Assembly (NCBI RefSeq): GCF_900129325.1 | Contig: NZ_FQUP01000001.1 | Span: forward strand, 806,001 to 870,000 | Source of the DNA: Kaistia soli DSM 19436 | GTDB taxonomy: Bacteria; Pseudomonadota; Alphaproteobacteria; Rhizobiales; Kaistiaceae | DNA: 64,000 nucleotides | Reading direction: 5' to 3' | Shown here: one piece after another, positions 1 through 64,000 of the stretch | Numbering within the stretch: position 1 is the first letter of the stretch | Layout: each line of letters opens with the position of its first letter | Program-made: the position numbers and the translations under genes | The notes under the pieces: generated by a model | Seen by the model: only the letters and a program-made list of their open reading frames with translations | Databases searched by the model: none | Told to the model about the DNA's origin: nothing

Positions 1-156
1 GCGCCAATGCGCGGCGAGATCATCCGGCCAGGCGGGCGCATCGGGCACGTCATCGAAGCCCTCCGCGCGCAAAGCCGCGGCAAGGCCTCGCCAGAAAGCC
101 GCGACCGCGACGGGATCGATCCCATACATCGGCAGCGAAGCCGGCCGCAGCGTCAT
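1..156 (-). CDS. PhnD/SsuA-type substrate-binding protein, N-terminal fragment (partial)
   Basis: The reverse strand is open from an ATG at 156 to the window edge (52 codons). The start overlaps the stop of the upstream desaturase (ATGA), so the two are translationally coupled. The translation begins MTLRPASLPMYGIDPV, continues with FWRGLAAALRA and ends PDDLAAHWR. This pattern of a short 'ASLPMY' strand, an aromatic helix and a 'DLxxxWR' segment is typical of the cytosolic or periplasmic PhnD/SsuA/transferrin-like binding proteins common in Hyphomicrobiales. No signal peptide is visible. The family call is moderate because only the first 52 residues can be seen; the reality of the gene is more secure because of the coupled start and open frame. 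Confidence 0.6.
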   Translation of the reverse strand, partial: MTLRPASLPMYGIDPVAVAAFWRGLAAALRAEGFDDVPDAPAWPDDLAAHWR

Positions 157-1109
157 GGCGGCGACCCGTCGCCCAATGGTGCCCGGCCCAGCGGATGGGC
201 CGGCGCGTCATGCGGCTTCAGCAGATAGCGCCGCGCGACATCGAGATAACTGCGATAGACGAGACCGCCATTGGCGCCGACGAGCTGCGCGCGATGCGCA
301 CGGTACCAGGCGGGAATCCGATACCAGGGCAGCGTCGGCTTCGCATGGTGCGCGGCATGCAGATTGTTGAACAGGAAAAGCGGTCCGAGCAGATAGGAGC
401 GCTCGACGATCGCGGTGCGCTGGATCACGGCATGCTCCGCCTTGTGCTCGGCGAATGACCGGATCAACAGGATCGCAGTGCCCGGATAGACGATGCCGAA
501 GATGTAGAAGAGCATATCCATCCGCGCCACGAAGACCAGCCAAAGCACGAGCGGCACCAGATGCATGAGATGTCTGGCCCAGATACGCCGGCTCGGACCG
601 TTACCGGCGCGGATCGCCTTGGCTTCGACAGCCAGGAAGCGCGCGACGTTCCAGAACGGGCCGATCAGCATGCGCCCCAGCAAGGTTCCCTGCGCCCGGA
701 CCAGAAAGCGGCCAACGGCCGAAAGCCTGCGCCAGTCCTCATCCGTCCAATAATAGGATTCCGGATCGTCGAGCGGATCAGTCAACCGATCGTCGCGATG
801 ATGCACGAGATGGGCGATGCGATAGCTGTCGAAGGGCAGCCAGAGCGACAGCGGCGGCAGGGCCAGCGCCCGGTTGAGCCGCCGCAAGCGGGTCGGATGG
901 CCGTGGATCAATTCGTGCTGCAGCGAGGAGTGAAGCGCGATCAACACCGCTCCGGCGACGACGACCAACGCTGTTGGCAAGCTCCGGTGGCAGGCGGTGA
1001 GCGCAGCGAAGGCCAGATAGACACCGACGACGAGGGTCAGGGTCGGCCATTCGACGGCGGCGCGCAGGCGGGCGCGCGGCACCACGGCACCGGACGTAAT
1101 GTCGGTCAT
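153..1109 (-). CDS. Membrane fatty acid desaturase family protein
   Basis: This 318-residue integral membrane protein carries the three histidine clusters of di-iron membrane desaturases/hydroxylases: HELIHGH (about residues 65-71), HLVHH (about 100-104) and HAAHH (about 255). Hydrophobic segments lie at about 24-40, 48-62, 165-185 and 190-215. The family inserts a double bond or hydroxyl into lipid-like substrates using O2 and an electron carrier; no ferredoxin or reductase lies next to it, so substrate and partner are unknown. The stop overlaps the start of the PhnD-like gene by 4 bp, which makes a two-gene unit. The ATG at 1109 has only a weak ribosome site. It is unrelated in detail to the MocD-type desaturase at 54975. 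Confidence 0.85.
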   Translation of the reverse strand: MTDITSGAVVPRARLRAAVEWPTLTLVVGVYLAFAALTACHRSLPTALVVVAGAVLIALHSSLQHELIHGHPTRLRRLNRALALPPLSLWLPFDSYRIAHLVHHRDDRLTDPLDDPESYYWTDEDWRRLSAVGRFLVRAQGTLLGRMLIGPFWNVARFLAVEAKAIRAGNGPSRRIWARHLMHLVPLVLWLVFVARMDMLFYIFGIVYPGTAILLIRSFAEHKAEHAVIQRTAIVERSYLLGPLFLFNNLHAAHHAKPTLPWYRIPAWYRAHRAQLVGANGGLVYRSYLDVARRYLLKPHDAPAHPLGRAPLGDGSPP

Positions 1110-1464
1110 GTCATCAGACTTTGATTAGGAAAGGGAAACGACGCGCGCGTTGAGCGAAGACAAAATTCGGCTCGACTTCACCTCATCTGATATTCTTCGC
1201 CTTTGCCGCGCTGCTGCGGCACGCTTGACTACAGTGACGTTAGCAAGGCGGCTGCGCAGGCGTAACAGCGCGAGTTTCTTTTCTTTCGTGCCAAAGAGAA
1301 CGCCGTTCCGTCTCCTGGACGCACCGCGAAAAATGCGGTTGGGGCGATGCGGCGCACTGCCCTCCGGAAGCATCCGGCGTTGGCCGACTCATGCATCTTG
1401 CGCATAGACGGCGGGGCGGCACGGAGGCACACTTGTCTTTGCTGCCTTCGAATGGGGATCGATC
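1110..1464. other. Intergenic region between divergent transcription units
   Basis: This 355-bp stretch separates the leftward desaturase from the rightward peptide importer and must hold both promoters. I found no convincing ORF, no strong terminator and no clear -35/-10 pair. The only usable signal is GGGGA about 7 nt before the ATG at 1465, which supports that start. Confidence 0.5.
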
Positions 1465-3072
1465 ATGAGATTCAGAGCACTTCGCGCCGGGCTCACGGCC
1501 ACGCTGCTTGCGGTCGGCCTCATCGGACCCGTCGCAGGTCCGGCGCTCGCGGCGACGCCGAAGGATACGCTGGTCCAGGCCTGGCAGATCGACGACATCA
1601 TTTCGCTCGATCCGGCCGAGCTGTTCGAATTCTCGACCACCGAGATCGCCGGAAACACCTATGAGCGGCTGATCGGCTACGACCTCGACGACGTCTCCAA
1701 GATGTTCGGCGTGGTCGCCGAGAGCTGGACCGTGTCGGACGACGGCAAGACGATCAGCTTCAAGATCCGCGAAGGGCGAAAATTCGCCTCGGGCAATCCG
1801 ATCACGGCCGCAGATGTCGAATTCTCGCTGCAGCGCGCAGTGCTGCTCGACAAGTCGCCGGCCTTCATCATCACGCAGTTCGGCATCACCAAGGACAATG
1901 TGAAGGACGCCATCAAGGCGACCGGCGACTACACGCTCGACTTCACGATGGACCGCCCCTATGCGCCGAGCTTCGCGCTCTACGCGCTGACATCGTCGGT
2001 CGCCTCGGTGGTCGACAAGAAGCTGGTGCTGGACCATGAAGCCGACGCGGATCTCGGCAATGGCTGGCTGAAGACCCATTATGCCGGGTCAGGACCGTTC
2101 ACGATCCGCGATTGGCGCGCCAACGAAGTGGTGGTGCTGGAGCGAAACCCGAACTTCTCAGGCACGCCGACGCCGCTCTCCCGCGTCATCTACCGCCATA
2201 TCCCGGAGACCGCGACGCAGCGCATCCTGCTCGAAAAAGGCGATGTCGACATCGCGCGCAATCTCGGGCCCGAACAGATCACGGCGCTTTCCGGCAATCC
2301 GGACATCAAGATCCAGCGGGCGCCGAAGGGGACGCTCTATTATCTCGGCCTCAACCAGAAGAACCCGAACCTCGCCAAGCCCGAGGTGCGCGAAGCGCTC
2401 AAATATCTCGTCGACTACGCCGCGATCACCGACACGATCATGAAGGATCAGGCGACGGTGCATCAGGCCTTCCTGCCGAAGGGTTTCCTCGGCGCCGTGA
2501 ACGACACGCCCTTTTCGCTCGATGTCGACAAGGCGAAGGCACTGCTCGCCAAGGCCGGGCTGCCGGACGGCTTCGCCGTCACGATGGATGTGCGCTCGAC
2601 ACAGCCGATCACCGGCGTCGCCGAGGCGATCCAGTCGAGCTTCGCCAAGGCCGGTGTCAAGGTCGAGATCATCCCGGGCGACGGCAAGCAGACGCTGACC
2701 AAGTACCGCGCCCGTGCGCATGACATCTATATCGGCGATTGGGGCTCCGACTATCAGGATCCGCACTCCAACGCGCAGACCTTCGCTTCCAACCCCGACA
2801 ACAAGGACGACGCCTCGTCGAAGACGCTGGCCTGGCGCAATGCCTGGCCGACGCCTGTCCTCGGGCCCGAGGTCGAGGCGGCGATCCTCGAGCGCGATCC
2901 GGCCAAGCGCGCCGCGATCTATGAAAAGCTGCAGCGCGACGTGATGGCCGACGGGCCCTTCGTCATCATGTTCCAGAAGACGGAGAGCGCGGCGCTCAGG
3001 TCGAACGTCAAGGGCTTCATCATGGGGCCCTCCTTCGACAACAACCTCGCCACGAGCACGAGCAAGGATTGA
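1465..3072 (+). CDS. ABC transporter substrate-binding protein, peptide/nickel/opine type
   Basis: A 535-residue family-5 extracytoplasmic binding protein (DppA/OppA fold). Residues 1 to about 30 form a Sec signal peptide (RFRALRAGLTATLLAVGL, then an ALA-A cleavage site). The mature part shows the expected landmarks: an 'SLDPAE' N-terminal strand, 'GNTYERLIGYD', 'ITAADVEFSLQRA', 'GSGPFTI' and 'GLNQKNPN', with length normal for the family. It heads a five-gene operon with two permeases and two ATPases, so it captures the ligand of that importer in the periplasm. The ligand (a short peptide, opine or similar compound) cannot be read from the sequence. The start has GGGGA upstream. The stop overlaps the TTG start of the first permease. 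Confidence 0.93.
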   Translation: MRFRALRAGLTATLLAVGLIGPVAGPALAATPKDTLVQAWQIDDIISLDPAELFEFSTTEIAGNTYERLIGYDLDDVSKMFGVVAESWTVSDDGKTISFKIREGRKFASGNPITAADVEFSLQRAVLLDKSPAFIITQFGITKDNVKDAIKATGDYTLDFTMDRPYAPSFALYALTSSVASVVDKKLVLDHEADADLGNGWLKTHYAGSGPFTIRDWRANEVVVLERNPNFSGTPTPLSRVIYRHIPETATQRILLEKGDVDIARNLGPEQITALSGNPDIKIQRAPKGTLYYLGLNQKNPNLAKPEVREALKYLVDYAAITDTIMKDQATVHQAFLPKGFLGAVNDTPFSLDVDKAKALLAKAGLPDGFAVTMDVRSTQPITGVAEAIQSSFAKAGVKVEIIPGDGKQTLTKYRARAHDIYIGDWGSDYQDPHSNAQTFASNPDNKDDASSKTLAWRNAWPTPVLGPEVEAAILERDPAKRAAIYEKLQRDVMADGPFVIMFQKTESAALRSNVKGFIMGPSFDNNLATSTSKD

Positions 3073-4139
3073 GCCTCGATCCGGGCCTGACTGTCGAAGC
3101 ACTGCCGGAGCGACGCGGGCGCGCCGCTCTCGGCTTTGCCGGCGGCGTGGCCGGCTTCCTCCTGACGCTGGCGATCACGCTCTTCGGGCTCGTCGTCGTC
3201 ACCTTCGTCATCGGCCGCGTCGTGCCGATCGATCCTGTACTGGCCGTGGTCGGAGACCGGGCATCGGCCGCAACCTATCAGCGCGTCCGGGCCGAGATGG
3301 GGCTGGACCTGCCGTTGATCGAGCAGTTTCGCGTCTATCTGGTCAAGGCTGTGACGGGCGACTTCGGGCGTTCGGTGCTGACCACCAATCCGGTGATCGA
3401 GGATATCCGGACCTATTTCCCGGCGACCATCGAACTCGCGACCCTCGGTACGCTGATCGGCACGCTGATTGGAGTGCCGCTTGGCGTCTTCGCGGCCGTC
3501 CGCTCCGGCAGCGTGCTCGACCAGATCGTCCGCATCGTCGGGCTCGTCGGCTATTCGGTCCCGATTTTCTGGCTCGGGCTGATGGCGCTGCTGCTGTTCT
3601 ATGCCAAGCTCGATTGGGTTGCCGGCCCCGGCCGGCTCGACATCGCCTATGACTATCTGGTGACGCCGGTCACCGGCTTGCTGCTTGTCGACAGCCTGAT
3701 GCAGGGCCAGTTGGACGTGTTCTGGAACGCGATCAGCCACATCGTCCTGCCGGCGGCGCTTCTAGGCTATTTTTCGCTCGCCTATATCAGCCGCATGACG
3801 CGCGCTTTGCTCCTCAACGAGCTGGCGCAGGAATATGTCGTCACCGCCAGGATCAAGGGCCTCTCGGAGGCACGCGTGATCTGGCGTCATGCGCTCCGCA
3901 ACGCCGCGGTGCCGCTTCTGACCGTGGTGGTGCTCTCCTATGCGACGCTGCTCGAAGGCTCCGTGCTGACCGAGACGGTATTCTCGTGGCCCGGCATCGG
4001 CTCCTACATCACCTCGTCGCTGCAGAATGCCGACATGAACGCCGTGCTCGGCGGCACGCTGGTGGTCGGCGCCGCCTTCGTGACGCTGAACCTCGTGTCG
4101 GACCTGCTCTACCGCCTGCTCGATCCGAGGACGCGCTGA
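3069..4139 (+). CDS. ABC transporter permease, DppB/OppB type
   Basis: A 356-residue inner-membrane permease with about six transmembrane helices and the binding-protein-dependent EAA motif region (ELAQEYVVTARIKGLSEARV, about residues 255-275), which docks with the ATPases. The start is a TTG overlapping the stop codon of the binding-protein gene, preceded by AAGGA; the downstream frame begins MSLDPGLTVEA and the first helix begins near residue 27. Translational coupling to both neighbours fits an equimolar permease pair. The N-terminal cytosolic stretch of about 25 residues is a little longer than usual for DppB. Confidence 0.92.
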   Translation: MSLDPGLTVEALPERRGRAALGFAGGVAGFLLTLAITLFGLVVVTFVIGRVVPIDPVLAVVGDRASAATYQRVRAEMGLDLPLIEQFRVYLVKAVTGDFGRSVLTTNPVIEDIRTYFPATIELATLGTLIGTLIGVPLGVFAAVRSGSVLDQIVRIVGLVGYSVPIFWLGLMALLLFYAKLDWVAGPGRLDIAYDYLVTPVTGLLLVDSLMQGQLDVFWNAISHIVLPAALLGYFSLAYISRMTRALLLNELAQEYVVTARIKGLSEARVIWRHALRNAAVPLLTVVVLSYATLLEGSVLTETVFSWPGIGSYITSSLQNADMNAVLGGTLVVGAAFVTLNLVSDLLYRLLDPRTR

Positions 4140-5056
4140 TGGCGGCGGGCCCCTCCCCGCTCACCGCCTGGCTGACGACCGCAGAGCCACAGTCGCGGAC
4201 GCAGGCCCGGGTCGGCCATGCCTATCAGAGCTTCCGCCGTCTCGCGCGCAACCCGACCGCCATGGCCGGCCTGGTGATCGTCGGACTGCTGGTCTTCGTC
4301 GCGGCGTTCGCGCCGCTGCTCGCCACCCATTCGCCGATCGCGAGCGGCGATTTGAGGACCGAGCGATTGCTGCCGCCTGGGCCTGTTTTCTGGCTGGGGA
4401 CCGATGATCAGGCGCGTGACATCTATTCGCGCCTTCTCTATGGCTCGCGCCTGACGCTCGCCGTCGTCATCCTCGTCTCGATCATCGCGACGCCGATCGG
4501 TCTCGCGATCGGCACGGTATCAGGCTATTTCGGTGGCTGGCTCGACCGCGTTCTGATGCGCATCACCGACATCTTCCTGGCCTTCCCGCGGCTTGTCCTC
4601 GCGCTCGCCTTCGTGGCGGCGCTCGGTCCCGGCATCGAGAATGCAATCATCGCCATCGCCATCACGGCGTGGCCGCCTTATGCCCGCCTTGCCCGCGCTG
4701 AGACGCTGACGATCCGCAACAGCGACTTCATCCATGCCGTGCGCCTGCAGGGTGGTTCGTCGCTCCGCATCCTGCTGAAGCACATCGTGCCACTTTGTCT
4801 TTCCTCGGTGACCGTCCGAGTCACTCTCGACATGGCCGGCATCATCCTGACCGCCGCCGGGCTCGGCTTTCTCGGGCTCGGGGCGCAGCCGCCGACGCCG
4901 GAATGGGGCACCATGATCGCGCAGGGGCGGCGTTTCCTGATGGACCAGTGGTGGGTTGCCGCCGTGCCTGGCATCGCCATCTTCGTCGTCAGCCTTGGCT
5001 TCAACCTGCTGGGCGACGGCCTCCGCGATGCGCTCGACCCGAAGGCGTCGCGATGA
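4139..5056 (+). CDS. ABC transporter permease, DppC/OppC type
   Basis: A 305-residue partner permease. The ATG at 4139 sits in a TGATG overlap with the first permease stop, giving the N-terminus MAAGPSPLTAWL; an in-frame extension upstream to 3986 would only read through the previous gene and is rejected. Features seen: a DppC-type N-terminal helix after 'FRRLARNPTAMAG', the 'LGTDDQARDIYSRLLYGSR' segment typical of DppC, an EAA-like loop (RLARAETLTIRNSDFIHAVR) and the C-terminal 'GLRDALDPKASR' signature. It forms the transport channel with the preceding permease. Its stop overlaps the next gene's start (ATGA). Confidence 0.93.
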   Translation: MAAGPSPLTAWLTTAEPQSRTQARVGHAYQSFRRLARNPTAMAGLVIVGLLVFVAAFAPLLATHSPIASGDLRTERLLPPGPVFWLGTDDQARDIYSRLLYGSRLTLAVVILVSIIATPIGLAIGTVSGYFGGWLDRVLMRITDIFLAFPRLVLALAFVAALGPGIENAIIAIAITAWPPYARLARAETLTIRNSDFIHAVRLQGGSSLRILLKHIVPLCLSSVTVRVTLDMAGIILTAAGLGFLGLGAQPPTPEWGTMIAQGRRFLMDQWWVAAVPGIAIFVVSLGFNLLGDGLRDALDPKASR

Positions 5057-5886
5057 CCCCGCTGCTCGAGGTCGAGGATCTCCATGTCCGCTTCCCTCTC
5101 ACTGAGGGCACCATCGAAGCGGTGCGGGGTATTTCCTTCACGCTCGGTCGCGAACGGCTCGGCATCGTCGGGGAGAGTGGCTCCGGCAAGTCGCAGACCG
5201 GCCGCGCGATTCTGGGGCTGACAGCGAGACCCGGCGAGGTCACGGCCAAGCGCCTCGCCTTTGACGGCATTGATCTCATGGCCGCACCGGAACGATTGCG
5301 ACGCAGCCTGCGTGGCAGCCGCATGACCATGGTGATGCAGGATCCGCGCTATTCGCTCAATCCGGTGATGACCGTCGGGCAGCAGATCATCGAATCCTAC
5401 CGCGCGCACAAGCGCGTCTCGGGCCGCGACGCCAGGCGGGCGGCGCTCGCCATGCTGGACGAAGTCCGCATCACCGCGCCAGACCGCGTCATGGCGCTCT
5501 ATCCGCATGAGCTTTCCGGCGGCATGGGCCAAAGGGTGATGATCGCGATGATGCTGATCACCGGCCCGGAACTGCTCATTGCCGACGAGCCGACCTCGGC
5601 GCTCGACGTCACAGTGCGCGGCGAGGTGCTCCGCATCCTCGACCAACTCGTCGCCGAGCGCGGCATGGGCCTCATCCTGATCAGCCATGATCTCGAAATG
5701 GTGGCCTCGTTCTGCGACCGCGTGCTGGTGATGTATGCCGGCAAGATCGTGGAGGAGCTCGCCTCAGGGGCGCTGGATCAGGCGCGTCATCCCTATACGC
5801 GCGGGTTGATCGGCTGCCTGCCGAAGCTGGCCGGCGACAGCCACCCGCTCCCGGTTCTCACCCGCGATCCAGCCTGGGCGCGCTGA
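5053..5886 (+). CDS. ABC transporter ATP-binding protein, DppD/OppD type
   Basis: A 277-residue cytosolic ATPase energising the peptide-type importer. Walker A is GESGSGKS (about residue 40), the signature is LSGGMGQR, Walker B is LLIADEPTSALD and the switch histidine lies in LISHDLEMV. The signature has GMGQR where GQRQR is more usual, a variant often seen in DppD. The C-terminus keeps the oligopeptide-importer extension (HPYTRGLIGCLP). The ATG at 5053 overlaps the permease stop by 4 bp. It is likely to work as a heterodimer with the next ATPase. Confidence 0.93.
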   Translation: MTPLLEVEDLHVRFPLTEGTIEAVRGISFTLGRERLGIVGESGSGKSQTGRAILGLTARPGEVTAKRLAFDGIDLMAAPERLRRSLRGSRMTMVMQDPRYSLNPVMTVGQQIIESYRAHKRVSGRDARRAALAMLDEVRITAPDRVMALYPHELSGGMGQRVMIAMMLITGPELLIADEPTSALDVTVRGEVLRILDQLVAERGMGLILISHDLEMVASFCDRVLVMYAGKIVEELASGALDQARHPYTRGLIGCLPKLAGDSHPLPVLTRDPAWAR

Positions 5887-5888
5887 CC

Positions 5889-6689
5889 ATGGCGACGCCG
5901 CTGATTGAGGCCAGAAATCTCTCCGTGCGGTTTGGCGTCGGCCGGCTCACGGTCGCGGCGCTCGACGATGTTTCGTTTACGCTGGCGCCCGGTGAATCCC
6001 TCGGCCTCGTCGGCGAGAGCGGGTCAGGCAAATCGACGGTGCTGCGTGCCTTGACTGGCCTCGCGCCGCTCTCGGGCGGCAGCTTGAAGCTCGGCGGCGT
6101 GGCGGTTCCGACACCAAGGCGGATGAATTTCTTCACCGCCGTGCAGATGGTGTTCCAGGACCCCTATGCCTCGCTGCATCCGCGCCACACGGTCGACCAG
6201 ATCCTTGCCGAACCGCTCGCGATCCATCGCATTCCCCACGCCGAGACGCGCATCGTGGCGGCGCTCAGGGAAGTCGGGCTCGGGCCGTCCTACCGCTTTC
6301 GCTATCCGCATCAGCTCTCCGGCGGGCAGCGCCAGCGCATCGCGATCGCGCGTGCCCTGATCCTCCGTCCGAAGGTCGTGCTGCTGGACGAACCCACCTC
6401 AGCGCTCGATGCCTCCGTACAAGCCGAGATCCTCAATCTGCTGGAGGATCTCCGCCGCGCCTTTGGCCTCGCCTATATCCTGGTCAGCCACGACCTTGCC
6501 GTGGTGGCGCATCTCTGCGAGCGGCTGATCGTACTGCGCCAGGGCCGCATGATCGAGGAGACGACGGCCGGGGCGCTCCGCGACGGCTCGGTCAAGACCG
6601 ACTACACGCGGGCGATGCTCGCGGCCAGCGGGGGGTTCACGCGCGTGGGTCCGACCGCTCCCCCTACTGCTCCTCTCCGAAATACTTGA
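5889..6689 (+). CDS. ABC transporter ATP-binding protein, DppF/OppF type
   Basis: A 266-residue second ATPase of the importer: Walker A GESGSGKS, Q-loop region MVFQDPYASLHPRHTV, signature LSGGQRQR, Walker B VVLLDEPTSALD and switch histidine VSHDLAVV. The 'DPYASLHPR' string is characteristic of DppF/OppF. It starts 2 bp after the first ATPase and closes the operon. Its last 26 nt overlap, tail to tail, the 3' end of the channel-like gene on the other strand, so the two messages are complementary at their ends. No terminator hairpin is visible inside the overlap. Confidence 0.93.
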   Translation: MATPLIEARNLSVRFGVGRLTVAALDDVSFTLAPGESLGLVGESGSGKSTVLRALTGLAPLSGGSLKLGGVAVPTPRRMNFFTAVQMVFQDPYASLHPRHTVDQILAEPLAIHRIPHAETRIVAALREVGLGPSYRFRYPHQLSGGQRQRIAIARALILRPKVVLLDEPTSALDASVQAEILNLLEDLRRAFGLAYILVSHDLAVVAHLCERLIVLRQGRMIEETTAGALRDGSVKTDYTRAMLAASGGFTRVGPTAPPTAPLRNT

Positions 6690-7944
6690 CGCGCAATTTG
6701 TCGATCTCGTCATGCTCCTCGGAGGACAGCAATTCGATGGTCACCGGGCGGCGCAAGATGCTGTTCTGCGGCGTACCAAAGGCATATTTGCTGGGCTCGA
6801 AGCGCGGGCCGACCAGCCGCACATCGGCGCGCGGATGGCTATGGATATAATATTGCAGCACCGGGCCATCCTCGATGATGGCGTCGATATCCTCGGCCTC
6901 CAGCGCCGCGACCGCCTCCTCAAGCGTAAGGAAAGTCACATTGCGCATGCCCTGCTCGCGGACGAAATCGTTGGAGACGGTGTCCTTGAGCACGCCGATC
7001 GTGCGGCCTTCGAGGTCGTCGATGTTGTGGATATTGTTGGCGGCCGAGAGCGTCGCCATGACGGTCGTCACCGACGAGGTGACATAGGCGATGACGGCGA
7101 CGCCAGCCATCAGCCAGATGCCCTGCCATATACGGCCGATCCAGCCGAACAGGTTCTTGCGCGCCGCCGGCTTGCCGGTCGTCGCGATCTGCATCACCGT
7201 ATAGAAGCTGTCCGCGAAGCCATCCCGCCAGCGCTTTGGAAAGGCGCTGTCGAAATGGCGATCGAACAATGTCATCAGCGCTGTCGCCAGCAGGAGGACC
7301 AGTCCGATCCGTGCATAGGTGGTGAGAAAACCGGCATCGCGCAGTTCACCGATCACGTCCAAGACGCTGGCATGGCTTCGCTCATTGATCATGATCCGAA
7401 GCCCGGCATCGAACCATGGCTGGGTGAAGTCGATCCGCCGCGCCCGGCTCTCGTTGACGGTGATATTGGAAACCGCAATGTCGATCTGGCCATCATGGGC
7501 GGCCTTGATGACGGCGCCGACGGTCGGGAATTCCTGATAGGTGAATGTCCGCTTCAAATCCGCGGCAAGGCTCTCCCACAGGTCGATCGCCATGCCGGTG
7601 TATTTGCCGCCGCGCTTCATCACGAAGGGCGCGCTCAGATGAACGCCGACCCGGATCGGCCGCTGCGGACCCGCGACGGCTTCCTCGCCGTCGCCCACCC
7701 CGGCCTGCGCCTCATCGGCGGGGACGGCCGGCTCGGGAACGGCCTCTTGGACGGGTTCTGTCGCCGGCGGTGCCACCAACGGGGGCGTGACAGGCTGCGG
7801 ATCGGCGGTCAGCGGCTTTGCCGCTGCCGCCGGGGGCTTCGCGGGAGCCGGCTCCTGAGCCTCGCTTGATCCGGACGCGACCGCGCAGGCGAGGACGAAG
7901 CCCAGGAGTGCGGCAACGCATGCCAGTCGCCGGACGAAATTCAT
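6664..7944 (-). CDS. Glutamate-receptor-like periplasmic-binding/ion-channel protein
   Basis: About 426 residues from the ATG at 7944 (MNFVRRLACVAALLGFVLAC, a signal peptide). Order: signal peptide, a proline/alanine-rich linker of about 60 residues, lobe 1 of a family-3 solute-binding fold (IRVGVHLSAPFVM... DIAVSNITVNESRARRIDFT), then an inserted membrane unit, then the second half of the binding fold (DDLEGRTIGVLKDTVSND... SILRRPVTIELL). The membrane unit has a first helix (IGLVLLLATALMTLF), a re-entrant pore-like segment (FYTVMQIATTGK) and a second helix (WLMAGVAVIAYVTSSVTTVM). This bipartite architecture is that of prokaryotic ionotropic glutamate receptors (GluR0-like). The ligand-binding Arg of the 'ITVNESRARR' strand is present; the K+-channel filter GYG is not. 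Longer starts at 7956 or 7986 are possible; 7944 gives the cleanest signal peptide. Confidence 0.8.
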   Translation of the reverse strand: MNFVRRLACVAALLGFVLACAVASGSSEAQEPAPAKPPAAAAKPLTADPQPVTPPLVAPPATEPVQEAVPEPAVPADEAQAGVGDGEEAVAGPQRPIRVGVHLSAPFVMKRGGKYTGMAIDLWESLAADLKRTFTYQEFPTVGAVIKAAHDGQIDIAVSNITVNESRARRIDFTQPWFDAGLRIMINERSHASVLDVIGELRDAGFLTTYARIGLVLLLATALMTLFDRHFDSAFPKRWRDGFADSFYTVMQIATTGKPAARKNLFGWIGRIWQGIWLMAGVAVIAYVTSSVTTVMATLSAANNIHNIDDLEGRTIGVLKDTVSNDFVREQGMRNVTFLTLEEAVAALEAEDIDAIIEDGPVLQYYIHSHPRADVRLVGPRFEPSKYAFGTPQNSILRRPVTIELLSSEEHDEIDKLRVKYFGEEQ

Positions 7945-7990
7945 TTCCCTGCTCATCCTCTCAAAATCGGGCCACCACCGCGACATCGCA

Positions 7991-9040
7991 TCAGCCGATG
8001 GTTCGTTCCAGCAGGCTCAGCCAGTTTTCGCTGCCGAGCTTAGCGAGCAGCGCCTCGTCATAGCCGTGAGCCCGCATGGCTCCGACGAGGCTGGGCAGGC
8101 CGGCGGCGGTGCCGATCTCGGCAGGGATCAGCGCCCCGTCGAAATCCGAGCCGAAGCCGACTCGGTCCTCGCCGACCCGTTCGATGAGATAGTCGAGATG
8201 GCGCAGCATCGTGTCGAGACCAGTGTCGGTGCGCATGCGTCCGTCCGGCCGCAGGAAGCAGGTCGCGAAATTGAGGCCGACCATGCCGTCGCTGTCGCGG
8301 ATGGCGGCGAGCTGGCGGTCGGTCAGGTTGCGGGCCGAAGGCGTGATGGCGTGGGCATTCGAATGGGTCGCGACCAGCGGCGCCTTGGAGAGGCGTGCGA
8401 CGTCCCAGAAGCCGGCCTCGTTCAGATGCGACAGATCGATGAGGATCCGCAGCGCATTGCAGGCCGCGACGAGGCGTTCGCCTGCCTCAGTGAGGCCGGG
8501 GCCGGTGTCGGGCGAGCCGGGGAAACGGAACGGAACGCCGTGCCCGAACACCGTCGGACGGCTCCAGACCGGGCCGATCGAGCGGAGGCCGGCGGCGTGG
8601 AGCACATAGAGCATCTCAAGTTCCGGATCGATCGCTTCGGCGCCCTCTATATGCAGCACGGTCGCCAGCGCGCCGCGCGCGATTGCCGCTCGGATCTCGG
8701 AGGTATCACGGCAGATCGCGACCTCGCCGGCCGATTCCCGCTCGATACGCAAGAGCAGCGCGATCATCGCGAGCGTCGCCTCCCGGGCCTCGTTCATCGG
8801 CAGCATGCCGGGCAGCGGCACGTCATAGGACGCGCCCATCATCTGGTCGGCATAGGCAAACCCGCGGGCAGGCGGGGAGAAGACCGCGAAGAGACCGCCG
8901 ACCATGCCGCCGGCCCGCGCGCGCGGCAGATCGAGCTGGCCATCCTCGGTGCCATCGAGGAACGCGCGGGCCGCGCCCTCGCGCCGCACGAGCCGCAGCA
9001 GCACGTCATTATGGCCGTCGAAGATCGGCAGAAGCGTCAT
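7991..9040 (-). CDS. Membrane dipeptidase (peptidase M19) family
   Basis: A 349-residue dinuclear-metal amidohydrolase. The metal-binding HxD is at the N-terminus (FDGHNDVLLRL, residues 8-10), followed by the bridging Glu in 'LHIEGAEAI', histidines in 'DLSHLNE' and 'THSNAHAI', and the C-terminal 'GFGSDFDG'. The family hydrolyses dipeptides, often D-amino-acid-containing, or related amides. The start at 9040 is chosen because AGAGAG lies just upstream; the longer reading to 9265 is out-of-gene sequence inside livM. It is the last gene of a leftward run with four HAAT-type transporter genes, which suggests it cleaves the imported compound or a product of it. Confidence 0.9.
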   Translation of the reverse strand: MTLLPIFDGHNDVLLRLVRREGAARAFLDGTEDGQLDLPRARAGGMVGGLFAVFSPPARGFAYADQMMGASYDVPLPGMLPMNEAREATLAMIALLLRIERESAGEVAICRDTSEIRAAIARGALATVLHIEGAEAIDPELEMLYVLHAAGLRSIGPVWSRPTVFGHGVPFRFPGSPDTGPGLTEAGERLVAACNALRILIDLSHLNEAGFWDVARLSKAPLVATHSNAHAITPSARNLTDRQLAAIRDSDGMVGLNFATCFLRPDGRMRTDTGLDTMLRHLDYLIERVGEDRVGFGSDFDGALIPAEIGTAAGLPSLVGAMRAHGYDEALLAKLGSENWLSLLERTIG

Positions 9041-9051
9041 GTCTCTCTCTT

Positions 9052-10041
9052 TCAATCGCGGACGGGCTCGTGCGGGGACGTGCTTTCGCCGGCGAGGGCC
9101 TCGACATCGCGCGAGACGGTCGCCCGCTCGCCGACAAGGCCGCGCGGACGAACCAGCAGGATAGCAGCCAGCGCCACGCCGATCGCAACGATCTGCAAGG
9201 CGGCAGCGCGCGCCTGGAAGGCCGGCGCGACGAATGTTCCGACCGCGAGGCTCGACAGACTCCACAATGCCCAGACGATCACGGCGCCGATGAGTGCGCC
9301 GCGATTATTGCCGGAGCCGCCGACGATCAGCATCGCCCAGACCTGGAAGGTCAGGATCGACAGATAGTTGTCCGGCGCGATGAAACCAATGAAATGCGCC
9401 TGCATGGCCCCGGCAAGGCCCATGATGGCGCCGCCGAGCGCGAAGGCCTGCAGGCGGTGGAAATTGACGTTCTTGCCGAGCGATGCCGCAGCGGCCTCGT
9501 CCTCGCGGATGGCGCGCAGCACGCGCCCCCAGGGGCTGCGGGTCAGCGTTTCGAGGATCAGGAAGAGGCCGAGCACCACGAAGCCGGTCAGCGCCAGATT
9601 GGCGGCGTTGAAGGCGATCGGCGTCTCGGCAAGGCTCGAAAACGGCCGCGGGATGAAGGCGATGCCAAACGGGCCGCCGGTCAGCGCCGTCGCGTTCAAC
9701 GCGATGACCTGGATCGTGACCGCGATCCCGAACGTCGTCATCGCGAGGTAGTCGGCACGAAGACGCAGCGTCGCGAGCCCAACCAGCGCGGCCGCTGCGC
9801 CGGCGACCAGCATCGCGGCGAGCCATCCGGCAAGGATCGGCCAGCCGAAGCCGCCGATCCGGTCGGCGGCATCGGGCGTCGTCAGGATGGCGGAGACATA
9901 GGCACCGATCGCCGCGAAGCCGGCGACGCCGACATTGAACAGGCCCGTCTGGCCCCATTGCACATTGAGGCCAAGGCAGAGCACGCCGAAGATGAGCGCG
10001 TTGACGAGAAAGAAGGCGCCATAGCCGAGAAGATCGATCAT
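9052..10041 (-). CDS. Branched-chain-amino-acid-type ABC permease, LivM family
   Basis: A 329-residue inner-membrane permease. It starts MIDLLGYGAFFLVNAL and shows LivM landmarks: 'NVQWGQTGLFNVG', 'RLRADYLAMTTFG', 'NYLSILTFQVWAMLIVGG' and 'GALIGAVI'. About ten hydrophobic segments are present. The ATG at 10041 overlaps the livH-type stop by 4 bp; the apparent extension upstream to 10821 is antisense reading of the neighbour. The C-terminal tail (about residues 295-329) is unusually long and polar. It pairs with the LivH-type protein for hydrophobic amino-acid-type (HAAT) uptake, though the actual ligand is unknown. Confidence 0.92.
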   Translation of the reverse strand: MIDLLGYGAFFLVNALIFGVLCLGLNVQWGQTGLFNVGVAGFAAIGAYVSAILTTPDAADRIGGFGWPILAGWLAAMLVAGAAAALVGLATLRLRADYLAMTTFGIAVTIQVIALNATALTGGPFGIAFIPRPFSSLAETPIAFNAANLALTGFVVLGLFLILETLTRSPWGRVLRAIREDEAAAASLGKNVNFHRLQAFALGGAIMGLAGAMQAHFIGFIAPDNYLSILTFQVWAMLIVGGSGNNRGALIGAVIVWALWSLSSLAVGTFVAPAFQARAAALQIVAIGVALAAILLVRPRGLVGERATVSRDVEALAGESTSPHEPVRD

Positions 10042-10946
10042 CCCTCGCGAACTCCGAAGAGGCCACGCGGGCGCACCAGCAGCATCGCGATGAGCAGCAC
10101 GAAGGCAACGGCGGAGCGATATTCCGAGCCGATCAGCTGCACGGCGCCCGCCTCGGCGACGCCGACGATGAGGCCGCCGATGATGGCGCCCCAGACGCTG
10201 CCGATGCCGCCGAGAATCGCGGCGGCAAAGAGCGGCAGCAGCAGGTCGAATCCCATCTGCGGCCTGATCTGCACCGTGAGGCCCAGCATGATGCCCGAGA
10301 CACAGGCGAGCGCCCCGCCGATCAGCCAGGTGGCGCGGATGACGGCGGCGACGTCGATGCCGACGACGCGGGCGAGCGCCGGATTCTCGCTCACCGCCCG
10401 CATCGAACGGCCGATATGGGTGCGCGTCAGCAGAAGATGCATCGCGATGACGACGACGAGGGCGAGGCCCATCATCGCCGCCTGATCCGGCGTCACGCGG
10501 ATGCCAAGGCCGACCGGGATGGCGATCTGGATGGCGCGGCTGAAATAGGCCGGCTCGGAGGTGAACAGGAACTCCAGCATCGCCCGCAGCGCCAGCGACG
10601 CGCCGAAGCTCGCGATGACCATGACGATGCCATGGCCCGTCCGCCGCAACGGCTTGAACAGGGCCGCGTCGAGGAGGAGTGCCAGCAGCCCGGTCAGCGC
10701 CATGGCGAGGAGCCCGCCAACGATGAGCGGCCAGCCGAACGAAAACGGCATGAAACGCGCCGCCGGGCCAATCCAGCCGGTCAGCGCACCGACGGTGCCG
10801 AGCGCCAGATAGGCCCCCCAAGAGATGAAGTCGCCATGCGTGAAGTTCGAGAAGCGCAGGATCGAGTAGGTCAGCGTCAGCCCGACGGCGCCGAGCCCGA
10901 TCAGCGCGCCGGCAAAGAGACCATCGGCGAGGAATTGCAGGCTCAT
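10038..10946 (-). CDS. Branched-chain-amino-acid-type ABC permease, LivH family
   Basis: A 302-residue permease. The N-terminus 'LQFLADGLFAGALIGLGAVGLTLTYSILRFSNFTHGD' region and 'RAVSENPALARVVGIDV' are hallmark LivH segments, and the C-terminus ends RPRGLFGVREG, as usual. It overlaps the upstream livF-type gene and the downstream livM-type gene by 4 bp each, so translation of the whole run is coupled. It provides one half of the membrane channel. Confidence 0.93.
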   Translation of the reverse strand: MSLQFLADGLFAGALIGLGAVGLTLTYSILRFSNFTHGDFISWGAYLALGTVGALTGWIGPAARFMPFSFGWPLIVGGLLAMALTGLLALLLDAALFKPLRRTGHGIVMVIASFGASLALRAMLEFLFTSEPAYFSRAIQIAIPVGLGIRVTPDQAAMMGLALVVVIAMHLLLTRTHIGRSMRAVSENPALARVVGIDVAAVIRATWLIGGALACVSGIMLGLTVQIRPQMGFDLLLPLFAAAILGGIGSVWGAIIGGLIVGVAEAGAVQLIGSEYRSAVAFVLLIAMLLVRPRGLFGVREG

Positions 10947-11701
10947 GGCGCGCTCCTCCCCACTACGCTGGCATCGGCGCCGCCAAGGCCGAGATAATGC
11001 TCGGCGATATCGGGATCGGCCGCGAGCGCCGCCGCGGAACCTTCATGGCGGTTGCGGCCATCGGCCAGGATATAGGCGCGGTCGGCGATCGCGAGCGCAG
11101 CGCGGGCGTTCTGCTCGACCATCAGGATCGTGACGCCACTGGCGCGGATTTCCACCAGCTTGGCGAAGACGTCGCGGACCAATTTCGGCGAAAGCCCGGC
11201 CGAGGGCTCGTCGAGCATCAGCACGTGCGGCTCGATCATCAGCGCGCGGGCGACGGCCAGCATCTGGCGCTGCCCACCGGAAAGGCGTCCGGCGGCGAGC
11301 CCGCGCTGGCGGGCAAGGTCCGGGAAAAGCTCCAACATCGCGGCGAGGCGCGCGGCGCGGACGGACGCTGGCGCGACATGGCCCGCGAGGACGAGATTTT
11401 CCTCGACGCTCATGGTGGTGAACACATTCTCGGTCTGCGGCACGAAGGCGAGGCCGAGGCGCACCATCCTGTGCGCGGCCGTCTGCGTGATCTCGGCACC
11501 GGCGAGCGTCACGGTGCCGCGCGCGATCGGGACGAGACCGGCGATCGCTTTCATCAGGGTCGACTTTCCGGCCCCGTTCGGACCGAGCAGCACGACGATC
11601 TCGCCGCGGCCGACGGTGACGCTGGCGCCCTTGACGATCGGCAGGCCCGGCTCATAGCCGGCCTCGATCCCGTGCGCGACGAGGGCAGGAACCCCTGTCA
11701 T
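10943..11701 (-). CDS. HAAT-family ABC ATP-binding protein, LivF type
   Basis: A 252-residue ATPase: Walker A GPNGAGKST (about residue 39), signature LSGGQRQML, Walker B VLMLDEPSAGLSP and switch histidine replaced by the LivF-typical 'MVEQNARAAL', which has Gln in place of His. The 'FVPQTENVFTTMSVEENL' Q-loop region is also LivF-like. Both ends overlap neighbours by 4 bp. Confidence 0.93.
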   Translation of the reverse strand: MTGVPALVAHGIEAGYEPGLPIVKGASVTVGRGEIVVLLGPNGAGKSTLMKAIAGLVPIARGTVTLAGAEITQTAAHRMVRLGLAFVPQTENVFTTMSVEENLVLAGHVAPASVRAARLAAMLELFPDLARQRGLAAGRLSGGQRQMLAVARALMIEPHVLMLDEPSAGLSPKLVRDVFAKLVEIRASGVTILMVEQNARAALAIADRAYILADGRNRHEGSAAALAADPDIAEHYLGLGGADASVVGRSAP

Positions 11702-12456
11702 GCCACAGCCCCGCCGAGATAGGCGTCGACGACGCGGGGATCGCGCGCCATGACCTCAGGCGCGCCACGGCCGAGCACGCGCCCCTCGGCCATCACGATC
11801 ACCTCGCCGCAGAGGCGCGCGACGAGATCCATATTGTGCTCGATGATCAGGAAGGTGATGCCGGTGCGGTTGATAGCTTCGATCCGCGCCATGATGATTT
11901 CCAGCAGCGCCGGATTGACGCCGGCCGCCGGCTCGTCGAGCAGGATCAGCCTCGGCTCGGCCATCAGCACGCGGGCGAGTTCCAGCAGCTTGCGCTGCCC
12001 GCCGGACAGCGCCTTGGCCGGCAGCCGCTCGACCTTGGCGAGATCGACGAAGGCGACGATCTCGCGGGCCCGCGCGATGTTGGCCTGTTCCTGCCGACGC
12101 ACCGAAGCGCGCGCGAAGAGGTTCGCGAGCATGCGCTCGCCGGGCTGCGCCCGCGCGGCGACGAGCACGTTTTCCAGCACCGACATCTCGCCAAAGGGCT
12201 TCGGAATCTGAAAGGTGCGGGCGAGACCCGCGGCGACGCGCCGGTGCGCCGGCTCATGTTCGATCGCCCGGCCGCCGAGGCGGATCGCGCCGGCGGTCGG
12301 CTGCAAGGTGCCGGCGATCAGGTTGAAAGTCGTGGTTTTGCCGGCGCCGTTCGGCCCGATGAGCCCGACGATCGCTCCGGCGGGAACGGCGAAGCTTACA
12401 TCGTCGACCGCGCGGAAGCCGTCGAAGGACTTGGAAACCGATTGCACTTCGAGCAT
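11698..12456 (-). CDS. HAAT-family ABC ATP-binding protein, LivG type
   Basis: A 252-residue ATPase starting MLEVQSVSKSFDGFRAVDDV. Walker A is GPNGAGKTT, signature LSGGQRKLLEL, Walker B LILLDEPAAGVNP, with 'IEHNMDLVARLC' after it (LivG keeps the switch His). The start at 12456 is chosen because the domain begins there; further upstream the frame runs through the intergenic region and the antisense of the next gene. It is the first gene of the leftward transporter operon and faces the TIGR04076 gene across a 138-bp divergent promoter region. Confidence 0.93.
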   Translation of the reverse strand: MLEVQSVSKSFDGFRAVDDVSFAVPAGAIVGLIGPNGAGKTTTFNLIAGTLQPTAGAIRLGGRAIEHEPAHRRVAAGLARTFQIPKPFGEMSVLENVLVAARAQPGERMLANLFARASVRRQEQANIARAREIVAFVDLAKVERLPAKALSGGQRKLLELARVLMAEPRLILLDEPAAGVNPALLEIIMARIEAINRTGITFLIIEHNMDLVARLCGEVIVMAEGRVLGRGAPEVMARDPRVVDAYLGGAVA

Positions 12457-12487
12457 GCGTGCGCCAGACCAGAGGCGGGAGCGTGGC

Positions 12488-12502
12488 GGGCCGGTCCGGC
12501 CC
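12488..12502. promoter_or_regulatory. GC-rich palindrome between divergent operons
   Basis: GGGCCGG-T-CCGGCCC is a perfect 7+7 bp inverted repeat 32 bp from the livG-type start and 93 bp from the TIGR04076 start. Its position in the only non-coding segment between the two wings of the locus makes it a candidate operator, but short GC palindromes arise easily at this base composition. Confidence 0.3.
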
Positions 12503-12594
12503 CTCGCGTTCCCTTCTACATGGCCCGGCCCAACTCTCAAGGGCCCAATCGCCAGGCTGCCTTGCCAGCCGGCGATCAGACGATGCGGGGAGCG

Positions 12595-12948
12595 ATGAGC
12601 GGGGCGGCCGACGATCACTTCGAACTTTACGACCTCCGCGTCGAAGTCGTGGCGCCGCCGGGCGCCCGGCTCTATTGCGGCGCCGCGGTCGGAGACTTTT
12701 TCGAGCTGCACGGCGAGATGCTGCATCTGCCCCCGGGGCAAGGCCTCTCTATCTATTCGCTTGCCTCGGTGCTGCCCCTGCTCGCCGCCAAGCAGCGGCC
12801 GACGCATCCCAATGACTGGATGACGAGCGACGCCGAAATCGCTTGCCCGGACCCCAATTGCCCCTCGCGCCTTCGCATCACGCGCCTTGGCCTTCGCCGC
12901 TTCTCGCATGCGGCGACCACGGCCGTGCCACTGCCGAAGGCCGAATGA
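12595..12948 (+). CDS. TIGR04076 family protein
   Basis: A 117-residue protein. Seen: a short variable N-terminus, then 'YDLRVEVV', 'GDFFELHGEMLHLPPG', 'SIYSLASVLPLLAAKQR', 'NDWM' and a paired-cysteine segment 'IACPDPNCPSRLRITR'. This order matches the small TIGR04076 family, whose function is not established; the CxxxxxC pair could bind a metal. The start at 12595 has GGGGAG just upstream; an ATG at 12583 is an alternative. The stop overlaps the next gene's ATG by 4 bp, placing it first in the rightward operon of the catabolic locus. Confidence 0.8.
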   Translation: MSGAADDHFELYDLRVEVVAPPGARLYCGAAVGDFFELHGEMLHLPPGQGLSIYSLASVLPLLAAKQRPTHPNDWMTSDAEIACPDPNCPSRLRITRLGLRRFSHAATTAVPLPKAE

Positions 12949-14003
12949 AAGACCCGACGATGGATCAGTTCGACCTCGCTCCCGACTATTCGATCTCCCG
13001 CGTCATCCGTGGCGGCTGGCAGCTTGCCGGCGGTCATGGCGCGATCGACCGCACGATGGCGGTCGACGACATGACCGCGTTTGCCGAAGCGGGCATCATC
13101 ACCTTCGACTGTGCCGACATCTATACCGGCGTCGAGGCGATGATCGGGGACTTCCGGATGGCGTATGCCGCCTCGCATGGCAGGGCAGCGCTCGATCGCA
13201 TCCATGTCCACACGAAATGCGTGCCGGATCTCGCGATCCTCGATCGGATCCGCAAATCCGACATGACCGCGATCATCGACCAGTCGCTGAAGCGACTCAA
13301 AATGGAACGGCTCGACCTCGTCCAGTTCCATTGGTGGGATTACGAGGTGCCGCGTTATATCGAGGCGGCCGTCTGGCTCGATGAACTCCGCCGCGAGGGC
13401 AAGATCCGTTTCGTCAGCGGCACCAATTTCGACATCCCGCGCGTCAGGGAAATGCTGGCGGCGGGCGTGCCGCTCCGCACGCTGCAGGTCCAGTACTCCG
13501 TGCTCGATCACCGGCCGGAAAACGGGCTCGTCGCGTTTGCCGCCGCCCATGGCATCAATCTCCTCTGCTATGGCACCGTCGCGGGCGGCTTTCTCGGCGA
13601 GCGCTGGCTCGGCGTGCCAGAACCGTCGGAACCGCTCGAGAACCGATCGCTCACCAAATACAAGCTCATCATCGACGATTTCGGCGGCTGGGCGCTGTTC
13701 CAGGAGTTGCTGGCGGCGCTCGCGCGGGTCGCGGCCCGGCATGACGTCGATATCGCAACGGTGGCGAGCCGGCATGTGCTCGACCGTCCGGGGGTCGCTG
13801 CGGTGATCGTCGGCGCGCGCAACCGCGCCCATCTTCCCCGCAATCTCGCCATCGGCGCTCTTCGCCTGACGGATGCCGACCGCGCCGAGATCGACGCCGT
13901 GCTGGCCCGGCGGCAAGGACCTGAGGGCGATGTCTATACGCTGGAGCGCGACCGCACCGGCCGCCATGGCTCGATCATGAAATACAATCTGAACGCCCAA
14001 TGA
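12945..14003 (+). CDS. Aldo/keto reductase family oxidoreductase
   Basis: A 352-residue TIM-barrel NAD(P)H oxidoreductase. The tetrad residues are in place: Asp and Tyr in 'FDCADIYTGVEAMIG', Lys in 'VHTKCVPD' and His in 'QFHWWDYEVP'. The 'SGTNFD' and 'NQ/QVQYSVLD' strands and the C-terminal 'VAAVIVGARN' cofactor loop are typical. It differs from common AKRs in having HWW rather than HWP after the catalytic His, a feature shared with the second AKR of this locus. The start at 12945 (MKDPTMDQF) overlaps the previous stop; 12960 is the alternative. The substrate is probably an aldehyde, ketone or ketose derived from the transported compound. Confidence 0.9.
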   Translation: MKDPTMDQFDLAPDYSISRVIRGGWQLAGGHGAIDRTMAVDDMTAFAEAGIITFDCADIYTGVEAMIGDFRMAYAASHGRAALDRIHVHTKCVPDLAILDRIRKSDMTAIIDQSLKRLKMERLDLVQFHWWDYEVPRYIEAAVWLDELRREGKIRFVSGTNFDIPRVREMLAAGVPLRTLQVQYSVLDHRPENGLVAFAAAHGINLLCYGTVAGGFLGERWLGVPEPSEPLENRSLTKYKLIIDDFGGWALFQELLAALARVAARHDVDIATVASRHVLDRPGVAAVIVGARNRAHLPRNLAIGALRLTDADRAEIDAVLARRQGPEGDVYTLERDRTGRHGSIMKYNLNAQ

Positions 14004-14419
14004 CCGATCAGCATCCCCTCGTCGCCGCCGCGATCCGCGAGATCGAGGCCTCGCATGACTTTTTTGTCCGCTGGTTTCTCGGGAACGCAAGCGAGGACGA
14101 ATTCGTCCTCTGGCAACGTACAACCGCGCCGGAGTTTCGTCTGACGACCCCCGGCGGCACGATGCTCGCTTTGCCGGAGATCACGACATGGATCGCCGGT
14201 GCGCGTGGCTCGCAGACATCGCGGTTCGAGATCGGCATAGAGGATGTCGAGACGGTCCATGTCAGCGCCGATGCTGTCTTGCTCATCTATGTCGAGCGAC
14301 AGTATCGTGACGGACGCACGACGCGGCGGCAGTCGATGGCGCTGTTCCTCAGGGACGACAGCGCGCCGCGGGGGGTCGTGTGGCGCCATCTGCAGGAAAC
14401 CTGGCTGCAGACGGACTGA
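14000..14419 (+). CDS. SnoaL/NTF2-like (DUF4440-type) protein
   Basis: A 139-residue single-domain protein: a helical N-terminus (HPLVAAAIREIEASHDFFVRWF), then alternating strands ('FRLTTPGG', 'FEIGIEDVETVHVSADAVLLIYVER', 'RRQSMALFLRDD') and a terminal 'WRHLQETWLQ'. This alpha-plus-beta cone order is that of SnoaL-like/NTF2-fold proteins, which act as small isomerases, hydrolases or ligand binders. No catalytic residues can be assigned. It overlaps the aldo/keto reductase stop by 4 bp, so it is co-translated with it. Confidence 0.75.
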   Translation: MTDQHPLVAAAIREIEASHDFFVRWFLGNASEDEFVLWQRTTAPEFRLTTPGGTMLALPEITTWIAGARGSQTSRFEIGIEDVETVHVSADAVLLIYVERQYRDGRTTRRQSMALFLRDDSAPRGVVWRHLQETWLQTD

Positions 14420-14472
14420 TTTCGGAAGCCGGGGGGCAAAGCCCGCGACATAAGCGGCAGGGAGAGTTTTCA

Positions 14473-15756
14473 ATGACATCGATCCGCATGCTGCGCGCCG
14501 CCCTGCTGGGCAGCGTCGTCGCGCTGGCCGCCACGGGCGCCGCGCGCGCCGCCGATTGCGACGTCACCGTCGGCCTCGTCATGGAACTGACGGGTCCGGC
14601 CGGCGAATATGGACAAGCGGGCGCCAAGTCGGTCGAGATGGCGCTTCGCGATCTCAATGATGCCGGCGGCGTGGCGGGGTGCAAGATCGTCACCGACACG
14701 CGCGATTCACAGAGCCAGGGCACGGTCGCGGTCGACGTCGCGACGCAGCTCGTTCAGGTCAAGAAGGTGCCGGTGATCATCGGCGGCATCATCTCGTCGG
14801 TCTCGATCCCGATCCTCACCTCGGTGACCGCGCCGGCCAAGATCCCGCAGGTCTCGCCGGCCTCGTCCTCGCCGACGCTTACCAAGCTCGGCCGCGACGG
14901 CAAGACCAACGGCGTCTTTTTCCGCACCATCACCTCGGATGCGCTGCAGGGCATCGCAGCGGCGAAGTTCGCGGTCGACCAGGGCATCAAGAAGATCGCG
15001 ATCATCAACGTCAACAACGACTTCGGCGTCAACATGGTCAACGAGTTCGCGACCGCCTACAAGGCGCTCGGCGGCGAGATCACCTCGACGACGCCCTATA
15101 ACGAGAAGCAGTCGAGCTACCAGTCCGAAGTGACGGCGGCGCTCGCTTCCTCTCCCGAGGCGCTCTATCTCGTCTCGACACCGGTCGATGGCGCGACGAT
15201 CGCGCGCGCCTGGATCTCGCAGGGTGGACCGCAGAAGTTCCTCTTGAATGATGGCATGAACAGCGCCGAATTCATCAAGAATGTCGGCCCCGAATATCTG
15301 AACGACGCCTATGGCACCTCGTCGGGTACGGACGCGACGGCCTCGACCGACTATTTCAACAAGGAATACAAGGCCTTCTCGGGCCTCGACCCGGCCAGCC
15401 CTGCCGCCGACCGCTCCTATGACGCGGGCGCGATCGTCGGCCTCGCCATCGCCGAGGCGAGCAAGGACACCGGCAAGGCGGACAGCGCCGGCATCCTCAC
15501 CTCGATCCGCAAGGTTCTCGATCCGAAGGGTACGGTCATCCATGCCGGCAAGGACGAGTTCGCCAAGGCGCTCGCCCTCATCAAGGATGGCAAGCCGATC
15601 AAGTATGAGGGCGTGATCGGCCCGGTGACCTTCGACGAGGTTGGCGACATCACCGGTCCGTTCCGCCTGTGGCGGATCCAGAATGGCGAGGTCACCACGG
15701 TCGGCACCATGTCGACCGCCGATATCGACAAGGTCAAGGCGAGCCTCGCTAAGTAA
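14473..15756 (+). CDS. HAAT-family (LivK-type) periplasmic substrate-binding protein
   Basis: A 427-residue type-1 periplasmic binding protein. The signal peptide is MTSIRMLRAALLGSVVALAA with ARA cleavage near residue 27; the mature protein begins 'DCDVTVGLVMELTGPAGEYGQ', the canonical LivK-type opening. Further segments: 'ALRDLNDAGGVAG', 'VPVIIGGIISSVSIPI' and 'GVNMVNEFATAYKALGGEI'. A CxC-spaced pair (about residues 29 and 76) may form the usual disulfide. GGGAGAG lies 7 nt before the ATG. It is almost certainly the receptor for the LivFGHM-type genes on the opposite strand, since neither wing has another receptor or permease set. Confidence 0.92.
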   Translation: MTSIRMLRAALLGSVVALAATGAARAADCDVTVGLVMELTGPAGEYGQAGAKSVEMALRDLNDAGGVAGCKIVTDTRDSQSQGTVAVDVATQLVQVKKVPVIIGGIISSVSIPILTSVTAPAKIPQVSPASSSPTLTKLGRDGKTNGVFFRTITSDALQGIAAAKFAVDQGIKKIAIINVNNDFGVNMVNEFATAYKALGGEITSTTPYNEKQSSYQSEVTAALASSPEALYLVSTPVDGATIARAWISQGGPQKFLLNDGMNSAEFIKNVGPEYLNDAYGTSSGTDATASTDYFNKEYKAFSGLDPASPAADRSYDAGAIVGLAIAEASKDTGKADSAGILTSIRKVLDPKGTVIHAGKDEFAKALALIKDGKPIKYEGVIGPVTFDEVGDITGPFRLWRIQNGEVTTVGTMSTADIDKVKASLAK

Positions 15757-15779
15757 GGCGGCCATCGACCAACCCCTTC

Positions 15780-15804
15780 GGGGCGCCGCAGGCCGCGGCG
15801 CCCC
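15780..15804 (+). terminator. Intercistronic hairpin after the binding-protein gene
   Basis: GGGGCGCCGC, a 5-nt loop, then GCGGCGCCCC: a perfect 10-bp stem in the 70-bp gap between the binding-protein stop and the next start. No T-run follows, so it is more likely an attenuator or a 3' stabiliser that raises binding-protein mRNA over the distal genes than a full terminator. Confidence 0.55.
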
Positions 15805-15826
15805 GCCTGATTCAAGGAGCCGCCCT

Positions 15827-17305
15827 TTGTCCGGACTGTCCACCGTTCCAGCCCGCCTGACGCTTCCGGCCGGCTTTTCGCTGCCGCGCATCGCGACCGG
15901 GCTGTGGCAGATCGCGGATATGGAGCGTGACGGGCGAACGATCGATATCGACGCCGCGGCCGAGGCGATGCTCTCCTATGCCCGCGCAGGCTTCGATGCC
16001 TTCGACATGGCCGACCATTATGGCAGCGCGGAGCTCATCACCGGCCGCTTCCTGAAGCTTGCTAAGGACGACGGCCTGAAGCCGTTCGTCTCGACGAAAT
16101 GGTGTCCGACGCCCGGGCCGATGACGCGCGAGGTCGTGCGCGCCGGCGTGCAGCGCAGCCTCGACCGGCTTGGCGTCGACAGCGTCGACCTGATGCAGTT
16201 CCACTGGTGGAGCTTCGAGCATCCGGCCTATCTCGATGCGCTGGCCGAAATGGAGGTGATGCGTAGCGAAGGCATCATCCGCCATCTCGGGCTGACCAAT
16301 TTCAACACCGATCACCTGGCGCTGGTCGTTCGCAACGGCATCACGATCGCCACCAATCAGGTGTCGTTCTCGCTGCTCGATCGCCGCGCGGCGGACGAGA
16401 TGAGCGCATTCTGCCTTTCGAACGACATCCGCCTGCTCGCCTATGGCACCATGGGCGGCGGCTGGCTCTCGGAGCGCTGGCTCGGCGCGGCGGAGCCGGA
16501 GGGTCCGGCCGATTGGTCGAAGATGAAATATCGCCGCTTCGTCGACGTGATCGGCGGCTGGGACGTGTTGCAGGGCATTCTCGGCGCGGCGTCAGCCATC
16601 GCGCGGAAGCACGGCGTTTCCGTCTCGAATGTCGCCACGCGCTGGGTGCTCGATCATCCGGCCGTGGCAGCCGTCATCATCGGCGCGCGGCTCGGCGAGC
16701 GCGAACACCGCGCCGACAATTTGAAGGCCTTCGACTTCCATCTCGACGCGGAGGACCATGCGCGGCTCGACGCCGCCTTCGCCGCCTCGACGCCGCTGCC
16801 CGGCGATTGCGGCGATGAATATCGGAAGCCACCGTTCCTCACGGCTTCGGGTGATCTCAGCCACCACCTCGCGAGCCAGCCGCAGATCTACAAGGCCGAA
16901 CCGATCCCGGGAAAGCCGGGACGCCTCAGGGTCGATTCCGGCAGCATCTGGGAACCGATCGCCGGCTATTCGCGCGCCGTCCGGATCGGGGAGCGCATCC
17001 TCGTCAGCGGCACGACGGCGACGCATACCGATGGTTCGGTGGTCTGTCCCGGCGACATTGCGGGGCAGACGACCTATATCCTCGACAAGATCGCGGCCTC
17101 GATCACGGCTCTTGGCGGCTCGCTCGACGACGTGATCCGCACGCGCGTTTATCTGAAGAGCGCGAAGGACTGGGAGCCGGCCTCGCGCGTGCATGGCCGG
17201 TTCTTTGGTGCGATCCGTCCGGCAAACACACTGCTGGAAGTTGGCGCGCTTGTCGGGCCCTATGACATCGAGATCGAAGCCGAGGCCGTGGTCGACGCGG
17301 CCTGA
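15827..17305 (+). CDS. Aldo/keto reductase fused to a Rid (YjgF/UK114) domain
   Basis: A 492-residue two-domain protein. Residues about 15-330 form an aldo/keto reductase barrel with tetrad segments 'FDMADHYGSAE', 'VSTKWCPTPG' and 'QFHWWSFEHP'. Residues about 365-492 form a Rid domain ('YSRAVRIGERILVSGTTATH', 'GGSLDDVIRTRVYLKS', 'DIEIEAEAVV'). The Rid domain has PAN where RidA has the catalytic Arg of its PAR motif (about residue 466), so it should not be an ordinary enamine/imine deaminase; the acidic IEIEA strand is kept. The start is a TTG with AAGGAG 8 nt upstream; earlier in-frame ATGs lie inside the binding-protein gene. The fusion suggests a reductase whose unstable product or substrate is handed to the Rid module. 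Confidence 0.88.
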   Translation: MSGLSTVPARLTLPAGFSLPRIATGLWQIADMERDGRTIDIDAAAEAMLSYARAGFDAFDMADHYGSAELITGRFLKLAKDDGLKPFVSTKWCPTPGPMTREVVRAGVQRSLDRLGVDSVDLMQFHWWSFEHPAYLDALAEMEVMRSEGIIRHLGLTNFNTDHLALVVRNGITIATNQVSFSLLDRRAADEMSAFCLSNDIRLLAYGTMGGGWLSERWLGAAEPEGPADWSKMKYRRFVDVIGGWDVLQGILGAASAIARKHGVSVSNVATRWVLDHPAVAAVIIGARLGEREHRADNLKAFDFHLDAEDHARLDAAFAASTPLPGDCGDEYRKPPFLTASGDLSHHLASQPQIYKAEPIPGKPGRLRVDSGSIWEPIAGYSRAVRIGERILVSGTTATHTDGSVVCPGDIAGQTTYILDKIAASITALGGSLDDVIRTRVYLKSAKDWEPASRVHGRFFGAIRPANTLLEVGALVGPYDIEIEAEAVVDAA

Positions 17306-17316
17306 GGGAGAGCGAC

Positions 17317-20300
17317 ATGGACGACGGCATCACGCGTTTCGCAACGCCGCGCGACGACGGGCTCGGCCTCGTCCGGATCGAGAATGGAGCCGGCCTCGCT
17401 ATTGAGGCGCTGCCAAACGGCACGCTGTTCGCGATTACGCATCGCGAGCCACGCGGCACGATCATGATCAACCAGGTGCTCGGGGCACCGACCGGCGGCG
17501 GGATCGGGCGCATCCTGCTGCGTATGGGCGGAGGCTCGCCCGGCATCGCGACGATCGCCGGCAGCGGATCGGACGCCGATTTCGGCCATACGGACAACGC
17601 CCTGGTCTATGAAGGCCGTTCGGGCGGGCTTCGCCACCGCGCGGTGCTCGCGCTCGACGCCCAGGAAGCGATCTGGTTCTGGCGCGTCACCGTGACCAAT
17701 GAGGGCAGCGAGGCCGTCGCCTTCGACCTCATCAATGCGCAGGATGTCGGCCTTGGCGGACGCGGCTTCCTGATGGGCAGCGAGGCGTATGCCTCGCAAT
17801 ATCTCGATCATCACGTCGAGACCCATGCGGATTTCGGCCCGGTCGTGATGTCGCGGCAGAATCTCGACCAGGGCGGGCGTCACCCCTGGCTGGTGCAGGG
17901 CTGCCTCGATGGCGCCAGCGGCTATGCGACCGATGCGATGCAGCTGTTCGGGCCGGCCTTTCGCCTCTCAGGTGCGCTGGCCCTCCCCTTTGGTATCAGC
18001 CTGCCGTCGACGGTGCTGCAGCATGAGGTCGCCTGCCCGGCAATCCAGACGGCCGCGCGGACGTTGGCGCCCGGCGAGACGACGACACTCACTTTCTTCG
18101 CCCGCTTCCTCGCCGATCATCCCGCGGCGTCAGGGGCCGATGATCTCGCTTTGATCGCGGATATCGGCGCGCGCGCCGCCTCGCTCATCGAGGCGCCTGC
18201 CGAGACCCGGCCGACCGTGCACAGCCTGCTCGAAACGGCGCCGCTGGCCCGCGCGGCCGCGCTCAGCGGGGCCGCGATCGCCGCCCGCTATCCGGCGCGG
18301 CTCCGCGAGGAGAAGCAGGACAGCACGCTGCTCTCCTTCTTCGTCCAGGACGGCGCGCAGAACCGGCACGTGGTCACCGCCGCCAAGGAAGCGCTGATCG
18401 CCCGGCGGCATGGCTCGATCCTCCGCTCAGGCGACAGCCTGATGCTCGACGAGAAGACGCTGTCGGCGACCGCATGGATGCAGGGGATCTTCGCGGCACA
18501 GCTCACCATCGGCAACACCTCGTTCCACAAGCTGTTCTCGGTGTCGCGCGATCCCTATGGCCTCACCCGCGCCAGCGGCCTTCGCATCCTCGTCGATCGC
18601 GGCGAAGGCTGGGAACTGCTCGGCGTGCCGTCGCTATTCGAGATGGGTCTCTCCGATTGCCGCTGGATCTATGTATTGGGCGCGCGGGTTGTGACGGTCC
18701 ACGCCGTGGCGGCAGGCGATGAGGCGACGCTGCAATGGCGCGTCGACGTCGAGGGCGAGCCGTGCCGCTTCCTTGTCATCGGCCATCTCGTGCTCGGCGA
18801 GCGCGAGTTTGAACAGTCCGGGACCGTGACAATCGATCCGGCAGCCAAGCGGGCAAGCTTTGCTCCGGGCGCCGATTCGCTTTGGGGCCGCGCCTTTCCG
18901 AAAGCGCGGATGGACCTCGTGACGGCGACGCCGGAGGCGGTGGCAGCCATCGACGGAGATGCGCTCGCGTTTCCGGATGGCGCTGAGCGCGGCGGGCCCG
19001 TGGTCACGCTGCTCTCCCATGAGACGCATGCGCTAGTCTTTGCCCTCACCGGCTCGATGACGGACACGAAAGAGGCCGATCGTCTCGCCGATCGCTATGC
19101 CCGCGGCCGGTCGCAGGACGAGGCGCTCGTGCCGGCGCGGCGGTTCTGGAGCCTTGCGACGCGCGACATCACGCTGTCAGGCGATCATCCCGACATCGAG
19201 GCGGCCAGCCTGATCCTGCCATGGCTCGCCCATGACGCGATCGTTCACCTGACTGTGCCCCACGGGCTCGAGCAGTATAGCGGGGCGGCCTGGGGCACGC
19301 GCGACGTCTGTCAGGGGCCGATCGAATTCCTCCTCGCGATGCGCCACGACACGGCGGTGCACCGTATCCTGCGGGCGCTCTTCGCCGAGCAGAATCGCAA
19401 GAGCGCCGACTGGCCGCAGTGGTTCATGCTGCCGCCCTACTCCGACATCCGCGCTGGCGACGCCCATGGCGACGTGATCATCTGGCCGCTCAAGGCGCTC
19501 TGCGACTATGTCGAGGCGAGCGGCGATGTCGGCGTCCTCGCCGAGAAGGTCGGCTGGCGCGGCGGCGCGGCCGGCGAGATTGCGAGCATCGCCGATCATG
19601 TCGCCGCGCTGATCGCCGAGGCGGAGCGCCGCTTCATCCCGGGCACGCATCTCATCCGCTATGGCGAAGGCGACTGGAACGATTCTCTCCAGCCGCATGA
19701 TCCGCATCTGCGCGACTGGATGGTGTCGAGTTGGACCGCGGGCCTGCTGCACGAGCAGATCGCCCGCTATGCCGCGATCCTAGCCCGCGCGGACGCCAAC
19801 ACGCATCGCCGTGCCCATGACGAGGCCCGGCGGCTGGAACGGCTTGCCGAGAACATCCGCGACGATTTCGATCGTCACCTCGTCTCCGGCGGCATCACGG
19901 CCGGCTATGCGCTATTCGACACGGAGGGACATCGCACGGAACTGCTGCTGCACCCCTCCGACACGCGCACCGGCCTTTCCTATTCGTTGATCGCGATGAC
20001 GCAATCGATGCTGGGCGGCCTCGCCGGCGAAGACGAGACGGTTTCACAACTCGCCGCGATCGACGCCTCGCTCAGCTTTCCGGACGGCCTGCGGCTGATG
20101 GACAAGCCGGTAACCTATGCCGGCGGGCCTGAGACGCTTTTCCGGCGGGCCGAATCGGCGTCGTTTTTCGGCCGCGAGATCGGGCTCATGTATGTGCACG
20201 CCCATCTTCGCCAGTCGGAAGTGCTGGCAAGGCTGGGCGCGGCCGACGCCCTCTGGCACGCGATCGCGCTCGCAAATCCGATCCGCGTCACCGAGGTTCT

Positions 20301-20595
20301 CAATCAGGCAACGTTGCGCCAGCGTAACACCTATTTCTCGTCTTCAGACGCCGGCTTTGCCGATCGCTACAAGGCATCTGCCGACTGGGCGAGCCTCAAA
20401 GGCGGGACGGTGGCGGTCGATGGCGGCTGGCGCACCTATTCGAGTGGACCTGGCATCTTCACCCGCCTTCTGGTCGAACTGGCACTCGGCCTTGGCCGCA
20501 ACAGCGAACTCGGCAAGGTCATTCCGCGTAAATTCGGCCCGGTCGAGCTTTCATGGACAGAGGGCAGTGCAACACGCCGACCTGCGGTGCAGTAA
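17317..20595 (+). CDS. GH94/GH36-type glycoside phosphorylase-like protein
   Basis: A 1092-residue protein without a signal peptide, so cytosolic. The C-terminal third has the (alpha/alpha)6-barrel landmarks of the cellobiose/chitobiose phosphorylase group: 'AAWGTRDVCQGPIEFLLA' (about residues 655-672), 'HGDVIIWPLKALCDYVE' and 'EGDWNDSLQP' (about 783-792), whose Asp corresponds to the family's general acid. The N-terminal half looks like the beta-sandwich domains of the same family. It starts 11 bp after the AKR-Rid gene with GGGAGAG in between and ends the rightward operon. Which disaccharide or glycoside it splits, and whether by phosphate or water, cannot be told from the sequence. A GH94 module of a glucan synthase is unlikely because no transferase or membrane domain is present. 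Confidence 0.85.
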   Translation: MDDGITRFATPRDDGLGLVRIENGAGLAIEALPNGTLFAITHREPRGTIMINQVLGAPTGGGIGRILLRMGGGSPGIATIAGSGSDADFGHTDNALVYEGRSGGLRHRAVLALDAQEAIWFWRVTVTNEGSEAVAFDLINAQDVGLGGRGFLMGSEAYASQYLDHHVETHADFGPVVMSRQNLDQGGRHPWLVQGCLDGASGYATDAMQLFGPAFRLSGALALPFGISLPSTVLQHEVACPAIQTAARTLAPGETTTLTFFARFLADHPAASGADDLALIADIGARAASLIEAPAETRPTVHSLLETAPLARAAALSGAAIAARYPARLREEKQDSTLLSFFVQDGAQNRHVVTAAKEALIARRHGSILRSGDSLMLDEKTLSATAWMQGIFAAQLTIGNTSFHKLFSVSRDPYGLTRASGLRILVDRGEGWELLGVPSLFEMGLSDCRWIYVLGARVVTVHAVAAGDEATLQWRVDVEGEPCRFLVIGHLVLGEREFEQSGTVTIDPAAKRASFAPGADSLWGRAFPKARMDLVTATPEAVAAIDGDALAFPDGAERGGPVVTLLSHETHALVFALTGSMTDTKEADRLADRYARGRSQDEALVPARRFWSLATRDITLSGDHPDIEAASLILPWLAHDAIVHLTVPHGLEQYSGAAWGTRDVCQGPIEFLLAMRHDTAVHRILRALFAEQNRKSADWPQWFMLPPYSDIRAGDAHGDVIIWPLKALCDYVEASGDVGVLAEKVGWRGGAAGEIASIADHVAALIAEAERRFIPGTHLIRYGEGDWNDSLQPHDPHLRDWMVSSWTAGLLHEQIARYAAILARADANTHRRAHDEARRLERLAENIRDDFDRHLVSGGITAGYALFDTEGHRTELLLHPSDTRTGLSYSLIAMTQSMLGGLAGEDETVSQLAAIDASLSFPDGLRLMDKPVTYAGGPETLFRRAESASFFGREIGLMYVHAHLRQSEVLARLGAADALWHAIALANPIRVTEVLNQATLRQRNTYFSSSDAGFADRYKASADWASLKGGTVAVDGGWRTYSSGPGIFTRLLVELALGLGRNSELGKVIPRKFGPVELSWTEGSATRRPAVQ

Positions 20596-20717
20596 CGCTC
20601 GCACTTAACCTTCGCGCTTAACAATACCGGGCAATTTCCGGCCTGCGGCATTATGCGAACGTGGACATTCACCGGTCATCCTGGCTAGCTTAACAAAACG
20701 TTAAGGGGGGATGAACC

Positions 20718-20888
20718 TTGCTCGCCATCGTCGTCTATATGTGTGTCGCTGCCGCCTTGGGACTTGGCAGTCAGATCATCCGGCCGAGCGCTGCGCTTGG
20801 CAGCAACCACCATCGCAAGCTTTACTGGACCGGGGCCATGGCCGCGATCGCCCTTGTCGGGCTCTTTGCGGGTGCTTTGGTGATCTGA
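20718..20888 (+). CDS. Small two-helix membrane protein
   Basis: A 56-residue ORF starting at a TTG with AAGGGGGG exactly 7 nt upstream, the best ribosome site in the neighbourhood; an ATG seven bases earlier is in another frame. Residues 2-18 (AIVVYMCVAAALGLGSQ) and 37-56 (WTGAMAAIALVGLFAGALVI) are hydrophobic, joined by a basic loop (SNHHRKLY). It would sit in the inner membrane as a hairpin. I do not recognise a named family. The 122 bp upstream are relatively AT-rich and probably hold its promoter. Confidence 0.65.
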   Translation: MLAIVVYMCVAAALGLGSQIIRPSAALGSNHHRKLYWTGAMAAIALVGLFAGALVI

Positions 20889-20920
20889 CATAGTGCCGCC
20901 ACGCGATCGCGAGGATAGAC

Positions 20921-21232
20921 ATGACGAAGACACTCTGCCGGACCACATCAGGCCTTCTGGCCGGCGCTCTGCTTATCGCCGCTGGGCCAGCCTTTGCCGA
21001 CGCGACAGCGCACTACACCTGCAAGAACGGCCTGACCTTCGTGGCGGCCTTCACCACGACGCCCGGATCCGTCGCCCTCGCTTTTGCGGATGGCCGCAAG
21101 GTGACGCTGCCGCAGGCCGTCTCGGCGGACGGCGGACGCTACGTCAAGGGCAAGACCGAATTCTGGATCAAGGGCCAGGGCGGCACACTGACCCGCGCTG
21201 GCAAGACGACCAACTGCCAGGCGAGCAACTGA
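20921..21232 (+). CDS. MliC-family lysozyme inhibitor-like protein
   Basis: A 103-residue exported protein. The signal peptide is MTKTLCRTTSGLLAGALLIA with AFA cleavage near residue 26. The mature 77 residues contain 'AHYTCKNGLTFVAAF', a central 'VALAFADGRKVTLPQAVSADGGRYVKG' and 'EFWIKGQGGTL...TNCQ', the order and cysteine spacing of the MliC/PliC C-type-lysozyme inhibitor domain. No lipobox cysteine is evident at the cleavage site, so it is more likely periplasmic (PliC-like) than a lipoprotein. The family blocks host C-type lysozyme by inserting a loop into its active site. Confidence 0.8.
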   Translation: MTKTLCRTTSGLLAGALLIAAGPAFADATAHYTCKNGLTFVAAFTTTPGSVALAFADGRKVTLPQAVSADGGRYVKGKTEFWIKGQGGTLTRAGKTTNCQASN

Positions 21233-21333
21233 CGCCAATCGCTTCGCTTGCGGCGCTCAACTTGCCGTGATGGCGACACGGGCGGCGTGCGCGGCCCGTA
21301 TATCGGATGTCCTTCCCATGTGGAGATGCTCCG

Positions 21334-21735
21334 ATGTTGAACCGCCGCCGTCTGCTCGGCCTCTCGCTGGCTGTCGCCACGACCCTCTCATTCGGCGCGG
21401 TCGTCCCCGCCGAGGCCTTCACGCTGCAGCCTTATGATGCTGCCGCCGTCGACGCGGCGATCAAATCCGGCAGGCCGGTGGTCGTTCACGTCTATGCGGG
21501 CTGGTGCCTGCAATGCCATGCGCAGGCTTCGATCCTCAAGCGATTGTCCGCGGCCGGTCGATACGAAGATATCGCCTTCTTCAGGGTCGACTACGACAAG
21601 CAGAAGGATGTCGTGAAAGCGCTCGACGTGCCGCGCTCGACCTTGATCGCTTTCCGCGGCGGAAAGGAAGTCGACCGGATGTCGTGGGGCACGTCGGAAG
21701 CCTCGGTGGTCGCCGTGCTCGACGCCGCCGGCTGA
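21334..21735 (+). CDS. Exported thioredoxin-fold protein
   Basis: 133 residues from the ATG at 21334 (MLNRRRLLGLSLAVATTLSF), with GTGGAG upstream; the earlier ATG at 21307 lacks one. A signal peptide with an RRRLLG stretch (Tat-like, but no clear twin-Arg consensus) ends near 'AEAF'. The thioredoxin fold shows 'PVVVHVYAGWCLQCHAQ' with an active site C-L-Q-C, then 'FFRVDYDKQKDVVKALDVPRSTLIAF' with the cis-proline region changed to 'VPRSTL'. It overlaps the CcdA-like gene by one base (TGATG), and the pair likely passes electrons across the membrane. Confidence 0.85.
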   Translation: MLNRRRLLGLSLAVATTLSFGAVVPAEAFTLQPYDAAAVDAAIKSGRPVVVHVYAGWCLQCHAQASILKRLSAAGRYEDIAFFRVDYDKQKDVVKALDVPRSTLIAFRGGKEVDRMSWGTSEASVVAVLDAAG

Positions 21736-22451
21736 TGCTCACCGCCATCCTGTTTCCCTTCATCGCTGGGCTTCTCACGATCCTCAACCCTTGCGTCCTG
21801 CCTCTGGCGCCGATCATCGTCGCCGGGGCGCGGGCGCGTGATCCGCTGGCGCCGCTGGCGCTGGCAGCCGGCCTCGCCGTCACATTCGGGCTCTTCGGCG
21901 GCCTGCTTGCCTCGCTCGGGGCGGAACTTGGCGATACCGGGTCCGGACGGATCGTGCTTGGTGCGGTGATGCTCGTCTTTGGCATCATCATGCTGGTGCC
22001 GGCTCTCGCCCATCGCGCCGAAATGGCCATGGCGCCGCTCGGCGCCTGGGCCGATCGGCAGACGGGGCGCATGCCGGCCGGGGGTCTCGCCGCACAGGCT
22101 GGCATCGGCGCCATTCTCGCGATCGCCTGGGCGCCCTGTGTTGGCCCGACGCTTGGCGCCGCACTGACGCTCGCAGCGACGGGCGGATCGCTGGCCGCTG
22201 CGATGGGCACAATGGTGGTGTTTGCACTCGGCGCTGCCACGTCACTGCTCGTCGCGGGCTACGGCCTCGGCAAGCTTGCGCGGCGCGGACGGACGGCCGC
22301 TGGACAATCGGCTGCCATCGGCCGTGCCTTGCTTGGCCTCGCCTTTGCGCTTGTCGGCCTTGGCATGGTCACGGGGCTCGACAAAGTCGTCGAAGGAGCC
22401 CTGGCGGAGGCGATGCCGGAATGGCTCGTCGGCTTCGCCACCCGGTTTTAA
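21735..22451 (+). CDS. CcdA/DsbD-like membrane thiol-disulfide transporter
   Basis: A 238-residue protein with six hydrophobic helices. The two membrane cysteines that define the CcdA/DsbD-beta family are present in 'LNPCVLPLAP' (helix 1) and 'WAPCVGPTLG' (helix 4). It would take reducing power from cytosolic thioredoxin and pass it to the exported thioredoxin encoded immediately upstream. No cytochrome c maturation gene is nearby, so the client of the pair is open. Confidence 0.88.
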   Translation: MLTAILFPFIAGLLTILNPCVLPLAPIIVAGARARDPLAPLALAAGLAVTFGLFGGLLASLGAELGDTGSGRIVLGAVMLVFGIIMLVPALAHRAEMAMAPLGAWADRQTGRMPAGGLAAQAGIGAILAIAWAPCVGPTLGAALTLAATGGSLAAAMGTMVVFALGAATSLLVAGYGLGKLARRGRTAAGQSAAIGRALLGLAFALVGLGMVTGLDKVVEGALAEAMPEWLVGFATRF

Positions 22452-22516
22452 GCCAGCCCTCGCCCTCTCCGACCTCCTCGCCTATCCTCGACAAGGGGGA
22501 ATCGTCGAAAGGGGCA

Positions 22517-22894
22517 ATGATGGGGACGGAACGAACGCGTGGCATCGTGCTCGGGATGCTGGGATTGGCAGTCATCGCAGTGGCAGCGGCCCTGCCGTAC
22601 AAGGCGGAGGCGGCGAGCTTCAATTGCGCCAAAGCCGCCCAGCCTGACGAGGTCGCGATCTGCGCCCATCGCGACTTGAACGACGACGATGTCGAGATGG
22701 CGACCCGCTACCAGATGCTGCTCAAGCTGGTGGCGATGGGCACGGCCGGCGATATGCGCGACGATCAGAAGGCCTGGCTTTCCTGGCGCCGATCCTGCGG
22801 CAGCGATGTCGCTTGCCTCGGCAACGCCTATCAGGACCGCATCGGGGCGCTCAAAGCTGCCTTTGACCGGATTGCCGCGCGCGGCCCGTTCTGA
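22517..22894 (+). CDS. LprI-type (DUF1311) lysozyme-inhibitor-like protein
   Basis: A 125-residue exported protein: signal peptide 'RGIVLGMLGLAVIAVAAALP' with cleavage near 'AEA', then 'SFNCAKAAQPDEVAICAHRDLNDDDVEMATRYQML' and 'DDQKAWLSWRRSCGSDVACLGNAYQDRIGAL'. The four-cysteine, WLxxRxxC pattern is that of the LprI N-terminal/DUF1311 domain, named for a mycobacterial lysozyme inhibitor. It starts at an ATG preceded by AAAGGGG. Its end is only 10 bp from the stop of the convergent L,D-transpeptidase. Confidence 0.8.
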   Translation: MMGTERTRGIVLGMLGLAVIAVAAALPYKAEAASFNCAKAAQPDEVAICAHRDLNDDDVEMATRYQMLLKLVAMGTAGDMRDDQKAWLSWRRSCGSDVACLGNAYQDRIGALKAAFDRIAARGPF

Positions 22895-22904
22895 CGCGGA
22901 CGGG

Positions 22905-24239
22905 CTACTGCGCCAAGGGCGGCGGCATCGGCTCCTCGGCCGGAGCGACGGCGGCCGGAGCGGCCGGCGCGACCGAAGCGGTGCGGGTCGGATCGACGAA
23001 CTCGACATCGACGCCCGGCCGCACGAGATGCGCCAATTCATTGGCGTCCCAATTGGTCAGGCGCAGGCAGCCATGGCTGTTGGTCTTGTCGATCCGGCTC
23101 GGCTCGGGCGTGCCGTGGATGCCGTAGGTCGGCTTGTCGAGGCCGATCCACACGGCGCCGACAGGATTGTTCGGCCCGGGCGCGAGCTTCAGCGCCTTGT
23201 CGTTCTTGCCCTGCTGGAAATTGACCTTGGGGCGGTACCAGTAGACCGGATCGATCGCGATCGCCTTGACCGCGTGGACGCCGCTCGGCGACGGCATGTC
23301 CGTGCTGCCGATGGTGGCCGGATAGGCCACGACGAGGTTCCACTGCTGGTCGTAGCCAAGCAGCTGCCGCGCCGCGGAATCGGCGACGAGATGATAGACC
23401 TTGGTCTTGGCGGGCGGCCCGACATCGGCGACCGTGATCGTCTCGCCCTCGGTGAACCCGGCGCCGGGATTGAGGCGGCGCAGGAAGCCTTCATCCATAT
23501 GAAAGCGCTCGGCAAGCGCCTCGCCGGCGTTGCGATAGCCAAGGCTCGGCAACTGCGCCATCTCGCCATAGTCCTTGGGAATCGTCGGCACGAAAGGTCC
23601 GGCCACATCGGCAGCGGTGATCACATAGGGCACCAGCACCGGCGACGTGCCGAACGAGGCGAGGATCGCGTCGATCTGCGCGCCCATGCGCCCGGTCGAA
23701 GGCATCCCGTTCATGTTCTCGAGCGCGGAGATCGCCTTGGCGAGATTGCCGCCGGTCATACCGTCGATGACGCCAGGCGAAACATTGGCGCGGTCGAGCA
23801 GGATCTGCAGCCGCGCCACGGCCGGCAGCGCCTGCTTGCCGGTGCGCTTCAGCGTTTCCGGCAAGACGGGGTTGTTGGCGTCGGCGATGAATGTAGCCGG
23901 CACGAGCGCCGGAACGACCTCCGCGGGCGGATTGGCGGCAATCGGCGGATTCGTAGATGGCGGGTTGGCAGGCTGCGGCGCCTCGGGCACCGGCTGATAG
24001 GCCTGGTTCGGCCCATAAGGCTGGTAAGGCTGCTGCAGCTGGTAGGTCTGACCGCTCGGCTGGCCTTCATAAGTTTGAGGCGCCGCCTCGATCTGGGGAT
24101 AGGCGCCGCGATAGCCATAGGCCGGCTCGGCATAGTCGCGATAGCGATAGCCGTAGTACGGATTATAGTCTTGCGCGACCGCGGCGCCCGACGATAGCGC
24201 CAGCAGGGCCGGCAGCAGCAAGATCGACGACGCTTTCAT
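22905..24239 (-). CDS. L,D-transpeptidase (YkuD/ErfK family)
   Basis: 444 residues from the ATG at 24239 (MKASSILLLPALLALSSGA, a signal peptide), chosen over 24254 because TGGAG lies about 9 nt upstream. Order: signal peptide, a Tyr/Pro/Gln-rich low-complexity stretch (about 25-110), a peptidoglycan-binding-like helical segment, a LysM-like stretch ('LAERFHMDEGFLRRLNPGAGF'), then the YkuD catalytic domain with 'GIHGTPEPSRIDK' and 'NSHGCLRLTNWDA' (catalytic Cys about residue 390). It cross-links peptidoglycan (3-3 bonds) or attaches proteins to it in the periplasm. The Tyr-rich linker is unusual in length. Confidence 0.9.
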   Translation of the reverse strand: MKASSILLLPALLALSSGAAVAQDYNPYYGYRYRDYAEPAYGYRGAYPQIEAAPQTYEGQPSGQTYQLQQPYQPYGPNQAYQPVPEAPQPANPPSTNPPIAANPPAEVVPALVPATFIADANNPVLPETLKRTGKQALPAVARLQILLDRANVSPGVIDGMTGGNLAKAISALENMNGMPSTGRMGAQIDAILASFGTSPVLVPYVITAADVAGPFVPTIPKDYGEMAQLPSLGYRNAGEALAERFHMDEGFLRRLNPGAGFTEGETITVADVGPPAKTKVYHLVADSAARQLLGYDQQWNLVVAYPATIGSTDMPSPSGVHAVKAIAIDPVYWYRPKVNFQQGKNDKALKLAPGPNNPVGAVWIGLDKPTYGIHGTPEPSRIDKTNSHGCLRLTNWDANELAHLVRPGVDVEFVDPTRTASVAPAAPAAVAPAEEPMPPPLAQ

Positions 24240-24447
24240 CACGCTCAACTCCACGCCTACGCAACGCAGGGATCGGCCATTCGGCCCAAACCGCGATGGA
24301 CCCTAGGTCATCGTGGTTAAGGATGAGTTGATCCGAGGAAGATGGCGCCCATGCGGCGCTTCGTCCACCCGGCTGTTCGCGCCGCCGATCGCCTGTACCA
24401 TTCCGGCGCGGCCAGAGGGCCGAGAACGCATGGCAGGAGGTGAGTTG

Positions 24448-25815
24448 ATGGATGTGCGCGGCAAGGTGATCAGCGGACGGTTCCTGCACGCGCCTGGGCA
24501 GGACGGCATCGAAATCCTCGCCGACGCCGTGGTCGAGGTCGACGCCATCGGCACGATCACCCGCGTGACGCCCACTGCCGATAAACACCATGCCGCGCGC
24601 CGCGCCGCGGCTCGGCAGGCCGGAACGCTCATCGAGTTGCCGGCGCGGACCGCGATCTTGCCTGGCTTCGTCGACCTGCATATCCACGCGCCGCAATATC
24701 CCCAGCTCGGCAAGGCGCTCGATGTCCCGCTCGAAGTCTGGCTGCACCGCTACACCTTCCCTCTCGAAGCGCGCTATGCCGATCTCGCCTTCGCGCGCAA
24801 GAGCTACGAGGCGCTGGTCGGCGACCTTCTCGCCGGCGGCACGACGACGGCACTCTACTTCGCGACCGTGCATCAGGAGGCGAGCCGGCTCCTCGCCGAG
24901 ATCTGCCTCGCCAAGGGACAGCGCGCCCTGGTCGGCAAGGTGGCGATGGATGATCCTGAGGCGTGCCCGCCCTATTATCGCGACGAGAGCGCCCGGGCGG
25001 CGATCGACGGCACGCGGGCGCTGATCGACCATCTCGGCGCTCTGCCCGGCAATGGCGGCCTCGTCAAAGCCGTCGCGACGCCGCGCTTCATTCCTTCCTG
25101 CACCGACGCTCTCCTGGAGGGTCTCGGCGCCCTCACCGCGGAATGCGGTTGCCATGTCCAGACCCACTGCTCGGAAAGCGACTGGGAACATGGCCATGTG
25201 CTTTCCCGCTACGGACGCACCGACGCCGAGATGCTCGATCACTTCGGGCTGCTGACCCGGCGCACGGTGCTGGCCCATTCCAATTTCCTGACCCCTGCAG
25301 ACATGGATCGCCTCGCGGCGCGCGGCTCGGCCGTGGCGCATTGCCCGCTTTCCAACGCCTATTTCGCCAATGCGGTCTTCCCGATCCGCGCGGCGCTTGC
25401 AAAGCAGGTTCGCGTCGGTCTCGGGACCGATATCTCCGGCGGGCCGAGCGCCTCGATGCTGGAAGTGCAGCGCATGGCGGTCGCCGCCTCGCGCATGCTG
25501 GAGGGCGGTGTCGATCCCGACCTCCCTGCCGACCGGCGCGGCCGGGCGGGGATGCGTATCGACGTGCCGCTCGCCTTTCATCTGGCGACAGCGGGCGGCG
25601 CCGATGCGCTCGACCTGCCGGTCGGCACCTTTGCGCCCGGCAAGCATTTCGACGCCATCCTCGTCGACCCCGACGCCCCGGGCTCGACGATGCGGCTGTT
25701 CGAGGAGGTCGATGAAGAGTCCGATCTCCTGGAGAAGATCGTCTATACCGCCTCGCGGCCTAATCTCACCTGCGTCTGGGTCGGCGGACGCGCGGTCTCG
25801 GGCCACAGCGGCTGA
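24448..25815 (+). CDS. guaD: Guanine deaminase
   Basis: A 455-residue amidohydrolase that converts guanine to xanthine and ammonia. Metal-binding HxH is in 'LPGFVDLHIHAPQYPQLG' (about residues 77-79), followed by the guanine deaminase signatures 'LDVPLEVWLHRYTFPLEARYAD', 'TTTALYFATVH', 'QTHCSESDWE', 'AHSNFL' and 'GLGTDISGGPS'. The ATG at 24448 has AGGAGG 7 nt upstream, better than the in-frame ATG at 24430. It is convergent with the sensor kinase gene. No xanthine dehydrogenase or purine permease lies nearby. Confidence 0.92.
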   Translation: MDVRGKVISGRFLHAPGQDGIEILADAVVEVDAIGTITRVTPTADKHHAARRAAARQAGTLIELPARTAILPGFVDLHIHAPQYPQLGKALDVPLEVWLHRYTFPLEARYADLAFARKSYEALVGDLLAGGTTTALYFATVHQEASRLLAEICLAKGQRALVGKVAMDDPEACPPYYRDESARAAIDGTRALIDHLGALPGNGGLVKAVATPRFIPSCTDALLEGLGALTAECGCHVQTHCSESDWEHGHVLSRYGRTDAEMLDHFGLLTRRTVLAHSNFLTPADMDRLAARGSAVAHCPLSNAYFANAVFPIRAALAKQVRVGLGTDISGGPSASMLEVQRMAVAASRMLEGGVDPDLPADRRGRAGMRIDVPLAFHLATAGGADALDLPVGTFAPGKHFDAILVDPDAPGSTMRLFEEVDEESDLLEKIVYTASRPNLTCVWVGGRAVSGHSG

Positions 25816-25830
25816 ACCCGCAGCGCGGGT
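25816..25830. terminator. Short hairpin between convergent genes
   Basis: ACCCGC-AGC-GCGGGT forms a 6-bp stem exactly in the 16-bp gap between guaD and the sensor kinase stop. There is no T-run on either side. It may limit read-through in both directions. Confidence 0.35.
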
Positions 25831-25831
25831 C

Positions 25832-27127
25832 TCAGGCCGCGGGCTGGTCCGGAGCTAGCGGCAGGCGGATTTCCTGCACAAGGCCGCCTTGGGCGCCGTT
25901 ACTCACCGTGATGGTTCCGCCGTTGCGCTCGATGATTTCCTTGGCGATCGCGAGCCCAAGGCCGGCACCGGGCATCGCCTGACGCCGCGAAGGATCGACG
26001 CGGAAGAACGGCTCAAAGACATGGGCAATCAGATCTTCCGGAATGCCGGGGCCCTTGTCGCGCACGAAGATGACGACAAAACCGCCGTCGGTCGAGGCCG
26101 TGATGCGGCCACCCCCGCCATGCGTGGCGGCATTGATGAAGAGATTGCGCAGCGCTCGCGTCAAAGCCAGCCGAGCCACGGCGACCTCGGCCTCGGTCGT
26201 CTCGCCCAGGTCGAGCCGCATGCCCTGGATCGTGAGCTCGCCGGTGATCTCGCGCAGCAGTCCGCCCATCTCGACCCGCTCGCTCTCGCCCGACGACGCT
26301 TCTTCGCGAACGAGGCGGATCGCGCTATCGGCGATGCGATCGAGTTCCTCGAGGTCACGCAGCCAGAGCGTGCGCTCGTCATCGTCGCCGACGAACTCCG
26401 CCCTGAGGCGCATGCGGGTCATCGGCGTACGAAGATCATGGCCTGCCGCCGCGACAAGACGCATGCGGCTTTCCATGGCCGATTTCAGCCGCGCCGAGAG
26501 ACGGTTGAGCGCCTTCGCGGTCGCCTTCATCTCGCCGGTACCGAGCTCGGGCAGCACCGGCAAGGTTCCGTCCGGTCCGACCGAGGCGATCGCGCCCTCG
26601 ATCATCTGCAGCGGCCGCGTCAGCCGGTTCGAGATCACCACCGCGATGCCAGCGGCGCCGAGAACGATGGCTGACATCCAGCCAAGCAGGATGAACCATG
26701 CGGCGCGGGGCGGCGGCGGGCGCGCCGAAAGCGGCATCGCGATCCACCAGCCCTGGCTGGCGATCGGCACCGAAACGGTCATCGGCTGGTCGGGAACAGA
26801 CTCGCTGACGAGTACCGGCCGCGGTTGGCCGATATGCGCCAGCTCGGCGCGCAGGACCTCGGTCAGCCTCTCATCGACCGGCCCCGTCGCGGGCCCGGGG
26901 AGAAGGCGCATGCCGTGCAGGCTGGGATTGACCGTTCCGGGCTCGAAATCATCGGGCAGTTGTTCGGCCAGGCGGGAGATAAGGTCGATCTGCAGGGCCG
27001 CGTCCTGGACCATTCGCTCGGGGCCCGGCCGCCCAATCACGGCGACAGCGGCGGACGTCGCCATGCCGACGACGGCGACGATCGCGCAGACGATCAGGGC
27101 CGCAATCCTGAGGCGTAGCGTGTTCAA
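25832..27127 (-). CDS. Sensor histidine kinase (EnvZ/CpxA-like architecture)
   Basis: A 431-residue kinase starting at a TTG that overlaps the response-regulator stop. Layout: helix 1 (about 5-30), a periplasmic domain of about 110 residues, helix 2 ('WFILLGWMSAIVLGAAGIAVVI'), a HAMP linker ('SNRLTRPLQMIEGAI'), the H-box 'AAGHDLRTPMTRMRLRAE' (His about 229), and an HATPase domain with N-box 'RALRNLFINAATHGG' and G-boxes 'DKGPGIPED' and 'GAGLGLAIAKEI'. The GHDLRTPMTR box is that of EnvZ-like kinases. It phosphorylates the co-transcribed regulator. Confidence 0.92.
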   Translation of the reverse strand: MNTLRLRIAALIVCAIVAVVGMATSAAVAVIGRPGPERMVQDAALQIDLISRLAEQLPDDFEPGTVNPSLHGMRLLPGPATGPVDERLTEVLRAELAHIGQPRPVLVSESVPDQPMTVSVPIASQGWWIAMPLSARPPPPRAAWFILLGWMSAIVLGAAGIAVVISNRLTRPLQMIEGAIASVGPDGTLPVLPELGTGEMKATAKALNRLSARLKSAMESRMRLVAAAGHDLRTPMTRMRLRAEFVGDDDERTLWLRDLEELDRIADSAIRLVREEASSGESERVEMGGLLREITGELTIQGMRLDLGETTEAEVAVARLALTRALRNLFINAATHGGGGRITASTDGGFVVIFVRDKGPGIPEDLIAHVFEPFFRVDPSRRQAMPGAGLGLAIAKEIIERNGGTITVSNGAQGGLVQEIRLPLAPDQPAA

Positions 27128-27846
27128 CGCGGGGTCTCGATCGTCTCGACCTTGGTCGAGAGCTGATAGCCGCCATTGCGCACCGTCTTGAAGATCTGGA
27201 AATTGCCGCCATCGCCGAGCTTGCGCCGCAGGCGGCTCATCAACACGTCGATCGAGCGGTCGAGCGGATCGGCCTCCCGGCCCTGCGTCAGATCAAGCAG
27301 CTGGTCGCGCGAAAGCACGCGGCCTGGACGATCAAGGAAGACGCGCAGCAGATCGAACTCGGCCCCTGTCAGAACGACATCGGCCCCGTCGGGGTCGATC
27401 ACGGACCGGCTGGTCGGCGAGGCGACGAAGCCCGCGAAGCGATAGCTCTCGACGGTCGGCGGCTCGGCGATATCGGCGACCCGGCGCAGCACGGCACGGA
27501 TACGGGCCAGCAGCTCGCGCGGGTTGAACGGCTTGCCGACATAGTCGTCGGCGCCGATCTCCAGCCCAATGATCCGGTCGACATCCTCTTTCAGCGCCGT
27601 CAGGAGGATCACCGGTATATGCGGCTTTCGATCGCGCAACTGGCGACAGATATCGAGACCCGAACCATCGGGCAGCATCACGTCGAGGACGATGAGATCG
27701 ATCTGCTGGGTTTCCAGCTTCTCCTCGAGTTCGCGGCGATCGGCCGCCAGCGTGACGCGAAGTCCCTGCTGGTCGAGATACCGGCCCAGCAGCTTTCGAA
27801 TTTCGAGGTCGTCATCGACGACGAGAATGTGAGGCGTGATCTGCAT
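27124..27846 (-). CDS. OmpR/PhoB-family response regulator
   Basis: A 240-residue regulator. The receiver domain begins MQITPHILVVDDDLEIRKLL, with the acceptor Asp in 'DLIVLDVMLPDGSG' (about residue 52), Thr in 'VILLTAL' and Lys in 'GADDYVGKPFNPRELLARI'. The C-terminal winged helix has 'LTGAEFDLLRVFLDRPGRVLSRDQLLDLTQGRE' and 'VDVLMSRLRRKL'. The start at 27846 is where the domain begins; there is no strong ribosome site. It is divergent from the Spy-like gene, and the shared 220-bp region is the likely target. Confidence 0.92.
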   Translation of the reverse strand: MQITPHILVVDDDLEIRKLLGRYLDQQGLRVTLAADRRELEEKLETQQIDLIVLDVMLPDGSGLDICRQLRDRKPHIPVILLTALKEDVDRIIGLEIGADDYVGKPFNPRELLARIRAVLRRVADIAEPPTVESYRFAGFVASPTSRSVIDPDGADVVLTGAEFDLLRVFLDRPGRVLSRDQLLDLTQGREADPLDRSIDVLMSRLRRKLGDGGNFQIFKTVRNGGYQLSTKVETIETPR

Positions 27847-27917
27847 GTATGGAACGGCACTCAAACGGAGGGGTTGCGTATGCGAGGCATACAGCCTCGG
27901 AAGCGATCTAGGCCGAC

Positions 27918-27934
27918 GGTTTGGTAAACAAACC
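27918..27934. promoter_or_regulatory. Inverted repeat between regulator and Spy-like gene
   Basis: GGTTTG-GTAAA-CAAACC is a perfect 6+6 bp dyad with a 5-bp AT-rich centre, 72 bp before the response-regulator start and 133 bp before the Spy-like start. Its place between a two-component operon and its probable envelope-stress target makes it a candidate operator. OmpR-family proteins more often use direct repeats, so another regulator is possible. Confidence 0.4.
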
Positions 27935-28066
27935 TCTCGGAAGGCCGCACAGCAATGTTGCGTAACAAGAATTCCCGGACAGGCAAGGTTCTGCCATGCG
28001 AAGACGACGTCACGAAATGGCGATCGTCTAGCGTGCCCTCGCTGTCGAACAGCCATGGAGGATTGT

Positions 28067-28873
28067 ATGAAACGCCTATCACTAGCGATCGGAACGCTGC
28101 TTATCCTTAGCACGCCAGCATTGGCGGTAGCGGATAATCAGGCAGGCCCGGCCCCGAAGGATGGCATGGCGACTATGGCGCCGACACCGCCGCCGGGTGG
28201 AGAAAAAGGCCGGTGGCATCCGATGCCGCCGCCAGGCCCGCGACCCGGAGCCCAGGATTGGGCGATGCGCCTCGCAGAGCGTCTGGCCGGTGCCGAGACG
28301 CTGGTCGGCATCAAGAGCGACCAGATCGATGCCTGGCGCGACTATACCAGCGCCCTCATCGATCTGTTCACGCCGCCGACACCGCCTGCACACCCCACAG
28401 CCGGACCGGGTGGTGCGGGCGCGGATAACGCCTTTGCTCGCCAGGAGCAGATCGCGCAGCGGATGAAGGCGCGGGCGGCCAAGGCCGATGCGCTGCTGCA
28501 GGCGATCACGGCGCTGCGCGCCAAGCTCACCCCCCAGCAGATTGATCGGCTCTCAACGATCGAATTGTTTCCGCGCCCGCCGATGCGCGGGCCCGGACCG
28601 GAAGGCCGCGGCCCGATGGATGGCGGAATGGGAAGGGGTCCGATGGGCCCAGGTGCCTGGACATTCGGCCCCGGACCGCACAGGCCGGGCGCCGGAGAAC
28701 CCGCCGATCATGGGCCCATGATGGGCCCCGCAGGCGATGTCGGACCCGATCAGGCAGGCCCTGACGCCATGGACGACGGCCCCGGACCGATGAACGAGGA
28801 AGCCCCGATGCCGGCCGAACCTGATGCGGCCGGCCCAGGACCTGATGCGCCGCCCCCGGCGCCTCAGCAGTGA
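28067..28873 (+). CDS. Spy/CpxP-like (LTXXQ) periplasmic protein, Pro/Gly/Met-rich tail
   Basis: 268 residues from an ATG with GGAGG 6 nt upstream. The signal peptide is MKRLSLAIGTLLILSTPALA. Residues about 60-155 are helical with 'ARQEQIAQRMKARAAKADALLQAITALRAKLTPQQIDRLS', where LTPQQ matches the LTXXQ motif of Spy/CpxP chaperones. The remaining 100 residues are low-complexity, made of repeats such as 'GPMDGGMGRGPMGPG', rich in Met, Pro, Gly and acidic residues. Spy/CpxP proteins sense or relieve envelope stress, which fits the divergent two-component system. The Met/His-bearing tail might bind metal; that is inference. Confidence 0.75.
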   Translation: MKRLSLAIGTLLILSTPALAVADNQAGPAPKDGMATMAPTPPPGGEKGRWHPMPPPGPRPGAQDWAMRLAERLAGAETLVGIKSDQIDAWRDYTSALIDLFTPPTPPAHPTAGPGGAGADNAFARQEQIAQRMKARAAKADALLQAITALRAKLTPQQIDRLSTIELFPRPPMRGPGPEGRGPMDGGMGRGPMGPGAWTFGPGPHRPGAGEPADHGPMMGPAGDVGPDQAGPDAMDDGPGPMNEEAPMPAEPDAAGPGPDAPPPAPQQ

Positions 28874-28936
28874 AATTCCTGACGGCACGTCAACGAGCTC
28901 CCGCCCCACGGGCCGGTTGACAGTCAGGAAGTTGGC

Positions 28937-28973
28937 GGCCCCCTCCTGCCCGGGAGGGGGCCGTTGCCGTTTT
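28937..28973 (+). terminator. Intrinsic terminator of the Spy-like gene
   Basis: GGCCCCCTCC, a 6-nt loop, then GGAGGGGGCC: a perfect 10-bp GC stem followed by GTTGCCGTTTT. It lies 63 bp after the Spy-like stop and 24 bp before the convergent DUF1993 stop. Confidence 0.75.
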
Positions 28974-28996
28974 AGGATCGAGCGGCGGCCGCGCGA

Positions 28997-29500
28997 TCAG
29001 AAGCCCAGATAGTCGCGCTTTCCGATTGACACGCCTTTGTGGCGCAGGATGTCGTAGGCGGTCGTCACGTGGAAGAAGAAATTGGGCAGCGCATGCTGGA
29101 AGATGTAGTCGCGGCCGACGAAGTGCTTTTCGCCGCCGCGGCTGCGCAGCACGACCGCTCGATCTTCGGCGCCCTCAAGCGCGGCCCGGTCGATGGTGCG
29201 AAGAAAATTCAGTGTCTTGGTAATCCGCGCCTGCAGCTCGGTGAAATTCGTCTCCTCGTCCGCGAAGCTCGGTGCCGTAATCCCGGCAAGGCGGGCAACG
29301 CAAGCCTTTGCGGTGTCGCTGGCGCGCTGCACCTGGGAACGGAGCGGATCCATGTCGGCGGCGAGGCGAGCCTCGACCAGATTGGCCGCGTCGAAGCCGC
29401 CGGCCTCCGCATGGGCGACGCCCTTGTCCAGGATGGCGGAGAGGTTGGCGAAGCCGCGCTCGAAAACGGGAATGGTGACGTCATAGGCTGAAAAGGTCAT
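28997..29500 (-). CDS. DUF1993 family protein
   Basis: A 167-residue soluble protein matching the DinB-like DUF1993 group: 'TFSAYDVTIPVFERGFANLSAILDKGVAHAE' at the N-terminus, a middle 'MDPLRSQVQRASDTAKACVARLAG' and the C-terminal histidine-bearing helices 'LPNFFFHVTTAYDILRHKGVSIGKRDYLG', the strongest signature. A four-helix bundle with a possible metal site is expected; biochemical function is unknown. GAGAG lies just upstream of the ATG at 29500; an ATG four codons further up is possible. Confidence 0.88.
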   Translation of the reverse strand: MTFSAYDVTIPVFERGFANLSAILDKGVAHAEAGGFDAANLVEARLAADMDPLRSQVQRASDTAKACVARLAGITAPSFADEETNFTELQARITKTLNFLRTIDRAALEGAEDRAVVLRSRGGEKHFVGRDYIFQHALPNFFFHVTTAYDILRHKGVSIGKRDYLGF

Positions 29501-29668
29501 GGCTGCTCTCATTGTCGCGGGATCGCCCGCGGCGCACAAAGGATCCGGTCGGGGAATGACAATTCCGACTTGGCGGGATATGGGATCACGATCGGTACTT
29601 CGCATCGGGCGCGGAGAGCCGGCCTGCTTCCTGCCTCCTGGGCGGCAGTTCGGCAGGCGGGGGCCAGC

Positions 29669-30571
29669 ATGGCACGGATCAAGATCGTCCACACCACGCG
29701 ATACGAGTATCGCAATCCGGTCGGGCTGCTGCGGCACCGCTTGATGGTGCGTCCGGACGACAGCCACGACCTGCGTCTGCATCGGGCCAGTCTCGACATC
29801 GACCCGGCGCCATCATCGATCCACTGGTCGCACGATCCGTTCAACAATTCGATCTGCCTCCTCGAATGGCCGGGCTCACTGCTGAGCCGCCATCTCGAGA
29901 TCGTCTCGACCCTCGACCTGACGCATCACCCGGAGGGGCCGCCCCTGCCCCGTTACAGCCTCGATCCCGCTGCGACGACCTTCCCCTTCGCCTATGACGC
30001 GGAGGAAATGCCGGATCTCGCGCCGCTGATCGAACCGGCGGACGGCGATCCCGCCGGTACAGTCGCAGCCTGGGCACAGCGCTTCATCCTCGAGGGCGAG
30101 GGGCGCACGCTCGGCATGCTCGAAGCGATGACCCATGCCATCAAAGCCGACTTCCGCTATGGCGCGAGGCATGAGGAAGGGACACAGACAGCCGCCGAAA
30201 CGCTGGCGCTAGGCTCAGGCACCTGCCGCGACTTCGCCGTTCTGATGATCGAGGCGGTCAGGTCCTTTGGCCTCGCTGCGCGTTTCGTCACCGGCTATCT
30301 CTATGACGATCTTTCGGGCGAGACACGCGGCGGCGGCTCGACCCACGCCTGGTGCAGCGTCTATCTGCCGGGTGCGGGGTGGATCGAATACGATCCGACC
30401 AACGGGCTTCTCGCCGGTTCAAACCTGATCCGGGTCGGCGTCACGCGCATCGCTGGGCAAGCAAGCCCGATCACCGGGTCGTTCGTCGGTGGCAATGGCG
30501 ATTTTGCAGGGCTTGCCGTCGATGTCGCGGTGACGGCCCAGGCTATTCATGGCGGCGAGGCTGCGTCTTGA
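29669..30571 (+). CDS. Transglutaminase-like cysteine protease family protein
   Basis: A 300-residue cytosolic protein with an N-terminal bacterial transglutaminase-associated beta domain ('IKIVHTTRYEYRNPVGLLRHRLMVRP') and a catalytic core with the Cys in 'LGSGTCRDFAVLMIEAVRSFGLAARFVTGY', the His in 'STHAWCSVYLPG' and the Asp in 'WIEYDPTNG'. This domain pair often accompanies alpha-E and circularly-permuted ATP-grasp proteins in a peptide-ligating cluster, but none is seen here. It is directly followed, with a 4-bp overlap, by the glutaminase gene. Confidence 0.9.
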   Translation: MARIKIVHTTRYEYRNPVGLLRHRLMVRPDDSHDLRLHRASLDIDPAPSSIHWSHDPFNNSICLLEWPGSLLSRHLEIVSTLDLTHHPEGPPLPRYSLDPAATTFPFAYDAEEMPDLAPLIEPADGDPAGTVAAWAQRFILEGEGRTLGMLEAMTHAIKADFRYGARHEEGTQTAAETLALGSGTCRDFAVLMIEAVRSFGLAARFVTGYLYDDLSGETRGGGSTHAWCSVYLPGAGWIEYDPTNGLLAGSNLIRVGVTRIAGQASPITGSFVGGNGDFAGLAVDVAVTAQAIHGGEAAS

Positions 30572-31563
30572 ACAGCCCCGCCGATCCCGTCACCCCCGTC
30601 TCCACCGGGCGCCTTCCCTCGCCGTCCGCCGTCGAGGATGCCATCAGCGCGGCCCATCTCGCGTTCCGCGACGATCGCGACGGGCAGAACATCCAGATTT
30701 ATCCCGCGCTTGCTGCCGTCCCGCCCGATCTTTTCGGGGTCGCCATCGTCGGGGTAAGCGGCCGCGTCTATGCGGCGGGCGATGCCGACCATGCCTTCGC
30801 CATCATGAGCGTTTCGAAGCCGTTCGTGTTCGCTCTGCTGTCCGATGCCGTGGGCAGCGCCGTCGCGCGCGCCGAAATCGGCGTCAACGCGACCGGACTC
30901 GCCTTCAATGCATTGTCGGCGATCGAAAACGGGCCGGAAGGTCGGACCAATCCGATGGTCAATGCCGGCGCGATCGCCACCACGAGCCATGTGCCCGGTG
31001 CCGATCTTGACGCCAAATGGCGCTTCATCCGGGAAGGCATGGAGCGCTTCGCCGGGCGGGCGCTAACGATCGACGACGCGGTCTATCGCTCTGCCAGCCT
31101 CACCAATATGCGCAACAAGGCGATCGGCCATCTGCTGTCGACCTTTGGCCGGCTCGGCACCGATCCGGTGACGGCGGTCGAGCTTTACACGCGGCAGTGC
31201 TCGCTGCAGGTCACGGCGCGGGATCTCGCTGCGATGGGCGCGACGCTTGCCGATGGCGGCGTGCATCCCCTGACCGGGGCGACCGTCGTCAGCAGCAGCG
31301 GCAGCCGTGACGCGCTGGCCGTCATGGCGACGTCGGGGCTTTACGAGACCTCGGGCGACTGGCTGTTCGATGTCGGCCTGCCCGGCAAGAGCGGCATTGG
31401 CGGCGGGATCGTCACCGTGGCGCCCGGCAAGGGCGGCCTCGGCACGTTCGGCCCCCGGCTCGACGGCGCCGGCAACAGCGTCAAGGGCCAGCTCGCAGCC
31501 CGCTTCCTGGCCGATCGGCTGGGCCTCAATCTGTTCGCCTCGACGCCGTTCGCGGGCGGATGA
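30568..31563 (+). CDS. glsA: Glutaminase
   Basis: A 331-residue serine-dependent glutaminase hydrolysing glutamine to glutamate and ammonia. The beta-lactamase-like SxxK motif is in 'AIMSVSKPFVFALLSD' (about residues 80-83), with 'GRTNPMVNAGAI', 'SLTNMRNKAIGHLL' and 'YTRQCSLQVTARDLAAMGATLADGG' as family signatures. The start is a TTG overlapping the transglutaminase stop, with GAGG 8 nt upstream. The symporter for its product follows 43 bp downstream. Confidence 0.92.
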   Translation: MNSPADPVTPVSTGRLPSPSAVEDAISAAHLAFRDDRDGQNIQIYPALAAVPPDLFGVAIVGVSGRVYAAGDADHAFAIMSVSKPFVFALLSDAVGSAVARAEIGVNATGLAFNALSAIENGPEGRTNPMVNAGAIATTSHVPGADLDAKWRFIREGMERFAGRALTIDDAVYRSASLTNMRNKAIGHLLSTFGRLGTDPVTAVELYTRQCSLQVTARDLAAMGATLADGGVHPLTGATVVSSSGSRDALAVMATSGLYETSGDWLFDVGLPGKSGIGGGIVTVAPGKGGLGTFGPRLDGAGNSVKGQLAARFLADRLGLNLFASTPFAGG

Positions 31564-31606
31564 TCCATCGACCGCGCCCTATGGCGCCCAGCTGAGCGAA
31601 GCGTTG

Positions 31607-32812
31607 ATGACTGCGATCCAAGTTCCCGGCCTGCTCACCTTCACCATCGCCATCGTGGTGTTCTTTGTCGGCTCGACGCTTAACCGCCTGATCGCGCCGC
31701 TGCAGCGCTGGAACATTCCCGAGGCGGTGACGGGTGGGATGATCGCCGCTCTGGCGACGCTCGTGGCCTATAAGGTCTTCGGCGTCGAGCTTAGCTTCAC
31801 GCTGGCGGCGCGCGACATGCTGCTGCTCTATTTCTTCACCGGCATCGGCCTCAACGCCAAGTTCGCCGACCTCATTGCCGGTGGGCGGCCGCTCGTCGTG
31901 CTGCTGGTGCTGACGCTGATCTATCTCGTCATTCAGAACGCCATCGCCGCCGGCAGCGTCGCGGCGCTGGGACTGCCGCATGGCCTCGCGCCCTTTGTCG
32001 GCTCGGCCTCGCTCATCGGCGGCCACGGCACCACGATCGCCTGGGCACCGGTCATTTCCGAGCGGTTCGGCGTCAATAACCTGATGGAAGTCGGGATTGC
32101 GACGGCAACGCTCGGCCTCGTGATCGCCAGCCTCGTCGGCGGCCCGATCGCGGGCTTCCTGATCAAGCGCCATGGCCTGTCCGGGCCGCTTGGCGAGACA
32201 GCTCCGGTCGTTGGACTGCCCGCCGAGCCCGCCGACCAGCGCGACGAGATCAGCCATGTCAGCCTGCTGCGCTCGATCCTCGTGATCAATGTCGTGATCC
32301 TCGTCGCCTACGGCCTCGAAGATGCGGTCGAGGCGACGGGGATCAAGCTGCCGATGTTCGTCGTCTGCCTGCTGGTGGCGATCGTCGCCACCAATCTCGT
32401 GCCGCGTCTGGCGCCCCGGCTCGCCTGGCCGTCGCGCACCAGGGGGCTGGCGCTGATCTCGGACCTCGCGCTCAACGTGTTCCTCGCGATGTCGCTGATG
32501 AGCATGCAGCTCTGGACCCTCGGCGAGCTAGGACCGGCGCTGGTTGTAATTCTGACGCTGCAGACCGTCGCTGCGGTCGCCTACATCATCTTTGTCGTCT
32601 TCCCAGCGATGGGGCGCGACTATCTGGCGGCCGTGATCTCTGCGGGGTTCACAGGCATCAGCCTCGGCGCGACGCCGACGGCCATCGCCAACATGACCGC
32701 CGTGACCAAGGTGCACGGCGCGGCGGCGCGCGCCTTCATCATCCTGCCGCTCGTCTCGGCCTTTTTCATCGACATCGCCAACGCCTTCGCGATCGGCTTC
32801 ATGGCACGATGA
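31607..32812 (+). CDS. gltS: Sodium/glutamate symporter
   Basis: A 401-residue inner-membrane protein with about ten to twelve hydrophobic segments. It shows the twin inverted GltS halves: 'WNIPEAVTGGMIAA... FFTGIGLNAKF' and 'ASLIGGHGTTIAWAP' in the first, 'MQLWTLGELGPALVVI' and 'GFTGISLGATPTAIANM' in the second. It imports glutamate with sodium. The ATG at 31607 (TTG GCG-like codons precede it) is supported by the hydrophobic start. Paired with glutaminase, it suggests glutamate gathering from both outside glutamate and internal glutamine. Confidence 0.92.
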   Translation: MTAIQVPGLLTFTIAIVVFFVGSTLNRLIAPLQRWNIPEAVTGGMIAALATLVAYKVFGVELSFTLAARDMLLLYFFTGIGLNAKFADLIAGGRPLVVLLVLTLIYLVIQNAIAAGSVAALGLPHGLAPFVGSASLIGGHGTTIAWAPVISERFGVNNLMEVGIATATLGLVIASLVGGPIAGFLIKRHGLSGPLGETAPVVGLPAEPADQRDEISHVSLLRSILVINVVILVAYGLEDAVEATGIKLPMFVVCLLVAIVATNLVPRLAPRLAWPSRTRGLALISDLALNVFLAMSLMSMQLWTLGELGPALVVILTLQTVAAVAYIIFVVFPAMGRDYLAAVISAGFTGISLGATPTAIANMTAVTKVHGAAARAFIILPLVSAFFIDIANAFAIGFMAR

Positions 32813-32839
32813 GGATCGTCGACGGCGCGCTTTCGGACT

Positions 32840-35800
32840 TCAATAGTCCCACTGCGCGCCGATGCCGAGCTCACCGGAGCCATCGCCGCCGGCCGCGCCC
32901 TGCAGGCGGATATTGCGCGTCACATCGACATCGACGGTCACCTTGCCGGAATTGGCATTCGGACCCTGCCGCGCGCCGACATAGACGCGGTCGTTGAGGC
33001 GCTTGCCGATGCCGACCTGACCCGTGGCGTCGACATCGAAGCTGTCGACGCCGAGAGAGCGGCGCACCTTGTCGAGCACGCCGGGACCGCCGCCCGAGAA
33101 CTGCGCCACGGCCTGCGCCACCTGCAGCGCCTGGCTGGCGTTCAAGGTCGAGATCGAGCGGCCGAACAGGATGCGCGACAGAACCTCGTCCTGAGCAAGC
33201 GCGGGGCTCGAGGTGAAGCTGACCGTCGGCGCGGAAGCTCGGCCGGTGACGATGATCGAGGCCGTGACATCGCTCGTCGTGGTGGAGGCCGTGAAGTCGA
33301 GTGCCGGATCGGTGCTGCCCTCGAACGTCACCTTGCCATCGGTGAAATCGAGGCGACGGCCGAGGAGATCGAACCGGCCACGGCGAAGCTCGAAGCCGCC
33401 GAGCGTGACCATGTTGGCTGTCGTGCCGCGCAAGGTCAGATTGCCGCCGAATTCCGCGTCGATGCCCATGCCGCGCACGAACACGGCGTTCCGAGCGGCG
33501 ATGGTGAGATCGAGATCGGCGACGAAGGCCGGCGGAGCCTCCGCGCGGCGCGCCGTGCGCGCCGCGGTTGCCGCCGCGCGGGTCTGGGCCTGGGCGCGGA
33601 GACCCTTCTGCGATGGCCGCTTCTCGCCGCCGGTGTTGACATGGCGGACCTGGAGCGGATCGAGCCCACCGCCACTCAACTGGTCCGCGATGTTGATGTC
33701 GAGGCGGATGACGTCGATATTGCCGGCGATGCGCGGCCGGGTCGCGACCGGCCCTTCGATCGCGATCTTTCCGCTCGCCACCAGGTTCATCAGATCGCTG
33801 GCAAGAATGTTGGCGCGGTTGAGTTCGATCCGAACATTGGCCGGGAAGCCACGCGCCGCGTCGAGCCCGATGCTGCCACTGCCGGACAACGTGCCGCCGC
33901 GGGGGGTCGCGGCAGTCAGTTGGCTGACGACGATCTGGCTGTTGGAACCGGTCAGCACGGCCTGGATATTGGAAAGTGACACGCCGTTGACGCTGTCGAC
34001 GAAGGTGGCGCCGGCGACGCGGATCGTGCCTGAGGCGGCAGGCGCCGCGCTGGTGCCGCGCAGCGTCATGTCGACGTTCGCCCGGCCGCGCACGGTCGAG
34101 CCCTGGTCGGCGAGAAACGTGTTGGCAATGCCGAGATCGATGGTGCCGGCAACACGGAGGTCGAGTGCACCGGCTGCGATTGGCACCGAGCCGCGCACCG
34201 TCAAACCCGAGACCGAAGGCGCGTCGATGGTCGCGTCGACGTTGACGCGGCCGCCGGCGAGGGTGCCGCGTGCGCCGATCTGGAACGGACCGATGCCCTT
34301 CGTCGCGAGGTCGGCGGTCGAGAGGCCGGCAACGCGAATGTCATAATTGCCAGCCGGAGCCGTGGCCGAACCGGTGATGCGAGCGCTGCCCGAGAGCGTG
34401 CCACGCGGATCGAGATTGGGCACGAAGAGCCCGGCGATGGAGAGCGGAAGATTGCGGATATCGGCGGTGAGGTCGAGCGTCTGGCCGACGCGGCCGGCAA
34501 TGGTCGCGCCGCCGCCGCCCGTCGCAAGCTGCAGCCGGTCGATCGCAACACCGCCATCGGCGAGCGTGATCGTCGCGGGCGCGGACAGCGTGACGGTCGT
34601 CGGCCCGCGCGCCATGCGCAGCTGATCAAGGCGGATGCGCGTCGCGGCGCCGGCCGGCGTGATATTGGCTCGCGCCGCGAGGGTTGCGCCGAGCACCGCC
34701 GTGTCGAGTGTCAGGTCGGTCGACTGACCGCGGCTCGCAGCCGTCAACGTCGCGCGATCGATCCGCTGCGCGCCCGCGACAAAGCCGGCGAGCGTCACCC
34801 GGCCATCGAGAACCGGCGTCCCTGCCGGGTCGACGGCGCGGAGGTCGATATCGGCGCTTTCGAGACGATTACCGGCGACGCTGATATTCTGCGCACGTCC
34901 ATTGATGGCGACAAGCTGCTGCCCGTTGACGGCATCGAGCACTACCGTCCCGTCGAGCCGGCCGCTGATCTGCGTCAGGATCAACGGTGCAAGATCGCTC
35001 AAATCCGTGGCAGCGACGGTGAACCGGCCCGTCACGATATTGTTCGCGCCAACGGCGGCCGAGCCGGTGGCGCGGACGCTGCCTACCGACAGATCGAGAT
35101 CGTCGATGCGGCGGCTGTCCGTCTCCGTCGCGAAACGCGCGCCGCCCTTGGCGGGGCGATCGGCGATGCGGCCGTCGAGCGCGAAGCTGCCGTTCGGCTT
35201 GCCGGTCAGGTCGGCAAGATCAAGCGTGACGGCGAGATCGCGGATCGGCTTGCCCATCGCCTCGGCGGAGGCGATGTCGACACGGCCCTTGAGACCGAGC
35301 GCGGCAAGGCCGCCGGTGAAGTTCAGCTCGGCCTTGGCGCCGCCCTTGACGCGTGGATCGAGGCGGCCGAGATCGGCAAGCGTGAGCTTCGCGTTCAGAT
35401 CGGCCGTGTCGGTCGCGATGCCGCCATTGACCGCCAGATCGATACCGTTCGCCGCGAGCGTCAGATCGCGGACCGCGATCGTGCCATCGGCCGCTCGGGC
35501 AAGCGCGCCCTTGAACCGGCTGGTTCCCGCGAGGAAGCCGTCGAGCGCGTCGATCCCGGCATGCACGTCCTTGGCCGTGCCGTCGATGTTGAGCGAGACG
35601 GCCGAGAAGTCCTTGCCGGTGTCGACGGCGCCTTCAAGCGACACCGTGCCTGACAACGGGCGGTCGGTGAGGGATGCGAAAGCCGCCAGATCGAGCCGCG
35701 GCAGCTTGAAGTTGCCCTTCACGAAGGTCGGGCCGGCCGTACCGACAAAGGCCAGTTCGAGCGGCGAGAGCTTCAACGTCGCCGCGGTCAGCGTCTGCAC

Positions 35801-37144
35801 ATTGGCCGATATCGAGGCGGAGGCCGAAAAAGTCGCGCTGGTGCCGAGCGCCGCGGCGACCTTGGGCAGGTCGGATGTCAGACCCGCGACTTTGCCATCG
35901 ACGACGACGGCGAGCGCGCTGTCGGCCGGCGTGCCCTTGAGGGTCATATTCAGCGTTTGAGCGCCATAGCCGCGGCCGGACAAATCCTCTGCGGCCAGCG
36001 TCGCATCGACGGCAGGCAGGCCGAAAGGTCCGACCAGATGCGCGTTGAGGCGCCAGCCCTTCCACGACATGCCCGGTGCAAGCGAAGCGAAATGGGAGGC
36101 ATCGCCGCCGACGAGGTCAAAAGTGAGGTCGGCGGTCTCGCGAGAGGGATCGATCGAGCCAAGAAGCGCAAGCCCGAAACCTGCGGCGGTAAGATTGAGC
36201 CCCTCTAGCGTCGTATTGAAATCATCCGCGACGACAGCCGACCCGATCAGCGACGTGTGGCCGCTGAAGAGCGGCCGGACATTGGCCGGCAGCAATCCAT
36301 CGATCGTTCCGCCAAGATCGAGCATGACGCGGCGGGCATCCGCGATCCTGCGAACGGCGGCAGTGCCGGCGAGCTGGCCCGACGGGCCGGCATCAAGCGC
36401 CAGCGTGCCGTTCCAGTCGTCGAGCGGCGCGCTGCCCTTCACGGTCAGCGACAGCGGCGGCAGCCCTTCGATACGCCCCACACGGGCCACGAGGCCCCCG
36501 GCCGGCTCGGAGGCTGTGACGTCAAGCGCCAGCACGTTCTTTCCGCCGCTGGGCGCATAGCCGATGCTCCCGCGCAGCGTCCCCGGCGCATCGGTCCGTT
36601 CCACCGCGAAATCGAGATCGAGCCCCTCCGCGGGATCGACGAGGCGCGCTGATGCATCGAGGCTGAGCTGCGCCGCCATGCCGGCAACAGGCTCGCCGAG
36701 CACGATTTCCCCGACATGGAGCTTGCCGAGAACGACGCGCAATGCCGGAATCGTCGAGCCGGACGTCGTGGTCAAGGGTTCCGTGGGCGGAAGGACCGGC
36801 AACCGATCGAGCGCGACGCGATCAGCGCTCAACCGCTCGACATTGATGGTCCCGCTTAGCAAAGCCAACGGATGCCAGATCAATTCGAGGCCGCCGAGGG
36901 TGACGAACTGGCCGCGCGTGTCCGATACCGCGATCTGCCCGACGCGCATATCCGTCGGCACAAAGCCGGTCAGATCGGAGATCTCGACCGTCAAGCCATC
37001 GCGGCTCGCAAGCCGGCTCGCGAGATCGGCCAGCATCCGCTTGCCGGGCGTGGTCTGGATCAGCGCGAAAGCCGCGACCAGGGCGATGATGAGGCCGATC
37101 AGGACGATGCCCAGCCAGCCGATGAGGATGCGTGCGATCCTCAT
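32840..37144 (-). CDS. tamB: Translocation and assembly module TamB
   Basis: A 1434-residue inner-membrane-anchored, periplasm-spanning protein. One N-terminal helix (LIGWLGIVLIGLIIALVAAFALI) is followed by more than 1000 residues of beta-rich AsmA/TamB-like repeats forming a lipid-carrying groove, and the C-terminal TamB domain (DUF490) with 'RGRFDLLGRRLDFTDGKVTFEG', 'PALAQDEVLSRILFGRS' and the terminal 'GIGAQWDY'. It works with TamA in outer-membrane protein assembly and phospholipid transfer. Length is normal for alphaproteobacteria. Its ATG overlaps the tamA stop (TGATG). Confidence 0.95.
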   Translation of the reverse strand: MRIARILIGWLGIVLIGLIIALVAAFALIQTTPGKRMLADLASRLASRDGLTVEISDLTGFVPTDMRVGQIAVSDTRGQFVTLGGLELIWHPLALLSGTINVERLSADRVALDRLPVLPPTEPLTTTSGSTIPALRVVLGKLHVGEIVLGEPVAGMAAQLSLDASARLVDPAEGLDLDFAVERTDAPGTLRGSIGYAPSGGKNVLALDVTASEPAGGLVARVGRIEGLPPLSLTVKGSAPLDDWNGTLALDAGPSGQLAGTAAVRRIADARRVMLDLGGTIDGLLPANVRPLFSGHTSLIGSAVVADDFNTTLEGLNLTAAGFGLALLGSIDPSRETADLTFDLVGGDASHFASLAPGMSWKGWRLNAHLVGPFGLPAVDATLAAEDLSGRGYGAQTLNMTLKGTPADSALAVVVDGKVAGLTSDLPKVAAALGTSATFSASASISANVQTLTAATLKLSPLELAFVGTAGPTFVKGNFKLPRLDLAAFASLTDRPLSGTVSLEGAVDTGKDFSAVSLNIDGTAKDVHAGIDALDGFLAGTSRFKGALARAADGTIAVRDLTLAANGIDLAVNGGIATDTADLNAKLTLADLGRLDPRVKGGAKAELNFTGGLAALGLKGRVDIASAEAMGKPIRDLAVTLDLADLTGKPNGSFALDGRIADRPAKGGARFATETDSRRIDDLDLSVGSVRATGSAAVGANNIVTGRFTVAATDLSDLAPLILTQISGRLDGTVVLDAVNGQQLVAINGRAQNISVAGNRLESADIDLRAVDPAGTPVLDGRVTLAGFVAGAQRIDRATLTAASRGQSTDLTLDTAVLGATLAARANITPAGAATRIRLDQLRMARGPTTVTLSAPATITLADGGVAIDRLQLATGGGGATIAGRVGQTLDLTADIRNLPLSIAGLFVPNLDPRGTLSGSARITGSATAPAGNYDIRVAGLSTADLATKGIGPFQIGARGTLAGGRVNVDATIDAPSVSGLTVRGSVPIAAGALDLRVAGTIDLGIANTFLADQGSTVRGRANVDMTLRGTSAAPAASGTIRVAGATFVDSVNGVSLSNIQAVLTGSNSQIVVSQLTAATPRGGTLSGSGSIGLDAARGFPANVRIELNRANILASDLMNLVASGKIAIEGPVATRPRIAGNIDVIRLDINIADQLSGGGLDPLQVRHVNTGGEKRPSQKGLRAQAQTRAAATAARTARRAEAPPAFVADLDLTIAARNAVFVRGMGIDAEFGGNLTLRGTTANMVTLGGFELRRGRFDLLGRRLDFTDGKVTFEGSTDPALDFTASTTTSDVTASIIVTGRASAPTVSFTSSPALAQDEVLSRILFGRSISTLNASQALQVAQAVAQFSGGGPGVLDKVRRSLGVDSFDVDATGQVGIGKRLNDRVYVGARQGPNANSGKVTVDVDVTRNIRLQGAAGGDGSGELGIGAQWDY

Positions 37145-39120
37145 CAGAAAGCCTGTCCGAGGCTGAGATACACGCCATAGCCGGCCTGGTCTTCGCCCTT
37201 GTTGGCGACGGGCACGGCAACATCGAGGCGTACCGGCCCGACGGCCGTGTAATAGCGCAGGCCGAGACCGACGCCGACGCCGAGATCGCTGAAATCAGGC
37301 GAGCTTTCGGCCGAAGCGGCACCGACATCGACGAAGGGCACCACGCCGATCGTATCGGTGATCTTGATGCGCGCCTCCGCAGAGGCCGCGACATAGGACA
37401 GGCCGCCGATGATGTCGCCGCGTTCGTTGCGCGGGCTCTGCGACTGATAGTCGAAGCCGCGCAGCGTGCCGCCGCCGCCGACATAGAAGCGCCGCTGCGG
37501 CGGCACATAGAGCAGCTCTGTTCCGAATATCGATCCGGCGGCGATGCGCCCGGCCAGGATGTAGCGCTTGTCCTCGTCGAGCGCGTGATACGCCGCGATC
37601 TGTCCCTTGACCATTGCCGGGCCGGCGCCGGCATCACCGAGATAGGCGAAGGGCTCCACCGTCGCGGTGGCACGGATGCCGCTCGAGGGATCGAGCTGGT
37701 TGTCGGTATTGTCGTAGGTGACCGAGAGCGGCACGCCGACGATGTTGTAATCGTTGGTGCCGTAGCTGTCCTGGACCATCGATGTCTCCAGGTCGATACC
37801 GCCTTCGACCTGCAACTGATCGGAGATCGTGCGGCGGATGGTGCCCTGGAACGTCACGGCCTCGCGGATATAGGCATCGGTCACCTCGCGCAGCACCGCC
37901 GCCTGCATCACGAGATCGTCGGCGGTGGTCAGGATGCCGGGCTTGGTGAACGTCGCCGAAAAGCGATAGCCAAGCGGGTTGGCGTCGGGCACCGAGGTCG
38001 GAGCGTCGCCATACCAGGAGACCTGGCCGTCGAGCCGCAACGACTCGGCGCCGCCGAACAGGTTGCGGTGGCCCCAGAAGGCATTGATCGAGGCGCCGTC
38101 GGAGGTCGAATATTTGGCGCCGAAGCCGACGAAGCGCGGCTTGCGCTCGGTGATCTCGATATCGACAGGAACGCGGCCGGCCGCGTCCGGCTTGTCGCCC
38201 TCGACGATGCGGACGCCCGAGATCGCGTCATATTTCAGCAGCGAGCGGCGCGTATCGGCGAGCCGTTTCTGGGAGAACATCTCGCCGGGAATGATACGGA
38301 CCCGGTCTTCGACAAAGCTCTTCTTCAGGCGGTCGGTGCCCGCGACCGTGACAGCGCCGAACGTGGTCGGCCTGCCAGTCGCCACGAAGAAGCTGACATC
38401 GACGATCCGGCGCGCGTGATCGGCGACGACATCCTTGTCGACGATCTTGGCGAAGGCATAGCCGCGGTCGCGATAGAACGACGTGATCCGGCTTTCGGCA
38501 GCAAGGATCGCGGTCGACTGCGCCGTCCGGCCGGGAATGATGCCGAGCTCGCGCAGCGTCGGCACATCGGCGATCGGCTTTTCCTTGTCGGCGTCCAGCA
38601 GTTGCACGGTGCCGAAGGTGAAGATCGGGCCTGGCGTCACCGTGACTGTGACAGGAACTGGCCCCGCCGCACGCGCCGCCTCGATCGCTGCCAGCGCGCC
38701 GTCGCTTTCGACGGGCACGCCGGCGACCGTGATCGCGATCTGGCCGGCATAATAGCCTTCGGAATAAAGCGCCGCCGTCAGGAGATCGAAGTCTGAGCGC
38801 GCCCGCCGCAGCAGGCCGGCCGAGCCGGAGGGCGGCGACCGCCGAAGGCTCTGGAGTCCCGAGGCGCCAGTGATCGAACGGCGGAGCGAGCGGCTCGCAT
38901 CGACGACGTCGATTGTCACCTTATAGGGCGTCGCATCGACGACCGGCTCGCTCTTCGTCTGGCCGAACAGGCCGCGCACGCGGTCCATGAAGCTCGGCGA
39001 ATCGTCGGCGGCGAGCGCTGCGCCCGACCCGACCGCGACGAGAACAAGGGTCAGCGCCACCATCCGGCCATGCGCGGATCGGCGTTGTCTTCCCTTGTTT
39101 TTGGGCGCCTGATCCTTCAA
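37144..39120 (-). CDS. tamA: Translocation and assembly module TamA (BamA/Omp85 family)
   Basis: A 658-residue outer-membrane protein: signal peptide (MVALTLVLVAVGSGAALA, after a basic 19-residue lead), POTRA domains at about 60-320, then a 16-strand Omp85 barrel with 'ERKPRFVGFGAKYSTSDG', 'FYVGGGGTLRGFDYQSQSP' (the conserved barrel loop with the RGF tip) and a C-terminal strand 'GYGVYLSLGQAF' ending in Phe as outer-membrane barrels do. It transmits TamB-delivered lipids or proteins into the outer membrane. Confidence 0.95.
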   Translation of the reverse strand: MKDQAPKNKGRQRRSAHGRMVALTLVLVAVGSGAALAADDSPSFMDRVRGLFGQTKSEPVVDATPYKVTIDVVDASRSLRRSITGASGLQSLRRSPPSGSAGLLRRARSDFDLLTAALYSEGYYAGQIAITVAGVPVESDGALAAIEAARAAGPVPVTVTVTPGPIFTFGTVQLLDADKEKPIADVPTLRELGIIPGRTAQSTAILAAESRITSFYRDRGYAFAKIVDKDVVADHARRIVDVSFFVATGRPTTFGAVTVAGTDRLKKSFVEDRVRIIPGEMFSQKRLADTRRSLLKYDAISGVRIVEGDKPDAAGRVPVDIEITERKPRFVGFGAKYSTSDGASINAFWGHRNLFGGAESLRLDGQVSWYGDAPTSVPDANPLGYRFSATFTKPGILTTADDLVMQAAVLREVTDAYIREAVTFQGTIRRTISDQLQVEGGIDLETSMVQDSYGTNDYNIVGVPLSVTYDNTDNQLDPSSGIRATATVEPFAYLGDAGAGPAMVKGQIAAYHALDEDKRYILAGRIAAGSIFGTELLYVPPQRRFYVGGGGTLRGFDYQSQSPRNERGDIIGGLSYVAASAEARIKITDTIGVVPFVDVGAASAESSPDFSDLGVGVGLGLRYYTAVGPVRLDVAVPVANKGEDQAGYGVYLSLGQAF

Positions 39121-39474
39121 CGCAACGCCTACCTATCCGAGCTCAACACCATGGCCGGGCCGCATCGCGGCAGATCCCTGCTATGCGTGATTGCGGTTAA
39201 TACCGGGTATAGTAAAAGCAATCGATCCTCTGCGATCACCGCTCCGGAAGCCCCGGGCAGAAGTCCGCCTCCCCCGAAAGACTAACCCGAACAGTCGCGC
39301 GAGGCGACATCGTTTGGCCGAGCATCGGCATTTCCGCGCTTTGCTGTCGCCAGTCCGATGCCGTTATGACAAATCGGCCACGGCCAGAGATTGATGTTCC
39401 GTAGGCTCCCGCCCCACCATCATTCGACATTGCATCGCGGCTTCGCCGTCCTCTAAAAGCGGGTATTCGCTCGG
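39121..39474. other. Intergenic region between tamA and the SulP transporter
   Basis: This is the divergent promoter region of tamA and the SulP gene. No ORF with a credible ribosome site was found. A small self-complementary CGGC-TTC-GCCG hairpin sits at 39438-39448, just before the larger hairpin described next. No clear sigma-70 hexamer pair could be chosen. Confidence 0.45.
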
Positions 39475-39493
39475 ACCCGGTGAAAGCCCGGGT
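39475..39493 (+). promoter_or_regulatory. GAAA-tetraloop hairpin in the SulP leader
   Basis: ACCCGG-T-GAAA-G-C-CCGGGT: a 6-bp GC stem capped by a U.G pair and a GNRA (GAAA) tetraloop, with a bulged C. It lies about 95 nt before the start of the SulP gene. A conserved alphaproteobacterial leader RNA called sul1, with stable tetraloops, has been reported upstream of sulfate transporter genes. The place and loop are compatible with it, but I could not align to the consensus, so the assignment is only a possibility. Confidence 0.35.
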
Positions 39494-39587
39494 GGCTCTT
39501 CCGGCCGCCAATCCGCCGGACAACGCACAAGACGAACGAAAAGCTCAGCCGCTTCTGCCGGCGGGTCGTTTGCTGCGGAAATCATCC

Positions 39588-41072
39588 ATGCCCTCTTTCA
39601 ATACCGTTCGACGCGGTTGGTTCGCCAATCCGCGCACCGATATCCTTTCCGGCATCGTCGTGGCCCTTGCGCTGATCCCCGAAGCGATCGGCTTCTCGGT
39701 CATCGCAGGCGTCGATCCCAAGATCGGGCTCTATGCATCGGTGGTCATCGCCATCGTCATCGCCTTCACCGGCGGACGGCCGGCGATGATCTCCGCCGCG
39801 ACCGCCGCGACCGCCGTGCTCATGGGTCCGCTGGTCCGGGAGCACGGCCTGCACTACCTCTTCGCCGCGACGATCCTGATGGGTCTTTTCCAGATCGCGG
39901 CCGGCTATCTGAAGCTCGGCCGCCTGATGCGCTTCGTTTCGCAATCCGTGATGACCGGCTTCGTCAACGCGCTGGCGATCCTTATCTTCATGGCGCAGCT
40001 TCCCGAACTCATCAATGTGCCGCTCGCGACCTATGGGCTGATCGGGCTGGGCCTCGCCATCATCTACCTCTTCCCGCTCGTCACGCGCGCCGTGCCCGCG
40101 CCGCTTGTCGCCATCGCTGTGGTGACCGCTCTCTCGGCCGTGCTGCATCTCGACGTGCGCACGGTTGCAGATCTCGGCGAGCTGCCCTCGTCGCTGCCGA
40201 GCTTCGGCCTGCCGCAGGTCCCGCTGACGCTCGAGACGCTGCGGATCCTGATGCCGATCGCCTTGACGCTTGCGGCTGTCGGCCTGCTGGAATCATTGCT
40301 GACGGCGCAGATCGTCGACGACATGACGGACACGCCGAGCGACAAGAACCGCGAATGCCGCGGCCAGGGCCTCGCCAACATCGCCTCGGCGCTGTTCGGC
40401 GGCATGGGTGGCTGCGCGATGATCGGCCAATCGGTGATCAACGTCTCCTCAGGTGCGCGCGGCCGGCTCTCGACGCTCGTGGCAGGCATCTTCCTGCTCG
40501 TGCTGCTGGTGGCGTTGCAGGACCTTCTCGCGATCGTGCCGGTCGCGGCGCTGACCGCCGTGATGATCATGGTATCGATCAACACCTTCTCGTGGCGATC
40601 GCTGATCCGGCTCCGCACCAACCCGCTGCCGTCCTCGGTCGTGATGCTCGCAACCGTCGCAACCGTGGTCGCGACGCATGACCTTGCCAAGGGCGTGCTT
40701 GTCGGCGTGCTGCTCTCCGGCGTCTTCTTCGCCGGCAAGGTGTCGAAGCTCAGCCGCGTATCATCGGGCCTCTCGGAAGATGGGACGACGCGGATCTACA
40801 TTGTCGAAGGCCAGGTGTTTTTCGCCTCGGCCGGGACGCTCGTCGACGCGATCGACTATCTGGAGGATGTCGAGCGCATCGTGCTCGACCTGCGCGGCGC
40901 CCATTTCTGGGACATCTCAGCCGTGGGCGCGCTTGACCGCGTGGTGCTGAAGGCAAGGCGCCACGGCAAGGAAGTCGACATCATCGGCCTCAACAGCGCC
41001 AGCGCCAGCATGGTCGAACGCTTCGCCGTTCATGACAAAGACGGCGCCGAGACGGCCGGCGTCGCTCACTGA
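39588..41072 (+). CDS. SulP family anion (sulfate/bicarbonate-type) transporter
   Basis: 494 residues from the ATG at 39588 ([19 protein letters not shown]); the frame stays open to 39480 but the domain starts here. The membrane part has SulP landmarks '[34 protein letters not shown]', '[22 protein letters not shown]' and '[30 protein letters not shown]', about 12 to 14 helices. The C-terminal cytosolic STAS domain is '[37 protein letters not shown]'. The substrate may be sulfate, bicarbonate or a dicarboxylate. The last 7 bp overlap the convergent membrane-protein gene. Confidence 0.9.
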
Positions 41073-41587
41073 GACATGGGGTGGCGACGTGCCGCCACCA
41101 AAAGGCCGAAGCCGATCAATGGCAGCAGGATATCGGTCCAGAAAACAGCGCCTGCATTGCCGGGCGCGAAATTGCCGGCCGTGATCATCTGATAGACATG
41201 GCCGGCCGCGGCGCCGAGCAGGAAGATCGCCGGGCCGAGGATCGCCGCAAGGCGCAGTTCATAGCCACGAAACGCCGCGAGGAACCCGACCGCGGCAAAG
41301 CCGAGGCTGGCGAAGGCGAGCTCGAGCTGAAACGGGCTGTCAGCCCAGCCTATAAAGGCTGCGGCGAACCTGCCGAACACGCTGTGCATGATGAAATTGT
41401 AGAGAAAACTGACGCCGATCGAGAAGAACACGAACCAGCGGAGAAGTTGTTCGACGATAAGAGCCTTGTCGACCGGACGCGGCGCCCTGGCGATCGCCAC
41501 AAGCGAGACGAGGAGTCCCAGGACAAGGAGCGTCAGCGTGAAGTTCGACAGCAGAAGCTGAACGACCCACCCGATTGCCTCAGACAT
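41066..41587 (-). CDS. DUF6790 family membrane protein
   Basis: A 173-residue protein with five hydrophobic helices (about 5-30, 45-65, 85-105, 112-130 and 145-165). Conserved-looking loops include '[38 protein letters not shown]' and '[24 protein letters not shown]'. This matches the DUF6790 group of inner-membrane proteins with no known role. It converges on the SulP gene with a 7-bp overlap. Confidence 0.75.
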
Positions 41588-41643
41588 CGCGCCCCCAACG
41601 CCGCTCCCGCAGCCACGCCGATTGCGGGATCATTCTCCTTCGA

Positions 41644-42438
41644 TCATCGGCCGGCGGCTGCAAGGTGGCAAGTGTGATCGAGAAGATCCTCCCCGACCGC
41701 CTTTTCGAGACCACGCGCGCGCGTATTGGCCGCCAGAAGCATGAAGCCCGGCTTGCCATCGGTGAGCGTCGTGCCGGCGATGACAAGCGTCATGTCGGCC
41801 ATCGAGCGGCGCGCTACCGGCAATCCGTCATAGACAAGCCTGAACGGGTTTATCGTCTGGAACGATGCGGCGCTGACCTGACGGGCCCAGTAGCGCCCGC
41901 CGGCAAGCAAGACAGGGAAACGCGTCCATCTCTCGCCGATCTTCGGTCCGAAACGCGTCAGCGCCCCCATCACCGAGGGCTGCAGGCAGTCGACATGGAT
42001 GTGCAGCCGATCCTGGCTGCGGTTCGGACGAGAATTGACGGCCATGCCGAGGCCGGTACGGCCGGGGTCGCGCGGCAGCGCCGCGACCACGAAGCGGCGG
42101 GCGGCCCAGGCCTCCTGGAACAGCGGCGGCGCGTCGGCAGGAAGAAGTGCCCGGCTTTCGATGCCGACGATCGGCACCGTCGGGACAAGCAGGACCTCGC
42201 TGCGGCCAAGCGGCGGCCGGATCACGGCATAGCCGCGTCCCTTGCCGCCCGACAGATCGACCGACAGGCAGGGAAAGGGAACGTGCAGCGTGCGCTGCGC
42301 AACGACGCAGCCATCGACCGAAAGTGCGAGCGCATTGCGGCTATGCGCCTGGATCGGCTCGATCGCCAACAAGGCAGCCATCACGACGCCCGCACAGACA
42401 ACGGCGGCGAGGGTCGCCATGCGGACGAGAGGCCTCAT
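41644..42438 (-). CDS. cdh: CDP-diacylglycerol pyrophosphatase
   Basis: 264 residues from the ATG at 42438, preceded by AGGAG; the longer frame to 42534 is not needed. One N-terminal membrane anchor (MATLAAVVCAGVVMAALLAI) is followed by a HIT-superfamily domain with 'GKGRGYAVIRPPLG', 'PLFQEAWAARRFV', 'GMAVNSRPNRSQDRLHIHVDCLQP' (the HxHxxC catalytic strand, about residues 145-150) and 'FRLVYDGLP'. The enzyme splits CDP-diacylglycerol to CMP and phosphatidate on the periplasmic face of the inner membrane. Confidence 0.88.
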   Translation of the reverse strand: MRPLVRMATLAAVVCAGVVMAALLAIEPIQAHSRNALALSVDGCVVAQRTLHVPFPCLSVDLSGGKGRGYAVIRPPLGRSEVLLVPTVPIVGIESRALLPADAPPLFQEAWAARRFVVAALPRDPGRTGLGMAVNSRPNRSQDRLHIHVDCLQPSVMGALTRFGPKIGERWTRFPVLLAGGRYWARQVSAASFQTINPFRLVYDGLPVARRSMADMTLVIAGTTLTDGKPGFMLLAANTRARGLEKAVGEDLLDHTCHLAAAGR

Positions 42439-42738
42439 ATCGGGCGTACTCCTGCGGCTGGCGAAGGGGCGAAAAAACGGCGGCTGATCGTCTGCAAGGA
42501 CACGGGAGCTGGTCATGACACTGCACTGACGCATGGTTCATCGGGCTGTCAACATAGCGGCCGATGATCGCGTCCTCGGCATCCACCTCTCACTGGCACG
42601 GCGATTGCTCCGAATTATGGCGGGACCGGCGCCAGCGCCGCCGGTTTCGAGCAAGGTTGCTGCGCTACGTTCGCGATAAGCATGTCCCTCCTTGGCCGGC
42701 CAGATGGCGGCTCCCCCAACTCGATTGACCGGAACCTC
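42439..42738. other. Intergenic region between cdh and sthA
   Basis: The 300-bp divergent promoter region. No ORF with a ribosome site, no strong hairpin and no obvious hexamer pair was seen. Confidence 0.45.
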
Positions 42739-44142
42739 ATGAACGCCAGCAACGATTTCGACATGATCGTCATCGGCAGCGGCCCGTCCGGCCGGCGCGC
42801 CGCCGTCCAGGCCGCCAAGATCGGCAAGAGCGTGCTGGTGGTGGAGAAAGGCCGGCGAGTCGGCGGCGTTTCCGTCCATACCGGGACGATCCCGTCGAAG
42901 ACGCTGCGCGAGACGGTTCTCAACCTCTCAGGCTGGCGCGAGCGCGGCTTCTATGGCCGCTCCTACCGCGTCAAACAGAATATCAGCGCCGGTGACCTAA
43001 TGGCGCGGCTGCACAAGACGCTCGACCATGAAGTCGAGGTGCTGGAGCATCAGTTCAGTCGCAATGGCGTCTCGACCGCCATCGGCTCCGGGCGTTTCCT
43101 GTCGCCGCATGAGATCGAAGTGACGGGTGAGACCGGCGAAAGCCGCATCTACAACGCCGGACATGTGCTCATCGCCTGCGGCACGCGGCCGTTCCGGCCG
43201 GATTACGTACCGTTCAACGGCATCAACGTGTTCGACAGCGACGAGATCATCGAACTGCCGAAGCTGCCGCGCAGTCTCGCGGTGATCGGGGCTGGGGTCA
43301 TTGGCGTCGAGTATGCGACGATCTTCAGTGCGCTGGACGTGTCCGTGACGCTGATCGAGCCGCGTAACACCTTTCTCGACTTCATCGACAAGGAACTGAT
43401 CGACGAGTTCATGCATGAACTGCGCGACCGCAATGTCGCCCTGAGGCTCGGCGCGGCCGTCGAGACCATCAAGGTCAACGATGCCGGCAAGGTGGTCACG
43501 GCGCTTGCCGACGGTCGGATGGTGACCACTGATATGCTGCTTTTCGCGGCCGGACGGGTCGGTGCCACTGACACGCTCAATCTCGAAGCGGTCGGCATCA
43601 AGACGGACCATCGCGGCCGGATCGTCGTCGAGGCGAACACGATGCAGACATCGGTGCCTCATATCTATGCAGCGGGCGACGTGATCGGCTTCCCAAGCCT
43701 CGCCTCGACCTCGATGGAGCAGGGTCGCGTCGCCGCCTGCCACGCCTTCGGGCTGCAGCCGCCGCCGCCGCCGGAATTCTTTCCCTATGGCATCTATTCG
43801 GTGCCGGAAATCTCCACCGTCGGCATGACCGAGGAAGAGGTGCGCAAGCGGGAGATCCCCTATGAATGCGGAATCGCACGCTTCCGCGAGACGTCGCGCG
43901 GCCACATCATGGGCCTCAATAACGGCATGATGAAAATGATCTTCTCGACCAAGTCACGCCGTCTTCTCGGCGTCCACATCGTCGGAGAGGGCGCGACCGA
44001 GCTGATCCATATCGGCCAGGCGGTGCTGAACCTCAAAGGCACGATCGACTATTTCATCGAGAACACGTTCAATTACCCAACCCTTGCTGAGGCCTACAAG
44101 ATCGCCGGTCTCGACGCCTGGAACCGCATGGCGCGACCGTAA
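42739..44142 (+). CDS. sthA: Soluble (Si-specific) NAD(P)+ transhydrogenase
   Basis: A 467-residue flavoprotein of the pyridine nucleotide disulfide reductase fold: FAD site 'MIVIGSGPSGRRAAVQAAKIG', NAD site 'LAVIGAGVIGVEYATIFSALD', second FAD site 'IYAAGDVIGFPSLAS' and dimerisation domain with 'GEGATELIHIGQAVL'. The redox-active cysteine pair of lipoamide/glutathione reductases is absent ('VHTGTIPSKTLRE'), which is diagnostic for SthA. It equilibrates NADPH and NADH. The ATG at 42739 has GGAA upstream; an in-frame ATG at 42682 would add 19 residues of poor quality. Confidence 0.92.
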   Translation: MNASNDFDMIVIGSGPSGRRAAVQAAKIGKSVLVVEKGRRVGGVSVHTGTIPSKTLRETVLNLSGWRERGFYGRSYRVKQNISAGDLMARLHKTLDHEVEVLEHQFSRNGVSTAIGSGRFLSPHEIEVTGETGESRIYNAGHVLIACGTRPFRPDYVPFNGINVFDSDEIIELPKLPRSLAVIGAGVIGVEYATIFSALDVSVTLIEPRNTFLDFIDKELIDEFMHELRDRNVALRLGAAVETIKVNDAGKVVTALADGRMVTTDMLLFAAGRVGATDTLNLEAVGIKTDHRGRIVVEANTMQTSVPHIYAAGDVIGFPSLASTSMEQGRVAACHAFGLQPPPPPEFFPYGIYSVPEISTVGMTEEEVRKREIPYECGIARFRETSRGHIMGLNNGMMKMIFSTKSRRLLGVHIVGEGATELIHIGQAVLNLKGTIDYFIENTFNYPTLAEAYKIAGLDAWNRMARP

Positions 44143-44145
44143 GGT

Positions 44146-44550
44146 TCATGCCATCTCGCCAGCGGTGTGTATCGGAGCGAGGTCGTCGAGTTCGCTATCT
44201 TCGAAGAGGCGGGAACGCGTGAGGAAGCGGACTTCGCGGCCATTTTCGAGCGAGAACATCCCGCCGCGCCCCGGCACGACGTCGATAATCAGCTGCGTAT
44301 GCTGCCAATAGCCGAACTGCGAGGCCGTCATGAAGAACGGCACGCCGTCGATCTCGCCGAGCCGGATGTCCGCATCGCCGACGATGTAGTCTCCCTTCTG
44401 GAAGCACATCGGCGAGGAGCCGTCGCAGCACCCTCCGGACTGGTGGAACAGGATGTCGCCGTAGTCCCGCCGCAGCGTGCGGAGGAGGGAAATGGCGGCG
44501 GGCGTTGCGGTGACGCGGGGAATGGGATCGATCGCAAGATGATCGGCCAT
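44146..44550 (-). CDS. DUF779 protein, aldehyde-dehydrogenase-associated
   Basis: 134 residues from an ATG with AGGAGGG 6 nt upstream. The cysteine-rich core 'DILFHQSGGCCDGSSPMCFQKGDYIVGD' and 'FFMTASQFGYWQHTQLIIDVVPGRGGMFSLEN' define DUF779. The family is nearly always encoded beside NAD-dependent acetaldehyde dehydrogenases of the ExaC/AcoD type, as here, and may be a metal or electron-transfer accessory; its role is not proven. It follows the dehydrogenase in the same operon after 113 bp. Confidence 0.9.
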   Translation of the reverse strand: MADHLAIDPIPRVTATPAAISLLRTLRRDYGDILFHQSGGCCDGSSPMCFQKGDYIVGDADIRLGEIDGVPFFMTASQFGYWQHTQLIIDVVPGRGGMFSLENGREVRFLTRSRLFEDSELDDLAPIHTAGEMA

Positions 44551-44620
44551 TGTAACCCTCCTGTTAACAGTCCGGATCGCAGGATCGGCTCCGCTGGACA
44601 TTCAGCCCGGCGAGTTCGTC

Positions 44621-44642
44621 GCGGCGTCCGGATGGACGCCGC
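44621..44642 (-). terminator. Hairpin between the aldehyde dehydrogenase and DUF779 genes
   Basis: GCGGCGTCC-GGAT-GGACGCCGC is a perfect 9-bp stem with a 4-nt loop, 21 bp past the dehydrogenase stop. No T-run follows on the transcribed strand. It probably protects or attenuates the message between the two cistrons. Confidence 0.4.
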
Positions 44643-44663
44643 ATCGAAATGGCGAGGCCCGGT

Positions 44664-46184
44664 CTAGAAGAAGCCGAGCTTCTTCGGGCTGTAGCTCACC
44701 AGCAGATTCTTGGTCTGCTGGTAGTGGTCGAGCATCGCCTTGTGGTTCTCGCGGCCGATGCCGGACTGCTTGTAGCCGCCGAAGGCCGCATGGGCCGGAT
44801 AGGCGTGATAGCAGTTGGTCCAGACCCGGCCGGCTTCGATGCCGCGGCCGAAGCGGTAGGCGCGGTTGCCGTCGCGCGTCCACACGCCGGCGCCGAGGCC
44901 GTAGAGCGTGTCATTGGCGATGGCGAGCGCTTCTTCCTCCGTCTTGAAGGTCGTCACCGACACCACGGGCCCGAAGATCTCCTCCTGGAAGATCCGCATC
45001 TTGTTGTGGCCCTTGAAGACGGTCGGCTGCACATAGTAGCCGCCGGCCAGTTCGCCCTCGAGTTCGGCGCGTGCGCCCCCGATGACGAGTTCAGCGCCTT
45101 CCTGCTTGCCGATGTCGATATAGGACAGGATCTTCTCGAGTTGCTCGCTGGACGCCTGCGCGCCCAGCATTGTCGTGCTGTCGAGCGGGCTGGCCTGCTT
45201 GATGGCGCGGATGCGGGGCAGCGCCCGCTCCATGAAGCGATCGTAGATATCTTCCTGGATCAGCGCGCGGCTCGGGCAGGTGCAGACCTCACCCTGGTTG
45301 AAGGCGAAGAGCACGAAGCCCTCGATCGCCTTGTCGAAGAAGTCGTCATCCGCTTCCGCGACGTCGGAGAAGAAGATGTTCGGCGATTTGCCGCCAAGTT
45401 CCAGCGTGACGGGAATGAGGTTCTGGCTGGCATACTGCATGATCAGCCGGCCGGTCGTCGTCTCGCCGGTGAAGGCGATCTTGGCGATGCGGTTCGACGA
45501 GGCGAGCGGCTTGCCGGCTTCGAGACCGAAGCCGTTGACGATGTTGAGCACGCCCGCCGGCAATAGGTCGGAGATCAGCTCGGCGAGGACGAGAATCGAG
45601 GCGGGCGTCTGTTCGGCCGGCTTCAGCACGACGCAATTGCCCGCCGCCAGCGCCGGCGCGAGCTTCCATACCGCCATCAGGATCGGGAAATTCCAAGGGA
45701 TGATCTGGCCGACGACGCCGAGCGGCTCATGGAAATGATAGGCGACGGTGTCATGGTCGAGTTCGGACAGCGAGCCTTCCTGCGCGCGGATCGCACCGGC
45801 GAAATAGCGGAAGTGATCGACGGCGAGCGGGATATCGGCATTGGTCGTCTCGCGGATCGGCTTGCCGTTGTCCCAGGTCTCGGCGAGCGCCAGAAGATCA
45901 AGGTTCTGTTCGAGGCGATCGGCGATCTGGTTGAGGATCAGGGCGCGGGCGGCGACGCTGGTGCGGCCCCAGGCGACCTTGGCCGCGTGGGCCGCGTTGA
46001 GAGCAAGTTCGACATCTTCCTTCTGCGAGCGCGGGATCTCGGTGATCTTGCGGCCGTTGATCGGTGAGGTGTTGTCGAAATAGCGACCGCCGACAGGCGG
46101 GACCCATTGGCCGCCGATGAAATTCTCGTAGCGCGGCTTGAAGGGAGCGGCCGTCTTGGCGCCAAGGAATTCGGGCTTGTTCAT
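44664..46184 (-). CDS. NAD-dependent (acet)aldehyde dehydrogenase, ExaC/AcoD type
   Basis: A 506-residue aldehyde dehydrogenase. Cofactor segment '[33 protein letters not shown]', catalytic Glu in '[15 protein letters not shown]' and catalytic Cys in '[15 protein letters not shown]' are all intact. The '[10 protein letters not shown]' context is that of ExaC/AldB/AcoD acetaldehyde dehydrogenases. GGAGG precedes the ATG at 46184. It oxidises an aldehyde to its acid; the DUF779 partner and the divergent AcoR-type activator point to ethanol, acetoin or another short-chain alcohol as upstream substrate. A -24/-12-like promoter lies just upstream. Confidence 0.92.
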
Positions 46185-46218
46185 GGTTTCCTCCCATGGT
46201 GAACACGCCCTTCCGTTC

Positions 46219-46234
46219 TGCACCGGCCATGCCG
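46219..46234 (-). promoter_or_regulatory. Sigma-54-type promoter of the aldehyde dehydrogenase operon
   Basis: Read on the reverse strand, CGGCATGGCCGGTGCA matches the -24/-12 consensus TGGCACG-N4-TTGCA at 9 of 12 defined positions, with GG and GC at the right spacing. The predicted start point is about 24 nt before the ATG, leaving room for the GGAGG site. Confidence 0.5.
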
Positions 46235-46395
46235 ACGGCGCCGAGCGGCCCGGCAATTCCATGCTGCATAGCGGTAAGTACCTGACAGAAATAACGTCGG
46301 CTATCGATCGCTTCGCCGACGCTCGCTTGGATGTGGACGCCACCGGAATTTGGGTGCAACAGTTTTCGAAGGGGACTGAGGCAGCACGCGACATG

Positions 46396-46412
46396 TGTTG
46401 CAGGATGCCACA
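46396..46412. promoter_or_regulatory. Dyad, probable AcoR-type upstream activating sequence
   Basis: TGTTGCA-GGA-TGCCACA is an inverted repeat with 6 of 7 arm positions matching. It lies about 185 bp upstream of the -12 element of the dehydrogenase promoter, a normal enhancer distance, and 18 bp before the acoR-type start, where it could also mediate self-control. A further half-site TGCAACA is at 46355-46361. Confidence 0.5.
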
Positions 46413-46429
46413 GTCGGGAGGACGAGATC

Positions 46430-48334
46430 ATGGCGCAATCCGTGGCAGGGGATACTGTCGAGGCAGCGCGTCGACGCTTCTTTCTGGAGGGCGGATCTCC
46501 GGAAGGACTGGTCGCGGCCCCGATCCTGCGGTCGTGGCAGCGCTGTTCCTCCAACGGGCTCGATGTCGGCGACCGGCCTCAGCTCGAGCCGATGAGCAGC
46601 ACGGCACTCCGTGAAGAGCAGGAGCGGCACGATCTTTTGCGGCGGATCACGCGGCCCGAGATGATGGCGCTGCGGCAGGAGGCAAAGCTCACCGACAGCG
46701 TGGTAATTCTTACCGACGGCCAGGGCCTTGTGCTGGAGATGGCCGGAAATCCGGAATTCGCCGGCCGCGCGTCGCGCGTGGCGCTGCGTCCTGGAGTCGC
46801 CTGGAACGAGGCCGCGATCGGCACCAACGCCATCGGCACCGCGCTGGTCGAGCGCCGGCCGATCGGCGTGCATGGCGGCGAACACTTCTTCGAGCCGCAC
46901 CGGATCCTGACCTGCGCCGCTGCCCCGATCTTCGATCCCCGTGGTGAGCTGGCGGGCGTCCTCGACATGTCCAGCCATGCCTCGATCCGGCATGTGCACG
47001 CGCTCGGCCTCGTGCGGATTGCCGTCGAGCAAATCGAGCATCGGCTGTTTGAGCGCGATTTTGCCGGCTGCAGCGTGCTGCGCTTTCATGAAGAGGCTGA
47101 ACTGGTCGGGACGGCGCGCGAGGCCGTGCTCGTTTTTGAAGGCGACCGTCTCGTCGGCGCCAACCGGCGCGGCCTCGGCCTGCTTAAGCTGGACTGGTCG
47201 GCGCTCGACAGCGTCCGCCTGCCGGAGCTGTTTGAGGGCGTCGACGTCTCTGACGAGATCAAGGCGCTGCGGAGCCGCACCGGCAGTATCCTGCATGGCC
47301 GACTAGCCCCGCCGTCGCAGGTGGCCTCACGCCCTGCTGCAACACCGGCGCGCGGACGATCGGAGGCGCGCGAACCGGTATTCGACGCTGCAACGAGCGC
47401 TGCCCTTGAGCGCGCGGTGCGCCTCGTCGAAGCCGACGTACCGGTTCTCGTGCATGGCGAGACTGGCGCCGGCAAAGAGGTATTTGCCCGCCGCGTCCAT
47501 GCCGGCAGCCGCCGCGGCAGCGGACCATTCATCGCGGTCAATTGCGCCGCCCTCCCCGACAGCCTGATCGAAGCGGAGCTGTTCGGCTATGAGGAGGGTG
47601 CCTTCACCGGCGCGCGGCGCCAGGGGCAAAGCGGCCTGCTGCGGCAGGCCGATGGCGGCATCCTGTTCCTCGACGAGATCGGCGACATGCCGCTTGCGGC
47701 ACAGGGCCGGCTGCTGCGCGTGTTGCAGGAGCGTCAGGTGGTTCCCCTTGGTGGCGGAACACCGGTTGCCGTCGATTTCGCCCTGCTCTGCGCGACGCAT
47801 CGACCGCTGGCGGCGCTGGTCGAGAGCGGCGGCTTCCGGTCCGATCTCTATTTCCGCATCGCCCAATATGTCGTCGAACTGCCGGCGCTCCGGGAAATCG
47901 CCGACCGCGAGGCGCTGGTCCGCCGTGTCTGGTCCGGGCTTGGCGGAGATGAAGCAGGCGTACGGCTCACCGACGAGACGCTTGCGGCGCTTGCGGCTTA
48001 CGACTGGCCGGGCAATTTCCGCCAGCTCTCGGGTATGCTGAAGGCGCTTATCGCGCTCGCCGAGCCGGGAAAGCCGCTGCCGCTCGCTGCCCTGCCGGCC
48101 GAGATCCTCCACCACCGGCCGCTGGTTGGCGCGCAGGTGTCGCAACGCAGCGAGGCACAGGTGCCTGCGGATGGCAGCCTCTCGGCATTGACGCGCGAGG
48201 CGATGGCGCGTGCTGTCGAGGACTGTGGCGGCAATCTCTCGCGCGCCGCGCGGAAACTCGGGATCGACCGTTCGACGCTCTATCGACGGCTGATCTGGAA
48301 AAGCGGCGGGCCGGAGACCCGCCACTCCCCTTGA
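46430..48334 (+). CDS. AcoR-type sigma-54-dependent transcriptional activator
   Basis: A 634-residue activator: an N-terminal sensor region with 'ILRSWQRCSSNGLD' and a GAF-type domain ('GVAWNEAAIGTNAIGTALVERRPIGVHGGEHFF', a strong AcoR-family signature), then a sigma-54 AAA+ domain with Walker A 'VHGETGAGKEVFAR' (about residue 345), 'EEGAFTGARRQG' (the sigma-54 contact loop) and Walker B 'GILFLDEIGDMP', and a C-terminal Fis-type helix-turn-helix ('CGGNLSRAARKLGIDRSTLYRRL'). The start has GGGAGG upstream. It faces the aldehyde dehydrogenase operon and is its likely activator. Confidence 0.9.
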   Translation: MAQSVAGDTVEAARRRFFLEGGSPEGLVAAPILRSWQRCSSNGLDVGDRPQLEPMSSTALREEQERHDLLRRITRPEMMALRQEAKLTDSVVILTDGQGLVLEMAGNPEFAGRASRVALRPGVAWNEAAIGTNAIGTALVERRPIGVHGGEHFFEPHRILTCAAAPIFDPRGELAGVLDMSSHASIRHVHALGLVRIAVEQIEHRLFERDFAGCSVLRFHEEAELVGTAREAVLVFEGDRLVGANRRGLGLLKLDWSALDSVRLPELFEGVDVSDEIKALRSRTGSILHGRLAPPSQVASRPAATPARGRSEAREPVFDAATSAALERAVRLVEADVPVLVHGETGAGKEVFARRVHAGSRRGSGPFIAVNCAALPDSLIEAELFGYEEGAFTGARRQGQSGLLRQADGGILFLDEIGDMPLAAQGRLLRVLQERQVVPLGGGTPVAVDFALLCATHRPLAALVESGGFRSDLYFRIAQYVVELPALREIADREALVRRVWSGLGGDEAGVRLTDETLAALAAYDWPGNFRQLSGMLKALIALAEPGKPLPLAALPAEILHHRPLVGAQVSQRSEAQVPADGSLSALTREAMARAVEDCGGNLSRAARKLGIDRSTLYRRLIWKSGGPETRHSP

Positions 48335-48344
48335 TGGGTGGCCT

Positions 48345-48704
48345 TCAACCGAAGCGGTTTGTACCCGGGGTGCCTGGCTTCAAATACCAATAGAGCAGCA
48401 CCAGAGCGCCGATCAGCGGAATGAGCGTCAGGAAGATCCACCAGCCGCTGCGATCGGTATCGTGCAGGCGCCGCACCGTGACGGCGAGATTCGGCAAGAT
48501 GGTCGCCAGCGACCAGAGACCCGAGAGCGGACCAGCCGACTGCATCGAATCATAGTCCCAGCCAAACGCGTTATCGAGCGCGTAGGCGATGATGCTGACG
48601 ATGACGGTGAACAGCACCCACCACCAGAATTCCGAGCGTGGCGCGCGGCCCGAGAAGGTCACATATTTCGAAAAGACGGTCTTGACCGCCGTCGTCATGT
48701 TCAT
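48345..48704 (-). CDS. DUF805 family membrane protein
   Basis: A 119-residue inner-membrane protein. The DUF805 signature 'YVTFSGRAPRSEFWWWVLF' opens the protein, followed by helices at about 28-45, 62-75 and 90-108, and 'VRRLHDTDRSGWWIFL', the second family hallmark. Function is unknown; family members are often multicopy. The alternative start two codons downstream (48698) is equally possible. Confidence 0.9.
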   Translation of the reverse strand: MNMTTAVKTVFSKYVTFSGRAPRSEFWWWVLFTVIVSIIAYALDNAFGWDYDSMQSAGPLSGLWSLATILPNLAVTVRRLHDTDRSGWWIFLTLIPLIGALVLLYWYLKPGTPGTNRFG

Positions 48705-48892
48705 GGATCAGCTCCCATTTTGGGCGCAGCCCCGTCCTGCGCTTCCAGCCCTCAACCGGTCTGACGCAGCCTGCGACAATCCGGACAACCTCGATTCTCG
48801 CACCGAAGTCTGAACAGTTCGTCAGCCCTGGCTGTGCCTCATCGCGCCCTGCGGCCGGACTGCAACAGCGCGATGATTTCTCCACAGGCCGG
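48705..48892. other. Intergenic region upstream of an orphan terminator
   Basis: This non-coding stretch separates the leftward DUF805 gene from the rightward ftsK gene. It contains no convincing ORF. Because a terminator-like hairpin follows on the + strand, a short untranslated RNA or an ftsK leader may begin here; I could not place a promoter. Confidence 0.35.
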
Positions 48893-48923
48893 AAGCGCAG
48901 AATCGCGCGATTCCGCGCTTTTT
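48893..48923 (+). terminator. Terminator-like hairpin upstream of ftsK
   Basis: AAGCGC, an A.C mismatch, GAATC, loop GCGC, GATTC, then GCGCTT running into TTTTT. The stem has 11 pairs and the T-run is on the + strand. The nearest upstream + strand gene (acoR-type) ends 560 bp away with a leftward gene in between, so the hairpin has no obvious coding partner. Confidence 0.55.
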
Positions 48924-49029
48924 GCCAGCAAGCCCGACGCGCTCAAAACCCTTCGTTAACGCTGTGGTCCTTATGCCTGAGGCGTCAACAACGGACTCCA
49001 GAGCCTCCGAGCGCAAGGTCTTCGGCATC

Positions 49030-51573
49030 ATGCGATCTCCACCGCGTCCCCCTCATTCTCCGGACAGTTCGGCTACCGGGAGCAGTGCGCTCTCCGGCCG
49101 CGCCAACGAGAACGGCGCAGCCGAAGACAAGGGCCGCCCCGAGCGCGGCACGCTTCATCTGCGCCGCCCGATCGATGCACGTCCGGATGCAGGCAAGCCG
49201 AATGCCGGCAAGCCTGATCCCTTCCAGTTGCGCGCCGAGGACCTCGCCTCGCTCGACACCGTGCCGAGCTGGCTTCGGCCGTTCACGACGACGCCGACGA
49301 GCCGCTTCACGCGGACCCCTGACTATCTGATGCGGCCGCGCGACGAGGAAGCGGCTCCGCTGCCGATGCCGCCTCGCCCGCAGCCGAAGGCACCGACGAC
49401 GCGTCTTCATCCTCCGGCGCGCGGACCGGCCGCCCCAAGCCGGCCGGTACCGCCTACGCCGCCCGTGATCGAGGATCATCCGGCTGCCGTGCCGGCAGTT
49501 TCCCCGCCACAAGCCTCGGACGAGCCGGAGGCACCTGTCGAAACGCTGGAGCCCGTGATGGACGGCATCGAGACGCCCGCCTCCATCCGCCGCATCGCGC
49601 GGTTGATCCGCACCGACATCACCGTTCCGCCGGCGCGCATCGCCGAGCAGGATGACGAGCCGCTGCCGCCGGAAAGCCATGCCGAGCGCGGCGCCGAAGC
49701 GCGCGCGATCGAAATCAGCCCGCCTGAGAGCATCGCGCCGACCATCCTGCCAATCGAGCCGCCGCTCCGCGCCACGGTCCGCGTCTCCTTCGTGTGGCCC
49801 GTCGATGAGGGCATGCATGACGAGCCCGAAACGAAAGCCGATGACACCGAAACCATCGAACTGCCGCCCCTGAAGCCGCAGCCGGTTGTCGCCGGGCCGG
49901 CAAAGCCTGCCATCGTGCGGGAGACCGTAGCGGCGCCCGTCGCCGTTGCGCCCGTCATCGAGGCACCGAAGGTTGCAGCTCCACTGGTCGCCGAGGCTGC
50001 CCCTCCGGCGGTGACGACGGTCGCTCGCCCGCACCCCGTTGCCGCGAGCGGAGACTACGAGTTCCCATCGCTGGAGCTACTCGCCAAGCCGCCGCTGGTC
50101 GAGCCGGATTCCGAGCTTTCGGAAGAGGCACTGGTCCGCAATTCGACGACACTGCAGCAGACGCTGCGTGACTTCGGCGTGCGCGGCGAGATCATCGACG
50201 CCAATCCCGGTCCTGTCGTCACGCTCTATGAACTGGAGCCGGCGCCTGGCACGAAGTCGTCGCGCGTCATCGCGCTCTCGGCTGACATCGCCCGCTCGAT
50301 GAGCGCTGTCTCAGCGCGCGTCGCGGTGGTCGAGGGACGCAATGTCATCGGCATCGAGCTGCCCAACCATCGCCGCGAGACGGTGTGGCTGCGCGAACTG
50401 CTGGAGAGCCATGAATTCACGGAGGCGCGCGCCAAGCTCGGCATCTGCCTCGGCAAGACGATCGGCGGCGAATCGGTGATCGTCGATCTCGCCAAAATGC
50501 CGCATCTGCTCGTCGCAGGCACCACCGGCTCGGGCAAGTCGGTCGCCATCAACACGATGATCCTGTCGCTGCTCTACCAGTATCGCCCCGAGGCGTGCCG
50601 GTTGATCATGATCGACCCGAAAATGCTCGAGCTCTCCGTCTATGACGGCATTCCGCATCTCCTGACACCCGTCGTTACGGACCCCAAGAAGGCCGTCGTC
50701 GCGCTCAAATGGGCCGTGCGCGAGATGGAGGAGCGCTATCGAAAGATGTCGCGCCTTGGCGTGCGGAACATCGACGGCTTCAATGCTCGCGTTGCAGAAG
50801 CGCGGGAGAAGGGCGAGGTGATCACGCGCCAGGTGGCGACCGGCTTCGACAAGGACACCGGCGACATCACCCATGAAGAAGAGGTGATGGATCTCTCGGC
50901 GCTGCCTTATATCGTCGTCATCGTCGATGAGATGGCCGACCTGATGATGGTCGCCGGCAAGGACATCGAAGGCGCAATCCAGCGTCTCGCGCAGATGGCC
51001 CGCGCCGCCGGCATCCATATCGTCATGGCGACGCAGCGTCCCTCGGTCGACGTCATCACCGGCACGATCAAGGCCAACTTCCCGACCCGCATCTCCTTCC
51101 AGGTGACGTCGAAGATCGACAGCCGCACCATTCTCGGCGAAATGGGCGCCGAGACGCTGCTCGGCCAGGGCGACATGCTCTACATGGCCGGCGGCGGGCG
51201 TATCCAGCGCGTGCACGGCCCGTTCGTCTCGGATCACGAGGTGGAGAAGGTCGTCGCACATCTGAAGATGCAGGCGCGTCCGGAATATCTCGACGCCGTC
51301 ACCTCGGACGAGGAAGACGAGGCCGAGGCGGCCGTGCCGGCAGAGGACGCTGCCGTGTTCGACAAGGGCTCATTCGGCGACGACAGCTCGGACGCCTATG
51401 ATCAGGCGGTGGCGATCGTGCTGCGCGACAAGAAGGCCTCGACCTCCTACATCCAGCGCCGCCTGCAGATCGGCTATAACCGCGCCGCCTCGATCATGGA
51501 GCGCATGGAGAAGGAAGGCATCGTTGGTCCGGCCAACCATGCCGGCAAGCGCGAGATTCTTCGCGAGCGCTGA
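49030..51573 (+). CDS. ftsK: FtsK/SpoIIIE DNA translocase lacking the membrane domain
   Basis: 847 residues from the ATG at 49030 (AAGG upstream); in-frame ATGs at 48973 and 48922 would lengthen it. The first 350 residues are a disordered Pro/Ala/Glu-rich linker with no transmembrane helix. Then come the FtsK alpha/beta motor ('[24 protein letters not shown]', Walker A '[14 protein letters not shown]' at about 495, Walker B '[14 protein letters not shown]', '[22 protein letters not shown]') and the C-terminal gamma winged helix ('[28 protein letters not shown]'), which reads KOPS-type polarity signals. It should pump DNA to resolve chromosome termini, but must be recruited to the septum through its linker or by another FtsK. 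Confidence 0.9.
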
Positions 51574-51604
51574 CAGTCCGACGCCTCGCACGGCGCCCTG
51601 ATCC

Positions 51605-51640
51605 GGCCCTCTCCCGTCTAGGGGAGAGGGCCTTTTCTTT
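51605..51640 (+). terminator. Intrinsic terminator of ftsK
   Basis: GGCCCTCTCCC, a 6-nt loop, GGGAGAGGGCC, then TTTTCTTT: an 11-bp perfect stem with a T-run, 32 bp past the ftsK stop. Confidence 0.9.
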
Positions 51641-51792
51641 GAATGGAGCTGCCAGCGCGCCTCCGATGGGTCCACGCGTCGTGCCACCCAGCTATGGCGG
51701 GCCATAGCCGGCTTCCGTGAGGTCGTCGCCGGCCTCTCGCCGACGGGCGGAACGGAGAGGCAAGACCAAAGCCAAGGACAAGCTGCTTGACC

Positions 51793-51815
51793 GACTGTTG
51801 TAAAATGCAACAGTC
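51793..51815. promoter_or_regulatory. Perfect dyad upstream of the MHS transporter, similar to the AcoR-type site
   Basis: GACTGTTG-N7-CAACAGTC is a perfect 8+8 bp inverted repeat around TAAAATG. Its inner 17 bp, TGTTGTAAAATGCAACA, align with the acoR-upstream dyad TGTTGCAGGATGCCACA at 13 of 17 positions with identical spacing, which suggests the same activator binds both. Confidence 0.55.
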
Positions 51816-51839
51816 CCTGGGGCTTCGAGACTTTCGGAC

Positions 51840-51855
51840 CGGCACGGCCGATGCG
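51840..51855 (+). promoter_or_regulatory. Sigma-54-type promoter element upstream of the MHS transporter
   Basis: CGGCACGGCCGATGCG has GGCACG and TGC at the -24/-12 spacing (9 of 12 consensus positions) and is identical at 13 of 16 positions to the element before the aldehyde dehydrogenase. The dyad centre is only about 50 bp upstream of the -12 GC, closer than usual, and the leader would be about 185 nt. Confidence 0.4.
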
Positions 51856-52049
51856 CCTTCGCCTTCGTAAGGTCTATATTGACCAGAACGGACCGTGCTC
51901 CACCCCTTCGACACGATTGACAAAAGTTCAACATCCTCATCTGCTGCTCCAAGGGGATTCTTTACTGGAGCAAACGGCGCGGCCCGCTTGAACGAGGCCG
52001 AGTAGATTCCCTGAGGGAACATCGACAAGCAGCCGACCAGGGAGGGGAC
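51856..52049. other. Leader/intergenic region before the MHS transporter
   Basis: No ORF of note. The only clear signal is AGGGAGGGG ending 3 nt before the ATG at 52050. Confidence 0.5.
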
Positions 52050-53753
52050 ATGTCAACGCGGTCAGTTCCGAGCACGGGCGAGGATCCCGTGCGGCCAATG
52101 ACGCGGGAAGAGAAGAAAGTCATCTTCGCGTCATCGCTCGGCACCGTTTTCGAATGGTACGATTTCTATCTGTACGGCGCGCTGGCGACGATCATCGGCG
52201 CGCAGTTCTTCAGCCAGTTTCCGAAGGCAACGGCCGACATCTTCGCATTGCTCGCCTTCGCCGCAGGTTTTCTCGTCCGGCCGTTCGGCGCGCTGGTCTT
52301 CGGCCGTCTCGGTGATCTCGTTGGCCGCAAATACACGTTCCTTGTCACGATCCTGATCATGGGCCTCTCCACCTTCGTGGTCGGCCTGCTGCCCGGCTAC
52401 AACCAGATCGGCGTTGCAGCACCGATCATCCTGATCGCCGCACGCCTGCTGCAGGGACTGGCGCTAGGCGGCGAATATGGCGGCGCGGCCACGTATGTCG
52501 CCGAGCATGCCCCGCATGGGCGGCGCGGCTTCTATACATCCTGGATCCAGACGACAGCGACGCTTGGCCTGTTCCTGTCGCTGATCGTCATCCTATTCTC
52601 GCGCACCATCATCGGTGAAGCAGCCTTTGCTGCATGGGGTTGGCGTATTCCCTTCCTCGTTTCGGTGGTTTTGCTCGGCATTTCCCTGTGGATCCGCCTG
52701 CAACTCAATGAATCGCCCGCCTTCCTGAAGATGAAGGAGGAAGGGACGCATTCGAAGGCGCCACTCAAGGAAGCCTTCGGTACTTGGTCGAATGCCAAGA
52801 TCGCGCTCTTGGCGCTTTTCGGCCTCACCATGGGCCAGGGCGTCGTCTGGTACACCGGCCAGTTCTACGCGCTGTTCTTCATGCAATCGATCCTGAAGGT
52901 CGATGGCTACACGGCCAACCTGCTGATCGCCTGGTCGTTGGTTCTCGGCACCGGCTTCTTCGTGTTCTTCGGCTGGCTCTCGGACAAGATCGGCCGCAAG
53001 CCGATCATCATGGCCGGCTGCCTGATCGCGGCGGTCTGCTACTTCCCGCTGTTCCAGGCCCTCACGACGGCGGCCAATCCCGCGCTGGAAAAGGCGCTGG
53101 ACACGGTCAAGGTCGAGGTCGTCGCCGATCCGGCAAATTGCGGCAAGCTCTTCAACCCGGTCGGCACGCGGGTCTTCACCGCACCCTGCGATACGGCGCG
53201 CGACTTCCTGGCGAAGAACTCGATCCGCTATTCGACGACGGAGGCTGCGGCGGGCAGCCCGGTCCAGATCACGATCAACGGCCAGGCATTCCCGGCCTTT
53301 GACCCGGCCGGGGCGGCCGATCCCAAGGCCGCGCGGGCCGATTGGGACAAGGCCACGCTCGCGGCGCTCCAGGCCGCCGGCTATCCCAAGGCGGCCGATC
53401 CCGGCATCGTCAAGATGACGAACCCGTTCGACCTCAACGGCCAGGTCCTCGCCGTCATCGGCCTCCTGTTCATCCTCGTCCTCTTCGTGACGATGGTGTA
53501 CGGCCCGATCGCGGCAGCATTGGTCGAGCTGTTCCCGACCCGCATTCGCTATACGTCGATGTCACTGCCCTATCACATCGGCAATGGCTGGTTCGGCGGC
53601 CTGTTGCCGGCGACGGCCTTTGCCATGGTGGCGCAGACGGGCGACATCTATTTCGGCCTCTGGTATCCGATCATCTTTGCCGGCATCTGCTTCGTAATCG
53701 GCATGCTGTTCCTGTCGGAAACCAAGGATCGCGATATCTACGCCGACGATTGA
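52050..53753 (+). CDS. MFS transporter, metabolite:H+ symporter (MHS) type, with large extra loop
   Basis: A 567-residue, 12-helix transporter. MHS signatures: 'FASSLGTVFEWYDFYLYGALATIIGAQFF', 'RPFGALVFGRLGDLVGRKYTF', 'GLALGGEYGGAATYVAEHAPHGRRGFYTSWIQTTATLG'. Between about residues 343 and 460 lies an extra segment of about 117 residues, hydrophilic and with two cysteines ('ANCGKLF', 'APCDTARDF'), placed between late helices so that it should face the periplasm. The last helices contain 'VYGPIAAALVELFPTRIRYTSMSLPYHIGNGWFGG'. MHS transporters carry small acids or betaines; the substrate is unknown. The shared regulatory sites suggest a compound linked to the aldehyde dehydrogenase, for instance a short-chain acid. 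Confidence 0.9.
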   Translation: MSTRSVPSTGEDPVRPMTREEKKVIFASSLGTVFEWYDFYLYGALATIIGAQFFSQFPKATADIFALLAFAAGFLVRPFGALVFGRLGDLVGRKYTFLVTILIMGLSTFVVGLLPGYNQIGVAAPIILIAARLLQGLALGGEYGGAATYVAEHAPHGRRGFYTSWIQTTATLGLFLSLIVILFSRTIIGEAAFAAWGWRIPFLVSVVLLGISLWIRLQLNESPAFLKMKEEGTHSKAPLKEAFGTWSNAKIALLALFGLTMGQGVVWYTGQFYALFFMQSILKVDGYTANLLIAWSLVLGTGFFVFFGWLSDKIGRKPIIMAGCLIAAVCYFPLFQALTTAANPALEKALDTVKVEVVADPANCGKLFNPVGTRVFTAPCDTARDFLAKNSIRYSTTEAAAGSPVQITINGQAFPAFDPAGAADPKAARADWDKATLAALQAAGYPKAADPGIVKMTNPFDLNGQVLAVIGLLFILVLFVTMVYGPIAAALVELFPTRIRYTSMSLPYHIGNGWFGGLLPATAFAMVAQTGDIYFGLWYPIIFAGICFVIGMLFLSETKDRDIYADD

Positions 53754-53762
53754 TCGCATTTC

Positions 53763-53784
53763 GGGGCGGCCTCGCGGCCGCCCC
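53763..53784. terminator. Bidirectional hairpin between convergent genes
   Basis: GGGGCGGCC-TCGC-GGCCGCCCC, a perfect 9-bp stem with a 4-nt loop, fills the gap between the transporter stop and the LacI-type stop. There is no T-run on either strand. Confidence 0.5.
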
Positions 53785-53788
53785 GGTC

Positions 53789-54841
53789 TCAGACATTCTC
53801 AGAGACCGTCAGCCCGAACGGCAGGAGATGCGTGCTGCCGGCCTCGGCCGGCCCGTCCGAGACCAGCGTCGCCAGCATCGCGACCGCCCGCTCGGCGAGG
53901 GCTTCGATCGGCGTGTCGATTACCGCGTCGAGCACGCCGTCAAGCAAGGCGGCGCGTGTCTCCGGGATCAATTCATTGCAGACGGCAACGATATGACGGG
54001 CGGCGCGAGCCTCGCGCAGCGCCGCAACCATCCCGGCCATGCCGCCGCCCGGAAGATAGAGACCAGCGAGATCCGGATTGCGCTTCACGAGTTCCAGCGT
54101 GCCCTCATAGGCGAGACCCGGATCCTCAAGATTGGAAAACGACTCCAGAAGGCGAAAACGCGGCGCATGCTCGCGGAAATAGGAGCGGAAGCTGATCTCG
54201 GAAAGTTCGTGGCCGAGAAAGCGGTGGCTGCCGACCAGCACGCCGACGACGCCTGGCTCGCGCGCCAGGCGGCTGATCATCCAGGCTGCCGTTCGGCCGG
54301 CCTTGCGGTGGTCGATGCCGAAATGGCCAGCGACCGGTCCTGAGAGTTCCGAGAGCAGCGTGACGACCGGAATGCCGCGCGCCGCGAGATCATCGACAGC
54401 GGCGTTCACCGCCGGATGGTCGGCGGCAACGATCGCCAGCCCATCGACACGGGCCCCGAGAGACAGGAGTTGCCTGGCGACCGTCGCTGCCGAGATATCG
54501 TCGACGAATTCGACCACCGGCCGCCCGCGCAATCGGCCGAGCCCACGCGTCGCGCCGGTCAATGCAGCCGACAGATTGCGATAGAAGGCATCGCCGCGTC
54601 GCTGCAGCAGGAAGCCGAAGTTCTTCTCGACAGGCGCCTCGTCCAGCCGGCGGCGCAGCAGGCCGGCACCGTGATAGCCAATCGCCTCGGCCGCGGCGAG
54701 GACGCGCGCCGCGGTCTCGTGCCTGACCCGCGCGCGCTTGTTGAGCACGCGGTCGACGGTGGCGACGCCGACCCCGGCAGCGCGGGCGACATCGTCGATC
54801 GTCGGGCGGCGGCCGGGCTGCTCCGTGATGGAATCTATCAT
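53789..54841 (-). CDS. LacI-family transcriptional regulator
   Basis: A 350-residue repressor/activator. The N-terminal helix-turn-helix is 'PTIDDVARAAGVGVATVDRVLNKRARVRHETAARVLAAAEAIGY' (about residues 13-56), with hinge and a periplasmic-binding-like effector domain ('YRNLSAALTGATRGLGRLRG', 'DGLAIVAADHPAVNAAVDDL', 'FGIDHRKAGRTAAWMISRL'). The recognition helix has VATVDRVLN where most LacI proteins have VSTVSRVLN. Start at 54841 is supported by GGGAG. Its own first five codons (MIDSI) lie inside an operator-like palindrome, so it is probably autoregulated. The effector is likely a sugar or inositol derivative. Confidence 0.9.
   Translation of the reverse strand: MIDSITEQPGRRPTIDDVARAAGVGVATVDRVLNKRARVRHETAARVLAAAEAIGYHGAGLLRRRLDEAPVEKNFGFLLQRRGDAFYRNLSAALTGATRGLGRLRGRPVVEFVDDISAATVARQLLSLGARVDGLAIVAADHPAVNAAVDDLAARGIPVVTLLSELSGPVAGHFGIDHRKAGRTAAWMISRLAREPGVVGVLVGSHRFLGHELSEISFRSYFREHAPRFRLLESFSNLEDPGLAYEGTLELVKRNPDLAGLYLPGGGMAGMVAALREARAARHIVAVCNELIPETRAALLDGVLDAVIDTPIEALAERAVAMLATLVSDGPAEAGSTHLLPFGLTVSENV
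54826..54840. promoter_or_regulatory. Operator O1 overlapping the LacI-type start codon
   Basis: TGATGGAATCTATCA, a near-palindrome (TGATRGA-A-TCYATCA). It covers codons 1-5 of the regulator gene. The site's twin lies 44 bp away. Confidence 0.6.
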
Positions 54842-54869
54842 GATCGCTCCCGACACTCTTGAGCTTCCT

Positions 54870-54884
54870 TGATAGAATCCATCA
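54870..54884. promoter_or_regulatory. Operator O2 in the mocD promoter region
   Basis: TGATAGAATCCATCA, the same 15-bp pattern as O1. Centre-to-centre spacing is 44 bp, about four helical turns, which would let a LacI-type tetramer or two dimers act together. It sits 90 bp before the mocD start, within the expected promoter. Confidence 0.6.
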
Positions 54885-54974
54885 TAGCCACATTGCCGCG
54901 GCCATGCAGCATCGCTAGATTCCTTCCAAACAAGAAGGCCGCAAGGCTAAGGCCGGCATTGGCAGGAGGAGCCC

Positions 54975-56072
54975 ATGACAGCTCAGGACTTTTCAGCCGA
55001 CTATCAGAAGCGCGACTATTCGCTGGTCGGCTTCGAGACGCAGCGCGCGATCGAGCGCGGCCTCGCCACGGCGCAGTGGTATCAGTGCCCTATCGGCCGC
55101 AAGGAGCTGAAGGAGCTGATGCGGCGCTCGGACGGCCCGGCGCTGCGCGACGCCGCGATCTGGTTCGGGGCTCTGGCGCTGTCCGGGCTCGGCGGCTGGT
55201 ATTTCTGGGGCACATGGGCCTGTGTCCCGTTCTTCCTGGTCTATGGCGTGCTCTACGGCTCGGCCTCGGATTCGCGGTGGCATGAATGTGGCCACCGCAC
55301 CGCGTTCAAGACGACATGGATGAACGACGTCGTCTATGCGATCGCCTGCTTCATGATCCTGCGCGAGCCCACCGTCTGGCGCTGGAGCCATACGCGTCAC
55401 CATACGGACACGATCATCGTCGGCCGCGATCCCGAGATCGCCGTGCCGAGGCCGCCGGATATCCTCGGCCTTGTGCTCAACATCTTCGCGCTGAAATCAG
55501 CCTGGAGCCTCGCCAAGAAGCTGGCCCTGCATGTTCAGGGCAAGCTCGATCCCGAGGAAGCGACCTTCATCCCCGAAATGGAGAGGCCGAAGGTGTTCCG
55601 CGAGGCGCGGATCATGACGGCGATTTTCCTCGGCGTCGCGCTCTGGTGCGTCGCGATCGGCTCGATCCTGCCGGCGATGTTCATCGGCCTGCCGAGCATC
55701 TATGGCGGGTTCATGACGATCTTTTTCGGCCTGACGCAGCATGCGGGGCTCGATGAGGACGTGCTCGACCACCGGCTGAACAGCCGCACGATCTATATGA
55801 ACCCGGTGTTCCGCTTCCTCTATCTCAACATGAACTATCATGTTGAGCACCACATGTTCCCCATGGTGCCCTATCACGCGCTGCCGCGGTTGCATGCCGC
55901 CATCAAGGACGATTGCCCAACGCCCTATGCGAGTTGCTGGGACGCCTACAAGGAGATCATCCCGGCGCTGCTGCGCCAGCGGCGCGAGCCGGGCTGGTAT
56001 GTGAAACGGCAGTTGCCGAGCCATGTCGCGCCACTCGATGTCGGCGCAGCCGGCACTGTGGCCGCCGAATAA
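54975..56072 (+). CDS. mocD: MocD-type membrane desaturase/oxygenase
   Basis: A 365-residue integral membrane di-iron enzyme with His boxes HECGH (about residue 103), HTRHH (about 139) and HVEHH (about 288), and two hydrophobic hairpins (about 62-92 and 210-240). It is followed directly by a Rieske ferredoxin and an FAD reductase gene, the mocD-mocE-mocF order known from rhizobial rhizopine catabolism, where the system is thought to demethylate 3-O-methyl-scyllo-inosamine. Homologues also occur without rhizopine genes, so the substrate here is uncertain. AGGAGGAG precedes the ATG. Expression is probably controlled by the divergent LacI-type protein. Confidence 0.85.
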   Translation: MTAQDFSADYQKRDYSLVGFETQRAIERGLATAQWYQCPIGRKELKELMRRSDGPALRDAAIWFGALALSGLGGWYFWGTWACVPFFLVYGVLYGSASDSRWHECGHRTAFKTTWMNDVVYAIACFMILREPTVWRWSHTRHHTDTIIVGRDPEIAVPRPPDILGLVLNIFALKSAWSLAKKLALHVQGKLDPEEATFIPEMERPKVFREARIMTAIFLGVALWCVAIGSILPAMFIGLPSIYGGFMTIFFGLTQHAGLDEDVLDHRLNSRTIYMNPVFRFLYLNMNYHVEHHMFPMVPYHALPRLHAAIKDDCPTPYASCWDAYKEIIPALLRQRREPGWYVKRQLPSHVAPLDVGAAGTVAAE

Positions 56073-56089
56073 GAGCCCTGGGAGGAACG

Positions 56090-56419
56090 ATGCCGACCGC
56101 CATTGCCACGCGCTGGATCGAGGCCTGCGCCGCCGACGAAATCGACGAGGAAGACGTCATCCGCTTCGACGAAGGCGACCGTACCTTCGCGATCTACCGC
56201 TCGCCGGATGACACCTATTTCGCGACGGACGGGCTTTGCACACACGAGAAGGTCCATCTCGCGGACGGGCTGGTGATGGACAACATCATCGAATGCCCGA
56301 AGCATAACGGCCGCTTTGACTATACGACCGGCAAGGCCAAAGGCGCGCCGGTCTGCGTCGACCTCAAGACCTATCCGGTCCGGGTCGAGGGGGGAAAAGT
56401 GCTGATCGGGCTCGATTGA
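56090..56419 (+). CDS. mocE: MocE-type Rieske [2Fe-2S] ferredoxin
   Basis: A 109-residue soluble ferredoxin. The Rieske ligands are in 'DGLCTHEKVHLADG' (CxH) and 'IIECPKHNGRFDYTTG' (CxxH), followed by 'GAPVCVDLKTYPVRVEGGKVLI'. It carries electrons from the MocF-type reductase to the MocD-type oxygenase. GGAGG lies 4 nt before the ATG and the gene starts 17 bp after mocD. Confidence 0.92.
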   Translation: MPTAIATRWIEACAADEIDEEDVIRFDEGDRTFAIYRSPDDTYFATDGLCTHEKVHLADGLVMDNIIECPKHNGRFDYTTGKAKGAPVCVDLKTYPVRVEGGKVLIGLD

Positions 56420-56426
56420 ACGCGCC

Positions 56427-57659
56427 ATGACCGAACACATGGTGGTGATCGGTGCCGGCGAAGCCGGCGCGCGCGCGGCGATGGCGCTGCGCGAAAACGG
56501 CTTCGCCGGCACGATCACCCTCATCGGCGACGAGCATCACCTGCCCTATGAGCGGCCGCCGCTTTCGAAAGCCGTGCTGACCGGTGCCGAGGAGCCTGCG
56601 CCGCCACATATTCTCGACGAGGCACGGCTTGCCGCGCGTGGCGTCAGCCTGCTGCATGGCACGGCCGCAATCGCCATCGACCGCGCAGGGCATCGCGTTG
56701 CGCTCGCAGGCAGCGATGCCGTCCCCTATGACAGGCTGCTGATCGCCACGGGCGCCCGCGCGCGCCGCCTCGCCGTCCCCGGCACCGGCCCGGAGACGGT
56801 GCACTATCTCCGCAGCTTTCCCGAGGCGCTGGCATTGCGTCGCCGCCTCGTGCCCGGCCACCGGCTGATCGTCATCGGCGGCGGCTTCATCGGGCTCGAA
56901 CTGGCAGCGGCCGCGCGCGCCCGAGGGGCCGACGCGACCGTCATCGAGATGGCGCCGCGCCTGCTTGGCCGCGCGGTGCCGCAGGAGTTTGCCGCGCTGC
57001 TCGCCGCCCGGCATGAGGCCGAAGGCGTGCGCCTCGTGCTCGGTGCGACGATTGACCGGATCGAGACGACCGCTGAAGCCCATAGCGTGGTGCTGGGCAG
57101 CGGCGAGATTATTACGGGCGACACGATCGTCGCCGGGATCGGCGCCTTGCCGGAAACCGCGCTTGCCGAGGCGGCGGGGCTTGCGATCGACAATGGCATC
57201 GCGGTCGACGCGTCACTCGCCACTGATGATCCCGACATCTTTGCCGCGGGCGACTGCTGCTCGTTTCCGCACCCGCTCTATGACGGTCGTCGTATCCGGC
57301 TGGAAGCCTGGCGCAACGCCCAGGATCAGGGCAATGCGGTCGCCAAGGCGATGCTCGGGGGGCGCGAGCCCTATGAGGCCGTGCCGTGGTTCTGGTCGGA
57401 TCAGTATGACCTGACGCTGCAGATCGCCGGCCTCTCCTATCTGGCAACGGCGACCGTGACGCGCGATCTCGGCGATGGCGCCCGGCTCGACTTTCATCTC
57501 GCTGACGATGGCCGCCTCGTTTCCGCCAGCGCGCTTGGCCCAAACGGCAGGATCGCTCGCGATGTGCGGCTCGCCGAAATGCTGATCGCCCGCCGCGCCC
57601 GGCCGCCGGCAGCGGATCTCGCCGACCCGGCCACGAAGCTAAAGTCGTTGATGGTCTAA
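56427..57659 (+). CDS. mocF: MocF-type FAD-dependent ferredoxin reductase
   Basis: A 410-residue NAD(P)H:ferredoxin reductase of the rubredoxin/ferredoxin reductase group: FAD site 'HMVVIGAGEAGARAAMALRENG', the 'LPYERPPLSKAVLTG' segment typical of oxygenase-coupled reductases, NAD site 'LIVIGGGFIGLELAAAARARGA', second FAD site 'IFAAGDCCSFPHPLYDGRRIRLEAWRNAQDQG', and a C-terminal domain with 'VPWFWSDQYDLTLQIAGL'. It starts 7 bp after mocE. Its 3' end holds a possible promoter for the next gene. Confidence 0.9.
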   Translation: MTEHMVVIGAGEAGARAAMALRENGFAGTITLIGDEHHLPYERPPLSKAVLTGAEEPAPPHILDEARLAARGVSLLHGTAAIAIDRAGHRVALAGSDAVPYDRLLIATGARARRLAVPGTGPETVHYLRSFPEALALRRRLVPGHRLIVIGGGFIGLELAAAARARGADATVIEMAPRLLGRAVPQEFAALLAARHEAEGVRLVLGATIDRIETTAEAHSVVLGSGEIITGDTIVAGIGALPETALAEAAGLAIDNGIAVDASLATDDPDIFAAGDCCSFPHPLYDGRRIRLEAWRNAQDQGNAVAKAMLGGREPYEAVPWFWSDQYDLTLQIAGLSYLATATVTRDLGDGARLDFHLADDGRLVSASALGPNGRIARDVRLAEMLIARRARPPAADLADPATKLKSLMV

Positions 57660-57670
57660 CAATCTCCACG

Positions 57671-57717
57671 CTATGGTCTTGGCGCGATCGACTGATACAA
57701 GTGTCGCCAGACCATAG
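57671..57717. promoter_or_regulatory. Inverted repeat upstream of gcdH
   Basis: CTATGGTCT and AGACCATAG form a perfect 9-bp inverted repeat, extended by TGGCG/CGCC with one bulged base, 29 bp apart. A third, directly repeated ATGGTCT is at 57651-57657, 22 bp (two turns) upstream of the first arm. The pattern fits multiple half-sites of one regulator around the gcdH promoter (possible hexamers TTGATG at 57648 and TATGGT at 57672). A hairpin in the RNA is the alternative. Confidence 0.45.
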
Positions 57718-57731
57718 ACGCGAGCCGTGCC

Positions 57732-58955
57732 ATGAACGACGCCCCCGCCCCTCTCCGCGCCAAGGATCGCCCGGATCTCTCGCGCTTCGATTGGGCCGAT
57801 CCGTTCCGTTTCGAGAGCCAGCTCACCGATGAAGAGCGCATGATCCGCGACGCGGCCGCTGCGTTCGCTGCCGATCGGCTCGCGCCGCGCATCGAGGAAG
57901 CCTATCTCGACGAGGTCACGGATCCCGACATCTTCCGCGAGATGGGCGAACTCGGCCTTCTCGGCGTTACGGTACCGGAAGCCTATGGCGGCGCCGGCGC
58001 GAGCTATGTCGCCTATGGCCTCGTTGCGCGCGAAGTCGAGCGGATCGATTCCGGCTATCGCTCGATGATGAGCGTGCAGTCTTCGCTCGTGATGTATCCG
58101 ATCTACGCTTATGGCAGCGAGGCGCAGCGCCTGAACTATCTGCCGAGGCTGGCGCGGGGCGAGTTGATCGGCTGCTTCGGCCTGACCGAACCTGATGCCG
58201 GCTCGGACCCCGGCGGCATGATCACACGCGCTACGAAGACGGAGGGCGGCTATCGCCTGAACGGCGCCAAGACCTGGATCTCGAACAGCCCGATTGCCGA
58301 TGTCTTCATCGTCTGGGCGAAGTCCGAGGCGCATGGCGGCGCGATCAGGGGCTTCATCCTTGAAAAGGGCATGAAGGGCCTTTCGGCACCCAAGATCGGC
58401 GGCAAGCTGTCGCTGCGTGCCTCGATCACCGGCGAGATCGTCATGGACGATGTCGAGATCGGTGAGGATGCCCTGCTGCCGGGCGTTTCCGGCCTCAAGG
58501 GACCGTTCGGCTGCCTCAATCGCGCGCGCTATGGCATCTCCTGGGGTGTGCTCGGCGCCGCCGAGGATTGCTGGCTCCGTGCCCGCAATTACGGCCTCGA
58601 GCGCAAGCAGTTCGGCCGGCCGCTCGCACAGACCCAGCTCTTCCAGAAAAAGCTCGCCGACATGCAGACGGAAATTGCGCTCGGCCTGCAGGCTTCGCTC
58701 CGCGTCGGCCGCCTGCTGGATGAAGGCGAGGCGGCGCCGGAAATGATCTCGCTGATCAAGCGCAACAACTGCGGCAAGGCGTTGGCGATCGCTCGCGACG
58801 CGCGCGACATGCATGGCGGCAACGGCATCCAGATCGAATATCACGTCATGCGCCACGCTCAGAACCTCGAGACGGTCAACACCTATGAGGGAACGCATGA
58901 CGTGCATGCGCTGATCCTCGGCCGAGCCCAGACCGGGCTGCAGGCGTTCTTCTGA
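57732..58955 (+). CDS. gcdH: Glutaryl-CoA dehydrogenase
   Basis: A 407-residue acyl-CoA dehydrogenase. Glutaryl-CoA-specific signatures are clear: '[29 protein letters not shown]', '[30 protein letters not shown]', '[17 protein letters not shown]' and '[16 protein letters not shown]'. The catalytic Glu is in '[17 protein letters not shown]'. It converts glutaryl-CoA to crotonyl-CoA with FAD. The following CoA-transferase gene, 5 bp away, could supply glutaryl-CoA from glutarate. Confidence 0.93.
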
Positions 58956-58960
58956 ACGCC

Positions 58961-60109
58961 ATGGCGCATCCGCTTTCCGGGCTCCGGGTGATCGAACTCG
59001 CCCGCATTCTGGCCGGCCCATGGATTGGCCAGACGCTGGCCGATCTCGGCGCCGATGTGATCAAGGTCGAGAGCCCTGAGGGCGACGACACGCGCCGCTG
59101 GGGCCCGCCTTTCATCAGCCATGGCGGCGAGACCACGGCCGCCTATTTTCACGCCTGCAACCGGGGCAAACGCTCGGTGGTGGCAGATTTCTCGACACCG
59201 GAAGGCGCGGCGCTGGTGAAGCGGCTGGTTGCATCGGCCGATGTCGTGATCGAGAATTTCAAGCTCGGCGGGCTCGCCAAATATGGCCTCGACTATCAAA
59301 GCCTTGCAACACTGAATCCGCGTCTCGTTTATTGCTCGATTACCGGGTTCGGCCAGACAGGTCCCTATGCAGCCCGCGCGGGCTACGATTTCCTGATCCA
59401 GGGCATGGGCGGCATCATGGACCTGACAGGCGACCCGGCCGGCGAGCCGCAGAAGATCGGCGTCGCCTTTGCCGATATCTTCACCGGGCTCTATGGCGTC
59501 ATCGCTATCCAGGCGGCGCTCGCGGCGCGCGAGACGACCGGGCTCGGCCAGCAGATCGACCTCTCGCTGCTCGACAGCATGACCGGCGTGCTCGCCAATC
59601 AGGCGATGAATTTTCTCGCCACAGGCATCAGTCCGACCCGGCTCGGCAACGCGCATCCGAATATCGCGCCGTATCAGACCTTCGCGGTCTCAGATGGGCA
59701 TTTCATTCTGGCGGTTGGCAATGACGGCCAGTTCGCGCGTTTCGCGGCGGTCGTCGGCGCTCCGGAATGGGCAAGCGACGATCGCTTCGTCTCCAACGCC
59801 GCGCGCGTTGCCAACCGCGCGGCGCTGACGGCGCTGATTGCCGAGAAGACGGCGACATGGACACGCGACGGGCTGCTTACCGCGCTGGAGTCGGCCGGCG
59901 TTCCCGCCGGGCCGATCAACACCGTCGCCGATGTCTTCGCCGATCCGCAGGTCATCGCGCGCGGCATGCAAATCGCGCCTGATGGCGTGCCGGGCGTGCG
60001 TACACCGATCGCGATGTCGGCGTCGGAACTGGCGCTGGACCGTCGCGCGCCGAGGCTCGGCGAGCATACGGCCGAGGTGCTGGCAGAGATCGACGCCCGC
60101 GCGGAATAG
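58961..60109 (+). CDS. CaiB/BaiF family CoA-transferase
   Basis: A 382-residue class III CoA-transferase. N-terminal 'LSGLRVIELARILAGPWIGQTLADLGADVIKVESPEGDDTRRWGPPF', middle 'LVYCSITGFGQTGPYAARAGYDFLIQGMGGIMDLTG' and the catalytic Asp in 'KIGVAFADIFTGLYG' (about residue 173) are intact. Beside gcdH it most probably moves CoA from succinyl-CoA to glutarate, as in human SUGCT and bacterial equivalents. It converges on the kinase gene with an 8-bp gap. Confidence 0.9.
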   Translation: MAHPLSGLRVIELARILAGPWIGQTLADLGADVIKVESPEGDDTRRWGPPFISHGGETTAAYFHACNRGKRSVVADFSTPEGAALVKRLVASADVVIENFKLGGLAKYGLDYQSLATLNPRLVYCSITGFGQTGPYAARAGYDFLIQGMGGIMDLTGDPAGEPQKIGVAFADIFTGLYGVIAIQAALAARETTGLGQQIDLSLLDSMTGVLANQAMNFLATGISPTRLGNAHPNIAPYQTFAVSDGHFILAVGNDGQFARFAAVVGAPEWASDDRFVSNAARVANRAALTALIAEKTATWTRDGLLTALESAGVPAGPINTVADVFADPQVIARGMQIAPDGVPGVRTPIAMSASELALDRRAPRLGEHTAEVLAEIDARAE

Positions 60110-60117
60110 CGCAAGCG

Positions 60118-61608
60118 CTACGCTTCAGGCAGCAGGTCGAGCCGCCTTGCGGCGCGGGCGCGACGAAAACGCTGGCGCAGCGCATGGCCGCTCTCCCGAT
60201 CGCGCGGAGCAATCAGCGCACCACGCGGGGCGACGAGTGCGCGCGCAACGGCGAAATCGCCATCGAACCAGCCAATACCGACGCCGGCGATCAGGCCCGC
60301 GCCGAGCGCCGAGGCATCGGCGGCCGCCGAATTCACCACCGGCAATCCCGTGACATCGGCAAGGAGCTGCGTCCAGAATGGAATGCGCGAGCCGCCGCCT
60401 GTGAAAACGATGCGCTTGCGGGCACCGACCGAAGCCAGAAGATCGATCGAATCCGCGACATCGGCCGTGACGCCCTCGACAATGGCGCGCAGCATGTGAC
60501 CGCGACCATGTTTCATCGAAAGGCCGAGAAAGGCGCCGCGCGCCTCGGTGTCGAAGGCCGGGCTGCCGGCGCCCGACAGATAGGGCAGGAAGACGAGACC
60601 TTCGCTGCCCTCGGGCACGGCGCTGGCTTCCGCCGTCACCGGCCCGAACCATGACGGGTCGGGTTCGGCGAGACCCGTCGCAAGGCTCGCCAGCCAGTTA
60701 AGCGCGCCACCGCCACCGAAATGCGAACCGATGGCATAGAGCACGCCTGGATCGAGCGAGACATTGATGTTCATGGCGCCAAGCAGGGCCGGCTCGACGC
60801 GCTGCAGTCCCGCGATGACCGTGGCGCTGGTGCCGATGGTCAACGCCACATCGTCGGCAAGGTCGATGCCGGCGGCGAGCAGGGTCGCGGCCATATCCGC
60901 GGCGCCGGTAATGACCGGTACGCCTTGGGGCAGACCGAGTGAGGCGGCAGCCTCGGCCGTCAGCTCGCCGGCAAGCGACTGCGAGGGTTGCAGTGGCGCC
61001 AGCTTGGATGGATCGATCCCAGCCGCCGTAGGCAGTGCCTGCGACCACGCCCAGTCGACGGGATCGAACAGCATGGCATTGCCCGAATCGGTCGGGTCGC
61101 TGGCAATGAGACCCGTCAGGAAGAAGCGGACAAAATCCTTGGGCATCAACACGGCGCGCGTCGCTGCCCAGATATCAGGATGATGCGCGCGCCACCAAAG
61201 GAGCTTCGGCAGGATGAGATGGGTGGCCGGCAGGTTGCCCGAGCTTGCGGCCAGAGCGGCGACGACATCGGCGTCTATGGCTTCCGACTCGGCCGCGGAA
61301 CGGCGGTCGGTGATGGTGTGACAGGGGCCGAGCGGCCGCCCGGCGTCGTCGACGAGCACCGGCGCGCTCATGTGGCCGGAGAGCGAGATCGCCTCGATGC
61401 TTCCGCCGAAGCCCCCCAGCGCCGCGCGAGTCGCGCCGATCGCTGCCTTGACCCAGTCGTCCGGGTCCTGCTCCGACCACCCGTCCCGCGGCTGCCGCGT
61501 CGGATAGGCGGCGCGGCCCGAGGCGAGCACGCGCGCGTCGCGATCGACGATCACCGCCTTCACCGAGGAGGTGCCGATATCGATGCCGACAACTGCGCGC
61601 TTGCTCAT
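60118..61608 (-). CDS. FGGY-family carbohydrate kinase
   Basis: A 496-residue sugar kinase with the phosphate-binding 'AVVGIDIGTSSVKAVIVD' at the N-terminus, 'GWSEQDPDDWVKAAIGATR', 'SLSGHMSAPVLVDDAGRPLGPCHTITDRRS' (active-site strand), the adenosine motif 'RIVFTGGGSRIPFWTQLLADVTGLPV' and 'ASALGAGLIAG'. It resembles xylulokinase-type FGGY enzymes; the exact sugar is not readable. It is the last gene of the sugar transporter operon, 61 bp after the permease, so it probably phosphorylates the imported sugar or its derivative. The C-terminal 40 residues are unusually Arg-rich. Confidence 0.9.
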   Translation of the reverse strand: MSKRAVVGIDIGTSSVKAVIVDRDARVLASGRAAYPTRQPRDGWSEQDPDDWVKAAIGATRAALGGFGGSIEAISLSGHMSAPVLVDDAGRPLGPCHTITDRRSAAESEAIDADVVAALAASSGNLPATHLILPKLLWWRAHHPDIWAATRAVLMPKDFVRFFLTGLIASDPTDSGNAMLFDPVDWAWSQALPTAAGIDPSKLAPLQPSQSLAGELTAEAAASLGLPQGVPVITGAADMAATLLAAGIDLADDVALTIGTSATVIAGLQRVEPALLGAMNINVSLDPGVLYAIGSHFGGGGALNWLASLATGLAEPDPSWFGPVTAEASAVPEGSEGLVFLPYLSGAGSPAFDTEARGAFLGLSMKHGRGHMLRAIVEGVTADVADSIDLLASVGARKRIVFTGGGSRIPFWTQLLADVTGLPVVNSAAADASALGAGLIAGVGIGWFDGDFAVARALVAPRGALIAPRDRESGHALRQRFRRARAARRLDLLPEA

Positions 61609-61669
61609 CCGGCCTGCTCCGTCTGGCGATGGGTGATAGTCGAGTGCGCGCGCAGCCGGGACAAGAGCG

Positions 61670-62497
61670 CTATTTGACCGCGCCCTCGGTCAGCCCCGCC
61701 ACGAACCAGCGGCCGACAAAGGCGAAGAAAACGACGACCGGCAGCACCGACAGCGAAGCGCCAGCGAGCAGGAGCCCCCAGTCGATCTGATATTGACCGA
61801 TGATGCCCGATAGCCCGACAGGCAGCGTGCGTTTCGCATCCGAAATGATCAGCACCGAAGCGAAGAGATATTCTGTCCAGCTGGCGACGAAGGCGAAGAT
61901 GGCGATCGCAGCGATGCCCGGACGGAGCAGCGGGATCAGCACGTGCACGACCGTCTTCCAGCGGCCCGCCCCGTCGATCGCCGCCGCTTCCTCGAGCTCG
62001 CGCGGCAGCGAGGCGAAGAAGGTGCGCATCATCCAGATCGAGAAGGGCAGCGCGAAGGTCACATTGACCAGCACCAGGGCAAGATCCGTGTCGATGAGGC
62101 CGACCTTGGCGAACATCAGATAGATTGGGATCAGGATCACGATCGACGGGAACGCGTAGGCGACCATGATCAGCCGATAAAGCATGTCGCGGCCGCGGAA
62201 TTCGAGCCGGAAGAACGCATAGCCCGCCATCAGCGCAAGAATGACCGTGACGAAGGCTGACGAGGCCGCGACGAGAACCGAATTCAGGAAATAGGTCGGG
62301 AAGGCCGATGTCTGCAGCAGCTTCTGATAGTGCTGCAGCGTGAAGCTGTGCGGAAACCAGGTCGGCACGCGGTTGATGATCTCGCGCGGCAGCTTGAACG
62401 ACGAGGTGCCGACCAGCCACATCGGCGCCAGCACGAGGAATACGAGCGCGAGCACCGCCAACGCGAGGACCAGCCAGCCGAGAGGACCGCGCTTCAT
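61670..62497 (-). CDS. Carbohydrate ABC transporter permease, MalG type
   Basis: A 275-residue permease with six helices. Landmarks: N-terminal helix 'LGWLVLALAVLALVFLVLAPMWLVGTSSFK', 'NRVPTWFPHSFTLQHYQKLL', 'YFLNSVLVAASSAFVTVILALMAGYAFFRLEF' and the EAA loop 'LEEAAAIDGAGRWKTVVHVLIPLLRPGIAA'. The start overlaps the MalF-type stop by 4 bp. Confidence 0.93.
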   Translation of the reverse strand: MKRGPLGWLVLALAVLALVFLVLAPMWLVGTSSFKLPREIINRVPTWFPHSFTLQHYQKLLQTSAFPTYFLNSVLVAASSAFVTVILALMAGYAFFRLEFRGRDMLYRLIMVAYAFPSIVILIPIYLMFAKVGLIDTDLALVLVNVTFALPFSIWMMRTFFASLPRELEEAAAIDGAGRWKTVVHVLIPLLRPGIAAIAIFAFVASWTEYLFASVLIISDAKRTLPVGLSGIIGQYQIDWGLLLAGASLSVLPVVVFFAFVGRWFVAGLTEGAVK

Positions 62498-63396
62498 CGT
62501 CCCGTCTCCTTCGGCGCGAGGCGGTCGAGCAGGACGAGGGCAAGGCCGATCATCAGCACGCTGGCGACGACCGACATCGCGGCCGCGTCGCCCATCCGAT
62601 AGGCCTTGAAGGCGGTCTCGTAGATGAGGACCGGCAGCGTCTCGGTTCCCCCGGCCGGGCCGCCAGCGGTCAACAGCCAGATGATGTCGAAGACATTGAA
62701 GGAGAGCAGCGTGCCCATGACGGTGAGCACCAGCAAAGTCGGCTGCAGCAGCGGCCAGGTGATGGCGCGAAAACGGGCGACCGCGCCGGCGCCATCGACG
62801 GCGGCCGCTTCATAGATGTCGCCCGGAATGCGCTGCAGGCCCGCGAGCAGCATGATCGCGACGAAAGGGAACCAACGCCAGGAATTGATCAGGATGAGGC
62901 TCGTCATCGCAGCGGGACCGCTGGCGAAGAAGCCCATGGGGCGATCGATGATGCCGAGCTGGATCAGCAGCGGATTAACCATGCCGCCCGAGGGCGACAG
63001 CAGCCAGCGCCAGATGATGACCACGACAACCGTCGGGATGATCCAGGTCAGGATGATCCAGACGCGGGCGACGCGGACGCCCGGGAATTTCTCGTTGAGG
63101 ACCAGGGCCGCGGTGAGCGCCAGAATGGTCTGGACGACAGCATTGCCGACGACCCAGACGACCGAGATGCCGAGCGCGTGCCAGAATGTTCCGTCTGTGA
63201 GAACGCGGGCGTAGTTGTCGAGGCCGGCGAAGGGGCCGTCTGAGCCGATCACGCGGATGTCGCGCAGGCTGATATTGATCGCCGAGATCATCGGCACTAT
63301 CAGCGTCGCGGCGAGCAGCCCGAGCGGCAAAGCGAGCAGCAGGAAGGCGACGCGCCCGTCACTGCCGCGGCCGGATGAAGTCGGCTTCGAAGCCAT
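62494..63396 (-). CDS. Carbohydrate ABC transporter permease, MalF type
   Basis: 300 residues from the ATG at 63396 (MASKPTSSGRGSDGRVAFLLL), with GAGGATC upstream; the longer frame to 63438 is not favoured. Six helices; EAA loop 'IPGDIYEAAAVDGAGAVARFRAITWPLLQPTLL' and the family segment 'NAVVQTILALTAALVLNEKFPG'. It lies 78 bp after the binding-protein stop. Confidence 0.92.
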   Translation of the reverse strand: MASKPTSSGRGSDGRVAFLLLALPLGLLAATLIVPMISAINISLRDIRVIGSDGPFAGLDNYARVLTDGTFWHALGISVVWVVGNAVVQTILALTAALVLNEKFPGVRVARVWIILTWIIPTVVVVIIWRWLLSPSGGMVNPLLIQLGIIDRPMGFFASGPAAMTSLILINSWRWFPFVAIMLLAGLQRIPGDIYEAAAVDGAGAVARFRAITWPLLQPTLLVLTVMGTLLSFNVFDIIWLLTAGGPAGGTETLPVLIYETAFKAYRMGDAAAMSVVASVLMIGLALVLLDRLAPKETGR

Positions 63397-63474
63397 CGGT
63401 TGATCGGATCCTCGTGCTCGGGCAGCGATCGGCTGCAAAGGTGGCGGCGGGCCTCGCGACCCGCCGCCGTCCGC

Positions 63475-64000
63475 TTACTTCGTGGCTTCGATCATCTGCG
63501 CCTGGCCAGCCTTGACGGCGGCGGCCGGGTCCTCGCCATTGATCACGACCTTCTGCAGCGTCTCAGCCAGGATGTTCTGGGCCGAGATCGGACCGATGGC
63601 CGGGAAGACATGGCCGCCCGTGAAGCCGAACAGCATGCCGGCATGCGAATTCGCGATCATCTGCTCGACCTGCGGCTTGTACTTGACGACCAGCGGATCG
63701 CTCCAGAACGTCGCCGACTTCGCACCATCGGTGGTGACCGGCAGGAACAGGCCGGGCTCCATGTTCAGGAACTTGCCGTAGTTCTCCGGCTCCAGCAGGA
63801 AGGCGATGAACTTCTTGGCCGCGTCACGCTTCGCCGCATCCTTGGCGAGGATGATTGCCGCATTCGAATAGGCGATGGTGGACGAGCTCTTCTCGCCGTC
63901 GGCATGGGGCACCGCCGCGACGCCGAGATCGGCCGCATCGCCGCCGCCCTGCTGGTCATAGGTCGAGATGACCGAGAACTGCAGGATCGAAGCGCAGGTC
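63475..64000 (-). CDS. Carbohydrate ABC transporter substrate-binding protein (partial, C-terminal part)
   Basis: The frame is open from the stop at 63475 to the right window edge (175 residues visible), so the start is outside. The readable part is a family-1 sugar-binding protein C-terminus: 'DLGVAAVPHADGEKSSSTIAYSNAAIILAKDAAKRDAAKKFIAFLLEPENYGKFL', 'PGLFLPVTTDG' and 'GHVFPAIGPISAQNILAETLQKVVINGEDPAAAVKAGQAQMIEA'. A GTG at 63912 could be mistaken for the start, but coding sequence clearly continues upstream ('VISTYDQQGGGDAADL'). It is the receptor for the two permeases; no ATPase is in view. Confidence 0.9.
   Translation of the reverse strand, partial: TCASILQFSVISTYDQQGGGDAADLGVAAVPHADGEKSSSTIAYSNAAIILAKDAAKRDAAKKFIAFLLEPENYGKFLNMEPGLFLPVTTDGAKSATFWSDPLVVKYKPQVEQMIANSHAGMLFGFTGGHVFPAIGPISAQNILAETLQKVVINGEDPAAAVKAGQAQMIEATK

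Follow-up and report, generated by a model that had tools for sequence, protein, structure and literature searches.

A family of putative bacterial glutamate receptor-type channels with a conserved basic pore loop in place of the GYG filter

How an inverted K+ channel evolved into the non-selective pore of the receptors of the nervous system is a standing question, and the prokaryotic relatives sampled here include several separate non-GYG filters alongside GYG ones. The window analysed in this work, a stretch of 64,000 nucleotides from Kaistia soli DSM 19436, contains on its minus strand an open reading frame of 440 amino acids (6664-7986) which had been predicted, from its letters alone, to encode a glutamate receptor-like channel with a 'non-canonical filter'. 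Does this protein belong to the glutamate receptor-type (iGluR) channels, and what could pass through a pore of this kind?

The original prediction placed the start of the gene at 7944, followed by a signal peptide, a Pro/Ala linker and a split solute-binding fold, and this description is borne out by the sequence, the profile matches and a structure model (Table 1). Met15 (7944) is most likely the start of the coding sequence and a better candidate than the upstream Met11, because a relative of 85% identity (L003) retains Met15 but not Met11. Signal peptide and linker together (residues 15-107) are 67% identical to those of L003 (dN 0.21, dS 0.48). The profile SBP_bac_3 matches residues 111-438 (E 7.4e-19) and Lig_chan matches residues 228-329 under its cut-off (17.4 versus 30.8 bits); an amino-acid-binding fold in two halves flanks two transmembrane helices and a pore loop. 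The single-chain model (mean pLDDT 92) contains the pore-like unit on which the prediction depended, a helix, a pore helix with loop and a second helix, and all 50 of the VIA-align matches listed for this unit are pore-loop channels; a Foldseek search with the pore only gave E 0.098 or worse. Within its own genome the protein has no full-length match but itself; the one other hit, weak at E 0.0015, covers residues 111-200.

Table 1. Positions of the channel gene, its parts and further features (window coordinates unless a locus is named)
Feature	Position	Strand	Remarks
Whole coding sequence	6664..7944	minus	from Met15 through the stop codon; frame open up to 7986
Signal peptide	7858..7944	minus	residues 15-43; predicted, cleavage site judged by eye from sequence
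Pro/Ala-rich linker	7666..7857	minus	residues 44-107; sequence; fast-changing versus L003
S1 half, ligand-binding domain	7378..7665	minus	residues 108-203; profile matches and alignment
R181, expected contact of ligand alpha-carboxylate	7444..7446	minus	aligned with NpGluR0 arginine
M1 helix	7252..7329	minus	residues 220-245; structure model
Pore helix	7177..7230	minus	residues 253-270; structure model; weighted majority frequency 0.76
Filter loop GKPAARKNLF	7147..7176	minus	residues 271-280; aligned with TVGYGDK of GYG relatives
K272, conserved filter charge	7171..7173	minus	aligned with Tyr of TVGYG
M3 helix, gate-like motif AYVTSSVTTVM	7039..7146	minus	residues 281-316; model and alignment
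S2 half, ligand-binding domain	6673..7032	minus	residues 319-438; profile matches and alignment
D373, expected contact of ligand alpha-amino group	6868..6870	minus	aligned with NpGluR0 aspartate
Branched-chain-type ABC transporter genes and M19 membrane dipeptidase	7991-12909	minus	upstream of channel, same strand
ABC ATPase gene	5889-6689	plus	converges on channel; tail-to-tail 26-base overlap at 6664-6689
Antiporter genes, examples	L068:4698-5840, L076:4709-5869, L018:4906-5838	same strand as channel	nine more loci alike
Non-GYG iGluR-like rows outside the family	L104, L113, L098, L099, L109, L111, L100, L121, L123, L125-L128, L101, L107, L135		

A scan of species genomes yielded 86 relatives, the best 80 of which we aligned with the window protein. 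The resulting 81 rows come from alpha-, beta- and gammaproteobacterial records, Synechococcus sp. SynAce01 and Gelidibacter; judged by their sequences they form a coherent family and one clade, and the layout is kept throughout. R181 is present in 79 of the 81 rows and D373 in all of them; both align with the ligand-binding Arg and Asp of NpGluR0 of Nostoc punctiforme (binding core alone in the PDB match), and their expected roles as ligand contacts are taken from Ger et al. (PMC2950845, available sections). The T/S/T of M3 is likewise kept (T303 in 79, S305 in 78 and T307 in 78 of 81 rows). Every one of the 54 pore regions compared with Lig_chan gave a match with E no higher than 1 (best 2.3e-9); that of the window protein scored E 7.6e-4, under the curated cut-off, and plant GLR3.4 matches the pore at E 5.9e-5. 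On these profile matches we regard the pore as homologous to iGluR pores, and the protein, given its layout, its binding residues and this homology, as an iGluR but not a GluR0-type K+ channel. The GluR0-like layout originally proposed thus finds support in alignment, Lig_chan matches and model, and an alignment of the pore loop across homologues, suggested at the time, reveals an iGluR-type pore rather than plain permease helices in all 81 rows.

An ordinary ABC-transporter binding protein would agree with the best NCBIfam name, the glutamine-binding GlnH (110.5 bits, under the cut-off of 303), and with the ABC transporter genes that flank the locus on both sides. However, proteins of the GlnH type are uninterrupted periplasmic binding proteins, whereas here the fold is broken by M1-P-M3, and in all 81 rows an iGluR-type pore splits S1 and S2 at the iGluR position, which rules out a plain solute-binding protein or permease. 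A chance ORF is ruled out by the layout kept in the 81 rows and by a dN well under dS in the comparison with L003. Hence we give next to no credence to a binding protein of this kind, a permease fusion or a chance ORF.

The sequence of residues 267-278 is IATTGKPAARKN, as had been claimed, and the TVGYG K+ selectivity filter is indeed missing: none of the 81 rows contains GYG in residues 255-300. Beyond the original prediction, the sequences indicate that the loop is the conserved filter of a whole family, with an insertion and a change of charge. The family filter reads T[ST]G[KR], followed by an insertion of 1-2 residues and then mostly SRKN, where GluR0-type relatives read TVGYGD. When 54 family pores were aligned as a profile with 19 GYG pores (probability 99.7; the gap placement is the program's own), T269-T270-G271-K272 fell on T-V-G-Y, followed by a two-residue insertion and by R276, which stands opposite the Asp present in all 19 GYG pores. 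Of the 81 rows, all have G271 and 78 have Arg at 276; in 25 the insertion is shorter by one residue. The very fact that the pores can be aligned with relatives of the GluR0 kind, and that GluR0 carries K+ (PMC13099474, available sections), might speak for a K+-selective channel despite the altered filter; however, besides the complete absence of GYG, the Tyr column is K or R in 64 of 81 rows. With TVGYGD replaced by T[ST]G[KR]-insertion-SRKN, selectivity for K+ is not expected of this pore, and we consider it highly improbable.

The basic residue of the filter follows a simple rule: K/R is found at position 272 in 64 rows, at 270 in 13 and at neither in 4, so that one of the two positions is occupied in 77 of 81 rows and never both together. 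A second set of loci contributed 21 more distinct pores, and all 21, when inspected by eye, follow the same either-or rule. Since the 13 rows with K/R at 270 consist of 11 of the type T[KR]G[ST]LP plus L051 and L057, a shift of the filter charge seems to have happened more than once. In 12 of the 80 loci we found a ChaA-like (ChaA/CaCA2) Na_Ca_ex cation/proton antiporter gene directly upstream of the channel gene on the same strand (Pfam was run on 7 of the 12 antiporters and on that of L173; the antiporters score under NCBIfam cut-offs), namely in 11 of 11 loci of the T[KR]G[ST]LP subtype and in L018, which is placed separately and whose antiporter is of 38% identity. L051 and L057, with K at 270, have no antiporter upstream. 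Among the 31 loci of the second set (1.5-kb flanks; 10 repeat pores of the first set) the antiporter occurs in one, L173, the sole T[KR]G[ST]LP member there, and it is absent from the 1.5-kb flanks of 47 non-family iGluR-like loci. Because the three subtype members included in our tree form one clade, the 11/11 link may represent one event, or one inherited operon. The antiporter neighbours point to cations.

A ring of Lys/Arg might, on the other hand, allow anions through the ligand-gated pore or leave it with almost no preference between anions and cations. In addition to the charge at 270 or 272 and to R276 in place of an invariant Asp, no acidic residue is found in the filter loop of 77 of the 81 family rows, while such a residue is present in all 24 GYG rows and all 8 ATQ rows matched by script (four fragment rows, L110, L112, L137 and L138, are excluded from the count; in L121 and L129, unmatched by script, an acidic loop residue was seen by eye). 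For plant receptors and GluR0 an acidic +4 filter residue is reported (PMC12226733, available sections), which the family does not have. An acidic-free loop is not unique to the family, as the outside rows L104, L113 and L111 likewise have one. However, the neighbouring antiporters are cation carriers, the argument assumes axis-facing K/R side chains, and topology alone predicts positive residues at a cytoplasmic loop: the two loops expected to be cytoplasmic are positively charged and the outside is slightly negative, a pattern that fits the inverted topology shown for GluR0 (PMC13099474, available sections). A pore of this kind is therefore doubtful in our view. Equally speculative is the wider idea that a widespread bacterial iGluR branch made the inverted K+ filter positive, by exchanging Tyr for Lys/Arg and Asp for Arg and by keeping a single charge in each subunit at one or the other of two positions, and thereby gained a selectivity new to iGluRs, possibly for anions.

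With GluR0 of Synechocystis (Slr1257) and the GYG-type prokaryotic iGluRs the family shares the order S1-M1-P-M3-S2, the lack of an amino-terminal domain and of M4, the amino-acid-binding Arg and Asp and the M3 gate region; apart from the filter, it differs from them as a separate clade. In a tree of 86 rows a branch with support 100 and a length of 1.57 changes per column separates the 43 rows of the family from the rest (these 43 include L048 and L093, labelled 'other' by the automatic filter label and assigned by reading their sequences); the tree was made by a quick method and is unrooted, and the long family stem leaves the nearest sister unsettled. The filters of the weaker relatives are TVGYGDKTP and similar, ATQADEMP, VVNGGFEER and MTQAGAAQ. 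Further non-GYG filters (MTQAGAAQ, VVNGGFEER, MTMGGFEKE and ATQADEMP types) occur in clades apart from the family, the ATQADEMP rows being cyanobacterial. Plant GLR3.4 and the animal AMPA/NMDA receptors share the homologous pore and binding domain and have no GYG, but possess an amino-terminal domain and M4 (PMC3483616, available sections), both of which the family lacks.

The label 'non-canonical' is correct in so far as GYG is missing, but the filter is unusual only in comparison with GluR0, since the Group 2 prokaryotic iGluRs of Ger et al. 2010 are also described as being without a recognisable K+ filter, and 10 of their 22 putative channels as having P regions unlike any of known selectivity (PMC2950845, available sections). 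The family shares with Group 2, by the description given there rather than by sequence, its topology and a pore region not recognised as K+-type. Non-K+ prokaryotic iGluRs are thus a class already known, the family is a variant within it, and it may or may not be among those ten channels. One accession of that study is reportedly from Paracoccus denitrificans, and the one iGluR-pore match in the P. denitrificans genome belongs to the family of the Kaistia channel. In the literature searched, of partial coverage and without the motif itself as a query, we found no description of the family's filter motif or of the antiporter link.

Genome surveys, in which the number of first-look candidates scored in each genome was limited, detected matches at E 1e-3 or better in at least 23 of 398 genomes of the phylum (at least 7 of them strong, E 1e-45 or better), in at least 26 of 244 cyanobacterial genomes (at least 1 strongly), at E 1e-30 or better in at least 36 of 397 genomes of the order, and in at least 4 of 28 genomes of the Kaistiaceae and at least 3 of 14 of the genus. 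The patchiness of this distribution resembles that of an accessory gene spread by transfer. Moreover, the channel gene mostly stands alone: clustering of neighbouring ORFs in the 80 loci and the window revealed no partner gene common to the whole family, and clusters other than the channel cover at most 11 loci (the largest contains ABC-transporter genes). Patchy presence in genus and family, the solitary gene and the replacement of the K+ filter by a loop with basic residues would all suit a receptor that no longer conducts, its pore unit acting as a tetrameric transmembrane clamp that passes on ligand binding. However, the protein has no cytoplasmic signalling domain, one branch has the antiporter as neighbour, and the pore helix and M3, including its polar residues, are the most conserved parts (weighted majority frequency 0.76 for each, compared to 0.71 for the loop, 0.63 for S1 and 0.58 for S2). 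M1-P-M3 is also under purifying selection versus L003 (dN 0.034, dS 0.42). Stronger conservation in the pore than in the ligand domain, with dN smaller than dS in M1-P-M3, argues against decay of the pore, and we consider a non-conducting receptor unlikely.

Taken together, we favour, with a probability of roughly 0.58, a prokaryotic iGluR-type channel that is gated by amino acids and forms a weakly selective pore for monovalent cations without K+ selectivity; we infer conduction, probably of cations. By analogy with the fold family, the channel would be an assembly of four subunits in the inner membrane, their binding domains facing the periplasm. The ligand would be an alpha-amino acid, probably similar to glutamate or glutamine; by shutting the S1/S2 clamshell it would pull M3 and open the conserved TSSVTSVMT-type gate. 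Ions could then cross the re-entrant loop, which would enter from the cytoplasm, through a pore expected to be weakly selective for monovalent cations. The family is large and well conserved, and can be expressed and measured. If the charged-filter pore conducts, the range of iGluR filter chemistry is widened; if it does not, the iGluR fold serves another purpose.

In 7 loci, which belong to alphaproteobacteria and Gelidibacter (e.g. L042:7125-7808, L071:7041-7640 and L048:9235-9546), the channel gene has a gene for a small membrane protein downstream; three copies of this protein were compared with Pfam and gave no match. In the window, the ABC transporter and dipeptidase genes upstream of the channel (Table 1) suggest joint transcription with the channel gene, and perhaps also that its ligand is derived from peptides.
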